64,000 nt of DNA from the NCBI GenBank assembly GCA_900114805.1, contig FOZN01000002.1:744001-808000 (forward strand). Direction: 5' to 3'. The DNA comes from Agrococcus baldri. Lineage in GTDB: Bacteria > Actinomycetota > Actinomycetes > Actinomycetales > Microbacteriaceae. The position numbers and the translations under genes are program-made. Under the pieces are notes generated by a model. The model saw nothing but the letters and a program-made list of their open reading frames with translations. It was not told the DNA's origin and did not search any database. This document shows, piece by piece, positions 1 through 64,000 of the stretch; the first letter of the stretch is position 1, and the number at the start of each line of letters is the position of its first letter.

Positions 1-1
1 C

Positions 2-2284
2 ACGAGCACCTACCACGAGGCGTTCAACGCCAACAAGCGATCGCTTCGGCTCGACCTGCGCGAGCCAGAGGACCGTCGAGTCTTCGACGGCCTGCTGGCC
101 AAGGTCGACATCGTGGTCACCTCGTTCGCACCGCGCGTGCTCGCCGAGCTCGATCTCGAACCGGCGCGGCTGCGGGAGGGCAATCCGCATCTCGTCGCCG
201 TCGCGCTGACGCACTTCGGACTCACGGGTCCGTGGCGCGACTGGGAGGCGACAGAGTGGACGCACCTCGCGCTCGGAGGAGCCCTGTCGCGCTCGGGAGC
301 GCCGGGCCGCGAGCCGCTGCTGCCGCCGCTGGACACCGCGATGCACGGGGCCGCGGTCCAGGCGGCGTGGGCGACGATCGCCGCCTACAGCAACCGCCTC
401 GTCCACGGCACCGGCGACGTCGTCGACGTCTCCGCGCTCGAGGCGGTCGTGCAGGTGCTCGACCCCGGCTACGGCATGGCGGGGTCGGCATCGGGCGGCA
501 TGCCCGCCGCGGACGGCCCGCGCGGTCGCACCGACAGCTCCTTCCGCTACCCGTTCTTCCAGGCGAGCGACGGCGCCGTGCGCATCACGATCCTCAGCCC
601 GCGCCAGTGGGCGGGCATGTTCGCATGGCTCGGCAGCCCGGAGCAGTTCGCGGGGGAGGAGTGGGTGGGCCTCGGGCATCGCTTCGCCAACAGCGACACG
701 CTCTACCCCGAGATCCAGAAGCTCTTCTCCACGCTGACGCGCGCCGAGATCATCTCGGGGGCCGCGACCCACGGCATCCCCGCCGCATCCGTGCTGCTGC
801 CTGCCGAGATCCTCCAGAACGAGCACTACGCGGCCCGTGGCGCATTCCGCGAGATCGAGACCGCCGCAGGCACGGCGCAGGTGGTCGACGGTCTCGTCGA
901 GATCGATGACGAGCGCGCTGGCATCCGCACGCCGGCGCCCGAGCTCGGTGCCGACTCGATGGCGGTGCTCGAAGAGTACGCCGCGGCGCGGCCCGAGCCC
1001 GAGATCGGACCGTTCGGCACGGCACCGAGCGAGCAGCCGGACATGCCGTTCGCCGGTGTGCGAGTGCTCGACTTCGGCGTGATCGTGGCCGGCGGCGAGG
1101 GCGGCAGGCTCTTCGGCGACCTCGGCGCCGACGTGATCAAAGTCGAGAACCAGGCGGTGCCGGACGGCTCACGCCAGAGTCAGGATGGCGCGGTGCTCAG
1201 CCCGGTGTTCAGCTGGGGGAACCGCAACAAGGACAGCCTGGGCATCGACGTGCGCTCAGAGGAGGGCGCGGCGCTGATGCGCCAGCTGGTGGCAGAGGCC
1301 GACATCATCCTCTCCAACTTCAAGCCGGGCACGCTCGATCGTCTCGGGCTGGGCTATGCGCAGCTGCGGGAGATCAACGCGGGCATCATCACCGTGGAGT
1401 CGAGTGCTTTCGGGCACACCGGTCCATGGTCGGTCAACCCGGGCTACGGACCGATCGTGCGCGCCGCCGTGGGCGTCGCGGGGCTCTGGCAGTACCACGA
1501 CGACCCGAGCCGCTACTACGACGACGTGACGATCTACCCCGACCACGCGGCGGCGCGGGCCATGGCAGTGGCCGCGGCCGCTGCGCTCATCCGGCGCCGC
1601 GCGACGGGCATCGGCGGCACCGTCCGCCTCGCGCAGACCGAGGTCTCGCTGTCGCAGCACGCGCACCGGTTCGCAGCCGAGTCGCTCCAGCCCGGCACGA
1701 CGGCCGTCGTGGGCAATATCGGCGCCGGGGACGCACCGCGCGGGGTCTACGCGGCGCAGGGCGACGATGAATGGGTCGTGGTGGATGTGCGCACCGACGC
1801 GCACTTCCGCGCACTCGCCGACGTGACCGGTCTCGATGCCGCCGATGCGCGGTTCGCGAGCAGTGCCGATCGCGCCGCACATCGCACGGAGATCGACGAC
1901 GTCGTCGCGCCCTGGATCGCCGAGCGCGACCCAGCCGCCGCGATGGAGGTCCTGCAGGCCGCAGGCGTGCCAGCGGGGAAGATGACTCGGCTCGACGAGT
2001 TGCTCTCGAGCCCGCAGCTGGTCGCACGCGAGGCGTTCCAGATCGAGCGGCACCCGCTCATCGAGCGCGAGATGCCCAGCGAGGGCCAGCCGGCGACCTT
2101 CGAGCGACTGCCGCGCGTCGCCGTGCGGCCTGCGCCCGTCTTCGGCCAGCACACACGAGCGATCGCGGCGCGACTGCTCGGGCTCGACGAGGCCGAGATC
2201 GAGCGACTGATCGATGCCGGCGTGCTCCAGGAGGACCGCCGCGGACTCGCAGCACTCGCCGCGACTGCGGAGCTCGCCGCCTGA
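2..2284 (+). CDS. CaiB/BaiF family CoA transferase, tandem double domain (5' end outside window)
   Basis: Class III CoA transferase moving CoA between organic acids, usually to activate a carboxylate for beta-oxidation. The frame is open from base 2, so the N-terminus lies outside; about 760 residues are visible. Two family domains follow one another: the first begins within the typical NANKRSLRLDL and ends near residue 330, the second starts at FAGVRVLDFGVIVAGGEGG and carries its own WGNRNKDSLGIDVRS and LSNFKPGTLDRLGLGY motifs. Ordinary members have about 400 residues and one domain, so this is an internal duplication or fusion. It is followed by an alpha/beta hydrolase and two fused beta-oxidation enzymes on the same strand, which suggests it activates the substrate of that pathway. 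The substrate cannot be read from sequence. Confidence 0.88.
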   Translation, partial: TSTYHEAFNANKRSLRLDLREPEDRRVFDGLLAKVDIVVTSFAPRVLAELDLEPARLREGNPHLVAVALTHFGLTGPWRDWEATEWTHLALGGALSRSGAPGREPLLPPLDTAMHGAAVQAAWATIAAYSNRLVHGTGDVVDVSALEAVVQVLDPGYGMAGSASGGMPAADGPRGRTDSSFRYPFFQASDGAVRITILSPRQWAGMFAWLGSPEQFAGEEWVGLGHRFANSDTLYPEIQKLFSTLTRAEIISGAATHGIPAASVLLPAEILQNEHYAARGAFREIETAAGTAQVVDGLVEIDDERAGIRTPAPELGADSMAVLEEYAAARPEPEIGPFGTAPSEQPDMPFAGVRVLDFGVIVAGGEGGRLFGDLGADVIKVENQAVPDGSRQSQDGAVLSPVFSWGNRNKDSLGIDVRSEEGAALMRQLVAEADIILSNFKPGTLDRLGLGYAQLREINAGIITVESSAFGHTGPWSVNPGYGPIVRAAVGVAGLWQYHDDPSRYYDDVTIYPDHAAARAMAVAAAAALIRRRATGIGGTVRLAQTEVSLSQHAHRFAAESLQPGTTAVVGNIGAGDAPRGVYAAQGDDEWVVVDVRTDAHFRALADVTGLDAADARFASSADRAAHRTEIDDVVAPWIAERDPAAAMEVLQAAGVPAGKMTRLDELLSSPQLVAREAFQIERHPLIEREMPSEGQPATFERLPRVAVRPAPVFGQHTRAIAARLLGLDEAEIERLIDAGVLQEDRRGLAALAATAELAA

Positions 2285-2388
2285 CCGGTCCTCGCGACCA
2301 GGGGCCGGAGCGCATCGCGTGAGCGACGCATCCGGCCCCGATCCCCACTGCACGACCCACCACATCCATACCTGCGAAGGAATTGCAC

Positions 2389-3210
2389 ATGCCCTACATC
2401 GATGTCGCCGATGACCAGCGGATCTTCTACACCGAGAAGGGAGACGGCCCGCCCGCACTGCTGATCCACGGATGGTCGTGCGACGGCTCCGACTGGTCCT
2501 GGCTCGTCAGCGACCTCAGCCGCGACCACCGCACCATCACCATCGACAATCGCGGACACGGCCGGTCGACGGCCGTCGACGGCCAGTACTCGCCCGCGCT
2601 CTTCGCCGCCGACGCCGCGAAGGTGATCGAGCAGCTCGGGCTCGAGCGCCCAGTCGTGATCGGCCACTCGATGGGCACGATCATCGCCTCCACCCTCGCA
2701 GCCGAGCACCCCGACCTCGTCGGCGCGCTCGTGCTCGTCGACCCCGTGTACGGCATGGATGCGCAGGACCTCGTTGGCGCGCTCGCGGCCATCCGCCAGG
2801 CGCCTCACGCGGTCGCGGAGGCGTCCTTCGGCGGGTTCTACGGCGAGCGGACGCCCGCGTGGCTGCCGGAGTGGCACCGCCGCCGCATCCTCGCCACCGA
2901 CGAGGCAGTGGTTCGGGATGCGCTCGTGTGCCTCTACGAGGGTGAGGGCGCCGTCGGGCTGAAGACCGTGGGCGAGAGCTACCTGCGCAGGCGCCAGGCG
3001 CCCACGCTCGCCATCTATGCGGGCACCGGTGCCGCTATCGCCGACTGGGATCGCACGCTCGACCACGGCCCGTCGGACGAGATCCTCGTCTGGAGCGAGA
3101 ACGGTCACTTCTTGCATCAGGAGGAGCCCGAGCGCTTCGCGACGGAAGTGCGCCGCTGGCTCGAGAAGGTCGGGTGGACGGCAGCAGCCGCTGCCTTGCG
3201 AGTCGTCTGA
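2389..3210 (+). CDS. alpha/beta hydrolase
   Basis: A 273-residue alpha/beta-hydrolase fold enzyme, presumably cytoplasmic. The oxyanion HG lies at residues 27-28, the nucleophile elbow GHSMG at 92-96 with Ser94, and the C-terminal His in ENGHFLH. The ATG at 2389 was preferred to the in-frame TTG at 2383 because GAAGG sits 8 bases upstream of it. It lies 104 bases after the CoA transferase gene and before the acyl-CoA dehydrogenase, so it may open a lactone or ester or release a CoA thioester in the same pathway. The exact substrate is unknown. Confidence 0.85.
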   Translation: MPYIDVADDQRIFYTEKGDGPPALLIHGWSCDGSDWSWLVSDLSRDHRTITIDNRGHGRSTAVDGQYSPALFAADAAKVIEQLGLERPVVIGHSMGTIIASTLAAEHPDLVGALVLVDPVYGMDAQDLVGALAAIRQAPHAVAEASFGGFYGERTPAWLPEWHRRRILATDEAVVRDALVCLYEGEGAVGLKTVGESYLRRRQAPTLAIYAGTGAAIADWDRTLDHGPSDEILVWSENGHFLHQEEPERFATEVRRWLEKVGWTAAAAALRVV

Positions 3211-3254
3211 CGCGCGGGCTAGGCTCGCTGCAAATCAGAACACTATCCGTCTGA
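3196..3254 (+). promoter_or_regulatory. promoter and TetR-type operator ahead of the fused dehydrogenase/thiolase genes
   Basis: A -35-like TTGCGA (3196-3201) and -10 TAGGCT (3220-3225) are 18 bases apart. Ten bases after the -10 is a palindrome of TCAGA and TCTGA arms separated by 10 bases (3235-3254), covering the likely transcription start. The same 5-10-5 geometry, and the shared pattern CAGAAC(n)2T(n)3CGTCTG read on one strand, recurs at 9535-9554 next to the tetR gene. I infer repression by that TetR protein. Confidence 0.6.
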
Positions 3255-3282
3255 AATTGACGCACCGACTAGGGGGATCCCC

Positions 3283-5376
3283 ATGGAGCACGCTGAACTG
3301 GACGCCCTGCGCGCAACGGCGCGCCGCCGCATCGAGCAGACGTGGGGTTCGAGCACGGCCGCCGCCGATGCCGATCTCGACGAGCTCTGGGCGGGGATCG
3401 CGCAGGACGGCCTGTTCGAGCTCGCGAGCCTCGATGCGCTGGACGGCCTCGTCGTCGTCGTCGAGGAGCTCGGCCGTGCCGCATGCCCCCTGCCGATCGC
3501 CGACGCCTTCGTCGCCGCGCGGCTCTTCGGCGACGAGAGCGAGGTCGCACAGGCGATCGCTGACGGCACTCTGCGAGTGACGCATGCCGCAGCCGTCGAG
3601 GGATCGACTGCACGTTTCGTCGAGGCGGCCGAGAGCGCGACCCACGCGCTCGTGATCCCAGCATCCGGGAGACGAGTCGAGCTGCGGACGATCACCTCGG
3701 CGACCGCGACAGAGGGCATCGCCCGACCTGCGTGGCATGACATCGAGCTCGGCGATGCTGAGCACACGATCGACGTAGACGCGGACGCGGCGGACGCGGC
3801 GCTCGTGCTGCTCCGACTCGCCCTCTCGGCACGCGCAGCTGCGGCTGCCGCGCTCACGCACGAGCTGGCGGTCGAGCACGCCAAGACCCGAGCGCAGTTC
3901 GGCAAGATCATCGGGTCGTTCGGTGCGGTGCAGCAGCGCGCAGCTGCATGCGCGATCGATGTCGCCTCGAGCGCCCACCTCGTCCGACGGGCCGTCGAGT
4001 CCTACACGGCAGACTCTGGCGAGTGGGTGCTGGCGGCCGAGCTCGCGTCGACCTTCATCCACGACGGCGCTCGGCGAATCCAGTTCGGCGCGCATCACAC
4101 GCTCGCCGCGATGGGCTACTTCGATGAGCACGCAGGCCCGTGGCAGTTCCGTCGGGTGCACGCGGATGTCGTGCGCGCCGCGTCGATCGAGCGCGCGGCC
4201 GGCTCTCTCGCTGATGTGCTCGTCGACTCCGCCGTCGCGCTGCCCGGCTTCGCGCTCGACGAGGCAGGAGAGGCGTTCCGGGCTGACGTGCTCGGAGCGA
4301 TCGAGGAAAGCCGCGAATCCGACGGCTCGTTCGACAGCGATCGCGCGGTCGAGGCCATCGTCGACCGCGGCTGGCTCGGCTTCGGATGGCCGGAGGAGCA
4401 TGGCGGCCGCCGTGCATCGCTCGCCGAGCAGGTGGTCCTCCATGATGAGCTGGTCTACCACCGTCACCCTGCGAGCCTGACGCTCGGATCGGTCATGCTG
4501 CTCGGCAACTCGATCCTGCTGCACGGCACCGATGAGCAGAAGGCCAAGCTGCTGCCGATCGTGCGTGCGGGCGAGATGCAGTTCTGCCTGGGCTACTCAG
4601 AGCCAGAAGTGGGTTCGGACCTCGCGTCGGTGCGCACCTCGGCCGTGCACGACGGCGACGGCTGGCGCATCAACGGCCAGAAGATGTGGACGACCGGTGG
4701 CGACACCGCGAAGTACATGTGGCTCGCAGCGCGCACAGACCCCGACGCGCAGCCGCGCCACGCAGGCATCAGCGTCTTCCTCGTGCCGATGGACACACCG
4801 GGCGTCTCGATCCAGCCGATGACGGCCTTGTCGGGGGAGATCTCCACGATCACGTTCCTCGACGACGTCCGTGTGCCCGCCGATGCCCTCGTCGGAGAGG
4901 TGAACGGCGGATGGAAGGTCATCACCGATGCGCTGGCGGGAGAACGCGTCGTCATGGGCGGGATCGCTGGCCAGCTCCTGCGCCAGCTCGACGACTTCCT
5001 CGAGGTTGTGCGCACGGATCCCGAGCGCTGGGTCGGCGCGCGAGGCTCGGCGAAGCGCGCGAAGCTCGCTTCGATCGCCGCCTCGCTCCAGGCGCTCCGG
5101 GCGCTGGTCGCGTCGGCCATCGGTGCGACCTCGTCGGGCGCCGGTGCCAAGCTCGAGGCACCCATGGCGGGAGTCCTCGGAGGCGAGCTGTCCGAAGAGT
5201 TCGGCGAGGTGATGCTCGACATCCTCGGCCCGGTCGGGATGCTCTCGGACGCCGCGGTCCCGGGTGGCGGTGCCATCGAGAAGAGCCTCCGCACGTCGAT
5301 CATGTACGTCGTCGGAGGCGGCACGAACGACATCCAGCGCGGCCTGATCGCTCGCGCTCTCGGACTGCCGCGCTGA
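3283..5376 (+). CDS. fused double acyl-CoA dehydrogenase
   Basis: 697 residues holding two acyl-CoA dehydrogenase units in one chain; a usual subunit has about 380. The N-terminal half (1-330) is a divergent unit with the helical-domain motif KTRAQFGKIIGSFGAVQQRAA and GYFDEHAGPWQFRRVHAD. The C-terminal half (about 340-697) has the FAD-binding CLGYSEPEVGSDLASV and MWTTGG segments and ends GGGTNDIQRGLIARALGL. In GGTND an Asn stands where many family members have the catalytic Glu. Fused halves resemble the alpha/beta pairs of steroid-type FadE dehydrogenases. ATG 3283 has AGGGG 7 bases upstream. It is the first gene of a transcript with the thiolase-hydratase fusion 31 bases downstream. Confidence 0.9.
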   Translation: MEHAELDALRATARRRIEQTWGSSTAAADADLDELWAGIAQDGLFELASLDALDGLVVVVEELGRAACPLPIADAFVAARLFGDESEVAQAIADGTLRVTHAAAVEGSTARFVEAAESATHALVIPASGRRVELRTITSATATEGIARPAWHDIELGDAEHTIDVDADAADAALVLLRLALSARAAAAAALTHELAVEHAKTRAQFGKIIGSFGAVQQRAAACAIDVASSAHLVRRAVESYTADSGEWVLAAELASTFIHDGARRIQFGAHHTLAAMGYFDEHAGPWQFRRVHADVVRAASIERAAGSLADVLVDSAVALPGFALDEAGEAFRADVLGAIEESRESDGSFDSDRAVEAIVDRGWLGFGWPEEHGGRRASLAEQVVLHDELVYHRHPASLTLGSVMLLGNSILLHGTDEQKAKLLPIVRAGEMQFCLGYSEPEVGSDLASVRTSAVHDGDGWRINGQKMWTTGGDTAKYMWLAARTDPDAQPRHAGISVFLVPMDTPGVSIQPMTALSGEISTITFLDDVRVPADALVGEVNGGWKVITDALAGERVVMGGIAGQLLRQLDDFLEVVRTDPERWVGARGSAKRAKLASIAASLQALRALVASAIGATSSGAGAKLEAPMAGVLGGELSEEFGEVMLDILGPVGMLSDAAVPGGGAIEKSLRTSIMYVVGGGTNDIQRGLIARALGLPR

Positions 5377-5407
5377 GCGGCGCTGTCTTCGCAAGGAAGG
5401 AACGGAC

Positions 5408-7777
5408 ATGAACACCATCGACCCACGGACCCCCGTCATCATCGGGGTGGGCCAGCATCTCGATGCCTACGGCAAGGAGGGGTACGAGGCGCTCTCCGCG
5501 GTCGACCTCGCCGGTCGCGCTGCCGCTGCGGCGGTCGCCGACAGCGGCGTGAGTCCCGACGCGGTCAGCGTCGCCATCGACACCGTCGGCGGCATTCGAC
5601 AGTTCGAGACCTCGACGCCCGGTGCGCCGGCACCGCTGGGGCGCTCGAACAACTTTCCGCGCTCGGTCGCGGCTCGGATCGGTGCGGCCCCGCGCCGCGC
5701 GATCCTCGAGGTCGGCGGTGGTCAGTCGTCGCAGCATCTGGTGACCGAGCTGGCTGGAAGCATCGCGGCTGGCGAGAGCCGGGTGGCGCTCGTCTTCGGC
5801 TCCGAGGCGATCTCGACGGCGCGCGCCCTCGCCAAGTCCGAGGACCGGCCCGACTTCTCTGAGTCGATCGGCGGAGACCTGGAGGATCGCGGCTTCGGGC
5901 TCAAGGGGATGATGTCGATGGAGGCCTCCGCGCATGGGCTCGTCGACGCACCGAGCCAGTACGCGCTGGTCGAGAACGCGCGCCGCGCGAGGTTGGGCCT
6001 CGACCGGAAGGCCTACGACGCGAAGATCGGCGAGCTCTTCGCCCCCTTTACCGCGGTGGCGGCCCGCAACCCCTACGCTGCTGCACCGACCGAGCGCTCG
6101 GCGGAGGAGCTCGTCACGCCCACTGAGGCGAACCGACCCATCGCCGATCCCTATAACCGGTACGTGGTCGCTCGCGACCAGGTCAACCAGGGGGCGGCTG
6201 TGCTGCTGGCATCGGTCGAGGCCGCGCGCGAGCTCGGCGTTCCCGAGGACCGCTGGGTCTTCATCCACGGGCACTCGGATGCGCGTGAGCGCGACCTGAT
6301 GGACCGCCAGGATCTCTCAGGGAGCCCGGCCGCACGGCTCGCCACCGACCAGGCACTGGAGATGGCGGGCGTCACCGCCGATGACATTTCGACGTTCGAC
6401 TTCTACTCGTGCTTCCCCGTGCCCGTGTTCAACGTGGCCGTCGACGGACTCGGGCTCGACCCGAAGGACGAGCGAGGGCTGACGTTGACCGGCGGACTGC
6501 CCTTCTTCGGCGGCGCTGGCAACAACTACTCCATGCATGGCATCGCCGAGACCGTCGAGCGGGCACGCCAGGCACCTGGCACCTTCGGCTTCGTCGGTGC
6601 GAACGGCGGCGTGTGCAGCAAGTACTCGGTGGGCATCTACTCGACAACACCACGCGAGTGGCAGCTCGACCGCTCGGCGCAGATCCAGGCCATCATCGAC
6701 GCGCAGGAGCCTGTGGCGCAGATCAGCCGCGCCGACGGCTGGGCGACGGTTGAGACGTACACGGTCAAGCACGACCGCGAGGGTCGACGGACCGGCATCG
6801 TCATCGGCCGGCTCGAGGCCACCGGTGAGCGCTTCGTCGCCATGGGTGTCGACGGCGACGACGACATCCTCGCGCTGCTGGCGAGCGACGAACCGATCGG
6901 AGCTCGAGTCTGGGTGGTCAGCGCAGCGCCCGGCAACCGCGTCACGACCACACCGGAGCGCGCGCTCGAACTGCTGCCGCCCAGGCCCAAGGGGCTGCGC
7001 GAATCCTACGAGCACGTGCTCGTCGCGCGCGATGGTCACGTGCTCGAGGTCACGATCAACCGTCCTGAGGCGCGCAACGCGCTCTTCCCTGCAGCGCACG
7101 AGGAGCTCGCCGAGATCTTCGACGCATTCTTCGCCGACCACGAGCTCTGGGTGGCCATCCTCACCGGTGCCGGCGACCAGGCGTTCTGCGCGGGCAACGA
7201 CCTCGTCTACTCTGCCAGCGGCAAGCCCAACTATGTGCCCGCATCCGGTTTCGGAGGCCTCACGAGCCGTCGCGGCATGAACAAGCCGGTCATCGTCGCG
7301 GTCAACGGCTTCGCGATGGGGGGCGGCTTCGAGATCGCGCTCGCCAGCCATCTGGTGGTCGCCGACGAGACGGCGCAGTTCGCGCTCAGCGAGGTGAAGG
7401 TCGGTCTCGTGGCCGGTGCAGGAGGCGTCATCCGGCTGCCGCGGGCGATCCCGCCGAAGATCGCGAACGAGCTGATTCTCACGGGCAGGCGCATCGGTGC
7501 CCAGGAGGCAAAGGACCTCGGCATCGTGAGCCGCGTGGCTCCGGCCGGCCAAGCGCTCACCGCCGCGCGCGAGCTCGCGACGGAGATCACCGTCAACTCG
7601 CCGACCTCGGTGCGCATCTCGCTCGAGGTCATGGCCGAGGCACAGCAGCATGCGGATCCGCTCGACGCCGTCACGGCGCGCACGGGCCTGCTCGATGAGC
7701 TCATGGCGAGCGAGGACGCGATGGAGGGCATGTCGGCGTTCGCGCAGAAGCGGGCGCCGCAATGGCAGAACCGGTGA
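5408..7777 (+). CDS. thiolase-like protein fused to enoyl-CoA hydratase
   Basis: 789 residues in one uninterrupted frame. Residues 1 to about 410 are an SCP2/thiolase-like acetyl-CoA acetyltransferase; about 410-520 resemble the extra C-terminal domain of thiolase-like proteins (TLP1_add_C); about 527-789 form a complete crotonase with HNRPEARNAL-like VTINRPEARNAL, CAGNDL, both catalytic-Glu regions (GGGFEIAL and LSEVKVGL) and GAGG. The thiolase part has GGGQSSQ where classical thiolases carry the nucleophilic Cys; conserved cysteines are in YSCFPVPV and GGVCSKYSVG. SD AAGGAAGGAA precedes ATG 5408. Hydration and thiolytic steps of one beta-oxidation turn would thus be physically linked. Confidence 0.88.
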   Translation: MNTIDPRTPVIIGVGQHLDAYGKEGYEALSAVDLAGRAAAAAVADSGVSPDAVSVAIDTVGGIRQFETSTPGAPAPLGRSNNFPRSVAARIGAAPRRAILEVGGGQSSQHLVTELAGSIAAGESRVALVFGSEAISTARALAKSEDRPDFSESIGGDLEDRGFGLKGMMSMEASAHGLVDAPSQYALVENARRARLGLDRKAYDAKIGELFAPFTAVAARNPYAAAPTERSAEELVTPTEANRPIADPYNRYVVARDQVNQGAAVLLASVEAARELGVPEDRWVFIHGHSDARERDLMDRQDLSGSPAARLATDQALEMAGVTADDISTFDFYSCFPVPVFNVAVDGLGLDPKDERGLTLTGGLPFFGGAGNNYSMHGIAETVERARQAPGTFGFVGANGGVCSKYSVGIYSTTPREWQLDRSAQIQAIIDAQEPVAQISRADGWATVETYTVKHDREGRRTGIVIGRLEATGERFVAMGVDGDDDILALLASDEPIGARVWVVSAAPGNRVTTTPERALELLPPRPKGLRESYEHVLVARDGHVLEVTINRPEARNALFPAAHEELAEIFDAFFADHELWVAILTGAGDQAFCAGNDLVYSASGKPNYVPASGFGGLTSRRGMNKPVIVAVNGFAMGGGFEIALASHLVVADETAQFALSEVKVGLVAGAGGVIRLPRAIPPKIANELILTGRRIGAQEAKDLGIVSRVAPAGQALTAARELATEITVNSPTSVRISLEVMAEAQQHADPLDAVTARTGLLDELMASEDAMEGMSAFAQKRAPQWQNR

Positions 7778-7814
7778 GCGCCGGCTGACCCGCGTCGCCG
7801 CGCGGCCCGACGGA

Positions 7815-8840
7815 TCAGGCGCGCTGCGCGGCTCTGGACCGCTCGAGCCAGCGTGCCGACCGCGCGGTGTCGGCGACGAAGCGGGCGTGCATCGCGGTCT
7901 GCTGCAGCGCGGAGTTGAGGAAGTATCCCTCGAGCCGATCCCACCCATGCGTCCATGTGAGGCGGCTCGCGAGCTCCCATACGCTCAGGTCCTGCTCCTG
8001 CTCGAGCGCATCCGCGACCTGGCGCGCGCGACGGAGGTGGTGGTCGGTCGTGCGGTCGATGCGGTCCTCGAGCGCCGCGAAGCGATAGCCGTGCCCGGGA
8101 AGCACCTCGTCGCCGTCGAAGGCGCGGATGCGCTCGAGCGACTCGAGGTAGTCGCCGATCGGATCGGCGTCGGTCGCGTAGTCGAGACCGACGCCCGGAT
8201 GCACGTGAGGCAAGAGGTGATCGCCGGTGAAGAGCTGTCGTCGCTCGGCGTCGCGGAGCGTGAGGCTGCCCTGGGTGTGGCCCGGCGTCAGCACAGCCTC
8301 GACGTCGCGACCGAGCGCGAGGACATCGCCGTCGCGCACCATGAGCTCCGGCTCACGGGTCGGGTGTTGCAGCGCGCCCGGCGGCATCGTGGGATAGCGC
8401 GGCCGCTTGTCTGCCGGAACACCCCAGGCGTCGTAGCGTGCGCTGCGGTCGCCGCTGCCCGTGCGCGCGAGGTGGGTCTGCCACTCCATGTCGGCCATCA
8501 CGAACATGGCGCCGGTCGCGTCGCGGATCCGCTGGGCCATGCCGAGGTGGTCCTCGTGCAGATGCGACACGATGACCGAGGCGATGCGCCGGATGCCCCA
8601 GCTCTCGACTGCGTGCCGCAGCAGTGCTGCGTTCTCGTCGGTGTTCCACCCGGGGTCGAGGATGTGCGCGGCACCATTGCGGTCGCGCAGCACGTAGCAG
8701 AGCGTGCTCGAGACGATGCCGCCGGCCGGCATCGGAACCGCGACGACCAGGGTGTCGCCATCGATCTCCTCCGGCGCAGGCAGACGGCCGTCCGTGAACG
8801 CGGCGTACCCGGCGGCGCTCGTCGGGCGAAGCTCGCTCAT
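7815..8840 (-). CDS. MBL-fold metallo-hydrolase
   Basis: 341-residue metallo-beta-lactamase-fold hydrolase. The zinc-binding HLHEDH is at residues 93-98, followed by GHTQGSL, TGDHLLP and GHG ligand motifs, and a helical C-terminal tail. Its ATG overlaps the stop codon of tetR by four bases (ATGA), so translation is coupled to the regulator. A frame extension upstream to 9275 exists but runs through tetR in another frame and was not used. Likely hydrolyses a thioester, lactone or similar compound connected with the neighbouring acyl-CoA pathway; the substrate is unknown. Confidence 0.87.
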   Translation of the reverse strand: MSELRPTSAAGYAAFTDGRLPAPEEIDGDTLVVAVPMPAGGIVSSTLCYVLRDRNGAAHILDPGWNTDENAALLRHAVESWGIRRIASVIVSHLHEDHLGMAQRIRDATGAMFVMADMEWQTHLARTGSGDRSARYDAWGVPADKRPRYPTMPPGALQHPTREPELMVRDGDVLALGRDVEAVLTPGHTQGSLTLRDAERRQLFTGDHLLPHVHPGVGLDYATDADPIGDYLESLERIRAFDGDEVLPGHGYRFAALEDRIDRTTDHHLRRARQVADALEQEQDLSVWELASRLTWTHGWDRLEGYFLNSALQQTAMHARFVADTARSARWLERSRAAQRA

Positions 8841-9442
8841 CGCTGCTCCACTCCGGCCAGCAGAAGGTCGACCAGCTGCTCGACGTAGGCGCGCCCTCGT
8901 TCGTGCGCGGTCGTCCGGCTGCGCGGCGTCTGCGTCGAGGCGAAGTTCGTCGCCCCTCCCCAGACAGTGTTGATGATGAACTCCACCGACGCATCCGAGG
9001 AGAGCTCGCCTCGCCCCACCCCACGCGTGACGATCGCCCGCGCAGCGCGGACGCGAGACCGTGACCACTCGCTGGTGAAGGGCTGCAGCGACGGCGCGAT
9101 CTCCTGCTCGAGCGGCAGGCGTCGGGCCGCTGGTCCAGCCGGACCTAGGAACAGGTCGATCGCCTGCCAGCCCAGGCTGACGAGGTCTTGGCGGAGGCTG
9201 CCGGTGTCGATGTCCTCGATGACCGCGACCCTGTCGCTGAGCGCGGCGACGAGCAGGGCTTCCTTGGTCTTCCACCTGCTGTAGATCGAAGCTTTGCCCG
9301 TGCCGGAGTGCTGCGCGATCTTCTCGATGGAGAATCCCGACCAGCCCTCACGTCCGAACGTCCGGATCGCCTCGTCGAGCACGCGCCCTTCGATCGAGGG
9401 ATCACGGGGGCGCCCTACACGCCGGGGCGCGGTCTGTGACAT
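8837..9442 (-). CDS. TetR/AcrR family transcriptional regulator
   Basis: 201 residues: N-terminal helix-turn-helix (about 15-60, with FSIEKIAQHSGTGKASIYSRWKTKEAL) and a ligand-binding C-terminal domain. ATG 9442 has GAGAGG 8 bases upstream. It is co-transcribed with the MBL hydrolase and divergent from the MFS exporter. Two similar palindromes, one in the divergent exporter promoter (9535-9554) and one before the dehydrogenase/thiolase operon (3235-3254), are the best candidate operators. The ligand may be an acyl-CoA intermediate of the cluster (inference). Confidence 0.9.
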   Translation of the reverse strand: MSQTAPRRVGRPRDPSIEGRVLDEAIRTFGREGWSGFSIEKIAQHSGTGKASIYSRWKTKEALLVAALSDRVAVIEDIDTGSLRQDLVSLGWQAIDLFLGPAGPAARRLPLEQEIAPSLQPFTSEWSRSRVRAARAIVTRGVGRGELSSDASVEFIINTVWGGATNFASTQTPRSRTTAHERGRAYVEQLVDLLLAGVEQR

Positions 9443-9499
9443 GCAAACAACCTCTCACTCGACCGAGCGGATGGAATCGCCTACGACGCTCGTCTGATA

Positions 9500-9554
9500 T
9501 TGCCGAGCCGATGCGGCGGAGGTAGGCTCAGAATACAGACGATGACCGTTCTGT
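9500..9554 (+). promoter_or_regulatory. exporter promoter with TetR-type operator
   Basis: -35 TTGCCG (9500-9505), 17-base spacer, -10 TAGGCT (9523-9528). The palindrome ACAGA-N10-TCTGT (9535-9554) begins at the predicted transcription start. Its arm spacing equals that of the site at 3235-3254. An additional half site CGTCTGA lies at 9491-9497. Binding of the divergent TetR protein is inferred. Confidence 0.6.
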
Positions 9555-9574
9555 TACAAGCTCAGGAGGCGACG

Positions 9575-9619
9575 ATGACGTCGATCCGCAGGCTGGTCGG
9601 TTCCTGGCACCCATGGTGA
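9575..9619 (+). CDS. 14-residue leader peptide coupled to the MFS exporter
   Basis: A short frame reading MTSIRRLVGSWHPW and ending TGA. AGGAGG, a perfect Shine-Dalgarno sequence, stands 5 bases before its ATG. The stop TGA (9617-9619) overlaps the two possible exporter starts, ATG 9613 and GTG 9616 (the latter as GTGA). The exporter itself has no Shine-Dalgarno sequence. This arrangement points to translation of the exporter only after ribosomes read the leader. Too small for protein-family recognition; expression is not proven. Confidence 0.6.
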   Translation: MTSIRRLVGSWHPW

Positions 9620-11019
9620 CCGCCGCTGAGACCGCACGCCCCCCGATCACGCGGCGCCGGGCCGCCCTGCTGATCGCGACGCTCTCTGGTGGAGGCATCA
9701 TCTCCGCACTCCAGCAGACCCTCGTCATGCCCGTGCTCTCGGTAGCGCCCCAGCGGTACGGCGTCACCGCAGACGACGCGTCGTGGCTGCTGACCGCGGT
9801 GCTGCTGGCTGGTGTGGTGGCGCCGCCCGTCGTCACCCGGCTCGCCGACCTGTTCGGGCGCCGAAGGATGCTGGTGGTCACGCTCGCCCTGCTCGTCGCC
9901 GGGAGCATCGTCGCCGCATTGCCCCTGTCGTTCGGCTGGGTGCTGGTGGGGCGGGCGCTGCAGGGCAGCGCGACAGCGCTCCTGCCGATCGGAATCAGCA
10001 TTCTCGCGGAAGTGCTGCCGCGTCAGCGCATCGCTCTCGGCATCGCGCTCATGAGCGCGACGCTCGCCGTCGGCGGTGCCGCAGGGCTGCCGCTCTCGGG
10101 GCTCCTGTTCGAGCTGTCCGGCTTCGCCGGTGTCTTCGGTGTGACCGCTGTGCTGGGGGCGATCGCCTTGCCGGTCGTGCTCATCGTCGTCCCGCGCACG
10201 CCGCCGCGCGCGGTCGGCCGCTTCGACTGGTCGGGCGCCCTCGTGCTCTCGACAGCGCTCGTCAGCATCATGCTGGTCATCTCGAAGGGCACCGCCTGGG
10301 GCTGGACGAGCATGCCGACCCTCGGTCTGCTCGGGGCCGGGCTCGTGCTGCTGACGATATTCGGCATCATGCAGGCGCGCTCGACGTCGCCGTTGATCGA
10401 ACTCGGACAGCTAGCCTCGCGACCCGTGCGCTGGACGAACCTCGCGACCGTGCTCGCCTCGATGGCGATGTTTGCGAACATGCTCATCGCGACCTTCGAG
10501 CTCGCCATCCCGGCGCGCGAAGGCGGGCCCAGCCTCGGTGTGGTCGAGACCGGCCTTGCGCTCCTGCCGATCGGCGCTGTCTCCGTCGTCGCGACCCCGC
10601 TGGTCGCTCGGATGCTCAACAGGCTCGGCGCGCGCATGACGCTGTGCGTCGGTTCGGCGCTGATGGCCATGGGGTTCGCAGCTCATCTCGCGACCGATCA
10701 CCAACTCGGCTGGATCCTCGTGAACTCGGTCGTCGTGGCGATCGGAGCGGCAATGGCGTTCGCCGCCATGCCCTTGCTCGTCCTGCGATTTGCTCCCGCG
10801 GAGGATGCGGCGACCGCGAACGGCATCAACTCCCTCATGCGGTTCTTCGGCTTCGCTGCAGCGAGCGCCATCTTGGGTGTCGTTGCTGCGCTGCCCTCGG
10901 CGGCGGGGTCGCTGCTCGACCCGCTCGACATCGCGAGCGCCGGAGCGTGCATGATCGCCGTGCTCGCAGCGGTGGCAGCACTGGCGATCCCTCGGCGCCG
11001 GCTCCTGGCAGGTGGCTGA
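9613..11019 (+). CDS. MFS drug-type exporter (DHA2/EmrB-QacA-like)
   Basis: 468 residues, about 12-14 hydrophobic helices. Motif A-like LADLFGRRRM follows the second helix, and PVLSVAPQRYGV/WLLTAVLLAG near the N-terminus are typical of EmrB/QacA proteins. ATG 9613 (or GTG 9616) overlaps the end of the leader peptide and lacks its own Shine-Dalgarno sequence. Divergent from tetR. A role in export of a toxic pathway intermediate or an antibiotic is inferred from family and regulator. Confidence 0.88.
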   Translation: MVTAAETARPPITRRRAALLIATLSGGGIISALQQTLVMPVLSVAPQRYGVTADDASWLLTAVLLAGVVAPPVVTRLADLFGRRRMLVVTLALLVAGSIVAALPLSFGWVLVGRALQGSATALLPIGISILAEVLPRQRIALGIALMSATLAVGGAAGLPLSGLLFELSGFAGVFGVTAVLGAIALPVVLIVVPRTPPRAVGRFDWSGALVLSTALVSIMLVISKGTAWGWTSMPTLGLLGAGLVLLTIFGIMQARSTSPLIELGQLASRPVRWTNLATVLASMAMFANMLIATFELAIPAREGGPSLGVVETGLALLPIGAVSVVATPLVARMLNRLGARMTLCVGSALMAMGFAAHLATDHQLGWILVNSVVVAIGAAMAFAAMPLLVLRFAPAEDAATANGINSLMRFFGFAAASAILGVVAALPSAAGSLLDPLDIASAGACMIAVLAAVAALAIPRRRLLAGG

Positions 11020-11061
11020 GGGTCGGGCTCAGGAGAGGAGATGCGCCGATGTGGCGGCAGT

Positions 11062-11466
11062 TCAGCCGCGACGGTCGTCCCGCAGGTGCGCCCCGGCGCC
11101 CACATCGTATGCCTCCGCGATCCAGCCGGCGAGCTCATCGTCGAGCTCCTCGAGCGACTGCAGCGTCAGGTGGTGCACGAACAGCCGCGATGTGTACGGG
11201 CTCACGTTCCGCACCCGCGGGCTCTCGAGCGCGCGCTGCAGATCGAGGTAGACGGCGAGGCCGGATGCGGTCGGTCGCGCACCCGCGAACCCCCGGCGGG
11301 TGCCCTTGAACGTCACCGACGACTTGCTCGTCGACACCTCGTACGGCCCGCACGCTGCGACCAGCTCGACGAAGCGACGGAACATCGCCACACTCAGCTC
11401 GGGCTTGCCCTCGAGGTGGCGCTCCACCGACCAGGCGTCGCCGATGGTCGTGTCGTCGTCCGTCAC
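11062..11466 (-). CDS. DUF5655 domain protein
   Basis: 134 residues matching the pattern of DUF5655 (MFRRFVELVAACGPYEV, VTFKGTRRGFAG, SRLFVHHLTLQS, GWIAEAYDVG). Function unknown; the domain also occurs alone or attached to transport-like proteins. The GTG at 11466 is 6 bases after a -10-like CATGAT (complement of 11473-11478), which suggests leaderless transcription. Convergent with the exporter gene. Confidence 0.75.
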   Translation of the reverse strand: MTDDDTTIGDAWSVERHLEGKPELSVAMFRRFVELVAACGPYEVSTSKSSVTFKGTRRGFAGARPTASGLAVYLDLQRALESPRVRNVSPYTSRLFVHHLTLQSLEELDDELAGWIAEAYDVGAGAHLRDDRRG

Positions 11467-11597
11467 GCGACCATCATGGCGCTGAGCGCCGACACGCGTC
11501 TGCGCTGCCCGATGAACGCGGTGGTGCCCATTGCATCACGCCGACGGGGGTGATCGGCTGTCGACAGGATGGGTTGCAGCAGCGAGGGGAGCACGGC

Positions 11598-12578
11598 ATG
11601 AAGGCGATGCAATTCGAGGTGGATGGGCCGTTGACGTGGGCGGATGCGCCGGAGCCGGCCGCGGGCGCGGGCGAGGTGCTCGTCGAGATCGCGGCAACCG
11701 CGGTGAACCGCGCCGACCTGATGCAGCGGGCAGGCAAGTATCCGCCGCCCGCGGGGGAGTCGGAGGTGATGGGGCTCGAGTGCTCGGGCACGATCGTGGC
11801 GCTCGGGGCGGATGTCGAGGGCTGGGCCGTCGGCGACGCGGTGTGCGCACTGCTCGCGGGCGGCGGCTACGCCGAGCGCGTCGCGGTGCCGGTGACGCAG
11901 CTGCTGCCGGTGCCCGAGGGCGTCTCGCTCGAGGAGTCGGCGGCACTGCCGGAGGCGGTCTGCACGGTCTGGAGCGCCGTGCGCGACCTGCCGGAGCCAG
12001 GGCCCGACGCGCTCGCGCTCGTGCACGGCGGCAGCGGCGGCATCGGCACGATGGCGATCCAGCTGCTGCGCACTCGCGGCTACCGCGTGGCTGTCACAGC
12101 GAGCAGCCGCCACCACGAGCTGTGCCGCGCGCTCGGCGCCGAGATCGCGATCGACTACCGATCCGAGGACTTCGTGGATGCGGTGCTGACGGCCACCGAC
12201 GGCGGTGGCGCGGAGTTCATCCTCGACGTCGTCGGCGCCGACTACCTGCGTCGCAACGTCGATGCGCTCGCGCTCGACGGCACCCTCACCGTGATCGCGA
12301 CGCAGGGCGGCACGAGGGCCGAGGTCAGTCTGGGCCGGCTCATGCAGCGCCGCGTCACGCTGCGCGCGATGACGCTGCGGGCTCGCCCGCGCACGGGAGG
12401 TCGCGGCGCGAAGTCGGAGGTGGTCGCGCAGGTGCGCGAGCACGTCTGGCCGCTCCTCGCTTCGGGCGCGGTGCGGCCCGTGATCGGCGCGACGCTGCCG
12501 CTCGCCGACGCCGAGCGCGCGCACGAGCTCATGGGCTCGCCGCAGGCTCCGGGAGGCAAGATCCTGCTCGTCCGCTGA
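11598..12578 (+). CDS. NAD(P)H-quinone oxidoreductase (PIG3-like, zinc-free MDR family)
   Basis: 326 residues of the medium-chain dehydrogenase/reductase superfamily: GroES-like N-terminal domain with NRADLMQRAGKYPPP, then a Rossmann domain with GGSGGIGTMAIQLL. The zinc-ligand pattern of alcohol dehydrogenases is absent. The PPP and NRADLMQR signatures fit the TP53I3/PIG3 quinone reductase group. ATG 11598 follows GAGGGGAG; the frame extension up to 11550 has no start support. Probably a cytosolic NADPH:quinone reductase in stress defence. Confidence 0.88.
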   Translation: MKAMQFEVDGPLTWADAPEPAAGAGEVLVEIAATAVNRADLMQRAGKYPPPAGESEVMGLECSGTIVALGADVEGWAVGDAVCALLAGGGYAERVAVPVTQLLPVPEGVSLEESAALPEAVCTVWSAVRDLPEPGPDALALVHGGSGGIGTMAIQLLRTRGYRVAVTASSRHHELCRALGAEIAIDYRSEDFVDAVLTATDGGGAEFILDVVGADYLRRNVDALALDGTLTVIATQGGTRAEVSLGRLMQRRVTLRAMTLRARPRTGGRGAKSEVVAQVREHVWPLLASGAVRPVIGATLPLADAERAHELMGSPQAPGGKILLVR

Positions 12579-12588
12579 GGCGAGCGTG

Positions 12589-12852
12589 TCACCGGTGCTC
12601 GTACACGTCGCGCCGATGACCCGCGCGCACGACAGTCACGACCAAGGTCACATCGAAGACGTCGTACAGCACCCGAAAGTCGCCGACCCTGATCCGCCAC
12701 GCAGTGACTTCACCGGTCAACTTCTTCGAGCCCTGCGGCCGCGGCTCCACGGCGAGGCCGTCAATCGCACGCAGCACCCGATCGCGTCCCGGGCGCGGCA
12801 ACTTCTTGATCTGCCGAGCAGCTGCCGTCGTGAACTGGATTCGATAGCTCAC
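12589..12852 (-). CDS. RelE/ParE family toxin
   Basis: 87 residues: SYRIQFTTAAARQIKKLP, then WRIRVGDFRVLYDVFD and AGHRRDVYEH, the usual RelE pattern with basic catalytic residues near the C-terminus. RelE toxins cut mRNA in the ribosomal A site. The GTG start overlaps the antitoxin stop by four bases (GTGA), so the toxin is made only with the antitoxin. Confidence 0.9.
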   Translation of the reverse strand: MSYRIQFTTAAARQIKKLPRPGRDRVLRAIDGLAVEPRPQGSKKLTGEVTAWRIRVGDFRVLYDVFDVTLVVTVVRAGHRRDVYEHR

Positions 12853-13112
12853 GTCGACAGTTCGCGCCGCAGAGCCTCGAGCGATACGCGTTGCCCGTCG
12901 TCTTCCGCGATCGCTTCGCGATAGGCGGCGACATCGCTCTCCATCTCGAACGCTTCGAGCGCTTCCAGATCGGCGACGCTGATCACGACTGCGCTGAGCT
13001 TCCCGTTGCGAGTCACGCCGATCCGCTCGCCTGCGTACATCGCGCGGCTCAGTACATCGGAGAGCTGCTCACGCAGCTCTCGCGTCGAGACCTGACTGGT
13101 GACATCGCTCAT
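12849..13112 (-). CDS. Phd/YefM family antitoxin
   Basis: 87 residues: N-terminal DNA-binding Phd/YefM domain (VSTRELREQLSDVLSRAMYAGE, VTRNGKLSAVVIS) and a charged C-terminal tail that would wrap the toxin. ATG 13112 was chosen because a -10 hexamer TATGGT (complement of 13120-13125) ends 7 bases before it, giving a leaderless message; a longer frame to 13157 exists but would include the operator. Autoregulation through the overlapping palindrome is likely. Confidence 0.9.
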   Translation of the reverse strand: MSDVTSQVSTRELREQLSDVLSRAMYAGERIGVTRNGKLSAVVISVADLEALEAFEMESDVAAYREAIAEDDGQRVSLEALRRELST

Positions 13113-13133
13113 GCGTACGACCATACTCGTACG
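13113..13133 (-). promoter_or_regulatory. toxin-antitoxin operator overlapping the -10 box
   Basis: Inverted repeat CGTACGA (13114-13120) and TCGTACG (13127-13133) with a 6-base spacer. The -10 hexamer TATGGT of the antitoxin gene lies inside it, so binding of the antitoxin-toxin complex would block polymerase. Confidence 0.7.
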
Positions 13134-13211
13134 TACGTTGTGTACACACTTCGGCATTGCGTGTGACTCCCATCCGCAGACGTGCGGTGCTCGTGGCCGA
13201 CCGGCAGTCGA

Positions 13212-13793
13212 TCAGGCCCGTTCCGGTAGGACGAGATCGATCGGATCGGCAGAGAGGGCGCCCGGGCGCAGGCCGATGCTGGCGGTCAGCGCCGCCAGCC
13301 CCTCGAGCGCAATCGACCAGACAGATGTCAGGGGCGGACGTTTGGCGCCGAGCCCGCGACAGTGCGCGTCGGGGCAGCGTTCCCAGTCGATCTTCGTGAG
13401 TGGTCCGGTTCGCTTGCTCTGCTCTCGCAGGTGCAGGGACCAACTGCCGTCCTCCATCGTCTGGACCAACAACGCTGTTTCCTCGGGCGGTGCGCTTCCG
13501 ACCCATATGGCTGTGACAGCTCGTTCGATGCAGCGTGCGCGATCCAGCACGTCGACCAGCAGGATCAGATCATCGCGCCACGCATTGTCGAGTAGGCCCC
13601 GACCCTGGAGGTGACGACGTGCGACTGCGTCGCCCTCATCGTCGCCCAGCCGCACCCTGGCACGCAAGCGCGTCGGTGCCCCCGCGTGCCCCGCGATCTT
13701 CTCCGCTTCGGCGCGCGTGCGCGCGAGGCACTCGAAGGTGCGCCTCCCGCCGTCCACGTCGAACTCGTACCTGTGCGTCGCATCCGCTCTCAT
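13212..13793 (-). CDS. hypothetical protein
   Basis: 193 residues from ATG 13793. No family recognised. It is soluble, with an RYEFDVDGGRRTFECLAR N-terminus, a WERCPDAHC pair of cysteines, and no signal peptide or membrane helix. The longer frame to 14195 runs through the lipoprotein gene on the other strand and was trimmed. It is isolated between the toxin-antitoxin pair and a divergent lipoprotein gene. Confidence 0.6.
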   Translation of the reverse strand: MRADATHRYEFDVDGGRRTFECLARTRAEAEKIAGHAGAPTRLRARVRLGDDEGDAVARRHLQGRGLLDNAWRDDLILLVDVLDRARCIERAVTAIWVGSAPPEETALLVQTMEDGSWSLHLREQSKRTGPLTKIDWERCPDAHCRGLGAKRPPLTSVWSIALEGLAALTASIGLRPGALSADPIDLVLPERA

Positions 13794-13931
13794 GCCGGGA
13801 GGATGCGGCAACCGGCCGCCGGCGGGTGAGGAGTGGGTGTGCTCCTGTGGAGAGCAGCCTCCGCAGCGCTCAGCGAGCCGCCGTACGATCGGGCGGGAGC
13901 GCGACCGGGTGGTCGGGAGAGGGAGCCGAGC

Positions 13932-14672
13932 ATGGGCAGAGCAGGCAGGGCAGCGGGCGCCGTGGGCGTCGTCGCGATCATCGCGGCTGGCCTCACTGGC
14001 TGCATCCCCGGTCCGCCGCCCGTGCCGCAGCCCACGCCGGCCGCGCCGATCGTGCAGAGCGGCGCGGCCGCGGGCGAGCTGCGGGAGGGGTTCGTGCCCG
14101 CCGGTGGCACGAGCTCGGTCACGCTCACGATCGACGAGCGCGCCGCGGTCGCCATCGGCGCGACCTCGCCGGATGAGGACGACCTGACGATGCACCTCAC
14201 CGGCGCCGGCACCGATGTCGAGAGCGATGACGCCTCCGGCGACCTCGACGTGTTCGAGTTCGAGATGCAGACGCGCGACCCGGCGATCGCGACCGTGCTG
14301 GAGCCGGGCGAGTACACGATCGAGCTCGCCGAGTGGGGCGATGACTCCACCGACTACCGGCTGCAGGTGCTGACCAGCACGACGACGGTGACCGCCGGCT
14401 CTGTCGCCGAGCTCGAGTTCGGCCCCGGCCGGCCCGCGCTCGTGATCGCGACCATCACCGAGGGCGACGAGGCGATCGCCGCGACCTCCGACATCGACAC
14501 GACGCTGTGGGCGTACGTGCCGGACTCGGATCAGGAGTACTGGGACGACGACGGCGGCGGCGACCGCAACCCGCGCATCGAGCTGATCGGCGAGAGCCCG
14601 CAGGACATCGCGGTGGTCGCCACCGGCTACGACCGCGACGAGAGCGGCACGCTGGAGCTCGCCGTGGAGTGA
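13932..14672 (+). CDS. secreted lipoprotein of unknown function
   Basis: 246 residues. Signal peptide with lipobox LTGC (Cys24), a Pro-rich linker, then an acidic beta-rich ectodomain (FVPAGGTSSVTLTIDERAAVAIGATS, GEYTIELAEWGDD) reminiscent of small pre-peptidase-type beta-sandwich modules. ATG 13932 has GAGAGGGAG upstream; TACGAT at 13884-13889 may be the -10. Exposed on the outer face of the cell membrane. Confidence 0.75.
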   Translation: MGRAGRAAGAVGVVAIIAAGLTGCIPGPPPVPQPTPAAPIVQSGAAAGELREGFVPAGGTSSVTLTIDERAAVAIGATSPDEDDLTMHLTGAGTDVESDDASGDLDVFEFEMQTRDPAIATVLEPGEYTIELAEWGDDSTDYRLQVLTSTTTVTAGSVAELEFGPGRPALVIATITEGDEAIAATSDIDTTLWAYVPDSDQEYWDDDGGGDRNPRIELIGESPQDIAVVATGYDRDESGTLELAVE

Positions 14673-14678
14673 CCGGCA

Positions 14679-14709
14679 GCGACCGGGCTGACCGATGGCG
14701 CCCGGTCGC
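14679..14709. terminator. hairpin terminator between convergent genes
   Basis: Perfect 10-bp arms GCGACCGGGC and GCCCGGTCGC around an 11-base loop. It sits between the ends of the lipoprotein (+) and lldD (-) genes and has no U-tract, as is common in high-GC actinobacteria. Confidence 0.6.
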
Positions 14710-14724
14710 CGCCGCGCCGGGCGG

Positions 14725-15978
14725 CTACCGCGCGGTGACGTCCCTCTGACCCGGCACCGGCTCGAGCCTGCGCAGCTGCGTCACGTGCCGCGGCTCGAGC
14801 TCGTCGAGCGAGGAGACGCCCAGCAGCGCCATCGTGCGCTCGATCTCGGTGCGCAGGATCGCGATCGTGCGATCGACGCCCTCGCGCCCGCCGGCCATCA
14901 GGCCGTACAGGTAGGCGCGGCCGATGAGCGTGAACTTCGCGCCCAGCGCCACCGAGGCGACGATGTCGGCGCCGTGCATGATGCCGGTGTCGACCATCAC
15001 GGTCGCATCCCGGCCGACCTCGCGCACCACCTGCGGCAGCAGCCGGAAGGGGATGGGCGCGCGGTCGAGCTGCCGGCCGCCGTGGTTCGAGAGCACGATG
15101 CCGTCGACGCCGCCCTCGATCAGGCGCACCGCATCCGGCACGTTCTGCACGCCCTTCACGACGAGCTTGCCGGGCCACATCGAGCGGATGACGTCGAGGT
15201 CGTCGTACGAGATGGTCGGGTCCATCGCCGAGTTCAGCAGCTCGCCGACGGTGCCACCGGTGGTCGACAGCGACGCGAACTCGAGCTTGGGCGTGGTGAG
15301 GAAGTCGAACCACCACCAGGGCCGCGGGATGGCGTTCGCGATCGTCTTGAGCGAGAGCTGCGGCGGGATCGAGAAGCCGTTGCGGGTGTCGCGCAGGCGG
15401 GCGCCCGCCACCGGGGTGTCGACCGTGAACATGAGCGTGTCGTAGCCGGCGGCGGCGGCACGCTCGACCAGGCCGTAGGAGATCGAGCGGTCGCGCATCA
15501 CGTAGAGCTGGAACCAGTTGCGCCCGTGCGGGTTGACCGCCTTGACGTCCTCGATCGTCGTGGTGCCGAGCGTCGAGAGCGTGAAGGGGATGCCGGCCGC
15601 GGCTGCCGCGCCCGCGCCCGCGGTCTCGCCCTCGCTCTGCATCAGCCGCGTGAAGCCGGTCGGCGCGATGCCGAACGGCAGCGCGCTCGTGCCGCCCAGC
15701 ACCGTCGCGCGGGTGTCGACCCGCTCGGCGGGCTTGAGGATGTCGGGGTGGAACTCGACATCCTCGAACGCCTGCCGCGCACGAGCGAGCGAGATCTCGC
15801 CATCGGCGGCGCCGTCCGTGTAGTCGAAGGCGGCGGCGGGGGTGCGCCGCTTGGCGATCGCGCGCAGGTCGTCGATCGTGAGCGCCGCGTCGAGGCGGCG
15901 GCGGCGCGCGTTGAGGTCGGGCTTCTTGAACTGCAGGAGTTCGACGAGCTCGCGCGGGTTGGGCAGCTGACGCTTCAT
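14725..15978 (-). CDS. lldD: L-lactate dehydrogenase (FMN-dependent alpha-hydroxy acid dehydrogenase)
   Basis: 417 residues. FMN-dependent oxidation of L-lactate to pyruvate at the inner face of the membrane, passing electrons to menaquinone. Typical features: [57 protein letters not shown], and the active-site [14 protein letters not shown] with catalytic His and substrate-binding Arg. ATG 15978 with GAGAGG upstream. It lies 13 bases after the MHS permease gene and behind GntR operators, a standard lactate utilisation operon. Confidence 0.92.
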
Positions 15979-15991
15979 GGTCTCGAGCCTC

Positions 15992-17347
15992 TCAGTGATC
16001 GTGGGCGGCGTTGAGGACGCCGCCTGCGGGCTTGTACTCGTCGAAGTCGGTGGGCTCGACGTGCGCGACGTGCTTGATGAAGTAGGAGGCGATGACCGAC
16101 AGCAGGGCGCAGAAGGAGACGTACGCCGCGATCGGCCACCACTGGCCGCCGCTGATCTCGAGCAGCCACGCGGCGATGAGGGGTGCCGTGCCGCCGAAGA
16201 CGGCCGCACCCACCTGGTAGCCGAGCGTGGCGCCGGTGTAGCGCACCTCGGGGCTGAAGCTCTCGGCGATGAGCGTGCCGAGGATGGCGTTGACGCTGCC
16301 CCACAGCAGGCCGAAGCCGATGATGGTCGCGGTGAACACCGCCCAGTCCTCGCCGATGTTGAGGATGAGGAAGTAGGGCACCGAGTAGAGGATCGTCGCG
16401 ATCGCCGCGTAGCGGTAGAGCGGGGCTCGGCCGACACGATCCGACAGGCGCCCGAAGAACGGCATCCAGATGGTCGCCACGAGCGCGGCTGCGGCGACCC
16501 CCAGCAGCACGGTGTTCTGCCGCACGTCGAGGATGTCCACCGAGTAGGCGATCACGTAGGTGCTGAAGATGTAGAACGGGCCGGTCTCCCCGGCCTTCGC
16601 GCCGATGGAGACGAGCACGGCGCGCCAGTGCTTCGTGACGACCTCCTTGATCGGCAGCTTCAGGCGTGCGCCGGTATCGCGGATGCGCTTGAACTCGGGC
16701 GTCTCGTCGAGGCTGTTGCGGATCCACAGGCCGATGAGCACGAGCACGATGCTGCCGACGAACGGCAGTCGCCAGCCCCAGGCGAGGAACTGCTCCTCGG
16801 GCATGAGGGTCAGCAGCGCGATGACGCCCGAGGCGAGCAGCAGACCCAGGCTGATGCCCATCTGCGGCACGGCGCCGTAGAGGCCGCGGCGGTTCTTGGG
16901 CGCGTACTCGTAGGCCAGCAGCAGCGCGCCGCCCCATTCGCCGCCGATGCCGATGCCCTGCAGGGCGCGGAAGACCAGCAGCAGGATCGGCGCCCAGATG
17001 CCGATCGCGTTGAAGTCGGGGAGCAGGCCGATCGCGACGGTGCCGCCGCCCATGAGCATGAGGGTGAGGAAGAGCGTCTTCTTGCGCCCGATGCGGTCGC
17101 CGATGTGGGCGAAGATGACGCCGCCAACGGGGCGGAAGAAGAAGGTGAGCGAGAACGACGCGTAGGCGAGCATCGTCGAGAAGAACGGATCCTCGGTGGG
17201 GAAGTAGAGGCGGTTGAACACCAGCGCCGCGACCGTGCCGTAGACGAGGAAGTCGAACCACTCGATGACGCTGCCAGAGAGGCTGCCGAGCAGCACCCGG
17301 TAGTTGAGGCGCTCGGGCGGCGCTGCGGGGGAGGTGGTCGTGGCCAA
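15992..17347 (-). CDS. MHS-family MFS permease, probably for lactate
   Basis: 451 residues, 12 helices. Signatures of the metabolite:H+ symporter branch: [11 protein letters not shown] at the first helix, [22 protein letters not shown] (motif A) and [16 protein letters not shown]. The TTG at 17347 was chosen because AAAGGAG stands 6 bases upstream; the longer frame would read through the operators. Placement before lldD and after FadR-type operators suggests uptake of lactate or another 2-hydroxy acid. Confidence 0.88.
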
Positions 17348-17370
17348 GGCTCTCTCCTTTGAGAAGCGGT

Positions 17371-17412
17371 CGGTGTGACCGTGCTGTGTGGTCAGACCAT
17401 GTGGTCGAACCA
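17371..17412 (-). promoter_or_regulatory. FadR-type GntR operators (two perfect sites and one degenerate)
   Basis: TGGTCAGACCA at 17389-17399 and TGGTCGAACCA at 17402-17412 both match the family consensus TGGTNNNACCA exactly; centres are 13 bp apart and the second extends to TGTGGT/ACCACA. CGGTGTGACCG at 17371-17381 is a degenerate third. They lie immediately upstream of the permease-lldD operon and downstream of the GntR gene. Confidence 0.85.
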
Positions 17413-17482
17413 CACGAAAGATACGGCGATGAGCCCGACCGTGTCAAGGCGCGGATGCGTCTGGTCGCGATCGGCGAGCCGG

Positions 17483-18193
17483 TTACGCGCGCTCGTCGGG
17501 CGCGGGTGCCGAGCCCTGCGAGGTCTCGAGGTAGTAGCCCCGGATGTGCGCGCGCAGCAGCTCGGCGGCGCCCTCGCGGTCGTCGGCGCGCAGCCGCTCG
17601 TAGATGCCGCGGTGCTCCGCGCGCAGCCGCGCGGCGGTCGTCGCCCAGTCCGGGATGGCGCGGGCGCGCGCCAGCGTGTGATCCGAGATCGACGTGCGCA
17701 GGGCATCCATCAGCGTGCTGATGAGCGGGTTGCTCGCGGTGCGCGCGAGCGCGGTGTGGAACTCGGCGTCGAGCACCAGGAAGTCGGCCAGCGGCAGCTC
17801 CGCGTCATCCATGCGGTCGAGCAGCAGCTCGGCGGCCTGCCAGTCGCCCGCCTCGAGGTCGGCGTGCTCGGCCGCCCAGGTCTCCAGCAGCAGCCGCACG
17901 TCGAGTACGTGGCCGTGCTCCACGTGCCGGGTCGCGAGCTGCAGGTTGATCGAGAGCGACAGCGCCTGCCCCGGCGCCGCGGTGAGGATGGTGCCCGAGC
18001 GCGGGCCCGAGCCGGTCGAGGTGCGGATGGTGCCGATCGCCTCGAGCACGGCGAGCGCCTCCCGCAGCGATCCGCGCGAGATCTGCAGCGTCTCGGCGAG
18101 CGCGCGCTCACCCGGCAGATGGTCGCCGATCGCGAGCCGCCCGCTCTGCAGCTCGGCCGTCACCCACCGCATGACTGTCTCGTGCACCCTCAT
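17483..18193 (-). CDS. FadR-subfamily GntR regulator (LldR-like)
   Basis: 236 residues: N-terminal winged helix (LPGERALAETLQISRGSLREALAVLEAIG) and C-terminal FCD ligand-binding domain with the metal-binding pattern DAEFH, H and EHRGIYE. It precedes the lactate permease/lldD genes on the same strand, with two TGGTNNNACCA operators in between. L-lactate-responsive repression is inferred from LldR relatives. Confidence 0.88.
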   Translation of the reverse strand: MRVHETVMRWVTAELQSGRLAIGDHLPGERALAETLQISRGSLREALAVLEAIGTIRTSTGSGPRSGTILTAAPGQALSLSINLQLATRHVEHGHVLDVRLLLETWAAEHADLEAGDWQAAELLLDRMDDAELPLADFLVLDAEFHTALARTASNPLISTLMDALRTSISDHTLARARAIPDWATTAARLRAEHRGIYERLRADDREGAAELLRAHIRGYYLETSQGSAPAPDERA

Positions 18194-18332
18194 CGCCTCG
18201 AGTATCGCAGTGGTGCCTCGTCAGCCAGGAGCGCGCGCCGCGGTCGCGCGCGTGTCGAGCGCCACCGCCGACACAGGAGATCCTTGCCATGCCTTGGGCC
18301 GGGCCGCCAGTTCGCCTGCCTACGCTCAGGTC

Positions 18333-18863
18333 ATGAGCGCAGCCTCGCACCGGCGCGGGCCGGCCGACCGGGCGCGGCCGCTCCTGCCCTTCGACGAGCT
18401 CCGGCGTCTGCGCTCGATCGGCATGCTCTCGGGCGCACTGGTCGGCGTCGGCGTCGCGGTGCTGCTGCCGGGGCTGCTGTTCGGAGCCGTCGTCATCGCC
18501 TTCGCCTCCGGCAGGCGGCCCGGCAGCACGATCGTCGATGACCCGTTCGCGTGGTGGGTGCTCGCGATGGTCGCCGGCGGTGCGCTGCTCGTCACCGCGG
18601 GAATCGTCTGCAGCGTGCGCCGGCTGCGGCATTGGGACGGCCGTCGGGCGATCCGCGTGACCGCCTCGGCGGCGGCGCTCGCGGCCGGCGGCGCGCTGCT
18701 GATCGATGTCGCCATGGTCGGCGCGTTCGTCATGTTCGAGTCCGCGGGCATCAGCCCCATCGAGCGGGTGCTCGTGCCGGTGGCAGGACTGCTCGGCATC
18801 GCGGGCGGCGCGCTCGTGGGCCGCGCCGTGTGGCCGTGGATGGGGCGGGTGGTGCGCGGGTAG
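18333..18863 (+). CDS. membrane protein of unknown function, four helices
   Basis: 176 residues. A short basic N-terminus is followed by four hydrophobic segments (roughly 32-57, 71-94, 110-133, 145-168). No family recognised. ATG 18333 is 6 bases after the -10-like TACGCT (18321-18326), so the message is probably leaderless. Divergent from the GntR gene. Confidence 0.65.
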   Translation: MSAASHRRGPADRARPLLPFDELRRLRSIGMLSGALVGVGVAVLLPGLLFGAVVIAFASGRRPGSTIVDDPFAWWVLAMVAGGALLVTAGIVCSVRRLRHWDGRRAIRVTASAAALAAGGALLIDVAMVGAFVMFESAGISPIERVLVPVAGLLGIAGGALVGRAVWPWMGRVVRG

Positions 18864-18939
18864 GCGGATCTGATGCGCGCTTGGCGGGCGCTGCTCGACA
18901 GCGTCGGAGTGGGCGCTGCTCGCAGCGCGGGGGCGGACG

Positions 18940-19986
18940 CTACTCGAGGCTCGAGACCAGGGGCAGCTCCGACGCCGCCTCGGCGCCGTCCATCGTCTCG
19001 GGCTCGTCGGCGATCGCCTCGACCGCCTCGGTCAGCTCGGGCTCGCGCGCCGGTCGCGGGTCGAGGTGCACGCCGGCGATCATGCAGCGCACCGAGCCGC
19101 CCGCGAGCTCGATCGTCGGGATCTCGACCGCGACGATCTCGCAGGACTCCTCGATCAGCGCGATCTGCGCATCCGTCAAAGACGCCTTCGCGCGCGCCGA
19201 CATGGCCATCACGGTGCGGCGCCGGCCGTCTGGCCAGCGGCCGGCGAGCTCGACCGCGTTGCCCGCGAACTCGCGCACCTGGCGCTCGCTCAGCTCGACG
19301 ATGCGGCGACCATTCACCGACAGCCGCTCGCGCACCTCGGCGCGACGGCGCGCATCCGGGATCATCTCGAGCGCGACCAGCGCCACGTCGGTGCCGATCG
19401 TTGCCATGACGTTGGTGTGATAGACCGGCACGCCACCCGAGTCGACCGCGTCGAAGACCATCGGCTCGTAGCTGAAGTCGGTGCAGAAGCGCTCGAGCAC
19501 GTTCGTGTCGGCGCGGTGGCTGCGCGCGACGTAGGCGACCCGCGAGATGGGGTCGAGCACCATGGCGCCGGTGCCCTCGAGGAAGATGCCGTCGGGCTCG
19601 AGCCCTGAGTAGTCGACGATCGCCTGCACCCGGTAGCTCGCCTTGAGCATCTCGAGCACATCGGCCCGGCGCTCGTGCCGGCGATTGGATGCGTACATCG
19701 GGTAGACGGCGACCGTGCCGCCCGCGTGGGTGGAGAGCCAGTTGTTGGGGAAGACGCTGTCGGGGCGGGTGTGGTCCTCGTCCTCGAACACGTGCACCAC
19801 GACGCCGACGTCACGCAGGGCGGTGGCGAGCGCATCCATCTCGGCGAGCGCCTTGAAGGCGGTCGTGTCGGGGCTCTCGCCCTCGGCCACCTCGGCCTGG
19901 AAGGCGTTGTCGGCCGCGGTCGCCGGGTTCGGGCGGAACCGCAGCGCGCGGATCAGGATGACCGCGTGGGGCGCGACGGCGCTCAC
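18940..19986 (-). CDS. ctlX: citrulline hydrolase of the CtlX family (arginine deiminase superfamily)
   Basis: 348 residues of the guanidino-group-modifying superfamily. FPNNW at 79-83, EGTGAMVLD, VPVYHTNVMATIG (catalytic His) and GGSVRCMIAG (nucleophilic Cys) are conserved. The CtlX subgroup converts citrulline to ornithine. The gene starts one base after ornithine cyclodeaminase ends, so the pair would turn citrulline into ornithine and then proline. Dimethylarginine hydrolase activity is an alternative. Confidence 0.82.
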   Translation of the reverse strand: MSAVAPHAVILIRALRFRPNPATAADNAFQAEVAEGESPDTTAFKALAEMDALATALRDVGVVVHVFEDEDHTRPDSVFPNNWLSTHAGGTVAVYPMYASNRRHERRADVLEMLKASYRVQAIVDYSGLEPDGIFLEGTGAMVLDPISRVAYVARSHRADTNVLERFCTDFSYEPMVFDAVDSGGVPVYHTNVMATIGTDVALVALEMIPDARRRAEVRERLSVNGRRIVELSERQVREFAGNAVELAGRWPDGRRRTVMAMSARAKASLTDAQIALIEESCEIVAVEIPTIELAGGSVRCMIAGVHLDPRPAREPELTEAVEAIADEPETMDGAEAASELPLVSSLE

Positions 19987-19987
19987 G

Positions 19988-21016
19988 TCAGCCCACCGGC
20001 GAGAGCGAGCCGACCATGCCGAAGAGGTCCTTCGGGTCGTCGGGCGCGGCGACCAGCTCGATCTGCTGCTCGAACTCGCTGCCGGCGGTCACGTCGCGCA
20101 CGTAGCGCAGCGCTGAGAAGTCCTCGATGGCGAAGCCGACCGAGTCGAACAGCGTGACCTGCGCTGCCGAGGTGCGGCCCGCGGCGGCGCCGGTGAGCAC
20201 CTCCCACAGCTCGGTGACCGGGAAGTCGGGATCGCGCAGCTGGATCTCGCCCTCGATGCGCGTCTGCGGGGCGAACTCGACGAACACGGCGGCGTCGTCG
20301 AGGATCGCCGGGTCGAGCTCGGTCTTGCCCGGGCAGTCGCCGCCGATCGCGTTCAGGTGCACGCCCGGCTCGATGTCGCCGTGCTGCAGCACGGTCGCGT
20401 TCTGCTTGTCGGCGGTGCAGGTGGTGATGACGTCGGCGCCGCGCGCGGCCTCGGCGGCGCTCCCGGCGATCGTCACCTCGAAGCCGAGCGGCCGCAAGTT
20501 GCGGGCGGCCTTCTCGCTGGCCGCCGGGTCGACGTCGAACAGCCGCAGCCGCTCGATGCCGAGCGCGCTGCGGAAGGCGAGCGCCTGGAACTCGACCTGG
20601 CTGCCCGAGCCGATCAGGGCCATGGTCGTCGAGTCGGCGCGGGCGAGCGCGCGGGCGGCGAGCCCAGAGGCGGCGGCGGTGCGCAGCGCCGTCAGGATCG
20701 TCATCTCGGCGAGGAAGGTCGGGTAGCCGTTGTGCACGTTCGCGAGCACGCCGAACGCCGTGACCGTCTGGTAGCCGCGCGCCGGGTTCGACGGGTGGCC
20801 GTTGACGTACTTGAAGGCGTACTCGTCGCGGTCGGCGATGGGCATCAGCTCGATCACGCCGAAGGGCGTGTGGCTGGCGACGCGCGGCGACTTGTCGAAC
20901 TCCTGCCAGCGGCGGAAGTCGGCGTCCATGTACTCGATGAGCTCGGCGATGATGCGCTGGGGGCCGGTGGCTGTGGCCCACCGGGCCATGTCGGTGACGT
21001 CGACGAAGGCGGTCAC
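19988..21016 (-). CDS. ornithine cyclodeaminase
   Basis: 342 residues, mu-crystallin superfamily. Opens with VDVTDMARWATATG; substrate region KYVNGHPSNPARG; Rossmann motif ALIGSGSQVEFQALAF; then LNAIGGDCPGKTELD, all typical of true ornithine cyclodeaminases, which make L-proline and ammonia using bound NAD. The GTG at 21016 has GGAG 6 bases upstream. Operon with ctlX. Confidence 0.88.
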   Translation of the reverse strand: MTAFVDVTDMARWATATGPQRIIAELIEYMDADFRRWQEFDKSPRVASHTPFGVIELMPIADRDEYAFKYVNGHPSNPARGYQTVTAFGVLANVHNGYPTFLAEMTILTALRTAAASGLAARALARADSTTMALIGSGSQVEFQALAFRSALGIERLRLFDVDPAASEKAARNLRPLGFEVTIAGSAAEAARGADVITTCTADKQNATVLQHGDIEPGVHLNAIGGDCPGKTELDPAILDDAAVFVEFAPQTRIEGEIQLRDPDFPVTELWEVLTGAAAGRTSAAQVTLFDSVGFAIEDFSALRYVRDVTAGSEFEQQIELVAAPDDPKDLFGMVGSLSPVG

Positions 21017-21166
21017 AGGATGCTCCGTTCGTAGCGGCTCGGGCGCGGCGGGCGCGTACCTCGCAATCTATCGGCGAGACCGCGCGCGTTTGTGCCCCTG
21101 GCGCAAGGGATCAGCGCATTCTGGCGCGTCACGGTCGATCGCTTGCGCGTGGGCGCGCGAGCGGAC

Positions 21167-21550
21167 TCAGTCCGGCCGGCGGCCGATCTGCAGCCCGCTC
21201 TTGCGGCGGTGCACGGAGAGGTAGCGCAGGCCCTCGTCGCCGGCCACGACCGCGCGGCTCGAGCGCCGCGGCAGCCAGACGATCGCGCCGGGGGAGAGGG
21301 CGATCGCACCTGCGTCGGTGGCGAGCGTGCCCGAGCCCGCGACCACGTGCCAGAGCACGTCCTCCTCCGGCCCGACATGCGGGTCGATGGATGCGCCCGG
21401 CGGCACCGCGATCACGTTCGCGTCGAGGTGCCGGGTCGGCTCCGCCAGCCGCCACACCGCCCCGCGCTCGTCGGGGGCTGCGGCGCGCTCGCCGAGAGCA
21501 CTCGTGTCGGCCAGGACCCTCGGAGACCGGCCGGTCGCATCCGTCGTCAT
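21167..21550 (-). CDS. cupin-domain protein
   Basis: 127 residues with a single cupin barrel (PPGASIDPHVGPEEDVLWHVVAGSGTL, then LSPGAIVWLPRRSSRAVVAG). Metal ligands look partial (one clear His in DPH). ATG 21550 lies 7 bases after TAGCCT (complement of 21558-21563), so probably leaderless. Divergent from another cupin gene. Function unknown. Confidence 0.75.
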   Translation of the reverse strand: MTTDATGRSPRVLADTSALGERAAAPDERGAVWRLAEPTRHLDANVIAVPPGASIDPHVGPEEDVLWHVVAGSGTLATDAGAIALSPGAIVWLPRRSSRAVVAGDEGLRYLSVHRRKSGLQIGRRPD

Positions 21551-21596
21551 GTCAACGAGGCTAGGCCGAATGGGCGCGGCCGGGCATGCTGGGGAC

Positions 21597-21926
21597 ATGG
21601 AGCTCGAGAACCTGCCGACGCTCGCCCAGGAGCTGCTCGCCACCGCCCGCGATGCGTCGAGCGGCCGGGCGGCGAGGTCGATCCGCTCGGGCCGCGACGT
21701 GCGACTGCGGCAGACGGTGATGGCGCTGCGGCACGGCCGCGGCCTCGACGACCACGTGGCGCCCGGCGAGGCGACGCTGCAGGTGCTCGAGGGGCGCGTG
21801 CGGCTGCGATGGGAGGAGCAGGCGGTCGAGCTGGGCGCCGGCGACTGGATCGATCTGCCGGACGCCATGCACGCGCTCGACGCCGAGACGGATGCGGTGA
21901 TCATGCTCACCGTGGCGGTGCGGTAG
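21597..21926 (+). CDS. small cupin-domain protein
   Basis: 109 residues: LRHGRGLDDHVAPGEATLQVLEGRVRL and DWIDLPDAMHALDAETDAV form one cupin barrel, similar to proteins that sense or bind small ligands. ATG 21597 is 6 bases after CATGCT (21585-21590). Divergent from the cupin on the other strand; the two -10 boxes lie within 30 bp of each other. Confidence 0.78.
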   Translation: MELENLPTLAQELLATARDASSGRAARSIRSGRDVRLRQTVMALRHGRGLDDHVAPGEATLQVLEGRVRLRWEEQAVELGAGDWIDLPDAMHALDAETDAVIMLTVAVR

Positions 21927-21964
21927 CGCTCGACGCGGCCCACGCACCTGCCTACGCTGGCCGC

Positions 21965-22384
21965 ATGGCGAGGCGATGGCAGACGATCGACGTGCAGCTG
22001 GTTGGCGGGGCGCACCTGGATGTCGAGCATCCGGCGGGCAGGGCGATGATCTGCCCGACCGGCACCACGTTCGGACAGCTGGCGTTGGCGATCGATGCGG
22101 CGTTCGCGCGCTGGGACCTGTCGCACGCGCGCATGTTCGAGCTCGCCGACGGCACGCAGGTGGTGGAGGACGACTGGGCGAGGGAACTCGCTTCCGAGCC
22201 CTGGGGTCCGATCCAGCGCACCGCGTCGATGCGCGACCGCGTCAGGCAGCGCCTCGCGGTCGGCGAGCGCTTCGCGTACGTCTTCGACCTCGGCGACGGA
22301 TGGCGGCACGAGTGCGTCGTCACCGGCTTCGGCGACCCCGCTGGCCGCGGCCAACTCCCGTGTGGGTGGCCCGTGCTGGAATGA
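21965..22384 (+). CDS. pRiA4b ORF-3-like protein
   Basis: 139 residues. The fold signature FGQLALAIDAAFARWDLSHARMFEL and YVFDLGDGWRHECVV identifies the plasmid pRiA4b ORF-3 family, of unknown function and often near mobile DNA. The protein ends soon after the core, so it may be a short version. TACGCT (21954-21959) ends 5 bases before the ATG, suggesting leaderless transcription. Confidence 0.75.
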   Translation: MARRWQTIDVQLVGGAHLDVEHPAGRAMICPTGTTFGQLALAIDAAFARWDLSHARMFELADGTQVVEDDWARELASEPWGPIQRTASMRDRVRQRLAVGERFAYVFDLGDGWRHECVVTGFGDPAGRGQLPCGWPVLE

Positions 22385-22493
22385 GCGAGAAGTGTTCGAG
22401 ACGGGCTGACTGAGGCCGAGGCGGCGTGCCCCGGATGCTTCGGAGCCGGCGACGAGAGCCGTGGCCGGGACGAGCACCGGAAGAGGCAGCACC

Positions 22494-22640
22494 ATGGCAC
22501 GCGGAATGCGCACCACCCGTCAGGCCGACCAGCGACAGACGTGGCTGCAGCGCCACACGCTCAGCATCGAAGCCAAGCGGATCATGGAGCATCAGGAGGA
22601 CCTGCGCAACGAGGTCCGCGGCATGACCCGGCTCATCTGA
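22494..22640 (+). CDS. small charged protein, 48 residues
   Basis: Starts MARGMRTTRQADQRQTW and ends VRGMTRLI; strongly helical and rich in Arg, Gln and Glu. GGAAGAGG precedes the ATG. No family recognised. A second protein of the same size class, composition and similar last residues (…RGLI) is at 24081. Calling it a gene rests on the strong ribosome site and biased codon use. Confidence 0.5.
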   Translation: MARGMRTTRQADQRQTWLQRHTLSIEAKRIMEHQEDLRNEVRGMTRLI

Positions 22641-22653
22641 GCCGCACAGCCGA

Positions 22654-22723
22654 GAGGCGAGCGGCGGGCCGGCACGCAGCCGGCTCGCCCCTCCTCGTGT
22701 CTCGTCCAGCCACGGCTCGCCTC
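22654..22723. terminator. hairpin-forming gap between convergent genes
   Basis: GAGGCGAGC (22654-22662) can pair with GCTCGCCTC (22715-22723) or, in part, with GCTCGCC (22683-22689). Alternative pairing in a convergent gap fits a terminator, but there is no U-tract. Confidence 0.35.
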
Positions 22724-22740
22724 GCAGCGGCGTGCGGCAC

Positions 22741-23421
22741 TCAGCCCTCGTCGCCCTCGCTGCCGCCGGCCGTGCCGGTGTAGAAGCCGAAGGTCGCATC
22801 CGCCTGCCGCTGCGCGGCGGCCGCCTCGGTGCCGTTCGCGACCGAGGCCGCGCCCCACGCATCCGCAGCGCCCCGGTAGAACGCCTTGCCCTCGTCGCTC
22901 GCGGCCCAGGCCTCGAGCTCGTCGGGCTTCAGGCCGGCGCCCGGCTGGTCTGCCAGGTGCAGCGCGAGCCCCAGCAGGCCGCCGTCCCAGCCCACCCCGG
23001 TCGCGCCCGGGCCGAACATCTCGCCCATCTCGGCCGGCACATCCGCGTCGCGCGCGACGTGCTCGAGCTCGAGCCGGGTGCCCTCGCCGGCGGCCGCGAG
23101 CCGCACGGTCAGCCACGTCACGCCGCCGCCGAACTCCCACGTCACGCGGTAGCGGGCGGAGTCGCCTGCGGGCGGCTCGCATTCGAGCACCTCGCCGCCG
23201 GCATTGCCCTCGAGCTGGTATCGGCCGCCGAGCCGCAGCTCGCCCGACACCGGCATGAACCAGCGCGCGATCCGCTCGGGGTCGGTCACCGCATCCCACA
23301 CGTCGGCGATCGGCGAGGGGTAGGTCTGCTCGAGCGTCTGCACGCTCGAGGGCTCGCCGTCGATCACCTCGCTGCGCACGCCGCGGCTCACCGCGCCCAG
23401 CTGTCCCAGCACATCCACCAT
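22741..23421 (-). CDS. SRPBCC (AHSA1/START-like) domain protein
   Basis: 226 residues. The AHSA1-type core begins YPSPIADVWDAVTDPERIARWFMPVSGEL and continues through GGGVTWLTVRLAAAGEGTRLELEH. These helix-grip folds bind hydrophobic ligands. It is 3 bases downstream of an ArsR regulator, a frequent operon pair in actinobacteria. Function of the pair is unknown. Confidence 0.85.
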   Translation of the reverse strand: MVDVLGQLGAVSRGVRSEVIDGEPSSVQTLEQTYPSPIADVWDAVTDPERIARWFMPVSGELRLGGRYQLEGNAGGEVLECEPPAGDSARYRVTWEFGGGVTWLTVRLAAAGEGTRLELEHVARDADVPAEMGEMFGPGATGVGWDGGLLGLALHLADQPGAGLKPDELEAWAASDEGKAFYRGAADAWGAASVANGTEAAAAQRQADATFGFYTGTAGGSEGDEG

Positions 23422-23424
23422 CGT

Positions 23425-23898
23425 CTACTCCTCACTCTCGTTCTCGGCCGCGCCATCGCGACCCTTGCTCTGCTTGCCGTCGTCGGGTGCCTCGGGTGGC
23501 CCGGGTGCGTCCGCCGACGCGGTCGCGCGCTTGCGCTTGGCCGCCTCCCGCGCTGCATCTGTCGCCGCCTGCAGCCGGCGCTGCCGGCGGCCGCGGGCGA
23601 GCTCGGTATCGAGGGCGGCGAGCTTGGGCATCCAGAACCCGTCGAAGGCGCTCAGCCACTCGCGGGCCTCGCGCGGGCCGGACGGGTCGACGGCGTAGAG
23701 CCGCCGCTGCCCCTCTGGCCGCACCGTCGCGAAGCCCTGCTCCCGCAGCACCCGCAGGTGCTGGCTGACGGCGGGCTGGCTGATGCCGAACTCGTCGCCG
23801 ATCACGGTCGCGATCGCGCCGGCGCTGGCCTCACCGTCGGTGAGCAGCTCGAGGATGCGTCGCCGCACCGGATCGCCGAGGACATCGAGGGCGTGCAT
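23425..23898 (-). CDS. ArsR family transcriptional regulator
   Basis: 157 residues. Winged helix of the ArsR type (LGDPVRRRILELL, FGISQPAVSQHLRVLREQGF, RPEGQRRLYAVD); no metal-binding Cys cluster, so of the non-metal SdpR-like kind. Ala/Lys-rich C-terminal tail. Start ATG 23898; the frame extension to 23973 crosses the palindrome CTTATATAAG. Operon with the SRPBCC gene. Confidence 0.87.
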   Translation of the reverse strand: MHALDVLGDPVRRRILELLTDGEASAGAIATVIGDEFGISQPAVSQHLRVLREQGFATVRPEGQRRLYAVDPSGPREAREWLSAFDGFWMPKLAALDTELARGRRQRRLQAATDAAREAAKRKRATASADAPGPPEAPDDGKQSKGRDGAAENESEE

Positions 23899-23919
23899 GC
23901 GCCCATGCTTGCACCGTCG

Positions 23920-23929
23920 CTTATATAAG
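23920..23929. promoter_or_regulatory. palindromic ArsR operator candidate
   Basis: Perfect palindrome CTTATATAAG, a rare AT-rich island 21 bases upstream of arsR. TTGACT overlaps its edge on the minus strand and could be the -35 box, so binding would block transcription of arsR and the SRPBCC gene. Confidence 0.6.
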
Positions 23930-24015
23930 TCAAGCGTGAAGCAATCGCAGTCGCAATCGCGCAGGCGCGACACGCCGAAGCAAACCTTTTGAAATAACTC
24001 TTGCGAAGCGTGCGC

Positions 24016-24035
24016 TTTGAAAGTAGTCTTTCAAA
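24016..24035 (+). promoter_or_regulatory. perfect 20-bp inverted repeat before the small protein/HTH operon
   Basis: Arms TTTGAAAG and CTTTCAAA with the spacer TAGT. It lies 45 bases before the small ORF at 24081. A degenerate copy with TTTGAAATAACTCTT begins at about 23985. Likely operator of the winged-helix protein encoded downstream. Confidence 0.65.
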
Positions 24036-24080
24036 CGTCGGCACACCAAGACCCGCCGGCCCCGACCGAGGAGGCATCCC

Positions 24081-24233
24081 ATGGGACGCACCAGCCGCAT
24101 CGCACGCAGCATCGCTGCGGTCGACGCCGCCGTCGAAGAGCGACGCAACCGCACGCGCCTCGAGCGCGACGACTCGCAGCGCTACTACGACCGCGTGCGC
24201 GCAGAGCTGAGCATGCAGCGTGGTTTGATCTGA
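24081..24233 (+). CDS. small charged protein, 50 residues
   Basis: Begins MGRTSRIARSIAAVDAAVEE and ends MQRGLI; Arg- and Glu-rich helix throughout. GAGGAGG 8 bases before the ATG is one of the strongest ribosome sites in the window. The stop codon is two bases before the start of the HTH gene, so the two are one transcript. No known family; possibly related to the protein at 22494. Confidence 0.65.
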   Translation: MGRTSRIARSIAAVDAAVEERRNRTRLERDDSQRYYDRVRAELSMQRGLI

Positions 24234-24235
24234 GC

Positions 24236-24898
24236 ATGACCGAGGAGCGGGCGGCGCAGGGCGCCGAGCAGCACACGGGCACCGAAGTCTTCGAGGAGGA
24301 GGGTGGCCGCGGGCTGCGCACCGGCGATCCCGCACTGCTGCGGGCGCTCGCGCACCCGCTGCGGGTCGAGATCCTCGCGCTGCTCGACGAGCTGGGCGAG
24401 GCCACCGCCACGCAGATCGCCGAGCATGTGGGCGAGAGTCCCTCCAACTGCTCCTTCCACCTGCGCCAGCTCGCCAAAGCCGGCTTCATCGAGCGCGCCG
24501 AGGCGAAGGGCACGTCGAAGCCCTGGAAGTCCGCGCACAGCAGCCGCGACCTGCGGCCAGAGCCCGGCAATCCGGAGTCGATGCGCACCTCCGCCGCCAT
24601 CGCGTCGATGTACGTGCAGCACGAGGCCAACCGCGTGGTCGACTTCCTCGCGCGGCACGGGCTCGGGGACGAGCGCTGGCTGCGCGGCATCACCGTCAAC
24701 TCCGCGACCATCTATGCAACCCCTGACGAGCTCGCCGCGCTGGCCGAGGCCATTCACCACCTGGTCGACCCGTACGCGGGCCGCAAGGATCCCGCGAAGC
24801 GCCCGCCCGGCAGTCGCCGTGCGCACCTGTTCGCCACGCTGAACCCCGACTTCGATCTGCCCGAGACGCCGGCAACGCCGGCGACCGACGCCGAGTAG
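24236..24898 (+). CDS. winged helix-turn-helix (ArsR-like) regulator
   Basis: 220 residues. DNA-binding domain at about 30-105 (LLRALAHPLRVEILALLDELGEA, HVGESPSNCSFHLRQLAKAGFI) followed by an effector domain without cysteines. Start two bases after the small ORF. It precedes an MFS exporter, a common regulator-pump pair; the inverted repeat at 24016-24035 is the probable operator. Confidence 0.87.
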   Translation: MTEERAAQGAEQHTGTEVFEEEGGRGLRTGDPALLRALAHPLRVEILALLDELGEATATQIAEHVGESPSNCSFHLRQLAKAGFIERAEAKGTSKPWKSAHSSRDLRPEPGNPESMRTSAAIASMYVQHEANRVVDFLARHGLGDERWLRGITVNSATIYATPDELAALAEAIHHLVDPYAGRKDPAKRPPGSRRAHLFATLNPDFDLPETPATPATDAE

Positions 24899-25038
24899 TC
24901 GACGGCCCCACGACGCGCGCCCTCGGCGCGTGCTCCGCGACCGACAGTCGCTGATCCGCGCTGCTCGCTGCCCGCCCCTCGAACACCGAACGCTCGCGCC
25001 ACCCCGCCACCTCTGCATCAGGACACAGGAGTCCACGC

Positions 25039-26373
25039 ATGACCACCGCATCCGCACGAACCTCGGCCACCAAGGTCAAGCCGCCGTCGCCCCTGCGCCG
25101 ACCGGCCTACCGCCGCCTGATGGTCGGCTGGTTCGCCACCAACCTCGGCGACAGCGCCCTCTACCTGGTGCTCGCCATCTGGGTGCGCGAGCTGACCGGC
25201 TCCGACGCCGCGGGCGCGCTCGTGTTCCTCTTCCTGGGCCTGCCGGCGCTGCTGGCGCCCTGGGCGGGCCAGCTCGCCGACCGCGTGCACCGGCGGCCGC
25301 TGCTGATCGTGACCAACCTGGCCACCGCATCCGTGATCCTCACCCTGCTGCTCGTGCAGGGGCCGGGGCAGGTGTGGCTCATCTACGCCGCCACCTTCGG
25401 CTACGGCCTCTCGGCCTACGTCACGAGCGCCGCCCAGTCCGGGTTGCTGCGCGACCTGCTGCCCGATGACGAGATCGGCACCGCCAACGGCATCTTCACC
25501 TCGATCGACAACGGCATGCGCATCGTCAGCCCGCCGCTGGGGGCCGGCCTGTACGTGCTCGCCGGCCCCTGGTCGGTCGTCGCCGTCAGCGTCGCCGGCT
25601 ACCTGGTGATGTCGCTGATGCTGCTGACCGTGCGCATCGAGGAGTCGGCGCCCGAGCCGCGCGGCGAGGGCGAGAGCTACTGGCACGAGGTCTCCGCCGG
25701 CTTCCGCGAGCTGCTGCGCGACCCGCTGCTGCGGCTGCTGACGATCGCCGCTGCGGCCGGCTTCGGCCTCACCGGCATCCTGAACGCGACGATCTTCCCG
25801 CTCATCGAGCACGGGCTGCAGGCCGGCCCCGCCGCGCTCGGTCCCGCCCAGGCCATCCAGGGCGTCGCGGCGCTCGCCGGTGGCCTCCTCTCGGCGATGC
25901 TGCTGCGCCGGCTGGGGGAGCGGAAGCTCTTCGCCTGGGGCATGACGCTGGTCGCGATCGGCTCGTTCGCCGCCTGGGCGATCGTGCAGTGGCCGCTGCC
26001 GGAGGAGTGGATGCGCTGGGCCGGCATCGCGCTCGTGCAGTGGCCGATCGGCTTCGGCGTGCCGTGGGTCGTCGTCGGCCTGTCGACGCTGCGCATGCGG
26101 CTGGTGCCGCGCCGCCTGCAGGGCCGCACCTCGGCGGCGATGAACGTCTCGATCAACGTGCCGCAGATGCTCTTCCTCGCCGCCGCGACCGCCGCCATGG
26201 TGTTCATCGACTTCCGCTGGCTGCTGCTGGTGGCCGCGGTCGGCATCGCCGCAGCGGCCGTCGCCGTCTGGGTCGGGCGCGGACTCGACCCGGACACGGC
26301 GGATGGGTCGGGTGCCGCATCGACGCACGTCGCGGATGCGTCGGCGCACGACGCGCGTCCGACCAGCGGATGA
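25039..26373 (+). CDS. MFS transporter
   Basis: 444 residues, 12 helices. Motif A equivalent QLADRVHRRPLLI, and WFATNLGDSALYLVLAIWV in the first helix, place it with MFS_3/macrolide-efflux-like pumps. ACAGGAG precedes ATG 25039. Downstream of the ArsR-like regulator, which suggests inducible export. The C-terminal tail is hydrophilic and repeats Ala/Asp. Confidence 0.87.
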   Translation: MTTASARTSATKVKPPSPLRRPAYRRLMVGWFATNLGDSALYLVLAIWVRELTGSDAAGALVFLFLGLPALLAPWAGQLADRVHRRPLLIVTNLATASVILTLLLVQGPGQVWLIYAATFGYGLSAYVTSAAQSGLLRDLLPDDEIGTANGIFTSIDNGMRIVSPPLGAGLYVLAGPWSVVAVSVAGYLVMSLMLLTVRIEESAPEPRGEGESYWHEVSAGFRELLRDPLLRLLTIAAAAGFGLTGILNATIFPLIEHGLQAGPAALGPAQAIQGVAALAGGLLSAMLLRRLGERKLFAWGMTLVAIGSFAAWAIVQWPLPEEWMRWAGIALVQWPIGFGVPWVVVGLSTLRMRLVPRRLQGRTSAAMNVSINVPQMLFLAAATAAMVFIDFRWLLLVAAVGIAAAAVAVWVGRGLDPDTADGSGAASTHVADASAHDARPTSG

Positions 26374-26424
26374 TTCGCGGGCCGGTCGTGCCCGCGAACG
26401 ACCCGCGCCTGCCATGGTCGGGGC

Positions 26425-27204
26425 ATGGGCACTCGTCGAGCCGCGCCCGCGGCGCTCTTCTCGCTCGCGGCGATCGGGCTGGTCGCGGCCGTCATGACCG
26501 GCTGCACACTGCTGAGCCCGGCCTCGCCGACCAGCACGGTCACCGATGCGAGCGGCCGGCAGGTGACGCTCGACTGGGCGGACTATCCGGCCGACGCCTG
26601 GCTGGATCCCGCCGAAGTGCTCGCCGCGCCGCGCGCTGAGCAGGCCGCGGCCGAGGGCGACGCGCTGATCGCCGAGCTGCAGTCCGCGATCGACGCCGCC
26701 GTGCCAGGCCTCGCGTGGGAGCGCGGGCCCGAGGGCGGTCTCTACCCGAGCGCCGAGAACGGCTACGGCGGCCGCAGCCTGCACCAGACGCTCAACTCGC
26801 AGGAGGCATCCACCGCGCCGCCCGAGGACTGGCCGACGCTCGTCGCCGCCATCGAGGCGGCGCTCGCCGAGCACGGCTACGGGCCGGTCGCGTGGGACTA
26901 CGAGCGCGAGCCCTGGGGTCACGAGACGGTCGCCGAGCGCGACGCCGACGTGCGCGAGGTGCACGGCTCGCTCGACCCCGGCCAGATGTGGCAGTGGATG
27001 GGCAACGCCGACAGCGGCAGCATGTGGGTGTCCGTCATCCTGGTCGATCCCGAGCGCGGCGTCGGCGGCCCGGCCGATGCCGAGCCGGTGCTCGCGCTGA
27101 TGGCCGGCGGCACCGTGATCGCGGCGGCCGACGAGCAGGCATACCGCGACGGCATCGCGCCGTTCGCCGGCCTCGAGCTGCCCGAGGAGTCCCACCCGAG
27201 CTGA
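26425..27204 (+). CDS. lipoprotein of unknown function
   Basis: 259 residues with signal peptide and lipobox MTGC (Cys27). The mature part has a conserved-looking YPSAENGYGGRSLHQTLN segment, and YEREPWGHET, but no family was recognised. ATG 26425 is 6 bases after CATGGT (26413-26418), consistent with a leaderless message. Confidence 0.7.
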   Translation: MGTRRAAPAALFSLAAIGLVAAVMTGCTLLSPASPTSTVTDASGRQVTLDWADYPADAWLDPAEVLAAPRAEQAAAEGDALIAELQSAIDAAVPGLAWERGPEGGLYPSAENGYGGRSLHQTLNSQEASTAPPEDWPTLVAAIEAALAEHGYGPVAWDYEREPWGHETVAERDADVREVHGSLDPGQMWQWMGNADSGSMWVSVILVDPERGVGGPADAEPVLALMAGGTVIAAADEQAYRDGIAPFAGLELPEESHPS

Positions 27205-27255
27205 CGGATGCGCGTGGCTCGGCAGACGGATAGCAAGCCCTGACAGCATGAAGGC

Positions 27256-27756
27256 ATGACGAAGCTCAGCGACTTCCAGGCACAGGCACTCACCGGCGGC
27301 GAGCTCGATCTCGCCGCGACCGACGGTAAGGTGGTGCTGGTGGTGAACACCGCCACCGAGTGCGGTTTCGCCAGCCAGTTCCCGGCCCTCGAGCAGCTCT
27401 GGCAGGAACTCGAGCCGCAGGGGCTCGTGGTGCTCGGCTTCCCGTCGAACCAGTTCGGCGGCCAGGAGCCCGGATCCTCCGAGCAGATCGCCGAGGTGTG
27501 CGAGCGCAACTTCGGCGTCAGCTTCCCGCTCGCGGCCAAGATCGACGTCAACGGCCCCGACACGCACCCGATCTACCAGTGGCTGAAGAACGAGAAGAAG
27601 GGCATGATCGGCGGCGCCATCAAGTGGAACTTCACGAAGTTCCTGATCGGCCGCGACGGCACCGTGCTCGAGCGCTACGCCTCCGCGAAGGCGCCCGCGG
27701 ACATCCGCGCGGACATCGAGCGCGCGCTGGCCGAGCCCGGAGTCGCCGCGGCCTGA
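27256..27756 (+). CDS. glutathione peroxidase-family thiol peroxidase
   Basis: 166 residues. Peroxidatic Cys36 in NTATECGF, FPSNQFGGQEPG with Gln70, and WNFTKFL give the catalytic triad. Cys82 in VCERNFG corresponds to the resolving Cys of thioredoxin-dependent members, so thioredoxin or mycothiol systems rather than glutathione are the probable reductants. CAGCAT ends 6 bases before ATG. Confidence 0.9.
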   Translation: MTKLSDFQAQALTGGELDLAATDGKVVLVVNTATECGFASQFPALEQLWQELEPQGLVVLGFPSNQFGGQEPGSSEQIAEVCERNFGVSFPLAAKIDVNGPDTHPIYQWLKNEKKGMIGGAIKWNFTKFLIGRDGTVLERYASAKAPADIRADIERALAEPGVAAA

Positions 27757-27846
27757 CGGCGCGCGGGCGCTCTGGCGGGTTGAGCGACCCGGATCCGGAG
27801 GGAAACCCCCGGGTGTCGTGCGGTCGAGCGCTCTAGCGTGGAGGCC

Positions 27847-28824
27847 ATGACGGTCCCCAACCCGAACCCCTACGCCCAGCAGCCGGGCCAGCCGGTGCAG
27901 AACCCCGCGCCCGGCTACGCCGGCGGCCTGCCGCCGCAGCCGTTCGCGCAGGACCCTGCCTTCCAGCCGCAGCGGTACCCGCAGGATCCGGGCATGCAGC
28001 AGCAGCCCTACCCGCAGCCCTACGCGCAGCAGCAGCCGTACGTGCCGCCGGTCTACGACGCCGGCCCGCCGCGGCCCCCGCGCCCGAAGCTCACCAAGGC
28101 CGCCGCCCACCGCGCCCGGCTCGCCGGCGGCATCGGCGGCGGCATCACCTGGCTCGGGCTCGGCATCACGCAGCTGGCCGCCATCTTCCTGCTGCTGCCG
28201 GCGATCGTGGGCGCCGTCGTCTACGGCATCGGCTTCGCCCTCGCGCAGGACGGCACCAGCGCGACCGCAGACGTCTGGGGCCAGACGCTCGCCTGGCTCG
28301 GCAGCCCGTGGGGCATCGTCATCGCGATCGGCATCCCGGCCGGCATCGTGATCGCGCTGCTCGGCCTGTGGATCAGCACGCGCATGCTGCGCCACCCGGG
28401 GCTGCGCCGCCCCGTCGGCGTCACCTGGGCGGGCTTCGGCATCGCCGTCGCGGCGACCGTGCTGCTGTCGGGCTTCGGCTCGCTGACGCTGCCGTTCTTC
28501 GGCGGCCTCCCCTTCGGCGACGGCGCTGACTTCGACCCCGGCGACTTCGGCCCGGGCGGCGTCGACCCCGGCACGATGGATCAGGCGGAGGCGCAGGAGT
28601 GGCTGCTCGAGGGCGGTGCGGGCGTGCTCGAGCAGTTCGCCGACCCGGGCGTGCTGCTGGGCGTCCTCGGCCCCTGGATCGCGCTCGGGCAATTGCTGGC
28701 GCTCATCGTGCCGATCGCCGTGAGCGTGTTCACCTGGTGGTGGATGGCGCACGCGATGCGGCCGGCGACCACCGACGCCACGGACGCCGAGGCGGCGGAC
28801 GCGAGCACCGCATCCGCCGCCTGA
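27847..28824 (+). CDS. membrane protein with Pro/Gln-rich N-terminus
   Basis: 325 residues. The first 75 are a disordered Pro/Gln/Tyr tract, followed by a basic patch and four hydrophobic helices, the last with WWWMAHAM. Such proteins are common and uncharacterised in actinobacteria. ATG 27847 is 7 bases after TAGCGT (27834-27839); the GTG at 27838 overlaps that box and was rejected. Confidence 0.7.
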   Translation: MTVPNPNPYAQQPGQPVQNPAPGYAGGLPPQPFAQDPAFQPQRYPQDPGMQQQPYPQPYAQQQPYVPPVYDAGPPRPPRPKLTKAAAHRARLAGGIGGGITWLGLGITQLAAIFLLLPAIVGAVVYGIGFALAQDGTSATADVWGQTLAWLGSPWGIVIAIGIPAGIVIALLGLWISTRMLRHPGLRRPVGVTWAGFGIAVAATVLLSGFGSLTLPFFGGLPFGDGADFDPGDFGPGGVDPGTMDQAEAQEWLLEGGAGVLEQFADPGVLLGVLGPWIALGQLLALIVPIAVSVFTWWWMAHAMRPATTDATDAEAADASTASAA

Positions 28825-28826
28825 GG

Positions 28827-28844
28827 CCACCGCTGCCGCGGTGG
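28827..28844. terminator. hairpin between convergent genes
   Basis: CCACCGC and GCGGTGG, perfect 7-bp arms with a 4-base loop TGCC, in the 27-base gap between the membrane-protein gene and the dehydrogenase gene. It could serve both strands. Confidence 0.6.
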
Positions 28845-28851
28845 AGCGCGC

Positions 28852-30012
28852 CTACTTCTTCGCGCGCTTCGCGATGTCGCGGGCGATGATCTCCTTCATG
28901 ATCTCGGTCGTGCCGCCGTAGATCGTCTGCACGCGCGAGTCGCGGAAGGCGCGCGCGATCGGGTACTCCTCCATGAAGCCGTAGCCGCCGTGCAGCTGCA
29001 GGCTCTTCGTGATCACCCGCTGCTCGAGCTCGGTCGCCCACCACTTCGCCTTCGAGGCATCCGCGGTCGTCAGGTGACCCTCGTTGAGCGCCAGGATGCT
29101 GCGCTCGATGTAGGCGCGCGTGACGTCGAGCTCGGTCTCGAGCTCGGCGAGCGTGAACCGCACCGTCGGCAGGTCGCCGACCAGGCCACCGAAGGCCTTG
29201 CGCTGGAAGGCGTAGTCGCGGCCCCAGGTGTAGGCGGCCTCGGCAGACGAGAGCGCGCCGCCGGCGATCGAGAGGCGCTCGCGCGGCAGCCGCTCCATCA
29301 TGGCGATCAGGCCCATGCCGACCTCTCCGACCCGGTTGGCGTCGGGCACCCGCACATCCTTGAAGAACAGCTCCGCGGTGTCCTGCGAGTGCAGGCCGAG
29401 CTTGTCGAGCTTGCGGCCGCGCTCGAAGCCGGCCATGCCGTTCTCGACCAGGAAGAGGGTGAAGCCGCGCGAGCCGGCCTCCGGGTCGGTGCGGGCGAAC
29501 ACGACCACCTTGTCGGCGTGGAAGCCGTTGGTGATGAACGTCTTCGAGCCGTTGAGCACCCATCCGTCGCCCGAGCGCACCGCGTTCGTGCGGATGCCCT
29601 GCAGGTCGCTGCCGGCGTCGGGCTCGGTCATGCCGATCGCGCCGATCGAGGTGCCGGCGGCCATCGGCGGCAGCCACGTCGCGAGCTGCTCGGGCGTGCC
29701 GAGGTCGATCAGGTACGACAGCACGATGTCGTCGTGCACGCCGAAGGTGGCGTTGACGGAAGCGGCGCCGACCTTCGAGAGCTCCTCGCTGATGATCATG
29801 CGGAAGCGGTAGTCGTCGATCTCCATGCCGCCGTACTGCTCGGGGATCGCGAGCCCGACCATCCCGGCCTCGCCCATCTGGCGGTAGAGATCGGGGTCGG
29901 TGAGGCCCTCGGCCTCCCACGTCGCCAGGTTCGGCGCGATGTTGCGGGCGGTGAACTCGCGGACGGTCTCGCGGAACGCCTCGTGGTCCTCGTCGTAGAA
30001 GGTGGAACGCAT
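28852..30012 (-). CDS. acyl-CoA dehydrogenase
   Basis: 386 residues, standard size. TEPDAGSDLQGI and WVLNGSKTFITNG bind FAD; KAFGGLVGDLPTVRF and LQLHGGYGFMEEYPI follow; catalytic Glu in YGGTTEIM. Ninth base after the SDR gene stop, same strand, so one operon. Together with that SDR it resembles 2-methylbutyryl-CoA or short-chain acyl-CoA breakdown. Electrons would pass to ETF encoded at 34926. Confidence 0.92.
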   Translation of the reverse strand: MRSTFYDEDHEAFRETVREFTARNIAPNLATWEAEGLTDPDLYRQMGEAGMVGLAIPEQYGGMEIDDYRFRMIISEELSKVGAASVNATFGVHDDIVLSYLIDLGTPEQLATWLPPMAAGTSIGAIGMTEPDAGSDLQGIRTNAVRSGDGWVLNGSKTFITNGFHADKVVVFARTDPEAGSRGFTLFLVENGMAGFERGRKLDKLGLHSQDTAELFFKDVRVPDANRVGEVGMGLIAMMERLPRERLSIAGGALSSAEAAYTWGRDYAFQRKAFGGLVGDLPTVRFTLAELETELDVTRAYIERSILALNEGHLTTADASKAKWWATELEQRVITKSLQLHGGYGFMEEYPIARAFRDSRVQTIYGGTTEIMKEIIARDIAKRAKK

Positions 30013-30021
30013 CTCGATCTC

Positions 30022-30792
30022 CTATCGGGCTTGCATGCGGATGGCACCGTCGAGCCGGATGGTCTCGCCGTTGAGCATGGGGTTGGCGACGATCTGCGTC
30101 ACCAGCAGTGCGAACTCGGATGGGTCGCCGAGCCGGGCGGGGTGCGGCACCTGGGCGCCGAGCGAGTCGCGCGCCTCCTGCGGCAGCGCTGCGAGCATGG
30201 GGGTGGCAAACAGCCCGGGCGCGATCGCGTTGACGCGGATCTGGCTGGCGGCGAGCTCGCGGGCGATCGGCAGGGTCATGCCGACGACCGCGGCCTTCGA
30301 CGCCGAGTAGGCGGCCTGCCCGATCTGGCCGTCGAAGGCGGCGACGGATGCGGTGGAGACGATCACGCCGCGCTCCTCCCCGCCGGGGCCGCCGACGGGC
30401 TCGAGCTTCGCCATCCGCTCGGCGGCGAGCCGGATGACGTTGAACGTGCCGACCAGGTTGATGTCGACGACGCGCTGGAAGGTCTCGAGCGCGAAGGGGC
30501 CCGAGCGGCCGACGACCTTCGCCGCGTCGGCGACGCCGGCGCAGTTCACGACCAGCCGCAGCGCTCCGCGCGCCCCTGCCGCGTCGAGCGCGGCGGCCAC
30601 CTGCGCCTCGTCGCGCACGTCGGCGGCCACGAAGGTGACGCCCTCGCGCTCGGCGACGGCGTCGGCCGCGGGGGTGCCGCCGAGATCGATGACGACCACG
30701 TGCGCCCCCAGCGCCAGCAGCGCCTCGGTGGTGGCGAGGCCCAGCCCCGATGCTCCACCGGTGACGAGCGCCACCTGTCCGTTCATGTCCAT
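30022..30792 (-). CDS. SDR 3-hydroxyacyl-CoA dehydrogenase (type II, HSD10-like)
   Basis: 256 residues. Cofactor motif GGASGLG, NCAGVA, catalytic Ser in STASVAAF and YSASK. Length and the [27 protein letters not shown] segment fit type II 3-hydroxyacyl-CoA dehydrogenases that act on 2-methyl-3-hydroxybutyryl-CoA in isoleucine breakdown. ATG 30792 with GGAG 5 bases upstream. First gene of the operon with the dehydrogenase. Confidence 0.87.
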
Positions 30793-30904
30793 CTGTGCTC
30801 CATTGCCTCGTGCCGGTCGTGCCTCGTGCCGGTACTGCCTCGTGCCGGGCGCTGTCGACGCCCGACCGTATCTCGCGCCCCCGTCGCCTCGTCCCGCCCT
30901 GTGG

Positions 30905-30971
30905 ATCTCAACGTGTCAGGTGGTCGCTCAGCGCGACTATTCCGTCGAGCAGACACAGGACACGTTGAGAT
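30905..30971. repeat. 67-bp palindromic repeat, copy 1
   Basis: Arms ATCTCAACGTGTC (30905-30917) and GACACGTTGAGAT (30959-30971) around a 41-base centre. Located between divergent operons. Closely related to the elements at 54672-54737 and 56082-56148. Confidence 0.8.
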
Positions 30972-31056
30972 TTCCGCGTGGCTGGCGTGCCGTGCTCCCA
31001 GGATGGTAGATATGTGGATGTCCATGCAACTGCGTGGATGACAAGGATTCGCGCAG

Positions 31057-32352
31057 GTGCGCACAGCGACACGCGACGAAGGGGTCGAGCGCTTGACCAT
31101 GACCATGCCGAGCCGTACCGAGATGAACCGCAGCGAGGCGGGCCAGAGCGAGGCCGGCGCCAGCCAGCCGAGCCAGGGCCTGAGCCCCACGAGCGCCGAG
31201 GAGCGCGCAGCGCTCGTCGAGGCGGTGCGCGACTTCGCCGATGCGCGCCTCGCACCCTTCGCGAACCAGCGCGACGCCGACCACGAGTTCCCCGTCGACA
31301 CCCTCCGCGAGGCCGGCCAGCTCGGCCTCGGCGCCATCTGCGTGCGCGAGGACGTCGGCGGCTCGGGCCTCAGCCGGCTCGACGCGATCGCCATCTACGA
31401 GGAGCTCGCGCGCGGCGACATCGCCGTCGCCACCTACATCTCCATCCACAACATGGTGGTCGGCATGATCGACGCCGAGGGCACCGACGAGCAGCGCCGC
31501 CGCTGGCTGCCGCAGCTGACCGACATGGCCGAGCTCGCGAGCTACTGCCTCACCGAGCCCGGCGCCGGCTCCGACGCCGCCGCGGTCGCCACCACTGCCG
31601 TGCGCGACGGCGACGACTACGTGCTCAGCGGCACGAAGCAGTTCATCTCCGGCGCCGGCACCTCCGCGGTCTACGTCGTGATGGCCCGCACCGGGCTGAC
31701 CGATGATGGCGGCGTCGACCCGGCCAAGCGCGGATCGCGCGGCATGACCGCCTTCGTCGTGCCCGCATCCGCCCCCGGCCTCTCCTTCGGCGCCGAGGAG
31801 CGGAAGATGGGCTGGCACGCGCAGCCCACCCGCGCGGTCGTGCTCGACGGCGTGCGGGTGCCGGCGAGCGATCGACTCGGCGAGGAGGGCGAGGGCTTCG
31901 GCATCGCCATGCGCGGCCTCAACGGCGGGCGCTTGGGCATCGCAGCCGCCTCGATCGGCGGCGCGCAGTTCGCGCTCGAGCGCACCGTCGCGTACGTCAA
32001 GGAGCGCGCCACCTTCGGGCAGCCGCTCGCCACCCGCCAGCACGTGCAGTTCGAGCTCGCCGACATGGAGACCGAGCTGCAGGCCGCCCGCGCGCTGCTC
32101 GAGCGCGCCGCCGCCAAGCTCGACGCGAAGGCGCCCGACGCCCCCGTCGCCTGCGCGATGGCCAAGCGATTCGCCACCGACGCCGGCTTCCGGGTCGCCG
32201 ACCAGGCGCTGCAGCTGCACGGCGGCTACGGCTACCTGCACGAGTACGGCATCGAGCGGGTCGTGCGCGACCTGCGTGTGCACCGCATTCTCGAGGGATC
32301 GAACGAGATGATGCGCATGATCGTCGGGCGCGCGCTGCTCGGCGAGCGATAG
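31057..32352 (+). CDS. acyl-CoA dehydrogenase (isobutyryl-CoA-type candidate)
   Basis: 431 residues from GTG 31057, which has AAGGA 9 bases upstream; ATG 31099 or 31105 are alternative starts and the first 45 residues are low complexity. Core motifs: LTEPGAGSDAAAV, LSGTKQFISGAG, FGQPLATRQHVQFELADMET, LQLHGGYGYLHEYGIERVVRDLRVHRILEGSNEMM with catalytic Glu in EGSNE. The LEGSNE ending and the adjacent hydroxyisobutyryl-CoA hydrolase suggest valine-derived isobutyryl-CoA as substrate. Confidence 0.88.
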   Translation: MRTATRDEGVERLTMTMPSRTEMNRSEAGQSEAGASQPSQGLSPTSAEERAALVEAVRDFADARLAPFANQRDADHEFPVDTLREAGQLGLGAICVREDVGGSGLSRLDAIAIYEELARGDIAVATYISIHNMVVGMIDAEGTDEQRRRWLPQLTDMAELASYCLTEPGAGSDAAAVATTAVRDGDDYVLSGTKQFISGAGTSAVYVVMARTGLTDDGGVDPAKRGSRGMTAFVVPASAPGLSFGAEERKMGWHAQPTRAVVLDGVRVPASDRLGEEGEGFGIAMRGLNGGRLGIAAASIGGAQFALERTVAYVKERATFGQPLATRQHVQFELADMETELQAARALLERAAAKLDAKAPDAPVACAMAKRFATDAGFRVADQALQLHGGYGYLHEYGIERVVRDLRVHRILEGSNEMMRMIVGRALLGER

Positions 32353-32379
32353 ATCTTGAGACGGTACTGACAGGGAGCC

Positions 32380-33465
32380 ATGTCGAACATCACCACCGAG
32401 GTCCGCGGCGCGCTGGGCGTCGTCACCCTCGACCGCCCGGAGGCCCTCAACGCGCTCACCCACGCGATGGTGATGGAGATGGCGGATGCGCTGCGCGCGT
32501 TCGCCGCGGACGACGCGGTCGAGCGCGTGCTCATCACGGGCGCGGGGGAGCGAGCCCTGTGCGCCGGCGGCGACGTGGTCTCGCTGCACGCCGACGTGCA
32601 GTCCACCCGCGGGCAGGGGGCCGCCCGCTTCTGGCGCGACGAGTACACGCTCAACGCGCAGATCGCGCGCTTCCCGAAGCCGGTGGTGGCGCTGCAGCAC
32701 GGCATCGTGCTGGGCGGCGGCGTCGGCGTCTCCGGCCACGCGAGCCACCGCGTCGTGACCGACTCGACGCGCATCGGTTTCCCCGAGGTGACGATCGGCT
32801 TCGTGCCCGACGTCGGCGCCACCTGGCTGCTGACCCGCCGGCGCGGCGAGCTCGGCACGCGCGCCGCCCTCACCGGCGACCACTTCGGCGCCGCCGACGC
32901 CATCGCGCTGGGGCTCGCCGACAGCTACGTGCCGGCCGATCGCCTGGCCGAGCTCGTCTCTCTGCTGGAGACGACGCATCCGGATGCCGCGATCGAGCAG
33001 CTCGCGGCCCCCGCACCTGCCGGTTCGCTGGTCGCGGCGCGGCCGATGATCGACCAAGCCTTCGCCGGCGACGACCCGCGGGCGATCCTCGAGCGACTGC
33101 GCGCGGCCGGCAAGGAGGGCGCGGCGATCGCCGAGACGATCGAGCGCCGCTCGCCGTTCGCCGTCGCCGTGACGCTCGCCGCGCTGCGCCGCGCCCGCGG
33201 GCTGCGCTCGCTCGAGGAGGCGCTCGTGCAGGAGTACCGCGTCTCGCGGCACACCGCGCTCGCGGCCGACTTCAGCGAGGGCGTGCGCGCGCAGCTGATC
33301 GACAAGGACCGCAGCCCGAAGTGGACGCCGTCCTCGCTCGCGGGCGTCACGCCTGCCATGGTGGAGGCGTGCTTCGCGCCGGTGCCCGGTGGCGACCTCG
33401 AGCTGCCGCAGCCGGGCCGACCCGCCGCGGCGCACCGGGTGCAGCCGCAGCCCGACCAGATCTAG
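32380..33465 (+). CDS. 3-hydroxyisobutyryl-CoA hydrolase
   Basis: 361 residues, longer than a simple crotonase. GGGVGVSGHASHRVVTDSTRIGFPEVTIGFVPDVGATWLLTR is split here into its marks: GGGVGVS, FPEVTIG, FVPDVGATW; the FPDVG-type motif and long C-terminal tail (DKDRSPKWTPSSL) separate this hydrolase group from enoyl-CoA hydratases. It releases 3-hydroxyisobutyrate and CoA in valine breakdown. Between the dehydrogenase and hydratase genes, same strand. Confidence 0.88.
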   Translation: MSNITTEVRGALGVVTLDRPEALNALTHAMVMEMADALRAFAADDAVERVLITGAGERALCAGGDVVSLHADVQSTRGQGAARFWRDEYTLNAQIARFPKPVVALQHGIVLGGGVGVSGHASHRVVTDSTRIGFPEVTIGFVPDVGATWLLTRRRGELGTRAALTGDHFGAADAIALGLADSYVPADRLAELVSLLETTHPDAAIEQLAAPAPAGSLVAARPMIDQAFAGDDPRAILERLRAAGKEGAAIAETIERRSPFAVAVTLAALRRARGLRSLEEALVQEYRVSRHTALAADFSEGVRAQLIDKDRSPKWTPSSLAGVTPAMVEACFAPVPGGDLELPQPGRPAAAHRVQPQPDQI

Positions 33466-33482
33466 CGACCACAGGAGTCCGC

Positions 33483-34259
33483 ATGACCGAGTACGAGACC
33501 ATCCGCGTCGAGCGCCGGGGCCGCGTCGCCTGGATCACCCTCGACCGCCCCGAGGCGCTCAACGCGCTCAACGCCCAGCTCATGCACGAGCTCGTCGACG
33601 CGGCGACCTCGCTGGATGCCGATGACGCGATCGGCGCGATCGTGGTGACCGGCAGCGAGAAGGCCTTCGCCGCCGGCGCCGACATCAAGGAGATGGCGTC
33701 GAAGACGACCGCCGAGATGCGCGACGCGAACCACTTCGGGCCCTGGCTCGAGTTCGCGCGCGTCAAGAAGCCGGTGATCGCCGTGGTCTCGGGCTACGCG
33801 CTCGGCGGCGGGTTCGAGCTGGCGCTCATGTGCGATGTCATCCTGGCGAGCGACAGCGCGACGTTCGGCTTCCCCGAGATCGGGCTGGGCGTGATCCCGG
33901 GCATCGGCGGCACGCAGCGCATCCTGCGCATCGTCGGCTACCCGAAGGCTGCGGAGCTCGTGCTCACCGGCCGCCGCATCGATGCGGCCGAGGCGGAGCG
34001 ACAAGGCATCGTCTCGCGCGTCGTCCCGGCGGCCGAGCTGCTGACGCAGACCGAGGAGCTGGCGGCCGCGATCGCGAACAAGTCGCTGCCGGCGCTGGTG
34101 GCGGCGAAGGCCGCGCTCGACGGCGCGCTGGAGACCGGCCTGGAGGCCGGTCTCGCGCTCGAGGCCGAGCAGTTCACAGCGCTGTTCGACACCGCCGATC
34201 AGAAAGAGGGGATGGCGGCCTTCCGTGAGAAGCGCGAGCCCGACTTCACGCACCGGTAG
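33483..34259 (+). CDS. enoyl-CoA hydratase
   Basis: 258 residues. AAGADIKEM, GYALGGGFELALMCDVI and FPEIGLGVIPGIGGTQRI supply the oxyanion hole and both catalytic glutamates. ACAGGAG precedes the ATG. Third gene of the putative valine operon: it would hydrate methacrylyl-CoA. General short-chain hydratase activity is equally possible. Confidence 0.92.
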   Translation: MTEYETIRVERRGRVAWITLDRPEALNALNAQLMHELVDAATSLDADDAIGAIVVTGSEKAFAAGADIKEMASKTTAEMRDANHFGPWLEFARVKKPVIAVVSGYALGGGFELALMCDVILASDSATFGFPEIGLGVIPGIGGTQRILRIVGYPKAAELVLTGRRIDAAEAERQGIVSRVVPAAELLTQTEELAAAIANKSLPALVAAKAALDGALETGLEAGLALEAEQFTALFDTADQKEGMAAFREKREPDFTHR

Positions 34260-34264
34260 CCCGC

Positions 34265-34309
34265 TGGTCGAGGAGCGCCCGGGCGCAGCCCGGACGCGTC
34301 ACGAGACCA
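34265..34309. repeat. REP-like double hairpin between convergent genes
   Basis: Outer arms TGGTC and GACCA; inner perfect hairpin CCGGGC-GCA-GCCCGG (34279-34293). It resembles the abundant GGTCGAGGAGCG…GAGACC palindromes of Microbacteriaceae genomes (from memory). It fills the gap between the hydratase and marR genes and probably terminates both. Confidence 0.6.
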
Positions 34310-34313
34310 TGAG

Positions 34314-34847
34314 CTACAGCGGCTCCGCCACCGGCCGCGGGTCCTCGAAGTCGCCCGAGCGCTTCCGCAGCAGCGCGATGATGCGCACCAGCTCTGCCAG
34401 CTCCTCGTCCTCGAGCCCGGTGGCGGTGAACGCCTCGTCGTTGAGCGCGACCGTGGCCCGCTCGACCAGCTCGCGCCCCGCATCCGTGATCGCCAGCACC
34501 GTCGCCCGGCCGTCGGTCGGGTGCGGCTCGCGCGTGACCAGCTCGGCGCGCACGAGCCGGTCGACGGTGCTCGTCACGCTCGTCGGGTGCACCTGCAGGC
34601 GCCGCACCGCCGACTTCATCGGCATGCGCCCCTCGCGGGTGAACGCCAGCAGCCGCAGCACCTCGAAGCGCGCGAACGACAGCGCGAACGGCCGCAGCAC
34701 CGACTCGACCCGCGCCTCCAGCAGCTGCTGTGCACGGTTGACGGAGGTCACGAGCGTCATGCCCGGCGCCGCATCCGCCCAGCCGTTCTCGAGCCACTGG
34801 CGGCGGGCCTCGGCGATCGGGTCGAGCGTCTCTCGCCTCGCGCTCAT
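34314..34847 (-). CDS. MarR family transcriptional regulator
   Basis: 177 residues. Winged helix: FEVLRLLAFTREGRMPMKSAVRRL, VHPTSVTSTVDRLVRAELVTREPHPTDGRATVLAIT with the DGR wing. GAGGAGG precedes ATG 34847. Divergent from etfB, with the inverted repeat TACGG-N5-CCGTA (34861-34875) between them. Likely controls itself and electron-transfer flavoprotein genes. Confidence 0.87.
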   Translation of the reverse strand: MSARRETLDPIAEARRQWLENGWADAAPGMTLVTSVNRAQQLLEARVESVLRPFALSFARFEVLRLLAFTREGRMPMKSAVRRLQVHPTSVTSTVDRLVRAELVTREPHPTDGRATVLAITDAGRELVERATVALNDEAFTATGLEDEELAELVRIIALLRKRSGDFEDPRPVAEPL

Positions 34848-34860
34848 GGCATCCTCCTCA

Positions 34861-34875
34861 TACGGAATCACCGTA
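34861..34875. promoter_or_regulatory. MarR operator candidate
   Basis: TACGG-AATCA-CCGTA, perfect 5-bp arms, centred in the 78-base gap between marR and etfB. On the minus strand TACGGT may itself be the marR -10. Confidence 0.5.
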
Positions 34876-34925
34876 GCGCCCGCGCTCGTGCCCACCGCTC
34901 CGATCACGAAGAAGGGAGCCCGCCG

Positions 34926-35738
34926 ATGAAGATCGTCGTGCTCGTCAAGCCCGTCCCCGACACCTACGGCGACCGGGTGCTCAACCTCGAGACCGGCCTC
35001 GCCGATCGCGCCGCGAGCGAGACCGTGCTCGACGAGATCACCGAGCGCGCGCTCGAGGCGGTCATCCGGCACGCCGAGGAGTCGGCGAAGTCCGGCGCCG
35101 GCGACGTCGAGGTGATCGCGATGACGATGGCGCCCGCCGAGTCGCAGTCGACGCTGCGCAAGGCGCTCGCCATGGGCGCCGCTTCTGCCGTGCACGTCGC
35201 CGACGAGCGGCTCGCCGGCGCCGACCTGGTGCGCACCGCCGAGGTGCTCGCCGCAGCGCTGCGCCGCGCGGGCGCCGACCTGATCGTGGCCGGCAACGGC
35301 TCGACCGACGGCAGCGGCGGCGTCATGCCGTCGATGCTCGCCGAGCTGCTCGAGCTGCCCGCGGCGACGCGACTCGAGACGCTCGAGATCACGGCGGATG
35401 CGGTGCGCGGCACCCGCGAGACCGATGGCGGCACGATGACGGTCACCGCGGCACTGCCGGCGGTCGTCTCCGTCACCGAGCGCATGCCCGACCCGCGCTT
35501 CCCGGCGCTGAAGGGCATCATGGGCGCGAAGAAGAAGCCGCTCGAGGTGCTCACGCTCGACGACCTCGGCGCGGAGCTCGAGGCCCTCGGCGTCGAGCTC
35601 GACGAGACCGCATCCGCGCGATCGATCATGGTCGCCGCCACGCAGCGCCCCGCGCGCGAGGCGGGCGAGATCATCACCGACGACGGCACCGCGGGGGAGC
35701 GGATCGCCGCCTTCCTCGCCGACCGGCGACTGGCCTGA
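34926..35738 (+). CDS. etfB: electron transfer flavoprotein, beta subunit
   Basis: 270 residues. MKIVVLVKPVPDTYGDRVLN start, AGNGSTDGSGGVMPSMLAELL, and MPDPRFPALKGIMGAKKKPLE signature. AMP-binding partner of EtfA; the heterodimer takes electrons from acyl-CoA dehydrogenases such as those at 3283, 28852 and 31057. GAAGGGAG precedes ATG. Eleven bases before etfA. Confidence 0.95.
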   Translation: MKIVVLVKPVPDTYGDRVLNLETGLADRAASETVLDEITERALEAVIRHAEESAKSGAGDVEVIAMTMAPAESQSTLRKALAMGAASAVHVADERLAGADLVRTAEVLAAALRRAGADLIVAGNGSTDGSGGVMPSMLAELLELPAATRLETLEITADAVRGTRETDGGTMTVTAALPAVVSVTERMPDPRFPALKGIMGAKKKPLEVLTLDDLGAELEALGVELDETASARSIMVAATQRPAREAGEIITDDGTAGERIAAFLADRRLA

Positions 35739-35749
35739 GGAGCACCGAG

Positions 35750-36751
35750 ATGACCAGCACTGAGATGACCAGCAACGAGCCCATCCTGACCCTGCTGCTC
35801 GCCGGGCCGGCCGTCGCCGACGAGGCGCCGGCGCTCGCCGACGGAGCCGCAGAAGCGCTCGGCGCCGCAGCGCGGCTCGGCACGCCCGTCGCGGTGGTGG
35901 TCGGCGCCGCCGACGCGCTGCCGCAGCTGGCCGAGGCCGCCGCGTCGCTCGGCGCCGCGCGCGTGCTGACCGCCGCGGTCGACCCCGCACAGCTCGGCGC
36001 TCCCGTGGCCGACGCCCTCGCCGCCGCCGTCGCGCAGGAGGCGCCGGCCGCGGTGCTGGTGTCGCACTCGATCGAGGGGTCGGATGCGGCGGGTCGCCTG
36101 GCCGCGCGCCTGCGCGCCCCGCTCGCGGTCGACGCCGTCGCGGTGGAGCGCGACGACGAGGGCATCGTCGCGAAGCACTCCGTGTACGGCGGCGGCTTCG
36201 AGGTGACCTCGGCGGCGACCTACGGTCCACTCATCGTGACGCTGCGGCTCGGCGCCATCGACCACCGGGCCGAGGCCGCCGCACCGCAGGTGTCCGCGCT
36301 GGAGGTCGGCGCCTCCGGCCGGCCCGCCGCGGCGGTGGAGGGCTTCGAGTCCGTGGTGCAGGCATCCGAGCGGCCCGATCTGCGCTCGGCGAAGAAGATC
36401 GTCTCGGGTGGTCGCGGGCTCGGCTCGAAGGAGCAGTTCGCGCTCGTCGAGCAGCTCGCCGACACCCTCGGTGCGGCGATCGGCGCCTCGCGCGCCGCAG
36501 TCGACGCGGGCTACGTCGATCAGTCGCTGCAGGTCGGCCAGACCGGCACCTCGGTCTCGCCCGACCTCTACATCGCGGTCGGCATCTCCGGCGCGATCCA
36601 GCACCGCGCGGGCATGCAGACGGCGAAGACGATCATCGCGATCGACAAGGACGCCAACGCGCCCATCTTCGAGATCGCCGACCTCGGCGTCGTCGGCGAC
36701 CTGTTCACGATCGTGCCGCAGCTCGTGCAGGCGCTCGAGGCGCGGAAGTAG
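35750..36751 (+). CDS. etfA: electron transfer flavoprotein, alpha subunit
   Basis: 333 residues. C-terminal FAD domain with SGGRGLGSKEQFALVEQLAD, GYVDQSLQVGQTGTSVSPDLYI and AVGISGAIQHRAGM. The ATG at 35750 follows GAGGAG; 35765 is an alternative. Five bases before the cytochrome gene, on the same transcript. Confidence 0.95.
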   Translation: MTSTEMTSNEPILTLLLAGPAVADEAPALADGAAEALGAAARLGTPVAVVVGAADALPQLAEAAASLGAARVLTAAVDPAQLGAPVADALAAAVAQEAPAAVLVSHSIEGSDAAGRLAARLRAPLAVDAVAVERDDEGIVAKHSVYGGGFEVTSAATYGPLIVTLRLGAIDHRAEAAAPQVSALEVGASGRPAAAVEGFESVVQASERPDLRSAKKIVSGGRGLGSKEQFALVEQLADTLGAAIGASRAAVDAGYVDQSLQVGQTGTSVSPDLYIAVGISGAIQHRAGMQTAKTIIAIDKDANAPIFEIADLGVVGDLFTIVPQLVQALEARK

Positions 36752-36756
36752 CAGCG

Positions 36757-38760
36757 ATGACGATCGGTCAGCACCCGGGATCCGTGCGCCGCGGCCTGCC
36801 GCGCGCGCCCGGCGGCGAGCCCTGGCCGCCCGCCGATGCCGCAGTGCCTGCCGCCCCTGCGGAAGCTGCCCCGCCGGTCGAGCAGGCCGCGGCCGCGCCG
36901 CCGGTCGAGCCGCCACCGGCCGTCCTGCAGGCAGAGCAGGCCGCCGCCACCCCCGCGCCGACGGCCCCGCAGGCTGCGCCCGCGCCCGCGCCGGTCGCCA
37001 CCCCCGCTGCAACCGGTATCGAATTGCCGTCTGAGGCACCCTCGGAGCGACCAACCGGTACCGGTGTGCCGAGTGCTGCTGCCGGAACCCTCCGCCGCGG
37101 CCTCCCGCGCACGGCCGGCGGCGAGCCCTGGCCGCCTGCCGACGCTGCTGCCCCCGCATCGAGCAGCGCCGGCGCTCCGCCTGCCGAGACGGCCCCCGCT
37201 CCCACCTCCGCCTCCACCTCCTCCGCCGCAGCGACCCCCGCCGCCAACGCGGGCGCCACCGCAGCCGCCGCGACCACCGCACCAGACGCGCCCGCAGCAG
37301 CAGCGGCAGCCGCGCCGCAGGTATACGGCGATTCGCTCACAGCGGCGGCCGATGGGAGCAAATCGCCCTATACCTCTGGTGAGGCGGGGGTAGAGGCGAC
37401 AATCCCCGCAAGTGGGATCCGCCGCGGACTGCCGCGAGTCGCCGGCGGCGAGCCCTGGCCGACGACCGCACCCGCTGCCGCGCGCGCTGAGATGGCGCAA
37501 CCGGCGCGACCGGCGGGCGAGAGCGCGCCCGATGCGACGCCTCGCGCGGAGGCGCCGGTGGCCGCTCCCGTCGATGTGGCGCACACCGTGCGGCCCGAGG
37601 CCGCAGCCGCGCCCGCTGCGCCATCTGGCCCCACGGCGGAGCCCGCGGCTGCCGCCGAGCCTGCGGCGGCCTCGACGCCCACGCCAGCGCCTGCCGCTGC
37701 GCCCGCGCCTGCCCCCGAGCCTGCCGCTGCGCCCGCGCCTGCCCCCGAGCCTGCCGCTGCGCCCGCGCCTGCCCCCGAGCCTGCGGCTGCCAAGGCCTCG
37801 CCAGCCAAGCCCGCGCCCGCAGCCAAGCCAGCAGCGGCCGCCAAGCCCGCGGCGGCGCAGCCCGTCCCGCTCCCGACCACGCCCAGGCAGTGGATCGGTG
37901 CCGGCGTGCTCGTCGCGCTCGCGATCGTCGGCCTCGCCACGATCGTCGTCGCCATCGCCCGCTGGATCGCCGGCCTCGAGCCGGTCGCCGCGTTCATCGC
38001 GCAGTACCCCGGCACGTACGACCTCCCCGAGGGCGCCCCCGTGGGCCTGCCGGTCTGGCTCAACTGGTCGCACTTCTTCAACCTGTTCTTCATCGCGCTG
38101 ATCATCCGCAGCGGGCTCCAGGTGCGGAGCGAGCGCAAGCCACCCGCGTACTTCACCTCGAAGCGCACCGGCCACAAGGCATCCATCACCGTCTGGCTGC
38201 ACACGAGCGTCGACATCCTCTGGGTGCTGAACGGGCTGATCTTCGTCATCCTGCTGTTCGCGACCGGCCAGTGGATGCGCATCGTGCCGACCAGCTTCGA
38301 GGTCTTCCCGCACGCGATCTCCGCCGCGCTGCAGTACGCGACGCTCGACTGGCCGCTCGAGAACGGCTGGGTCAACTACAACGCTCTGCAGCAGCTCGCC
38401 TACTTCGCCACCGTCTTCCTCGCGGCGCCGCTCGCGATCATCACGGGTGTGCGGATGAGCGGCTGGTGGCCCGAGAACGAGCGGCTGAACCGCGCCTACC
38501 CGGTCGCGTGGGCGCGCGCGATCCACTTCCCGACGATGCTCTACTTCGTCGCCTTCATCGCCGTGCACGTGCTGCTGGTGCTCACCACCGGAGCGCTCCG
38601 CAACCTCAACCACATGTTCGCCGCGAAGTCCGACGACGACTGGATCGGCTTCCTGCTCTTCGTCGGCGCCATGCTCATCACTGCGGCGGCCGTCGTCGCC
38701 GCCCGACCCACCCTGCTCTCGCCCATCGCGAGCCGCTTCGGCACCGTCACCGCGCGGTAG
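36757..38760 (+). CDS. Ala/Pro-rich protein with C-terminal b-type cytochrome domain
   Basis: 667 residues. Residues 1-375 are disordered Ala/Pro and contain three copies of RRGLPR-x2-GGEPWP (11-24, 113-126, 222-235). The rest is a membrane cytochrome b561/hydrogenase-b type domain: about four to five helices, with candidate haem ligands His439, His482, His590 and His604, the last two 14 apart in one helix. ATG 36757 is five bases after etfA, so translation is linked. I infer electron transfer from ETF to the quinone pool; no ETF-quinone oxidoreductase is visible nearby. The role of the repeats is unknown. Confidence 0.8.
   Translation: MTIGQHPGSVRRGLPRAPGGEPWPPADAAVPAAPAEAAPPVEQAAAAPPVEPPPAVLQAEQAAATPAPTAPQAAPAPAPVATPAATGIELPSEAPSERPTGTGVPSAAAGTLRRGLPRTAGGEPWPPADAAAPASSSAGAPPAETAPAPTSASTSSAAATPAANAGATAAAATTAPDAPAAAAAAAPQVYGDSLTAAADGSKSPYTSGEAGVEATIPASGIRRGLPRVAGGEPWPTTAPAAARAEMAQPARPAGESAPDATPRAEAPVAAPVDVAHTVRPEAAAAPAAPSGPTAEPAAAAEPAAASTPTPAPAAAPAPAPEPAAAPAPAPEPAAAPAPAPEPAAAKASPAKPAPAAKPAAAAKPAAAQPVPLPTTPRQWIGAGVLVALAIVGLATIVVAIARWIAGLEPVAAFIAQYPGTYDLPEGAPVGLPVWLNWSHFFNLFFIALIIRSGLQVRSERKPPAYFTSKRTGHKASITVWLHTSVDILWVLNGLIFVILLFATGQWMRIVPTSFEVFPHAISAALQYATLDWPLENGWVNYNALQQLAYFATVFLAAPLAIITGVRMSGWWPENERLNRAYPVAWARAIHFPTMLYFVAFIAVHVLLVLTTGALRNLNHMFAAKSDDDWIGFLLFVGAMLITAAAVVAARPTLLSPIASRFGTVTAR
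37691..37780 (+). repeat. three tandem 30-bp units inside the cytochrome gene
   Basis: Three identical 30-base units, in frame, encode Ala/Pro decapeptides (APAPAPEPAA). Exact DNA identity indicates recent slippage and possible length variation between strains. Confidence 0.85.
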
Positions 38761-38831
38761 CCGCAGCGGCGATGCACGTGCCGCGTGCTGTGGTGTCGAG
38801 CGGATGCGCTGCGGCACGGCAGGATGGACGG

Positions 38832-39626
38832 GTGACTGGCGAGATGGAGACCGAGCACCGCAGGCCGATCTTCGCGCTCATCGCGATCGGGCTGCTCTCG
38901 GGCTTCCTGTCTGGCATGTTCGGCATCGGCGGCGGCATCGTGATCGTGCCGCTGCTGGTGATGCTGGCGAAGTTCCCGCGCAAGCTCGCCGCCGGCACCT
39001 CGCTCGGAGCGATCGTGCCGGCCGCCCTCGTCGGCGTCGCGAGCTACGCAGCGGTCGGCAACGTCGACTGGCTCGTCGCGCTCATCCTGGTGGTCGGCTC
39101 GGTCACGGGCGCGCAGGTCGGCGCGCACCTGCTGCACAAGCTGCCGGTGCTCGCGATCCGATGGGCGTTCATCGCCTTCCTGGTGGTCGTGGCCGTCAGC
39201 CTCTTCCTGGTGGTGCCCTCGCGCGATGCCCAGCTGCAGCTCGACGTGCTGCCGATCATCGGCCTCGTCGCGCTGGGCTTCGCGACCGGTGTGCTCTCGG
39301 GCATCCTCGGCGTCGGCGGCGGCGTCATCATCGTGCCGATGCTCATCCTGCTGTTCGGGCAGAGCGACCTGGTCGCCAAGGGCACCTCGCTCGCGATGAT
39401 GATCCCCACCGCGATCTCCGGCACCATCGGCAACCTGCGGCGCAAGAACGTCGACATCCTCGCCTCGCTCGTCGTCGGCCTCTCGGCCTGCGTGACCACC
39501 GCGCTCGGCGCGGCCGCGGCCATCGCGCTCGACCCGCGCACCGCATCCATCATCTTCGGCGCCTTCCTGCTGGTGCTGATCGTGCGTCTGGTGTTCGAGG
39601 CGATCAAGCAGGGGCACCGGGAATGA
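38832..39626 (+). CDS. TauE/SafE family sulfite/anion exporter
   Basis: 264 residues, about eight helices in two similar halves: GLLSGFLSGMFGIGGGIVIVPLL and GFATGVLSGILGVGGGVIIVPML carry the paired GxGGG motifs of the family. Transports organosulfonates, sulfite or similar anions. GTG 38832 is 6 bases after CAGGAT (38820-38825); ATG 38844 is an alternative. Confidence 0.87.
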   Translation: MTGEMETEHRRPIFALIAIGLLSGFLSGMFGIGGGIVIVPLLVMLAKFPRKLAAGTSLGAIVPAALVGVASYAAVGNVDWLVALILVVGSVTGAQVGAHLLHKLPVLAIRWAFIAFLVVVAVSLFLVVPSRDAQLQLDVLPIIGLVALGFATGVLSGILGVGGGVIIVPMLILLFGQSDLVAKGTSLAMMIPTAISGTIGNLRRKNVDILASLVVGLSACVTTALGAAAAIALDPRTASIIFGAFLLVLIVRLVFEAIKQGHRE

Positions 39627-39628
39627 TG

Positions 39629-39676
39629 AGCGCAGGCAACCGTGCGCGCTGGCGATCGTCAGCGCAGGCAACCGTG
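39629..39676. repeat. 16-bp direct repeat in a short gap
   Basis: AGCGCAGGCAACCGTG at 39629-39644 and again at 39661-39676, followed by a partial third copy. The gap to the next gene (39627-39711) holds nothing else evident. Confidence 0.6.
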
Positions 39677-39711
39677 TGCACCGACAGCCGTGAGCGCAGG
39701 GGAGCGAGGGC

Positions 39712-40332
39712 ATGACCCGGCACATCGTCGCGCTGGTGATCGGCGCGATCTTCACCGTGATCGGCAGCACCGTGCTGGCGGTCTTCCTGCGCCTGCTCAC
39801 CGGCGGCGGCCTGGGGGAGATGAGCCCGATGGTGCTCATCCCCGCGGTGTTCGCGCTGATCGGCATCGTGCTGGTCGTGACGGCGATCCGGGGTGTGCTG
39901 CGGCACCGGGAGCGGCGGGCGATGCCGCTCGCGATCGTGCGCGCCGAGCCTCCGGCCGCCCGTTCGGGCCGGTGGGACCTCGACGACGTCGCCAGCGGCA
40001 TCGCCCGGCGGCTGATCGACAGTCCGTGCGCGGTGCACCACGCGGGCGAGCGCGTCGAGATCCGCTGGGCGGGCGAGGTGGCGCAGGAGCGCTGCGAGCT
40101 GCGCGACGCCGGCGACGGGACGCTCTCGCACTCGGACGTGATCGAGTCGGCGCTCGAGGTGCTGCGGCTGCACAAGGGCGTGACGTTCCGCGCCGGACCC
40201 TCGCGCAGCCGTGCGACGCGGCGGAGCCTCGTGCAGGGCGCGGGCGGTGCGTTCGACACCGTCGACCGGCGAGCGGTGCACGCCGCCATCGACGACACGC
40301 TCGCGATCGCCGGCTGGCGCCGCGAGGGCTAG
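39712..40332 (+). CDS. membrane protein with cytoplasmic domain, unknown
   Basis: 206 residues: two N-terminal helices (about 5-30 and 40-63) and a 140-residue soluble part. GGGGAGCGAGG precedes ATG. No family recognised. Last native-looking gene before the lower-GC cassette. Confidence 0.65.
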   Translation: MTRHIVALVIGAIFTVIGSTVLAVFLRLLTGGGLGEMSPMVLIPAVFALIGIVLVVTAIRGVLRHRERRAMPLAIVRAEPPAARSGRWDLDDVASGIARRLIDSPCAVHHAGERVEIRWAGEVAQERCELRDAGDGTLSHSDVIESALEVLRLHKGVTFRAGPSRSRATRRSLVQGAGGAFDTVDRRAVHAAIDDTLAIAGWRREG

Positions 40333-40439
40333 CGGTTCGAGCGGCACAAGGCGTTGTGCAGGGGGACACCTCCTACAGGCGTCCGCTACTCGGAAACTCG
40401 TCACGCGAGCGAACCCGCGAGTTCAACCTGAAGAATTGC

Positions 40440-40491
40440 TTGACATCTGGGTCCCGCTGCTCGTACGGTGTGATTTGTGGTCACAGATCAC
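40440..40491 (+). promoter_or_regulatory. strong promoter with palindromic operator for the ABC cassette
   Basis: -35 TTGACA (40440-40445), 18-base spacer, -10 TACGGT (40464-40469), the best sigma-70-like match in the window. A 22-bp palindrome, arms GTGATnTGTG and CACAnATCAC (40470-40491), covers the transcription start. It is the likely target of the cassette's GntR protein at 43223. Confidence 0.7.
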
Positions 40492-40508
40492 GAAGCAAAG
40501 GAGATTCA

Positions 40509-41468
40509 ATGACGAACACCTTTCGCCCCGCGAACGGTCGCCGCCGTAGAGCGCGCGTTGCCGCGCTTACACTCAGCTTGCCGCTCGCTGGAGTGCTACT
40601 TGCGGGATGCGCTTCGACAGGCGTTGCAGGAGAGCCCGGGAGTAACGCCGGGGCAGGCGCCTCTGGTATCCGTCCGGACGTCCAGGCGCTACTCACCGAG
40701 GAGCTGCGTGGCGCGCTGGAGGACCAATTGCCCGAGGGGTATGCAAACGGTGAGCCGATGCAGGTGGCTACCGACGCCACGATTGGCATCCCGATCGCGA
40801 CCTTCGATGAGAACAACGAGCACATCGAAGGCTTGGCGGTTGACATGGCCCAAGCGGTGAGTTGGGTGCTGGGAAGGGACGCAAGCATCTCTCACGCGGT
40901 ATGGGACACCCTGATCCCTGGTCTGGAGGCAGGCCGATTTGACTACGTGACCACCGTCATGCTCGACACGGAAGTCCGCCAGGAGCAAGTGGACTTCGTC
41001 GACTACCTTGCTGACGGTTCGAGCATCCTCGTCCAGACTGAGAGTGACTTCAATGACTTGACCGTTGGCACCATGTGTGGCCTGTCCGTTGGGGTGATGC
41101 GCGGATCATATGAGGAGTTCTTGCTCACCGAGCAGAACCCCGCCTGCGATGAGCCGATCGACATCCAGGTTTACGCCGGAATCAACGAGGGCATGCTGGC
41201 CGTCCAGAGCGAGCGTGTCGACGCCATGATGGGTGCTGCGAGCCAACTCACCTACGTGGAGACCATGTCCAACGGGGCGCTGCGCTCAGCGGGGGATGTA
41301 GTCGAGCCGGGCATCGACGGCATCGCCATCGCTAAGGACAGTCCGCTGGTGCCAGCCATCCAAGCTGCCGTACAAGAGCTCATGGACACCGGTGTCTATA
41401 TGGAAATCCTCGCGCTCTACGGTATGGAGCAGAACGCCATCGACGCTGCAACGATCAACCTCGGATAG
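40509..41468 (+). CDS. amino-acid-type ABC transporter substrate-binding lipoprotein
   Basis: 319 residues. Twin-arginine-rich basic start, lipobox LAGC (Cys34), then a bacterial SBP type 3 domain (IGIPIATFDENNEHIEGLAVDMAQAV, VDFVDYLADGSSILV, GLSVGVMRGSYEEFL). AAAGGAG precedes ATG. First gene of the importer operon; GC and codon use are visibly lower than in flanking genes. Ligand unknown, possibly a guanidino compound given the downstream ureohydrolase. Confidence 0.9.
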   Translation: MTNTFRPANGRRRRARVAALTLSLPLAGVLLAGCASTGVAGEPGSNAGAGASGIRPDVQALLTEELRGALEDQLPEGYANGEPMQVATDATIGIPIATFDENNEHIEGLAVDMAQAVSWVLGRDASISHAVWDTLIPGLEAGRFDYVTTVMLDTEVRQEQVDFVDYLADGSSILVQTESDFNDLTVGTMCGLSVGVMRGSYEEFLLTEQNPACDEPIDIQVYAGINEGMLAVQSERVDAMMGAASQLTYVETMSNGALRSAGDVVEPGIDGIAIAKDSPLVPAIQAAVQELMDTGVYMEILALYGMEQNAIDAATINLG

Positions 41469-41473
41469 GCGCC

Positions 41474-42451
41474 ATGTCTGTGCAAGCCGAGTCGCCAAGC
41501 CGGCAGGAACTCGAGACCGCTAGCGTAGTGCCGCTTCGGCACCCATGGCGGTGGGTGTCGGCTGCGATCATCACATTGCTGGTCGTCATGATCGCGTACA
41601 CGCTGGTCGCCAACGAGCGGTTCGAATGGCCGACAGTCGCCAGGTACCTCTTCTCGAGGCCGATCATTGACGGCCTGCTCCTGACGATCCAGCTGACGGT
41701 GATCGCTACCGTGGCTTCGCTAATCCTGGGCACGATGCTCGCGCTGATGCGCACTTCAGCCAACCCGATACTGCGATTGTCAGCAGCCGCGTACATCTGG
41801 ATATTCCGTTCGGTCCCGCTGCTGGTGCAGTTGATCCTGTTTTACAACATCTCCGCCTTGTTCCCGACGATTAACATTGGACTGCCATTTGGCATCGGGC
41901 CGCAGTTTGCGTTCGGTGAGGTGAATGCGATCATCACCCCGATGGTCGCGGCAATCCTGGCCTTCAGCCTGAATGAGAGCGCCTACACGGCTGAGACGGT
42001 CCGTGGCGGTTTGCTCTCCGTGGACAAAGGGCAGATCGAGGCCGGCCGAGCCATGGGCTTCAGCGAAGGCAAGATCGTATGGCTGGTCGTATTGCCGCAG
42101 GCCCTCCGAGTATTCATTCCTCCCTTCGGCAACCAGGTCGTAAACCTGCTGAAGATGACTTCGCTCGTCAGCGTCATCGCCCTCGCGGATCTCCTCTACT
42201 CTGCGCAGATCATCTACTCGAGGACGTTCGAGACGATTCCGCTGCTCATCGTCGCCTCGATCTGGTACCTCATCCTCGTCTCGGCCATGTCCTACGGGCA
42301 GAGCCTGCTCGAAGCGCGATTCGCGCAGCGAGGTAACCGCGTTGGTAAGGCGACGAAGCGAAGCGGGCCGACAACTGACACTTCGCGATTCTTTGCGCTG
42401 AAGACCGGAGCAGTTCAAGTGCAAGCCACTAGCGAAAAGGATGAACGATGA
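41474..42451 (+). CDS. amino-acid-type ABC transporter permease
   Basis: 325 residues, HisM/GlnP type: LLLTIQLTVIATVASLILGTMLALMR, IWIFRSVPLLVQLI, and the EAA loop ESAYTAETVRGGLLSVDKGQIEAG with LPQALRVFIPPFGNQ. Five or six helices plus a long polar C-terminal tail. Overlaps the ATPase gene by four bases (ATGA). Confidence 0.92.
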   Translation: MSVQAESPSRQELETASVVPLRHPWRWVSAAIITLLVVMIAYTLVANERFEWPTVARYLFSRPIIDGLLLTIQLTVIATVASLILGTMLALMRTSANPILRLSAAAYIWIFRSVPLLVQLILFYNISALFPTINIGLPFGIGPQFAFGEVNAIITPMVAAILAFSLNESAYTAETVRGGLLSVDKGQIEAGRAMGFSEGKIVWLVVLPQALRVFIPPFGNQVVNLLKMTSLVSVIALADLLYSAQIIYSRTFETIPLLIVASIWYLILVSAMSYGQSLLEARFAQRGNRVGKATKRSGPTTDTSRFFALKTGAVQVQATSEKDER

Positions 42452-43215
42452 CCGCACCGCTCGTCGAGATCATGGGCGTCCGCAAGTCGTACGGTGACCT
42501 CGACGTGCTCAAGGGAATCGACTTGGAGGTCCAGGAGGGCCAAGTCGTATGCCTGATCGGGCCGTCGGGAGGAGGCAAGAGCACCCTCCTACGATGTGTC
42601 AATCACCTTGAGCGTGTCGATCAGGGCGCCATCAAGGTGGCCGGCGAGGTCGTCGGCTACCGGTGGCAAAACAACAGCCTCCACGAGATGCGATCGTCGC
42701 AGGTATGTAAGCAGCGCGCCAAGATCGGCATGGTTTTCCAGCAGTTCAATTTGTTCGCGCACAAGACCGTATTGCAGAACGTCACAATGGGGCCGATCAA
42801 GTTGCTCGGGTTAAGCAAGGATGAGGCCATCGAGCGCGCCCGGACGCTACTTGATCATGTCGGCCTGCTCGACAAGCAGAGCGCGTACCCGAGTCAGCTC
42901 TCCGGCGGGCAGTCCCAACGGGTAGCGATCGCGCGCGCTCTGGCTATGGAGCCGAGACTGATGCTGTTCGATGAGCCGACATCGGCGCTTGACCCCGAGC
43001 TCGTCGGTGACGTGCTCTCCGTCATGCGCGATCTCGTCTCGCAAGGGATGACCATGCTCGTTGTGACGCACGAAATGGGCTTCGCGCGAGACGCTGCCGA
43101 CAGTGTCGCGTTCATGGCTGGTGGTGAGATCGTCGAGCACGGCACACCCGAGCAGGTGCTCGGTAACCCTCAGCGCGAGCGAACCCGATCGTTCCTATCT
43201 CGAGTTTCGGCATAG
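42448..43215 (+). CDS. amino-acid-type ABC transporter ATP-binding protein
   Basis: 255 residues. Walker A GPSGGGKST, Q-loop FQQFNLFAHKTVLQNV, signature LSGGQSQRVAIARAL, Walker B LMLFDEPTSALDPE and switch His in VTHEMGF. Energises the importer. Start overlaps the permease stop. Uses codons such as TTA that are almost absent in neighbouring native genes. Confidence 0.95.
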   Translation: MTAPLVEIMGVRKSYGDLDVLKGIDLEVQEGQVVCLIGPSGGGKSTLLRCVNHLERVDQGAIKVAGEVVGYRWQNNSLHEMRSSQVCKQRAKIGMVFQQFNLFAHKTVLQNVTMGPIKLLGLSKDEAIERARTLLDHVGLLDKQSAYPSQLSGGQSQRVAIARALAMEPRLMLFDEPTSALDPELVGDVLSVMRDLVSQGMTMLVVTHEMGFARDAADSVAFMAGGEIVEHGTPEQVLGNPQRERTRSFLSRVSA

Positions 43216-43222
43216 TCGCGTC

Positions 43223-43924
43223 ATGTCTACTGAACCACAGGGCATCGCCTACAACACCATCGAGCAAGCGACGATCGACCTGACCCCAGTTGACGATCAG
43301 GTCTACCGCTTGCTGCGAAGCGAGATCATCCAAGGATTGATCCCACAGGACACAGTCCTCCGGCTCCGGGAACTCGCGTCTCGGTTCAATGTCAGCACCA
43401 CACCCGTGCGAGAGGCGCTGGAACGGTTGAAGACGGATGGGCTTTGCGTGCAGGAGCCGCATCGGGGAACGCGCGTGGTCAGCTTGTCTGGCGCCGACTT
43501 CGCCGACATTTATGCCGTTCGCATCGGGCTGGAAGGCTATGCCGTGCGTCTGGGCCTCGCGCGGATGGGACCGGCAGACGTCGCGAAGATTCGGGAGGTC
43601 TGGCAGGGGACGCTTGCACTCTGGGACGACGGCGGAGAGCCGACTCTCGACGAGTACCTGCCTTACATGAATCGCATCACAATGACGTGCATTGAATTCG
43701 CTGGCGCTCCCAAGTTGCAAGCGCTCGTCCTGGACTATCGCAGGTTTGCCGAACGCTACCTCCGAGTCGCGTTGACTGATCTCGAATTTCTCCGCGACGA
43801 TGCGCTGCTGCAGGAAGAGATCGTCATCGCATGCGAGGCGAGAGACCCCGAACGAGCGGAGCTCGCGACGAGAAACTTGCTCGTCAAGACCATGGAGGAT
43901 CTCCGTGGGCGTCTGCTCGATTAA
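43223..43924 (+). CDS. GntR family regulator (FCD type)
   Basis: 233 residues: winged helix (VYRLLRSEIIQGLIPQDTVLRLRELASRFNVSTTPVREALERL) and FCD domain. Starts 8 bases after the ATPase gene; CATAGT ends 6 bases before ATG, so a second leaderless message is possible. Candidate repressor acting at 40470-40491. Confidence 0.87.
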   Translation: MSTEPQGIAYNTIEQATIDLTPVDDQVYRLLRSEIIQGLIPQDTVLRLRELASRFNVSTTPVREALERLKTDGLCVQEPHRGTRVVSLSGADFADIYAVRIGLEGYAVRLGLARMGPADVAKIREVWQGTLALWDDGGEPTLDEYLPYMNRITMTCIEFAGAPKLQALVLDYRRFAERYLRVALTDLEFLRDDALLQEEIVIACEARDPERAELATRNLLVKTMEDLRGRLLD

Positions 43925-43964
43925 CTGCCAAGAATTTCAGTGACCAACAGAGAAGGAGAACCAA

Positions 43965-44924
43965 GTGCAACTGCTGCTTGACCAGACCACACCCGACAAG
44001 ACGTTCTTGAACGCACCGCTCGTCCAGGACGTCGCTGAGCTCTCGACCCCGTACGCGTACATCGGGATCCCCTACGGCCCTCCGTATCACGTCACGGACA
44101 TGACGCTGTGCGCCGGTGGCGCTGACGAAGTCCGGCTGGAGTCGCACCGGCGCCACTACGCCCTGAACTGGGCGCACTACGACTTCGACTTCGACGACGC
44201 GCTGTTCCCCGACGGGGTCCCCACCGTTTCGGACTGTGGGCAGGTCGAGAACGACTTCCGAAACCCAGATGCAATCTGGGATGCGGGAATCGAAAAGATC
44301 GAGGCCATCGTCAACAATGGCGCCGTTCCGCTCGTGGTCGGCGGCTTCGACTCGATTCCCCCGATAGTCGCGAATGCTCTCAAGGGCGAGAAGATCAACA
44401 TCCTGCACATCGACTCGCACCTCGACTTCCGCCATGAGCGTTACGGCGTCACGCAGGGATACTCGAGCCCGATCCGGCGGATTCGGGAGCTCCCCTGGAT
44501 CGGCGACATCGTGCAGGTAGGCCTCCGCGGCGCGGGAAGCGCTCGTCCGCAGGAGGTTCAGGACGCGCGCGACTCCGGCAATGAGCTGTACACAGCATGG
44601 CAGGTGCACGACATGGGAGCGCAAGCGATCCTTGAGACGCTCGATCGTCCCGGTCGGTGGTTGATCACGATCGACTGTGACGGCCTCGACACCTCGATTG
44701 CTCCGGCCATCGGGGCGCGTGAGCCCGGTGGGCTCACGATGCACGAGGCGCGCACACTCGTCGCGGGTCTGGCAAAGCTCAACAAGGTCGCCGCGCTTGT
44801 GTTCACGGAGTATCAGCCCGGGCTGGACATCCAAGGCATCACCGCGCACACGATCGTGCGACTGATGATGAACGTCATCGGCAATCAGCGTCAGCCGGCG
44901 CCCGAGATTCCCTTTACGGGGTAG
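43965..44924 (+). CDS. ureohydrolase (agmatinase/arginase family) with altered metal motif
   Basis: 319 residues. Hydrolyses guanidino groups to urea in its family. Metal-site motifs: GGFDS at 126-130 in place of GGDHS, so Asp129 replaces the usual His; DSHLD at 150-154; IDCDGLD at 236-242; Glu282. The other ligands are intact. GTG 43965 has AAGGAG upstream. Last gene of the importer cassette; it may act on an imported agmatine- or guanidine-like compound. Which one cannot be told. Confidence 0.8.
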   Translation: MQLLLDQTTPDKTFLNAPLVQDVAELSTPYAYIGIPYGPPYHVTDMTLCAGGADEVRLESHRRHYALNWAHYDFDFDDALFPDGVPTVSDCGQVENDFRNPDAIWDAGIEKIEAIVNNGAVPLVVGGFDSIPPIVANALKGEKINILHIDSHLDFRHERYGVTQGYSSPIRRIRELPWIGDIVQVGLRGAGSARPQEVQDARDSGNELYTAWQVHDMGAQAILETLDRPGRWLITIDCDGLDTSIAPAIGAREPGGLTMHEARTLVAGLAKLNKVAALVFTEYQPGLDIQGITAHTIVRLMMNVIGNQRQPAPEIPFTG

Positions 44925-44950
44925 TCGCGGGTCGTCGCCACTGACCAAGG

Positions 44951-44985
44951 CAGGGCGCCGCAATCCAGTCGGTTGCGGCGCCCTG
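44951..44985 (+). terminator. strong hairpin terminator ending the cassette
   Basis: Perfect 13-bp arms CAGGGCGCCGCAA and TTGCGGCGCCCTG with a 9-base loop, 26 bases after the ureohydrolase stop. Followed by a short T-containing stretch (CTGTTT). Confidence 0.8.
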
Positions 44986-45117
44986 GCATCTGTTTCACGG
45001 TGGATACTAGTCCGCTTTCGCGCGCACCGCGCGGCTCGGCGGGCCTGCTTGAGACAACCCCTCCGAAGCCGCTCGCTCGGCGCGTTGCTAGGCTGCCGTG
45101 GCGGATCGGTCAGCGCG

Positions 45118-46383
45118 CTACTTGACGATGTTCGTCGACTCCGTCTGCGGCGGCAGCGTGAGCGTGCCGGTGCGGCTCATGCGGTCGTCGCGGCGCACCC
45201 GCACCCAGTAGATCGCTCCGACGATGAACGCGACGAGGCACGCGATCGAGGCGACCATGATGCCCCAACGGGGACCGAAGGCATCCGCCACCCACCCGAC
45301 GATCGGTGCGCCGATGGGGGTGCCGCCCATGAAGACCGCGCCGTAGAGCGCCATCACGCGGCCGCGCACCTCGGGCGCCGAGGTGAGCTGCACCATCGAG
45401 TTCGCGTTCGTCATGAACAGCTGCGCCGTGAAGCCGGCGAGCGCGAGGCCCGCGCCGAACAGCCAGATGTTGGGCACCCAGGCCGCGAAGGTGCAGGCGA
45501 TGGTGAACATGGCGATGCCGCCGACCAGGAAGGTCCAGCGCGGGCGCGAGGATCGGGCCGACATCAGCGCGCCGGTGACCGAGCCGATCGCCATCGCGCT
45601 CGAGAGCAACCCGAACACGTCGGCATCGGCGTTGAACTCGGTGGCCGTCATGGTGGAGATGTAGATGGGGAAGTTCAGGCCGAAGGTGCCGAGGATGAAC
45701 GCCATCAGGAAGATGATCAGCAGGTCGTGGCGCTTCCGCACGTACTTGAAGCCCTGCACGATGTCGCCCAGGCCCTTCGCGCCGCGCGGGCTCGGCTGCA
45801 GCTCGGCGGCGCGGATGCGCACGAGTGCGACGAGCATGGCGATGAAGGTGACCGCGTTGATGAGGAAGACAGGCCCGGGGGAGACGAGCGCGATCAGCAC
45901 GCCGGCGACCGCCGGGCCGATCAACCGGGCGCCGTGGAACGAGGCGGAGTTGAGCGCGACGGCGTTGGCGATGTCGTCCTGACCGACGAGCTCGGACACG
46001 AATGCCTGCCGGGCGGGCATGTCGAACGCCTGCACGACGCCGAACATGAGCGAGAAGACCTGCACGTGCCACAGCTCGACGATGCCGACGGTGACCGTCA
46101 CGCCCAGCACGAGCGCGAGCACGCCCATCGCCGATTGCGTGACGAGCAGCACCTTGCGCCGGTCGTACTTGTCGGCGATGAAGCCCGAGATCGGCACGAG
46201 CAGCAGCTGCGGGGCGAACTGCAGGGCCATGTTGACGCCGACGGCGGTGGCGTCGTTGTCTGTCAGCACCGTCAGCACCGTCCATGCCAGGGCGGTCGAC
46301 TGCATCCAGGCGCCGACGTTGGAGATCAGGGCGCCGGTGAACCAGGTGCGGTAGTTGAAGCGCTTCAGGCTGCGGAACATCAC
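45118..46383 (-). CDS. MFS exporter (EntS/MFS_3-like)
   Basis: 421 residues, 12 helices: FNYRTWFTGALISNVGAWMQSTALAWTV, PISGFIADKYDRRKVLL (motif A), and FDMPARQAFVSELVG are typical of siderophore/macrolide-type MFS_3 pumps. GTG 46383 or ATG 46380, both overlapping the MarR stop (GTGATG). Translationally coupled to the regulator. Confidence 0.87.
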   Translation of the reverse strand: MMFRSLKRFNYRTWFTGALISNVGAWMQSTALAWTVLTVLTDNDATAVGVNMALQFAPQLLLVPISGFIADKYDRRKVLLVTQSAMGVLALVLGVTVTVGIVELWHVQVFSLMFGVVQAFDMPARQAFVSELVGQDDIANAVALNSASFHGARLIGPAVAGVLIALVSPGPVFLINAVTFIAMLVALVRIRAAELQPSPRGAKGLGDIVQGFKYVRKRHDLLIIFLMAFILGTFGLNFPIYISTMTATEFNADADVFGLLSSAMAIGSVTGALMSARSSRPRWTFLVGGIAMFTIACTFAAWVPNIWLFGAGLALAGFTAQLFMTNANSMVQLTSAPEVRGRVMALYGAVFMGGTPIGAPIVGWVADAFGPRWGIMVASIACLVAFIVGAIYWVRVRRDDRMSRTGTLTLPPQTESTNIVK

Positions 46384-46799
46384 CGCTCTGCGAGTCTTTC
46401 CAGAATGGGCACGGCGCGCTCGATGATCTCGCGCTCCTCGGGCGAGAGCCGGTCGAGGGCCTCGGAGAGCGCCCGGTTGCGACGCTTGCGCAGGCCGTCG
46501 ATCATCTCGTCGCCCTTGTCGCTGATGCGCAGCACCATCATGCGGCCGTCGGTGGGGTGCGCGTCGCGCTCGATGTAGCCGAGCGACTCGAGGTGCTGCA
46601 GCGTCTTCACCATGCTGGGCGGCTTCACGCCCTCGCAGGCGGCGATGCGCGCGAGCGTGGGCTCCTCGAGCTGCTGGATCGCGCCCAGCGCCGACATGTG
46701 GTGGATCGAGAGGTCCTCATCGCCCTGCTCGCGGCGCATCCTGCGGCCCAGGCGCACGAGTGCCACGCGGAGGGAGGCGGCGAGTGCGATGGACGGCAT
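46380..46799 (-). CDS. MarR family transcriptional regulator
   Basis: 139 residues. HMSALGAIQQLEEPTLARIAACEGVKPPSMVKTLQHLESLGYIERDAHPTDGRMMVL is the winged helix, here spread over residues 30-90. -10 TAGACT (complement of 46806-46811) ends 6 bases before ATG 46799, suggesting a leaderless message. Operon with the MFS exporter, which it presumably represses. Confidence 0.88.
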   Translation of the reverse strand: MPSIALAASLRVALVRLGRRMRREQGDEDLSIHHMSALGAIQQLEEPTLARIAACEGVKPPSMVKTLQHLESLGYIERDAHPTDGRMMVLRISDKGDEMIDGLRKRRNRALSEALDRLSPEEREIIERAVPILERLAER

Positions 46800-46872
46800 G
46801 TCGTTAGTCTATCTCACGATCTGACAGCTCGTGGCTACTGACCGCTTCCTCCGCAGAGCGCGGCGCCGAGCG

Positions 46873-47244
46873 TCAGCCGTTCGAGACCGGGGACGGGGCG
46901 GAGGCGGAGCCCACCGGCGCGACGGGCACCGGCTGCGGCGCGGGCGCGACGTCGGCCTCCGGGGCAGACGAGGGCGTCGGCGGCGCGGTCGCGCTCGGGG
47001 TGGCGGTGGGCGACGGGGCGAGGATCTCGCTGCCCGGCTTCTGCGCGTCGAGCCCGAAGGCACCGCCGGGTCCGTTCGCGGTGCCCGCGTCATCGGCCGT
47101 GCCGTTGATCTGCGCCCCGGCGATCTCCGCGCCGGAGGCGTCGCGCACTTCCAGCGCGCTGGCGATGCTCATCGCGCCGAGCGAGATGACGCCGACGCTG
47201 AGCACGCCGGCCGTGCCGACGAGGATCCACTGGTTGCGCTTCAT
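46873..47244 (-). CDS. small secreted or membrane-anchored protein
   Basis: 123 residues: one N-terminal hydrophobic helix (7-30, GTAGVLSVGVISLGAM) then a disordered Ala/Pro/Ser tail. No family. ATG 47244 is 7 bases after CATGCT (complement of 47252-47257). Could be a substrate or sensor for the two-component system nearby, but that is only positional. Confidence 0.6.
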   Translation of the reverse strand: MKRNQWILVGTAGVLSVGVISLGAMSIASALEVRDASGAEIAGAQINGTADDAGTANGPGGAFGLDAQKPGSEILAPSPTATPSATAPPTPSSAPEADVAPAPQPVPVAPVGSASAPSPVSNG

Positions 47245-47353
47245 GCTCCCCAGCATGGCCGAGCCGGGTGAGGCGCGCAGGAAGGCCGGATGAGAGCTCT
47301 CTCATCTTCGCCTGCGGTCGGCCCCAGCGGCCGATCGGGCGGCGCGGGCGGGC

Positions 47354-48733
47354 TCAGTCGCAGTGCACCCCTTCGAGCAGCTCCACCGCGATCGCCAGTT
47401 CGGCGGTCGCCATCTCGAGGTCGCCGCGCTCGATCGGCGCGAGCGCGTGCGCGAGCACGTGCACGGCCGTGCGGTGCGCCACGCGCACCCTGCCCGGCCG
47501 GTCGGCCGCCAGCCAGCGCCCGACTGCCGCATCGAGCAGCCGCCGGAACCCCGCCGAGCGTTCCTCGTCGGCGCGCGCCAGCACCAGCGAGGCCACCAGG
47601 TGCCCGATGAAGGCCGCTTCGTCGTCGGCCGGGTCGCCCAGCCCGCAGGTGTCGATGTCGATCACGCCGGAGATCACGCTCGCGTCGTCCTCCGCCACGA
47701 ACAGCTGCCCCACGTGCAGGTCGCCGTGCACGGTGCGGCGCACGTCCGGGTCGACGACGAGGGCGGATGCATCCGTCGACTCGATCATGTCGGTGACGGC
47801 GCGGAGCGGGCCGGTGAGGGCCGCGATTCCTGACGGTGCCCGACGCCCGGGACGGGCGTCGCCGCCGGCGTCGCGGGAGCGGTCCGCAATGACCGCTCCC
47901 TCCAGCTCCAGCGCGCGATCGACCGCGGCGGCGCTGCGGGTGAGGTACCAGTCGCTGCGGTCGGCGAGCGAGGCGCGGGCGTCGCGGCCGGTGTCGACGC
48001 CGCCCATGTGCTCACGCAGCGACTCGATCGAGTCGAGCAGCCGCTCGGGGTCGAACTCGTGCAGCCGCGAGGTGAGGGCGACGCCCGCGGCGGTCTCGGT
48101 GAGCACGATGCCGAGCTCCGACCAGCCGGTGATGAGCGGCACCGGCACACCGCCGGCGCGCAGCGATTCCTGCAGCTGCACGATCGAGGCGGAGGCGTCG
48201 GGGCGCACGATCTTGAGGTACGTCTCCCGCTCGCCCGCACGCATCCGGAACATCGCCCGCTTGCCGGGACGGTAGACGAGCAGCTCGGGTCTGCGGTCGA
48301 TGCTGATGCCGAGCCGGCCCATCAGGGTCGCGGCGGCGTCGGGGAAGCTCGCGGGCGCGAGCGCCGGCAGCCGCGGGTCGGCCGGGTGCAGCCAGATGCG
48401 CGCCTCGGGCCGCTCAGGGTCGCCGAGCACGAAGCCGGTCTCGCTCTCGACCTGCTTGCGGGAGGTGTCGACATACCAGTAGCGGACCGGCGCGTCCTGC
48501 TGCGTGCGCGGCGCCTCCTCGAAGCCGGTCAGCGCGCCGGAGCCGAAGGGCTCGCGGCTCAGCACTCGCAGCTCGCCCACCAGGTCGTCGCCGAGCGCGT
48601 CGCGCAGCATCTGCTCCTCGGCGCTGCGACTGCCGGCGCTGCGGCTGCCGGCGCTGCCGCTCTCGGTGCCGTCGCTCTCCGTGCCGCCGCCGGTGCCGGG
48701 GCTGCCGGCCGCGGCCATCCTCAGGTCTTCCAC
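47354..48733 (-). CDS. APH-fold phosphotransferase-like protein, paralogue 1
   Basis: 459 residues. Kinase-like fold with HGDLHVGQLF (catalytic loop) and IDIDTCGLGDP (metal-binding DFG-like Asp). N-terminal 40 residues are Ser/Gly repeats. VDTSRKQVESETGFV, WLHPADPRLPAL and VYRPGKRAM recur in the protein at 51117. GTG 48733 or ATG 48718. Divergent from the histidine kinase gene. Substrate unknown. Confidence 0.75.
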   Translation of the reverse strand: MEDLRMAAAGSPGTGGGTESDGTESGSAGSRSAGSRSAEEQMLRDALGDDLVGELRVLSREPFGSGALTGFEEAPRTQQDAPVRYWYVDTSRKQVESETGFVLGDPERPEARIWLHPADPRLPALAPASFPDAAATLMGRLGISIDRRPELLVYRPGKRAMFRMRAGERETYLKIVRPDASASIVQLQESLRAGGVPVPLITGWSELGIVLTETAAGVALTSRLHEFDPERLLDSIESLREHMGGVDTGRDARASLADRSDWYLTRSAAAVDRALELEGAVIADRSRDAGGDARPGRRAPSGIAALTGPLRAVTDMIESTDASALVVDPDVRRTVHGDLHVGQLFVAEDDASVISGVIDIDTCGLGDPADDEAAFIGHLVASLVLARADEERSAGFRRLLDAAVGRWLAADRPGRVRVAHRTAVHVLAHALAPIERGDLEMATAELAIAVELLEGVHCD

Positions 48734-48828
48734 GAGTCGATCTCATCAGATGCGCCTGCGCTCCGCCTGCAGATGAAGGTTCTCTCACTTTCGGGCGTCG
48801 CGGCGGCGTGCAGGGTTGAATGGGTGGC

Positions 48829-50457
48829 ATGCCCGATGCCGTCATCCCGCGCCTGCGCACCTGGACCGTGCGCTCGCGGATCGTGGCGCTGCTGACGGTG
48901 CTGACCCTGCTGTCGGTCTTCGCCGCGGGCACGGTCGCCTACTTCGTCGAGCGCTCGCGCGTGATGGAGCAGATCGACATCAACCTGGAGTCGGCGCTCG
49001 AGTCAGGCAGCTTCACGGTCTCGAGCGCGACGGCGCCGTGGGCATCGGTGGAGCTGGCGCTGGCCGCTGTCGTGCAGCGGGTGGCGCCGGATGACAACAC
49101 CGGCACGCTCGGCATCCTCGACGGCCGCGCCGCGCTCGTGCCCGGCGTGCCCGCCGACGTGCAGCTCGAGAAGCTGCCCGGCTTCGTGGACCGCATCGTG
49201 GCCGAGACCGCTGGGCATGTGACGGTGATGGGCACCTACGTCAGCGAGGACGGGCGTGCCGTGCGCTACGTCGCGGCACCCGTCTCGCTGGGCGAGGTCG
49301 ACGAGAGCCAGCCGCCGCAGGCGGTGTTCGTCACCGGCTACGCCGTGCAGCAGGAGCTGGCCGAGATCAACGAGGCCGCGCAGGTGTTCACCATCACGGC
49401 GCTCGTCGCCACGGTCGCGACCTTCCTGATCGCGCTGTGGGTCTCCGGCCGGCTGCTGCGGCCGATCCGGCGGATGCGCGAGGTCGCCGAGCGCTCCTCC
49501 GCCGCGAACCTCGACGAGCGGGTCCCCACCGGCGATGGGCGCGACGACGTGTCGCAGCTGGCCGTCACCGTCAACCGCATGCTCGACCGGCTGGGCGGGG
49601 CGCTCGACAGCCAGCGCGAGCTGCTGCGCGACGTCGGGCACGAGCTGAAGACCCCGATCACGATCGTGCGCGGCCACCTCGAGCTCGTCGACAGCACCGA
49701 CCCCGCCGACGTCGACGAGACGCGCGAGCTCGCCATCGACGAGCTCGACCGGATGGCGCGGCTGGTCGACGACCTGCGCGCGGCGGCTCGGCTGCGCGAC
49801 CCGGGGGCCTTCTCCATCCGGCCCACCGACCTCGCCGTGCTCACCGAGCACATCGCCAGCAAGGCGCGCGCCATCGCGGGCGCCGACATCGCCGAGGAGG
49901 TCTCGAGCCCGCCGGTGACCGCCGCGCTCGACCCCGACCGCATCACGCAGGCCATGCTGCAGCTGGTCGCCAACGCCCTGCGGCACGCGCAGGGCCCGAT
50001 CACCATCGGCGCGCGGGCGCGCGGCCGCGACGTCGAGCTGTTCGTGCGCGACCGCGGGCCCGGCGTGCCGGACGAGCTGAAGGCCGTGATCTTCGAGCGC
50101 TTCCGCCGCGGCGTCGCCGAGGGCCGCGGCGACGGCGGCTCCGGGCTGGGCCTGTCGATCGTGCAGCTCATCGCCGAGACGCACGGCGGCCGCGCGTGGG
50201 TGACGGATGCCTGGGTCAAGCAGGCGGGCGAGGCGCAGCCGAGCCGCGGCTCCGAGTTCATCGTCTCGCTGCCGGGAGCGGTCGCCATCGAGGAGCCTCA
50301 GGGACCGGACACCGGCGTGGGCGAGACTGGCCCCACGGGCGCTGCGACGCATCCGCCGGGCCTGCTGGCCCCGCAGGCAGCAGCACCCGCGGGCGACGAC
50401 CCCGCCGGCAACGACCCCGCCCGAAACGACGAGGAGCAGTCATGGCATCGATCCTGA
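48829..50457 (+). CDS. sensor histidine kinase
   Basis: 542 residues. Two membrane helices bracket an extracytoplasmic sensor (about 45-185), then HAMP, HisKA with DVGHELKTP, and HATPase with NALRHA, DRGPGVP and GGSGLGLSI. A low-complexity tail of about 60 residues follows. TTGAAT lies 7 bases before ATG 48829; ATG 48820 is an alternative. Overlaps the response regulator gene by 16 bases. Confidence 0.92.
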   Translation: MPDAVIPRLRTWTVRSRIVALLTVLTLLSVFAAGTVAYFVERSRVMEQIDINLESALESGSFTVSSATAPWASVELALAAVVQRVAPDDNTGTLGILDGRAALVPGVPADVQLEKLPGFVDRIVAETAGHVTVMGTYVSEDGRAVRYVAAPVSLGEVDESQPPQAVFVTGYAVQQELAEINEAAQVFTITALVATVATFLIALWVSGRLLRPIRRMREVAERSSAANLDERVPTGDGRDDVSQLAVTVNRMLDRLGGALDSQRELLRDVGHELKTPITIVRGHLELVDSTDPADVDETRELAIDELDRMARLVDDLRAAARLRDPGAFSIRPTDLAVLTEHIASKARAIAGADIAEEVSSPPVTAALDPDRITQAMLQLVANALRHAQGPITIGARARGRDVELFVRDRGPGVPDELKAVIFERFRRGVAEGRGDGGSGLGLSIVQLIAETHGGRAWVTDAWVKQAGEAQPSRGSEFIVSLPGAVAIEEPQGPDTGVGETGPTGAATHPPGLLAPQAAAPAGDDPAGNDPARNDEEQSWHRS

Positions 50458-51104
50458 TCGCCGAGGACGAGGCGCGCATCGCCTCGTTCGTCGAGAAGGG
50501 GCTGAAGTCCTCTGGCTACTCGACCCGGGTGGCGACCACCGGGCCGGAGGCGCTCGACCTGGCGCTCACCGACGAGTTCGACCTGCTCGTGCTCGACATC
50601 GGGCTGCCCGGCATCGACGGCTTCGAGGTGCTCTCGCAGCTGCGCGGCTCCGGCTCGGCGATGCCGGTGATCATCCTCACCGCGCGCGCCGGCGGCGCCG
50701 ACACTGTGGCGGGGCTCGAGGGCGGCGCCGACGACTACATGGCGAAGCCCTTCCGCTTTGACGAGCTGCTCGCCCGCGTGCGGCTGCGCATGACGGCGCA
50801 CGCGGCGAGCCCGACCACGGCGCCGGAGCTCGGGCACCAGGGGCTCGAGCTCGACATCCGCACCCGCCGCGCGACGGTCGACGGCCGCGCGGTCGACCTC
50901 TCGGGGCGCGAGTTCGCGCTCGCCGAGGAGCTCGTGCGGCACGCCGGGCAGGTGCTCTCGCGCGAGCAGCTGCTCTCGCGCGTGTGGGGCTACGACTTCG
51001 ACCCGGGTTCGAACGTCGTCGACGTCTACATCCGCTACCTGCGCAACAAGCTCGGCGCCGAGCGCATCGAGACGGTGCGGGGGATGGGCTACCGGCTGGT
51101 GTGA
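50442..51104 (+). CDS. OmpR-family response regulator
   Basis: 220 residues. Receiver with acidic pocket AEDEAR, phosphorylated Asp in LLVLDIGLPG, and ILTAR, Lys in MAKPF; C-terminal winged helix (LSREQLLSRVWGYDFDPGSNVVDVYIRYLRNKLG). GAGGAG precedes ATG inside the kinase gene. Pair of the kinase above. Confidence 0.95.
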   Translation: MASILIAEDEARIASFVEKGLKSSGYSTRVATTGPEALDLALTDEFDLLVLDIGLPGIDGFEVLSQLRGSGSAMPVIILTARAGGADTVAGLEGGADDYMAKPFRFDELLARVRLRMTAHAASPTTAPELGHQGLELDIRTRRATVDGRAVDLSGREFALAEELVRHAGQVLSREQLLSRVWGYDFDPGSNVVDVYIRYLRNKLGAERIETVRGMGYRLV

Positions 51105-51116
51105 GCCGGCCGCGGC

Positions 51117-52238
51117 TCAGCGCGAGCGGCGGATGCCCTGCAGGTCGAGTGCCTCATCGAGCAGCAGGTTCGCCGCATCGCCGCTGCGGTCGCCGGCGCG
51201 GATGGCGTGGCCGACCAGGTGCAGCGACGTGAGCGCCGTCGTGTGCGGCTCCAGCATCCATCGGTCGGCGGCGGTCTCGGCGAGTGTGTGGAGCAGCCGG
51301 GCGTCGCTCGCGCGCCCGGCGACCTCGTTGCGCACGGCGCTCGCGGTCGCGTGCCCGATGAACGCGGCGGTGTCGTCGCAGGGGTCGCCGAGCCCGGTGG
51401 TGTCGACGTCGATGACGGATGCGACCGCGCCCTCCGCGAAGAAGAGCTGGCCGATGTGCAGGTCACCGTGGATGACGCGGGGAGCGCCCTCGCGGCGGAT
51501 GTTCGGCTGCACCGCCGCGGCCAGCGCGCGCACCTCGCGCTCGCGCTCGGGCAGCAGCGCGGCCAGCCGGTCGATGTGCCACTCGATCCGGGAACCCACC
51601 GACGCCCGGGCGATGCGCCGCGTGCGCACACCGGCCAGTCGCTCGCGCAGGTCGTCGACGGCGTCGAGCAGGTCGGATGCGCTGGAGGAGGCCGCGGCGA
51701 CGGGGCCGCGCGTGCCGGGTGCGTCGCGCACCACGAGCACGCCGGAGGGCGCCCAGTGCACGACCTTCGGCGCGGGGACGCCGGCGTCGCGGCACGCCTG
51801 GTGGATGCGCGCGAGATCCTCGGCCTCGCCGGGCCGCACGACCTTCACGAACATGTGCCGCCCGTGCTGCGTGAGCCGCACCACAGCCCGTCGGCCGGGG
51901 CGATAGGAGAGCACGCGCGCGTCGATGGGGCCGGGCGTGCTGCCGCCAGCCAGCGCGATGCGCAGCAGTCGCTCGGGGTCGAGGGCGGTGCGCAGCGCCG
52001 GCAGGCGCGGATCGAACGGATGCTTCCAGATGCGCGCGACGGGCTTGCCGTCGCGGTCGCGGATGACGAAGCCGGTCTCCCTGGCGACCGTCTGGCGCGA
52101 GGTGTCGACGAACCAGTCGCCCTGCTCGGGACCCTCGTCGACAGCGAAGCGCACGATCCGGCCCTCGCCGAAGGGCTCGCCGGCGATCAGGCGGCCGGGT
52201 GCCCCGATGGCCTGCTCCAGGAACCCCGCTTCCAGCAT
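51117..52238 (-). CDS. APH-fold phosphotransferase-like protein, paralogue 2
   Basis: 373 residues. HGDLHIGQLFFAEG and IDVDTTGLGDP match paralogue 1 at 47354, as do VDTSRQTVARETGFV, WKHPFDPRLPAL and SYRPGRRAV. It lies convergent to and 12 bases from the response regulator, so the two-component genes sit between two copies of this family. AACGAT ends 6 bases before ATG, suggesting a leaderless message. Substrate unknown. Confidence 0.78.
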   Translation of the reverse strand: MLEAGFLEQAIGAPGRLIAGEPFGEGRIVRFAVDEGPEQGDWFVDTSRQTVARETGFVIRDRDGKPVARIWKHPFDPRLPALRTALDPERLLRIALAGGSTPGPIDARVLSYRPGRRAVVRLTQHGRHMFVKVVRPGEAEDLARIHQACRDAGVPAPKVVHWAPSGVLVVRDAPGTRGPVAAASSSASDLLDAVDDLRERLAGVRTRRIARASVGSRIEWHIDRLAALLPEREREVRALAAAVQPNIRREGAPRVIHGDLHIGQLFFAEGAVASVIDVDTTGLGDPCDDTAAFIGHATASAVRNEVAGRASDARLLHTLAETAADRWMLEPHTTALTSLHLVGHAIRAGDRSGDAANLLLDEALDLQGIRRSR

Positions 52239-52279
52239 GCCCCCATCGTTCCAGGGATCGGCTGGGACTCGCCCGCAGG

Positions 52280-52780
52280 TCAGTCGGAAGCGGGCGTGTC
52301 GGCCTCGGTGGTGTCGATGCCGGTGGTGTCCGCGCAGCGCTCCAGCAGCCGTGCGCGCAGCGGGCCGAAGACGCGGTCGAGCACGGCGATCGCCTCCGGG
52401 TCGAGGTCGCCCAGGAAGAGCTCGTCGACGTGGCGGGCGTGCACCGGGCGCGTCTTGCGCAGTCGCACGCGACCCGCATCGGTGAGCACCGCATCCGTGC
52501 CCCGACGGTCGGCCTCGCTGGGCTCACGTGCGACCAGCCCCTCGCGCTCGAGCGCGGTGACGCGGTACGTCAGCCGGCCCGGCGCGAACGCGAGCGCGCG
52601 CGCCAGGTCGCCCATGCGCATCCGGTCGCCGTCCGCCTCCGACAGCACCAGCAGCACGTTGAAGTCGCCCAGGTCGAGGTCGGACGAGGCCTTCATGCGG
52701 CGCTCGAGCTCGTTCATGAGCAGCTGCGAGCCCTCGATGTAGCCGCGCCAGGCGCGCAGGGCGACCGCGCGGGGGCTCAC
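52280..52780 (-). CDS. MarR family transcriptional regulator
   Basis: 166 residues. Winged helix: FNVLLVLSEADGDRMRMGDLARALAFAPGRLTYRVTALEREGLVAREPSEADRRGTDAVLT spans about 40-100. GTG start overlaps the FMN reductase stop (GTGA). Last gene of the monooxygenase operon; the palindrome at 54624-54642 is its likely operator. Confidence 0.87.
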   Translation of the reverse strand: MSPRAVALRAWRGYIEGSQLLMNELERRMKASSDLDLGDFNVLLVLSEADGDRMRMGDLARALAFAPGRLTYRVTALEREGLVAREPSEADRRGTDAVLTDAGRVRLRKTRPVHARHVDELFLGDLDPEAIAVLDRVFGPLRARLLERCADTTGIDTTEADTPASD

Positions 52781-53397
52781 GCGTGCCCCAGCATCTGCTC
52801 GAAGGAGACGAAGGCGTCGCCCTCGGTGTCGAAGGGGTCGGCCTCGCGGCGGCGCGGCATGGCGACCATCAGGTCGGCGAGCTCCTGCCCCTCGCGGGCG
52901 ATGCGGCGGTCGAGGCCGGAGGCGCTGCCCCAGTCCTCGGCCGCGGCGAACACGCCCGTCGGCGCCACCTGCGCCTTGAGGTAGGCGAACATCGGCCGCA
53001 TGGCGGTGTCCATCACCATCGAGTGGCGGGCCGTGCCGCCGGTGGCGCCCAGCGCCGTCGGGATCGAGGCGAGCTGCCCCTCCTCGACACAATCGAAGAA
53101 CGACTTGAACAGCCCCGAGTAGCTCATGTTGAACGTCGGCGTGACGGCGATGATCGCCTCCGCGTCGATGACCTCCTTGATGGCGGCCGCGAGCGCATCG
53201 GTGGGGTTGTGGGTGAGCATGTGGCTCGCGATGTCCTGCGCGAGCGGTCGGAGGGTCACATCGACCACATCGGCGTGCTGGCCGTGCGCGGTGAGCGCCG
53301 TGAGCGTGGCGTCGCGCAGCCGGTCGGCGAGCAGCTTGGTGCTCGACGGCTCGCCGAGACCGGCGGAGACGACGACGATGCGGGGGTTGGTCATCAC
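52777..53397 (-). CDS. NAD(P)H-dependent FMN reductase (CE1759-like)
   Basis: 206 residues, flavodoxin-like: VVSAGLGEPSSTKLLADRL, then TPTFNMSYSGLFKSFFD for FMN phosphate contact. Supplies reduced FMN to the adjoining monooxygenase. Start GTG 53397 or ATG 53394, overlapping the monooxygenase stop. Confidence 0.88.
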   Translation of the reverse strand: MMTNPRIVVVSAGLGEPSSTKLLADRLRDATLTALTAHGQHADVVDVTLRPLAQDIASHMLTHNPTDALAAAIKEVIDAEAIIAVTPTFNMSYSGLFKSFFDCVEEGQLASIPTALGATGGTARHSMVMDTAMRPMFAYLKAQVAPTGVFAAAEDWGSASGLDRRIAREGQELADLMVAMPRRREADPFDTEGDAFVSFEQMLGHA

Positions 53398-54587
53398 TCG
53401 CCTGCCTGCCGGGCGATGGCGGCGCCAGTGTCGAGTGCCGCGTCGAGGTCGGTGCGGGCGCCCTCCTGCCAGGCGTTGCCCTGCTCGCCCATCTGGGTGC
53501 CCGCCTCACGGGCCGCGGCGACGCGCGCGGCGTGCGTGGGCGCATCCGGAACCCCGTCGGCGCGCACACGGTCGAACTCGCGGCGCAGCACCGGCACGAC
53601 CTCGGTGCCGAGGATCTCGATCTGCTCGAGCACCTCCTCGAGCGGCAGACCGGCGTGGTCGACGAGGAACAGCTGCCGCTGGTAGTCGCCGGCGTAGTCG
53701 CGGAAGGACAGCGTGCGCTCGATGACCTGCTCGGGCGTGCCGACGGTGAGCGGCGTCATCTCGGTGAAGTCCTCGAGGCTCGGGCCGTGGCCGTAGACGG
53801 GCGCGACGTCGAAGAATGGACGGAAGCGCTCCTTGGCCTCGCGCTCGGTCGACTTCATGAAGACCTGGCCGCCGAGGCCGACGATCGCCTGCTCGGGCTC
53901 GCCGTGGCCGTAGTGCGCGAAGCGCGAGCGGTACAGCCGCACCATGCGCTCGGTGTGCTCCTTGTTCCAGAAGATGTTGTTGTGGAAGAAGCCGTCGCCG
54001 TAGTACGCGGCCTGCTCGGCGATCTGCGGCGAGCGGATCGAGCCGTGCCAGACGAACGGCGCGACGCCGTCGAGCGGCGCGGGGGTCGAGGTGAAGCCCG
54101 TCAGCGGCGTGCGGTGCTTGCCCTGCCAGTTGACGACCGGCTCGTGCCACAGCTTGTGCAGCAGCGCGTAGTTCTCGATCGCGAGCTCGATGCCGTCGCG
54201 GATGTCCTTGCCGAACCACGGGTAGACGGGGCCGGTGTTGCCGCGCCCGAGCGTGAGGTCGGCGCGGCCGTCGCTCAGGTGCTGCAGCATCGCGAAGTCC
54301 TCGGCGATCTTCACCGGGTCGTTGGTGGTGATGAGCGTCGTCGCGGTCGAGAGGATGAGCCGCTCGGTCTGCGCCGCGATGTAGCCGAGGGTGGTCGTCG
54401 GGCTCGACGAGAAGAACGGCGGGTTGTGGTGCTCGCCGGTGGCGAAGACATCGAGGCCGACCTCCTCGGCCTTCTTGGCCATCGCGATCCAGCCCTTGAT
54501 GCGCTCGTGCTCGCTGGGGGTCTTGCCGGTCGTCGGGTCCTGGGTGATGTCGCTCACCGAGAAGATGCCGAACTGCATGCTGCTCAT
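53394..54587 (-). CDS. FMN-dependent luciferase-like monooxygenase (CE1758-like)
   Basis: 397 residues, LLM class. MQFGIFSVSDITQDPTTGKTPSEHER N-terminus, ATGEHHNPPF, DLTLGRGNTGPVYPWFG and VGTPEQVIERTLSFRDY are usual for this branch. AAGGA 6 bases before ATG 54587; the very long frame upstream crosses the oxidase gene and was cut. Operon with an FMN reductase and MarR, a set known from corynebacteria. Substrate unknown; possible quinone or xenobiotic oxidation. Confidence 0.9.
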   Translation of the reverse strand: MSSMQFGIFSVSDITQDPTTGKTPSEHERIKGWIAMAKKAEEVGLDVFATGEHHNPPFFSSSPTTTLGYIAAQTERLILSTATTLITTNDPVKIAEDFAMLQHLSDGRADLTLGRGNTGPVYPWFGKDIRDGIELAIENYALLHKLWHEPVVNWQGKHRTPLTGFTSTPAPLDGVAPFVWHGSIRSPQIAEQAAYYGDGFFHNNIFWNKEHTERMVRLYRSRFAHYGHGEPEQAIVGLGGQVFMKSTEREAKERFRPFFDVAPVYGHGPSLEDFTEMTPLTVGTPEQVIERTLSFRDYAGDYQRQLFLVDHAGLPLEEVLEQIEILGTEVVPVLRREFDRVRADGVPDAPTHAARVAAAREAGTQMGEQGNAWQEGARTDLDAALDTGAAIARQAGE

Positions 54588-54623
54588 GGGTGGTCCTTCC
54601 GTCGCGGAGGCAAGTCTTTCAAA

Positions 54624-54642
54624 GTTGAACAATATGTGCAAC
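54624..54642 (-). promoter_or_regulatory. MarR-type operator before the monooxygenase operon
   Basis: GTTGAACAATATGTGCAAC, a near-palindrome of form GTTGnACAnnnTGTnCAAC, 37 bases upstream of the monooxygenase start. The only AT-rich spot in the gap. Confidence 0.65.
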
Positions 54643-54671
54643 GGGTGATGTGGGCACCCTATTCCCGGCGT

Positions 54672-54737
54672 CCACAACGTGCCAGGTGATGCTTCGGCGC
54701 ATGGCGTGCAGCGAGTGCGCACCTGGCACGTTGAGAT
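54672..54737. repeat. 67-bp palindromic repeat, copy 2
   Basis: Perfect 14-bp arms CAACGTGCCAGGTG (54675-54688) and CACCTGGCACGTTG (54720-54733) around a 31-base loop, followed by AGAT as in the other copies. Between divergent genes. Confidence 0.85.
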
Positions 54738-54761
54738 GGGGGGGGCGCGTAGCGTTCGGGT

Positions 54762-56072
54762 ATGACGACGGATGCGGTGCGCGGCTTCGACGCAGACGTC
54801 GCGGTGGTCGGGCTGGGCGCGATCGGCTCGAGCGCGGCCTGGCGCCTTGCCGCCCGCGGACTCGACGTCATCGGCATCGACCAGCACGAGCCCGGCCACG
54901 TCTGGGGCGGCTCGCGCGGGCGCACGCGACTCTTCCGCGTCGCGTGCCTCGAGCATCCCGGACTGGTGCCGATCGCTCGCCGGGCGAGGGAGCTGTGGCG
55001 CGAGCTCGAGGCCGCCGCCGGGCAGGAGCTGCTGCTGGAGACCGGCGGCATCATGATCGGCCAGCCGGGCTCCCGCATCATCGACGGCACGCTCGCGGCC
55101 GCCCGCGTGCACGCGCTGCCGGTCGAGCGGCTCGACGCCGACGAGCTGGCCCGCCGGCTGCCGGGCCATGCGCGCCTCGACCCGGGCGATGTGGGGCTGT
55201 GGGATCCGGAGGCCGGCGTGCTGCGCCCCGAGGCCGCCATCGTCGCGGCGGTCGATGCCGCCCGGGCGGCGGGCGCGCGCATCCGCACCGGGGAGCGCGT
55301 GCTCGCGATCGAGCCCGACGCCGACGGCGTGACCGTCCGTCTCGCGGGCGGCGAGCCGAGCAATGCGGCCAGCGAGACGGCAGCGGCTGGCGGCACCGCG
55401 AGTCGTGAGCTGCGGGTGCGCCGCGTGGTGCTGGCAGCCGGCCCCTGGCTGCCGCAGCTCGTGCCCGCCCTGCCGATCACGCCGCACCGGGTGGTGATGA
55501 CGTGGTTCGGGGCTCGCGAGGGCCACGAGGCCTCGGCCGATCGGCTGCACGTGTTCATCCGCAGCGTGCCGGGCCTGCCGCCGGGCGAGGAGCACTGGAT
55601 CTGGGGCCACGGCGCGCTCGCCGGCGACCTCGCGAAGGTCGGGCCCGAGTTCGACGGACCCTTCGAGGCCGACGACCCGGATGCGATCGACCGCGACATC
55701 CACGCCGGCGAGACCGACGGCATCCAGGCGCTCGTCGCGGCCGCCCTGCCCGACCTCGACCCCGAGCCGGCAGAGGCGACCACCTGCATCATGGCCCACA
55801 CGCCCGACGGCCAGTTCGTGCTCGGCCGCCCGGGTGCATCCAGCGGCCTGCGCGCATCCGGCGACCGTGGCGCACCCGGCGACCGTGGCGCATCCGGCGA
55901 CCGGGACGCATCCGGCGACCGGGACGCGTCCGACCGCGTCGTCGTCGCCGGCGGCTGCTCCGGCCACTCGTTCAAGCACGCCTCAGCGCTCGGCGAGCTC
56001 GCGGCGCAGCTGACCGTCGGCGAGGCGCCCTTCACCGACATCGGCTTCCTCGACCCGGCCCGCTTCGCCTGA
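54762..56072 (+). CDS. sarcosine/N-methyltryptophan oxidase-like flavoenzyme
   Basis: 436 residues. FAD motif VGLGAIGSSAAWRLA, GGSRGRTRLFRVA, and GGCSGHSFKHA near the C-terminus identify the MSOX/MTOX family; Cys342 in ATTCIMAHTPD is placed where FAD is bound covalently. It oxidatively demethylates N-methyl amino acids with O2. TAGCGT (54750-54755) ends 6 bases before ATG. A repetitive loop (365-390) interrupts the domain before the GGCSGH motif. Confidence 0.88.
   Translation: MTTDAVRGFDADVAVVGLGAIGSSAAWRLAARGLDVIGIDQHEPGHVWGGSRGRTRLFRVACLEHPGLVPIARRARELWRELEAAAGQELLLETGGIMIGQPGSRIIDGTLAAARVHALPVERLDADELARRLPGHARLDPGDVGLWDPEAGVLRPEAAIVAAVDAARAAGARIRTGERVLAIEPDADGVTVRLAGGEPSNAASETAAAGGTASRELRVRRVVLAAGPWLPQLVPALPITPHRVVMTWFGAREGHEASADRLHVFIRSVPGLPPGEEHWIWGHGALAGDLAKVGPEFDGPFEADDPDAIDRDIHAGETDGIQALVAAALPDLDPEPAEATTCIMAHTPDGQFVLGRPGASSGLRASGDRGAPGDRGASGDRDASGDRDASDRVVVAGGCSGHSFKHASALGELAAQLTVGEAPFTDIGFLDPARFA
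55854..55925 (+). repeat. four tandem 18-bp units inside the oxidase gene
   Basis: Units encode ASGDRG/APGDRG/ASGDRD/ASGDRD, followed by a partial fifth. In frame, in a predicted surface loop of a conserved enzyme. Confidence 0.85.
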
Positions 56073-56081
56073 GCAGTCCCG

Positions 56082-56148
56082 ATCTCAACGTGTCAGGTGC
56101 TCGTTCGACGCAGGGAGTGCGGCGTGTGCGCACCTGACACGTTGAGAT
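56082..56148. repeat. 67-bp palindromic repeat, copy 3
   Basis: Perfect 18-bp arms ATCTCAACGTGTCAGGTG (56082-56099) and CACCTGACACGTTGAGAT (56131-56148), 31-base loop. Lies between convergent genes, so it could double as a terminator. Confidence 0.9.
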
Positions 56149-56152
56149 TGGC

Positions 56153-57427
56153 TCAGACGCTGGTCGCCGGGTCGATCGAGGGGCCCTCGAGCGTGGCGGT
56201 CGCGGTGTCGGCCGGGGCGTGCTGCGCGCGGCTGAGCAGCACGAAGGGGATCGCCGCTGCCGAGATGATGCCGCTGAGCACGAGCGAGAAGCCGTAGCCG
56301 CCGATGTCGGCAGAGCGGCCCAGGATCGGCTGCGCGATGGCGCTGCCGCCCGAGCCCATCAGCGAGTCGAACGAGAGCACCGTCGCGCGCTGCTTCGAGG
56401 GGATCATGTCGTTCAGGTAGGCGCGGTGCACCGGGTCGTCGATCGACGTCATCACGCCCCAGACGGCGACCAGCGCGATCGCCACCCAGAAGTTCTGGGC
56501 CAGGCCGATGCCCAGCAGCACCACGACGCTCGTCACCGCCGAGAGTAGCAGCGTCGAGGTGCGCTTGCGGAACCAGCGCCGCACGACCGGCGCCAGGAAG
56601 CCGCCCGCCATGGCCGAGCCCGACAGCAGCGCAGCGGCGAGGCCGGCGATCGAGTACGCCTCGGGGTCGCCCCAGAGCTCCAGCAGGTACGGCTGCAGCG
56701 CGTAGAAGGCGTAGAAGCCGACGCCCGCCGTGAACGGGCTCGCGAGCATCAGCCAGCGCACCGGCGGGTTGCCGAGCCCGTACTTGAGCGAGGCGCGCAG
56801 CACCGTGCGGGTGGCCTTGATCGGCCCCTCGCTGCGGTCGGGCGTGAAGCCGAGGTCGCGCATCAGCAGGCCGGCGATCACCACCATCAGCACGAGCACC
56901 CCGGCCCGCATCAGGAACGGCACCCCCAGGTCGGTCAGCTGCGCCACCACGCCGCCGAGCACCGAGCCGACGAGCATTGCGCCGCCCGAGACCGCGACCG
57001 AGCGGCCGAAGATCTTCTCGAGCGACCCCTCGTAGCCGGTCGCCTGCAGCGCGTCGACGAGCCACGCATCCACCGCCCCGGTGAAGAAGGTGAAGCCCAG
57101 CCCCAGCAGCATCGACGCGAGCGCCCAGCCCCAGAAAGGCGCCTCCCACAGCCACATCAGCCAGTACAGGCCGGTGGTGACCGCGAGCGTCGCCGAGCCC
57201 AGCACGTATGACCAGCGCCGCCCCATCGTGTCGGCGACGACGCCCGTCGGGATCTCGAAGATCAGCACACCGATCGTGTAGAACGCGTTGGCGGTGAACG
57301 CCTCGAGGTTCGTCAGCCCGGCATCGAGCAGGAACAGCGTGTTGATGCCCCAGATGAAGGAGGCCGCGAGCGTGTTGCCGAGCACCAGCACGTAGTAGGT
57401 GCCCTGCACGCGGCTGGCGGTCGGCAT
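56153..57427 (-). CDS. MFS transporter
   Basis: 424 residues, 12 helices. IPTGVVADTMGRRWSYVLG is motif A; WGINTLFLLDAGLTNLEAFTANAFYTIG resembles pumps of the tetracycline/sugar-efflux type. -10-like CACTGT ends 6 bases before ATG 57427. The enormous frame to 59248 runs through the pyruvate oxidase gene and was cut. Substrate unknown. Confidence 0.85.
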   Translation of the reverse strand: MPTASRVQGTYYVLVLGNTLAASFIWGINTLFLLDAGLTNLEAFTANAFYTIGVLIFEIPTGVVADTMGRRWSYVLGSATLAVTTGLYWLMWLWEAPFWGWALASMLLGLGFTFFTGAVDAWLVDALQATGYEGSLEKIFGRSVAVSGGAMLVGSVLGGVVAQLTDLGVPFLMRAGVLVLMVVIAGLLMRDLGFTPDRSEGPIKATRTVLRASLKYGLGNPPVRWLMLASPFTAGVGFYAFYALQPYLLELWGDPEAYSIAGLAAALLSGSAMAGGFLAPVVRRWFRKRTSTLLLSAVTSVVVLLGIGLAQNFWVAIALVAVWGVMTSIDDPVHRAYLNDMIPSKQRATVLSFDSLMGSGGSAIAQPILGRSADIGGYGFSLVLSGIISAAAIPFVLLSRAQHAPADTATATLEGPSIDPATSV

Positions 57428-57507
57428 GTGCCCACAGTGGCACGCGGATGCCCGTGGCGACAGAGGCCGCACGGCCGGGTCCGCGCGCCCCGGCCGCGCG
57501 GGCCGGC

Positions 57508-59226
57508 TCAGAAGAGCTGGCGCCAGTTGGTCCGGGCCAGATCGAGCAGCTCGTCGCCGCGGCCTGACAGTACCGTGCGGATGGCGTAGAGCGCGAAGCC
57601 CTTCGCCTGCTCGAAGGCGATCGACGGCGGGATGGTCAGCTCCTGCGAGTCGCACACCACGTCGACGAGCACCGGTCCGTCGTGCGCGAAGGCCTCGGTG
57701 AGCGCCGCGTCGACGCCCGCGGAGTCCTCCACCCTGATGCCCTTGATGCCCATCGCCTCCGCGACGCCGGCGAGGCTCGGGTTCTCGAGCTCGGTCGCGA
57801 AGGGCACGAGCCCCGCCGCCTTCATCTCCAGGTCGACGAAGTTCAGCGAGGAGTTGTTGAACACCACGATCTTCGCCGGCAGCCGGTTCTGCGTCAGCGC
57901 CAGCAGGTCGCCCAGCAGCATCGTCACGCCGCCGTCGCCCGAGAGCGTGACGGTCTGCCTGGTGCGATCCTGCGCCAGCACGCCGATCGCCTGTGGCACC
58001 GCGTTCGCCATCGATCCGTGGTTGAACGAGCCGAGCATCCGTCGTCTGCCGTTCATGGTGAGGTACCGGGATGCGTAGACCACGGGCGAGCCGACGTCCG
58101 GGATGAAGACGGCGTCGTCCGCGGCCAGCTCGCTGATGCGCCGGGCGAGGTGCTGCGGGTGCACCGGCTGCCCCTTGCGCGCCGGCGACGCCAGGTCGTC
58201 GAGCTTCTCGCGGGTCTTCGCGTAGTGCTTCTGCGCGTCCTTCAGGTGCCGGTCGTCCTTCTGCTCCAGGTGCGGCAGCAGCGCCTGCAGCGTCTCGCCC
58301 ACACCGCCGACCAGGGCGACGTCGACCGGATGCCGCCTGCCGATCTGCGCGCCGCGGATGTCGACCTGCACGTACTGCGCGTCGGGGTAGAACTGCGGGT
58401 AGGGGAAGTCCGTGCCCAGCAGCAGCACCGCATCCGCGTCGCTCATCGCCCGGAAGCCGCTCGCGAAGCCCAGCAGCCCCGTCATGCCGACGTCGTACGG
58501 GTTGTCGTGCTCGAGGTGCTCCTTGCCGCGCATCGCGTGCACGATGGGCGCGCCGAGCCGTTCGGCGACCGCCAGCACCTCGGCGTGCGCGCCCGCGGTC
58601 CCCGCACCGCCGAGGATCGTCACCGTGCGCGCGTGGTTCAGCACGTCGGCGGCCTCGAGCAGGTGCATCGGCAGCGGCACCGTGGTCGAGTGCGAGCGGC
58701 GGATGATGCGGCGCCGGTCGTCGGCGATCTCGGCCATCGCCACATCGCCCGGGATCACCAGCACCGCGACCCCGCGCTGCTCGATCGCGGCCCGCATCGC
58801 GATCTCGAGCAGCCGCGGCATCTGCTTCGGGTCGGCGACGTACTCGACGTAGACGGAGCACTCGCGGAAGAGCTCCTGCGGGTGCGTCTCCTGGAAGTAG
58901 TTCGTGCCGATCTCGACGGTCGGGATGTGCGCGGCGATCGCCAGCACCGGCACACGGCTGCGGTTGGCGTCGTAGAGGCCGTTGATCAGGTGCAGGTTGC
59001 CGGGCCCGCAGCTGCCGGCGCACACCGCGAGCTCGCCGGTCATCTCGGCCTCGGCGCCGGCGGCGAAGGCGGCGGTCTCCTCGTGCCGCACGTGCACCCA
59101 CTCCATGCGGTCCTCGACGCGGATCGCCTCCGTGAAGGCGTTCAGCGAGTCGCCGGGCAGCCCGTACACGCGCTGCACGCCGTTGGCCACGAGCGTCTGG
59201 ACGATGTTCTCGGCAACCGTTCCCAT
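57508..59226 (-). CDS. poxB: pyruvate oxidase (quinone-dependent, PoxB-like)
   Basis: 572 residues, the same length as E. coli PoxB. ThDP enzyme: catalytic Glu in RHEETAAFAAGAEAE, ThDP motif SGDGGVTMLLGDLLALTQN to NNSSLNFV, and VCAGSCGPGNLHLINGLYDA. Decarboxylates pyruvate to acetate and CO2 at the membrane, reducing quinone. CATGGT (complement of 59233-59238) ends 6 bases before ATG 59226, so leaderless. The ORF extension to 59319 overlaps the hairpin repeat. Confidence 0.9.
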   Translation of the reverse strand: MGTVAENIVQTLVANGVQRVYGLPGDSLNAFTEAIRVEDRMEWVHVRHEETAAFAAGAEAEMTGELAVCAGSCGPGNLHLINGLYDANRSRVPVLAIAAHIPTVEIGTNYFQETHPQELFRECSVYVEYVADPKQMPRLLEIAMRAAIEQRGVAVLVIPGDVAMAEIADDRRRIIRRSHSTTVPLPMHLLEAADVLNHARTVTILGGAGTAGAHAEVLAVAERLGAPIVHAMRGKEHLEHDNPYDVGMTGLLGFASGFRAMSDADAVLLLGTDFPYPQFYPDAQYVQVDIRGAQIGRRHPVDVALVGGVGETLQALLPHLEQKDDRHLKDAQKHYAKTREKLDDLASPARKGQPVHPQHLARRISELAADDAVFIPDVGSPVVYASRYLTMNGRRRMLGSFNHGSMANAVPQAIGVLAQDRTRQTVTLSGDGGVTMLLGDLLALTQNRLPAKIVVFNNSSLNFVDLEMKAAGLVPFATELENPSLAGVAEAMGIKGIRVEDSAGVDAALTEAFAHDGPVLVDVVCDSQELTIPPSIAFEQAKGFALYAIRTVLSGRGDELLDLARTNWRQLF

Positions 59227-59270
59227 GCCGCCACCATGGCACGCGCACCTGATGCGCGACAGGCCCTTCA

Positions 59271-59320
59271 GTTGAGGTTCTGCGTCCGAGTTGCGGCTGC
59301 GGAGGACGCAGAACCTCAAC
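59271..59320. repeat. palindromic element, 17-bp arms
   Basis: GTTGAGGTTCTGCGTCC (59271-59287) and GGACGCAGAACCTCAAC (59304-59320), perfect, 16-base loop. It lies downstream of the permease gene and upstream of poxB, and may terminate the former. Arms share GTTGAG ends with the 67-bp family but otherwise differ. Confidence 0.8.
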
Positions 59321-59357
59321 CGACGCTGTGCAGGGCCGGCTGGCGGATGCGGTGGGC

Positions 59358-60665
59358 TCAGTTCGCCGGATCGGTTGCGGGGGGCGCGTGATCCGCCCGC
59401 ACCTCGCGGTCGCCCCCGCGCAGCCGCTCGAGCCCCGCCATCAGGTGGTAGATCACGAGCGTCGCGACCGTGCCGAGCACGATGCCCTCGAACAGCAGCG
59501 TGCCGGCCGACAGCGTGAAGTTCGCGATCGCCACGATCAGGCCGACGCCGGCGGCGAACTGGTTGCGCGGCTTCGAGAAGTCGACCTGGTTCTCGATCCA
59601 GATGCGCACGCCGATGATGCCGATGAGCCCGTAGAGCGCGGTGGTGACGCCGCCGAGCACGCCGGCGGGCACGGCGAAGATGATCGCGCCGATCTTCGGG
59701 CTCAGGCCCAGCAGGATCGCCGTGAACGCGGCCACCCAGTAGGCGGCGGTCGAGAAGACGCGCGTGGCGCTCATCACGCCGATGTTCTCGCCGTAGGTGG
59801 TGGTGGCCGAGCCGCCGAAGAGGCCTGCGACCGTGGTGGCGATGCCGTCAGAGAAGAGCGTGCGGCCGGCGAGCGGGTCGAGGTCGCGGTGCAGCAGCGT
59901 GCCGACGCCCTTCACGTGACCGAGGTTCTCGGCGATGAGCGGCAGCACGACGGGCACGAACATCAGCAGCGCCGGCAGCAGCGCCGGGTCGAGCGCGGGC
60001 ATCGTGAACTCGGGCAGGCCGATCCATGCGGCGTCGGCGACCGGCTGCCAGTCGATCGTGCCCGTCGCAGCGGCGACCGCGTAGCCGACGACGACGCCGA
60101 CGAGGATGGCGAGGCGGCCGATGAGTCCGCGGAAGAGGACGGCGGTGAGGATGACGGCGCCGAGCGTGATGACCGACAGCAGCGGGTCCTTCGCGAAGTT
60201 GTCGCGTGCCGCAGGTGCCAGGTTGAAGCCGATGAGCGCCACGATCGTGCCGGAGACGACCGGCGGCATGACGGCGCCCAGCCAGCGGGTGCCCGAGAAG
60301 TGCACGATGACGCCGACGATCGCCAGCAGCAGGCCGACCAGCACGATGCCCGCGAGTGCGAAGCCGTGCCCGCCCATCGCGGTCGCGGCGCCGACCGGCG
60401 CGATGAACGCGAAGGACGAGCCGAGATAGCTGGGCAGCTGGTTCTTGGTGATCAGCAGGAACAGCATCGTGCCGATCCCTGAGAACAGCAGCGTCGTCGA
60501 GGGCGGGAAGCCGGTGATGATGGGCACCAGGAAGGTGGCGCCGAACATGGCGACCACGTGCTGCATGCCGAGGCCGATCGTGCGCCCCCAGCTGAGGCGC
60601 TCCTCGGGGTAGACGATGTCGGTCGCGGACAGGGTCGCGTCGTCGCGCGTGCGCCAGGTGAACAT
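59358..60665 (-). CDS. uracil/xanthine permease (NCS2 family)
   Basis: 435 residues, 12-14 helices. GLGMQHVVAMFGATFLVPII, LLPLIAENLGHVKGVG with the family's acidic residue, and GGSATTTYGENIGVMSATRV (the NCS2 signature) are present. Imports uracil or xanthine with protons. GAGAGG precedes ATG. No nucleobase metabolism genes are adjacent. Confidence 0.92.
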   Translation of the reverse strand: MFTWRTRDDATLSATDIVYPEERLSWGRTIGLGMQHVVAMFGATFLVPIITGFPPSTTLLFSGIGTMLFLLITKNQLPSYLGSSFAFIAPVGAATAMGGHGFALAGIVLVGLLLAIVGVIVHFSGTRWLGAVMPPVVSGTIVALIGFNLAPAARDNFAKDPLLSVITLGAVILTAVLFRGLIGRLAILVGVVVGYAVAAATGTIDWQPVADAAWIGLPEFTMPALDPALLPALLMFVPVVLPLIAENLGHVKGVGTLLHRDLDPLAGRTLFSDGIATTVAGLFGGSATTTYGENIGVMSATRVFSTAAYWVAAFTAILLGLSPKIGAIIFAVPAGVLGGVTTALYGLIGIIGVRIWIENQVDFSKPRNQFAAGVGLIVAIANFTLSAGTLLFEGIVLGTVATLVIYHLMAGLERLRGGDREVRADHAPPATDPAN

Positions 60666-60804
60666 GGGGCCTCTCGATGCGGTGCGGGGGCGGGGCGGCA
60701 GGCCGCCGCGCGAGGTGCGCCGAGGTGCTGTCCGGCGGCGGCAGCGGCAGGCCGTCCTTCGGAGCGTAGCCGTGCGCGGCCCGCCTGTGGTTCCATCGCA
60801 GGCG

Positions 60805-61544
60805 ATGGATGAGCGCTCGAGACTCCTTGCCGCTTACGACGAGCAGCTGCGCGGGCGGCCCGATGCGCCCAGCGCGCTCGCGATCGACCGGCCGACGAGG
60901 CGAGCATCGAGGCGTTGGTGACGGATGCGCTGGCGCACTGCCGTGCCGACCCGCAGGTCTCACACGTGGACTGGAAGACCCGCGGGCACGACCGCGCGCC
61001 GGGCCTGCACGAGGCGCTGCTCGCGCACGGCTTCGAGCCCGATGAGCCCGAGTCGATCATGATCGGCACGGCCGCGAGCCTCGCCGTGGATGTGCCGCTG
61101 CTCGCCGGCGTGACGCTGCGCACGGTGCGGGAGGAGGCCGATGTGTTGGCCTTCAGCGCGCTGCAGGGCGAGGTGTTCGACATCCCCGTCGAGCCGATGG
61201 CGCGCGCCCTCTCCGCCCGGCTCGCGGTCGACCCGCTGATGGAGCTGTGGGCGGCGGAGGCAGACGGCCGGATGGTGTGCGGCGGCAGGCTCGAGCCCGT
61301 CGCGGGCACTGACTTCGCCGGCCTCTGGGGCGGTGCGACGCTCGCGGCATGGCGCGGCCGCGGCATCTACCGGGCGCTCACCGCCGAGCGCGCCCGCTCC
61401 GCGCTGCGCAGCGGTTTCACGCTCATGAACAGCGACTCCTCGGACGACTCGCGGCCGATCCTCGAGCGCAGCGGCTTCCTGCAGGTCTCCACCACCACGC
61501 CGTACCGGCTCGACCTGCGCGGCCGAGCCGACGCATCCGCCTAA
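60805..61544 (+). pseudogene. decayed GNAT-type acetyltransferase gene
   Basis: ATG 60805 opens a frame (MDERSRLLAAYDEQLRG…) that stops at 60921. From about 60885 the protein continues in another frame: ADEASIEALVTDALAH, then WKTRGHDRAPGLHEALLAHGFEPDEP and a complete GNAT core (LWGGATLAAWRGRGIYRALTAERARSA) to 61544. A frameshift near 60881-60897, probably with loss of about 30 codons, separates them. The 209-residue fragment from GTG 60915 may still be made. Stop codons overlap with the ThDP enzyme gene on the other strand. Confidence 0.6.
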
Positions 61545-63229
61545 TACGCCTGCGAGCGCTGCTCGGTGAGCACGTGCAGCAGCACGAAGCGCTCGCCCGC
61601 GCGCCAGCGGGCCAGCGCCTGCTCGACCGCGGCGGGCACCTCGGCGTCGGTCTCGACCCGGAAGCCGAAGCCGCCGTACGCGTTCGCGAGCATCGCGAAG
61701 TCGGGGTTCTCGAGCTGCGTGCCGGAGACGCGGCCGGGGTGGCGGCGCTCCTGGTGGGTGCGGATGGTGCCGTACTCCTGGTTGTCGACCACGATCACCA
61801 GCGGGGTCGCGCCGAGCTGCTTCGCGGTCGCGAGCTCCTGGCCGTTCATGAGGAACTCGCCGTCGCCGGCGATTGAGACGACCTGCCGCTCGGGGAAGTG
61901 CAGCGAGGCGGCGACCGCCGAGGGGATCGAATAGCCCATCGAGCCGTTGCCGCAGCTGATCATCGAGGGGTAGCTGCGGGTGGGGAAGTAGCGGTGCGCC
62001 CAGTTGGTGTGCTCGCCGGCGCCGAAGGTGACGAGCGCGTCGTGCTCGAGCTGTGGCACCAGGTGCGCCATCACGGTGTCCATGGATGCGGGGCCCGGCT
62101 TCGGCGTGCGCGCGGGCAGGGCGCTGAAGGCGCGCTGCTGCTCGCGCAGGCGCGCCGTCCAGTCGGCCCGCGCGGCATCGGGGGCGAGCTCGATGCGCGC
62201 GAGGTCGCGGGCGAACGCGCCGGGCCGGGCGAGGATGTGGTGGCTGACGGCGCCCGAGCGGCCGCGCAGGGTGGGGTCGATCGAGACCAGGAAGTTGCGG
62301 CGCTCCCAGCCCTGCCGCACCAGGAAGCCGTTGGTGACGACGTCGCCGGGCAGCGTGCCGACGAAGACCAGCAGGTCGCACTCCTCGAGCACGTCGAGCG
62401 TGGGTTTCGGGCGGCCGTAGCCGATCGGGCCCGCGTAGCTGGGCGAGTCGAAGGGCACGATGCCTTCGGTGCGCCACTCGGCGACTGCCGGCAGGCGGTG
62501 CTGCTCGAGCCAGCCGGTCAGGCGCGCGGAGGCCTCGGCGTCCCAGTCGCTGCCGCCGGTGACGAACAGCGGCTTCTCGGCGGTCTCGAGCGCGTCGCGC
62601 AGCGCCTCGAGGTCGCCGGCGGTCATGCCGCCCTCGGCGACCGGCAGCGCGGGCTGGGGGTGGCGCTGGATCGTCTCGCGGATGACGTCCTCGGGCAGGC
62701 CGATCACGACCGGCCCGGGGCGGCCCGCCTGCGCGAGGAAGAGCGCGTCGGCGACCACCTCCTGCGCGCGCTCGGCGACGTCGAGGATGACGACGCTCTT
62801 GGCGCCGGCCGCGAACCAGCCATCGACGTCGAACTCCTGGAACGCCTCCTTGTGGCGGTGCGCGAGCGGGATCAGGCCGATGAAGAGCACCATCGGCGTC
62901 GAGTCCTGCCACGCGGTGTGCACGCCGACGAGCGCGTTGGCGGCGCCGGGCCCGCGCGTCACCATCGCGATGCCCGGCAGCTGCCCGAGCTTGCCCTCGG
63001 CCTCCGCCATGTACGCCGCGCCGCCCTCGTGCCGGCAGATGACCGTCTCGATCGACGAGTCGTGCAGCCCGTCGAGCACCTCGAGGTAGCTCTCGCCCGG
63101 CACCACGAAGGTGCGGCGGATGCCGTGCTCCTCAAGCACGCGGACGATCTCGTGCCCCGCCGTAGCAGTGGTGGGGGCAGCGGTGGCGGGTGCGGCGTCA
63201 GGGGCGGGCGCAGAGATGAGCTGTGTCAA
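61541..63229 (-). CDS. thiamine-diphosphate-dependent enzyme (acetolactate synthase-like)
   Basis: 562 residues. GHEIVRVLEEHGIRRTFVVPGESYLEVLDGL N-terminus, catalytic Glu in RHEGGAAYMAEAEG, ThDP motif AGDGEFLMNGQELATAKQLGA to DNQEYGTI. TTG 63229 was chosen: GGAG stands 5 bases upstream; the frame runs much further back without start support. Not linked to ilv genes; a catabolic decarboxylase, carboligase or sulfoacetaldehyde-type enzyme remains possible. Confidence 0.87.
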   Translation of the reverse strand: MTQLISAPAPDAAPATAAPTTATAGHEIVRVLEEHGIRRTFVVPGESYLEVLDGLHDSSIETVICRHEGGAAYMAEAEGKLGQLPGIAMVTRGPGAANALVGVHTAWQDSTPMVLFIGLIPLAHRHKEAFQEFDVDGWFAAGAKSVVILDVAERAQEVVADALFLAQAGRPGPVVIGLPEDVIRETIQRHPQPALPVAEGGMTAGDLEALRDALETAEKPLFVTGGSDWDAEASARLTGWLEQHRLPAVAEWRTEGIVPFDSPSYAGPIGYGRPKPTLDVLEECDLLVFVGTLPGDVVTNGFLVRQGWERRNFLVSIDPTLRGRSGAVSHHILARPGAFARDLARIELAPDAARADWTARLREQQRAFSALPARTPKPGPASMDTVMAHLVPQLEHDALVTFGAGEHTNWAHRYFPTRSYPSMISCGNGSMGYSIPSAVAASLHFPERQVVSIAGDGEFLMNGQELATAKQLGATPLVIVVDNQEYGTIRTHQERRHPGRVSGTQLENPDFAMLANAYGGFGFRVETDAEVPAAVEQALARWRAGERFVLLHVLTEQRSQAY

Positions 63230-63502
63230 GACGACTCCAAGTTTCGACAGCGCGGAAGGAGAGGGGCGATGCCCCGGATGCCTCGCGTCGTTGCGGGCGG
63301 GGCGGTGCGGTTCCGTGCGTCCAGGGTTCGCGGACGTTCGCGGGGGAGACGGTGGTGCCGTGCTGCTCTCGAGCGTAGGCAGCCGCGAACCGCGGGCCAT
63401 GACGCAGTGGTGCGAAAGATCGCCCACTCTTGTCCCGGGTGCAAGCACCCGCGGTTCCTGCTGCCCCGTGACGGCGTGGGCGCCGCCGGGTACCGTCGAC
63501 GC

Positions 63503-64000
63503 GTGAGCGAGCACATCAGCGTCCGCGGGGCGCGCGAGAACAACCTGCAGTCCGTCGACCTCGACATCCCGAAGCGGCAGCTGAGCGTCTTCACGGGGGT
63601 GTCCGGCTCCGGCAAGTCGAGCCTGGTCTTCGGCACCATCGCCGCCGAGTCGCGCCGGCTCATCGACGAGACCTACGAGGCCTTCGTGCAGGGCTTCATG
63701 CCGCCCGCCCCGCAGCCGGAGGCCGACGGCCTCGAGGGGCTGACGGCCGCCATCCTCGTCGGGCAGGACCCGATGGGGGCCAGCAACCGCTCCACGGTCG
63801 GCACGGCGACGGATGCGTACACGATGCTCCGCGTGCTGTGGTCGCGGGTGGGCACGCCGCAGCTGGGCTCCTCGGCCTACTTCTCGTTCAACGACCCGGC
63901 GGGCTTCTGCCCTGCCTGCGAGGGCATCGGGCAGGTGTCCACGATCGACGTGGACGCCATCGTCGACCGCTCGAGGAGCCTGAACGACGGCGCGATCGGC
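63503..64000 (+). CDS. UvrA-like excinuclease paralogue (3' end outside window)
   Basis: 166 residues visible. Walker A GVSGSGKSSL directly after RGARENNLQSVDLDIPK, and VGQDPMGASNRSTVGTATD, mark the short UvrA-like proteins linked to daunorubicin-type drug resistance (DrrC class) rather than repair UvrA; CPACEG is half of a zinc site. GTG 63503 is 6 bases after TACCGT (63491-63496). The 273 bases between this gene and the ThDP enzyme hold no other feature apart from these promoters. Confidence 0.85.
   Translation, partial: MSEHISVRGARENNLQSVDLDIPKRQLSVFTGVSGSGKSSLVFGTIAAESRRLIDETYEAFVQGFMPPAPQPEADGLEGLTAAILVGQDPMGASNRSTVGTATDAYTMLRVLWSRVGTPQLGSSAYFSFNDPAGFCPACEGIGQVSTIDVDAIVDRSRSLNDGAIG

Follow-up and report, generated by a model that had tools for sequence, protein, structure and literature searches.

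Known ETF acceptors

ETF-QO (ETFDH) passes electrons through Fe-S clusters. In the mycobacterial acceptor EtfD (Rv0338c, MSMEG_0690; PDB 9ojn), four Fe-S clusters are located in a soluble CCG/ferredoxin region and the protein contains one b heme (PMC13083937, PMC8593149). EtfD further possesses a disordered region with interspersed repeats, and an AlphaFold3 model places ETF through this region (PMC13083937).

The cytochrome analyzed here is encoded by Agrococcus baldri directly behind the genes for both ETF subunits, in a window of 64,000 nucleotides (assembly GCA_900114805.1, contig FOZN01000002.1, positions 744,001 to 808,000). Like EtfD, it is proposed to link ETF to menaquinone by way of a membrane b heme, and part of it is predicted to be disordered and contains interspersed repeats (pLDDT below 50, three repeats). 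In contrast to EtfD, it possesses four invariant histidines, no cysteine and no CCG/ferredoxin domain, and its tail is N-terminal, whereas that of EtfD is C-terminal and carries different repeats. The proposed transfer of electrons from ETF to quinone would also correspond to the role of ETF-QO; however, the cytochrome has neither an FAD nor an Fe-S domain. Similarities to the PF01292 group (hydrogenase, cytochrome b561) comprise a weak PF01292 match below the cut-off, four membrane histidines and the position of two of these 14 residues apart in one helix. The cytochrome differs from this group by its soluble cytoplasmic ETF partner, an extra N-terminal helix and the long motif-bearing tail. 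A homologous membrane domain, which is 33-45% identical, is present in cytochrome b/molybdopterin fusions (class 3: L304, L307, L073, L075), but these carry a C-terminal PF00174 domain, which the A. baldri protein lacks.

The etfBA-cytochrome locus of A. baldri

The genes etfB (34926..35738), etfA (35750..36751) and the gene for a membrane cytochrome b of 667 amino acids (36757..38760) are all located on the plus strand. EtfB matches PF01012 (4.2e-29) and the solved relatives 6fah_B (1.3e-29) and 1efp_B (1.6e-24); EtfA matches PF00766 (5.6e-35) together with PF01012, and its solved relatives are 1efp_A (3.7e-52) and 1t9g_R (6e-52). The ETF and ETF_alpha domains are thus distributed over two adjoining genes, as in canonical ETF. 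In the first-pass annotation, the ETF genes were described as fused in one operon with the cytochrome gene; this is confirmed in the sense of a string of genes on one strand with gaps of 11 and 5 bases, but there is no protein fusion.

Upstream of etfB lie an acyl-CoA dehydrogenase gene (28852-30012, minus strand), a short-chain dehydrogenase gene (30022-30792, minus strand), a second acyl-CoA dehydrogenase gene (31057-32352, plus strand) and two genes of the enoyl-CoA hydratase/isomerase family (32380-33465 and 33474-34259, both plus strand), the first of which was assigned from its ORF translation only and all others by Pfam. The genes between 28852 and 34259 are of the beta-oxidation type, and the acyl-CoA dehydrogenases and enoyl-CoA hydratases adjoining the operon look catabolic. 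The earlier statement that the window holds several acyl-CoA dehydrogenase genes is borne out by four PF00441 matches, two of which share one frame; nine matches to this family are found genome-wide. A divergent gene on the minus strand (34314..34847) encodes a MarR-like protein, which was named by eye without a family search. A homologue occupies the divergent place in at least 27 of the 87 loci with etfBA, a lower bound because most loci have short flanks, and it is possible that it regulates the etf-cytochrome operon.

The membrane domain of the cytochrome (37873..38757, plus strand; 295 amino acids) was predicted by AlphaFold2 to form six long helices (pLDDT 91.9, pTM 0.85), and both of its ends, including the N-terminus, are assigned to the cytoplasm by the K/R counts of the loops. 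Four histidines of this domain, encoded on the plus strand at 38071..38073 (H67), 38200..38202 (H110), 38524..38526 (H218) and 38566..38568 (H232), are invariant in 43/43 relatives, which, together with the absence of cysteine, suggests a protein with two b hemes that lacks an Fe-S cluster. Heme binding itself is inferred, as are the roles of H110 and H218 as ligands of an inner heme and of H67 and H232 as ligands of an outer heme. Cytochrome b561 (PF01292) was matched with 27.1 bits, below the cut-off of 30.1 bits, while the operon relative L280 reached 34.3 bits. When the membrane domain was compared with solved structures by sequence, no match was obtained at an E-value of 1, and none of the 133 rows of a fold search had an E-value of 0.001 or better; E. 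coli hydrogenase-1 cytochrome b appeared at E 3.0 with a TM-score of 0.58 by target. Pfam and NCBIfam match the cytochrome only weakly.

The N-terminal 372 amino acids (36757..37872, plus strand) form an Ala/Pro tail (35% Ala, 21% Pro) without a Pfam match, which is predicted to be disordered: pLDDT is below 50 in 331 of the 667 residues of the cytochrome, nearly all of which lie within the tail. Neither the tail nor its motif had been noticed in the first-pass annotation. The motif [LVI]RRGLPRxxGGEPWP is present in three copies on the plus strand, VRRGLPRAPGGEPWPP (36784..36831), LRRGLPRTAGGEPWPP (37090..37137) and IRRGLPRVAGGEPWPT (37417..37464). Motif occurrences were tallied with the search string R.GLP, so these letters are set by the search and provide no evidence of conservation. 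In 1.7 Mb of fetched loci, the PW-type motif was confined to tails of this kind.

Absence of the known acceptors and conservation of the gene order

The genome of A. baldri, whose completeness is rated 100%, contains a single copy of ETF-alpha. It had been noted that no iron-sulfur ETF-QO is encoded nearby, and at the thresholds used this holds for the whole genome: no match was obtained to PF05187 (Fer4_ETF_QO), a domain also missing from the Pfam matches of the cytochrome, to the CCG domain PF02754 or, at 1e-20, to EtfD. The assumption of an alternative acceptor, which a functional EtfD elsewhere in the genome would have challenged, is therefore not refuted. However, the absence of EtfD and ETF-QO was rejected as proof and says little on its own, because all four candidates (EtfD, ETF-QO and either cytochrome, tailed or tail-less) are missing from 46 of the order's 146 ETF-bearing genomes. 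Unknown acceptors thus exist, and one of them could also serve in A. baldri.

Among 198 genomes of the order, 24 encode the tailed form, and these have ETF-alpha in 24/24 cases and EtfD or ETF-QO in none (0/24 each). The mutual exclusion of EtfD and the tailed cytochrome (Fisher p 1.4e-6, uncorrected for relatedness) is as expected if both do the same job. It is also visible within one genus (f7 g10), in whose 14 genomes EtfD (five), the tailed (six) and the tail-less cytochrome (three) do not overlap. Outside this sample, one of 20 named genomes searched, a Corynebacterium MAG, has EtfD plus a tailed operon that is split between contigs. Weak cytochrome matches in two genomes (G070, G112) were not fetched.

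Relatives retain the order of the three genes, so the interpretation also passes the second check, which a conserved separation of the cytochrome from the etf genes would have failed. In the order sample, 22 of the 23 fetched tailed copies directly follow etfA, a link beyond chance; in the remaining case (G097), a contig end interrupts the locus, and at the end of another contig of this genome lies an etfA followed by the tail motif. The presence of the motif follows that of etfBA, which is present in 22/23 order-sample loci with and 0/19 without it, and in the named genomes etfA is found upstream of 66/67 testable motif-bearing copies vs 0/5 motif-less ones. The EtfA proteins of the operon type form one clade with an SH-aLRT support of 100 in a first tree, from which L191 was dropped by the program, and of 98 in a second tree, in which 13 long-branched or partial rows were left out. 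The 88 operon ETFs are set apart by 16 residues in EtfB (against 57 others) and by 11 in EtfA (against 56 others); no docking surface is derived from these residues.

A strict pairing of tail and etf genes was considered and rejected. In Salinibacterium (L280), a cytochrome that belongs to the sister group and has no tail lies inside an etfBA operon, which shows that the genes can be partnered without a tail, and at another locus (L268) the motif is present without etf genes within 4 kb upstream. The cytochrome of Corynebacterium dentalis is nested in the tailed clade, but its Ala/Pro tail lacks the motif; the sole ETF alpha of this organism is encoded on another contig. ETF alpha is absent from three genomes (G069, G199, G200) whose cytochrome belongs to the tailed clade but has lost its tail. 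As five genomes encode tail-less relatives but no ETF alpha, the cytochrome family also has other functions. The 19 loci with tail-less cytochromes share neighbors, aside from the cytochrome and overlapping frames, mainly in four genomes of a single genus (f6 g9).

Proposed mechanism and alternative explanations

Taken from comparative genomics alone, these data support the earlier interpretation of the cytochrome as an ETF acceptor. It probably feeds the quinone pool, with ETF oxidation and quinone reduction both being inferred. A more complete reading, in which the cytochrome is an ETF:menaquinone oxidoreductase of a third kind, unrelated to the two known enzymes, serves as the membrane acceptor of the sole ETF, docks it by the tail, takes electrons directly from flavin to heme and reduces menaquinone, is still favored, with somewhat less assurance. 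Acyl-CoA dehydrogenases would reduce ETF in the cytoplasm, and the disordered tail would keep ETF close to the membrane via its repeated [LVI]RRGLPRxxGG[ED]PWP motifs. Electrons might then pass from the ETF flavin directly to the inner b heme, probably held by H110/H218, without an intervening Fe-S cluster or second flavin, and further to the outer b heme, probably held by H67/H232, where menaquinone would be reduced. Because the potential of menaquinone is below that of acyl-CoA oxidation, the two-heme path across the membrane could conceivably allow this uphill step to be powered by the proton motive force, a mechanism also proposed for Bacillus-type succinate:menaquinone reductases. This coupling is inferred by analogy and can only be put forward tentatively.

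Whether the tail indeed docks ETF is the less secure part of this reading, although we lean towards it. The tail could instead interact with other proteins, such as acyl-CoA dehydrogenases, or merely act as a spacer in the complex, while the cytochrome remains the acceptor; with no binding data for docking, an etf-cytochrome operon without a tail in L280 and the motif-less tail of C. dentalis, this cannot be dismissed, but the close tracking of etfBA by the motif and the confinement of the motif to these tails make it the less plausible option. It is considerably harder to reconcile with the data that the true ETF acceptor is unknown and the cytochrome acts as an accessory redox protein co-transcribed with etfBA, which drains electrons, e.g., to oxygen or iron. 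Such an unknown acceptor does exist in the order, as judged from the ETF-bearing genomes without any candidate, and tail-less relatives are found without ETF; the tight operon link, the exclusion of EtfD and the joint loss with ETF, however, point to a central role.

The flow of electrons, whose direction is inferred, could also be reversed, with menaquinol as the donor and the cytochrome reducing its partner ETF to supply a reductive reaction. In favor of this direction, distant relatives of the membrane domain carry a fused molybdopterin domain that is related to MsrP and sulfite dehydrogenases, and MsrP-type systems obtain their electrons from quinol. Yet the genes adjoining the operon look catabolic, the sole ETF would have no outlet without an oxidizing acceptor, and none of the 198 genomes combines EtfD with the tailed cytochrome, which leaves this explanation with very little support.

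If the cytochrome is indeed the acceptor, a b heme can receive electrons straight from the ETF flavin, without the Fe-S clusters used by ETF-QO and EtfD, which would explain fatty acid respiration in Agrococcus, Agromyces, Microbacterium and related taxa without EtfD and would assign a function to a protein that is poorly covered by the domain databases. That such a third, structurally unrelated class of ETF:menaquinone oxidoreductases combines all of Fe-S-free flavin-to-heme transfer, a two-heme path spending proton motive force and a multi-motif tail capturing ETF, and that it is inherited together with its own ETF as a substitute for EtfD in several lineages of actinobacteria, is an extension that we regard as speculative and rather doubtful as a whole.

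The locus could also serve as a simple system for a question raised by mycobacterial EtfD, namely whether multi-motif disordered tails recruit ETF. The tails of EtfD were rejected as homologues of the cytochrome tail, since the likeness is restricted to a Trp-containing repeat in an Ala/Pro tail. Of 40 EtfD loci, 34 have an extension of at most 44 residues and no such region (L119 is cut by the end of the stretch), and six, all from f18 (L087, L088, L089, L101, L105, L110), have long tails with repeats of the DPWDE/APSWE type. A further long EtfD tail with these repeats was found at L083 (G034, f18), apart from the 40-locus set.

Gene order and genome inventory

The genes etfB (34926-35738), etfA (35750-36751) and a membrane cytochrome gene (36757-38760) follow each other head-to-tail on the + strand of the window, with intergenic gaps of only 11 and 5 bases. 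The first two products match the Pfam families of the electron transfer flavoprotein (ETF) subunits, and the third, a protein of 667 residues, scores 27.1 bits against PF01292 (prokaryotic cytochrome b561), below the Pfam cut-off of 30.1. In its membrane domain this protein is 88% identical to that of the nearest named relative detected, Agrococcus baldri, which makes Agrococcus the probable genus of the window. A MarR-like gene (34314-34847, - strand) lies divergently upstream of etfB; a homologue occupies the divergent place at 27 of 87 loci. The cytochrome consists of a C-terminal membrane domain and an N-terminal Ala/Pro tail carrying copies of a motif of the type [LVI]RRGLPRxxGGEPWP; relatives with and without this tail are here called tailed and tail-less.

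The first-pass annotation had seen no iron-sulfur ETF:quinone oxidoreductase near the operon, and the search of the whole genome (2,904,476 bases, 7 contigs, completeness rating 100%) agrees with this. Profile searches of the genome gave no match to PF05187 (ETF-QO) or PF02754 (the CCG domain of EtfD), and a protein query that is a true EtfD (it matches chain 9ojn_A at 2.8e-183) found nothing in it at 1e-20. The genome has one copy of ETF alpha and matches the acyl-CoA dehydrogenase C-terminal domain nine times, with two of these matches in a single frame. A single menD match above cut-off suggests that the organism uses menaquinone.

In the window's order, cytochrome relatives were detected in 52 of 198 sampled genomes. 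The 52 places fetched comprise 23 with an RRGLP-bearing tail (24 tailed cytochromes with the window included), 19 close relatives without tail and 10 distant ones. etfA lies directly upstream of 22 of the 23 fetched tailed cytochromes, the exception being genome G097, and none of the 19 tail-less close relatives adjoins etf; three have etfB 7.6 to 7.8 kb downstream. A second set was drawn from named genomes, in which at least 559 relatives were detected, and is restricted to the best 80. At eight of these loci the contig ends no more than 400 bases upstream of the membrane domain, which leaves 72 testable. Within these best 80, the motif is present in 67 of the 72 testable loci, with etfA upstream in 66 of the 67, and etf is found at none of the five motif-less loci. 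The genera in which motif and etfA occur together include Agrococcus, Agromyces, Microbacterium, Glutamicibacter, Arthrobacter, Leucobacter, Cryobacterium, Homoserinimonas, Sinomonas, Georgenia and Haematomicrobium.

Co-occurrence with known ETF acceptors

Among the 198 genomes of the order, 146 have ETF alpha, 59 EtfD and 12 ETF-QO (ten above cut-off). All 24 genomes with a tailed cytochrome have ETF alpha, and neither EtfD nor ETF-QO was found in any of them. Seventeen genomes, 12 of them with ETF alpha, have the tail-less but not the tailed cytochrome; the same two acceptors were not found in any of the 17, and the five ETF-less ones all belong to the window's own family. The 110 ETF-bearing genomes with neither cytochrome include 58 with EtfD, 12 with ETF-QO and 46 with neither. 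The separation of tailed cytochrome and EtfD has a Fisher's p of 1.4e-6, uncorrected for relatedness, and is repeated within one genus (f7 g10), whose 14 genomes include five with EtfD, six with the tailed and three with the tail-less form, without overlap. However, exclusion is apparently not complete: the Corynebacterium MAG G204, one of 20 named genomes searched, has, barring contamination, EtfD together with a contig-split tailed operon. PMC8593149 reports that EtfD and EtfBA co-occur in actinobacteria; the tailed genomes of the order sample are actinobacteria that carry ETF but gave no EtfD match. For 46 of the 146 ETF-bearing genomes (e.g., in families f14, f15 and f10), none of the four candidates (EtfD, ETF-QO, tailed or tail-less cytochrome) was found, so that there are probably more ETF acceptors yet to be identified.

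The tail and its motif

The tail comprises the first 372 residues of the window protein, with 35% alanine and 21% proline and only five aromatic residues, three of which are tryptophans, one per motif copy. AlphaFold2 with 15 sequences placed 331 of the 667 residues at pLDDT <50, and the tail accounts for nearly all of these. For the motif tally, R.GLP served as the search string, so that these letters are fixed by the search. Of its 74 places in the 24 order-sample tails, the R after GLP is present at 68, the two glycines at 68 and 66, and the W and the P following it at 67 each; the corresponding counts in the overlapping named set (197 places) are 195, 183, 183, 187 and 188. In most proteins the motif occurs two to four times, usually at intervals of about 30 to 130 residues, and the tail of G071 keeps the RRGLP core without the PWP part. 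In 1,706,511 bases of sequence surrounding ETF, cytochrome and EtfD genes, which is not a whole-genome scan, PW-type forms of the motif are confined to these tails; the sole match not belonging to a listed locus comes from G097, where it follows etfA at the end of one contig while the cytochrome is at the end of another. Assemblies frequently break directly upstream of the membrane domain (loci L202, L211, L227, L231, L237, L259, L274 and L276; genomes G097, G198, G204 and G206), probably within the repetitive GC-rich tail, and gene calls at these breaks may be wrong.

The membrane domain

The last 295 residues are predicted with high confidence (pLDDT 91.9, pTM 0.85) to form six long helices. 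Four histidines, numbered within this domain as H67, H110, H218 and H232, are invariant in 43 of 43 aligned relatives. Cysteine is absent from the window protein, and no alignment column has it in two or more of the 43 rows; judged by sequence, a cysteine-ligated Fe-S cluster would thus have no conserved site. Lysine and arginine counts average 7.1 between helices 2 and 3, 3.7 between helices 4 and 5 and 3.5 at the C end, against 0.8, 1.0 and 1.2 in the remaining loops, and put both termini in the cytoplasm. In this predicted orientation, H110 and H218 would sit towards the cytoplasmic face and H67 and H232 farther from it, an arrangement suggestive of a stack of two b hemes spanning the membrane; histidine pairing and heme binding are inferred. 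No solved structure matched the domain sequence at E 1, and nothing in a fold search reached E 0.001; the E. coli hydrogenase-1 cytochrome b appeared in it only weakly (E 3.0, TM 0.58 by target). By its histidines and the weak family match, the window protein is probably a cytochrome of the b561/hydrogenase type, and by their defining features it is neither an ETF-QO nor an EtfD.

Proposed mechanism

Most likely, the cytochrome is an electron carrier from ETF to menaquinone: it would take electrons from ETF and reduce menaquinone, although electron transfer is itself inferred. If so, the window protein would work like an ETF:quinone oxidoreductase. With two hemes in the path, an uphill step might be assisted by the proton motive force, an idea that rests only on general redox potentials and the analogy to succinate:menaquinone reductases. 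The tail probably docks ETF; this, too, is inferred, from the way the motif follows etfBA and from an AlphaFold3 model of mycobacterial EtfD in PMC13083937 that puts ETF on a disordered repeat region. In searches of the open-licence PMC library, no title or abstract beginning among the matches listed reports a cytochrome of this kind in an etf operon.

Among 40 EtfD loci, long tails with other Trp-containing repeats occur in six, all of one family, and are absent in 34. These six (L087, L088, L089, L101, L105 and L110) and L083 are EtfDs of family f18, and their long C-terminal Ala/Pro tails carry regular DPWDE or APSWE motifs, a parallel to the cytochrome tail. At ten loci of families f16 and f20 (L117-L121, L128-L132), etfBA adjoins the EtfD gene, whereas EtfD is separate in other families.

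Evolution and distribution

The ETF alphas of the operon type form one clade (SH-aLRT 100 with 102 rows, 98 with 110 rows), separate from the remaining ETFs that these genomes have; judging from these trees, the cytochrome therefore seems to move together with an ETF of its own. Nested inside the tailed clade are four tail-less cytochromes. Three of their genomes (G069, G199 and G200) lack ETF alpha, and in the fourth, G198, tail motifs come after an ETF at the end of a contig. This looks like a joint loss of tail and ETF and, as the four group together, may be a single event. The cytochrome of Corynebacterium dentalis (L264:3254-4858) also nests in the tailed clade; its Pro/Ala tail lacks the R.GLP motif, and etf is absent from the vicinity. 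In a Salinibacterium MAG (L280:1-3240), etfB, etfA and a tail-less cytochrome lie in a row; thus, the partnership exists without the tail. As this cytochrome falls outside the tailed clade, the pairing either arose twice or predates the tail.

The distant relatives L304, L307, L073 and L075 (4 of 4 scanned) each combine a cytochrome b part with a C-terminal molybdopterin domain, PF00174, in one polypeptide. Across 396 genomes of the phylum, 19 have a match at 1e-25: in seven, all from the window's order, it covers almost the entire domain, and in the other twelve it is partial and lies in an open frame 500 to 695 residues long. Corynebacterium, too, has the tailed form, as seen both in the named set and in G204.
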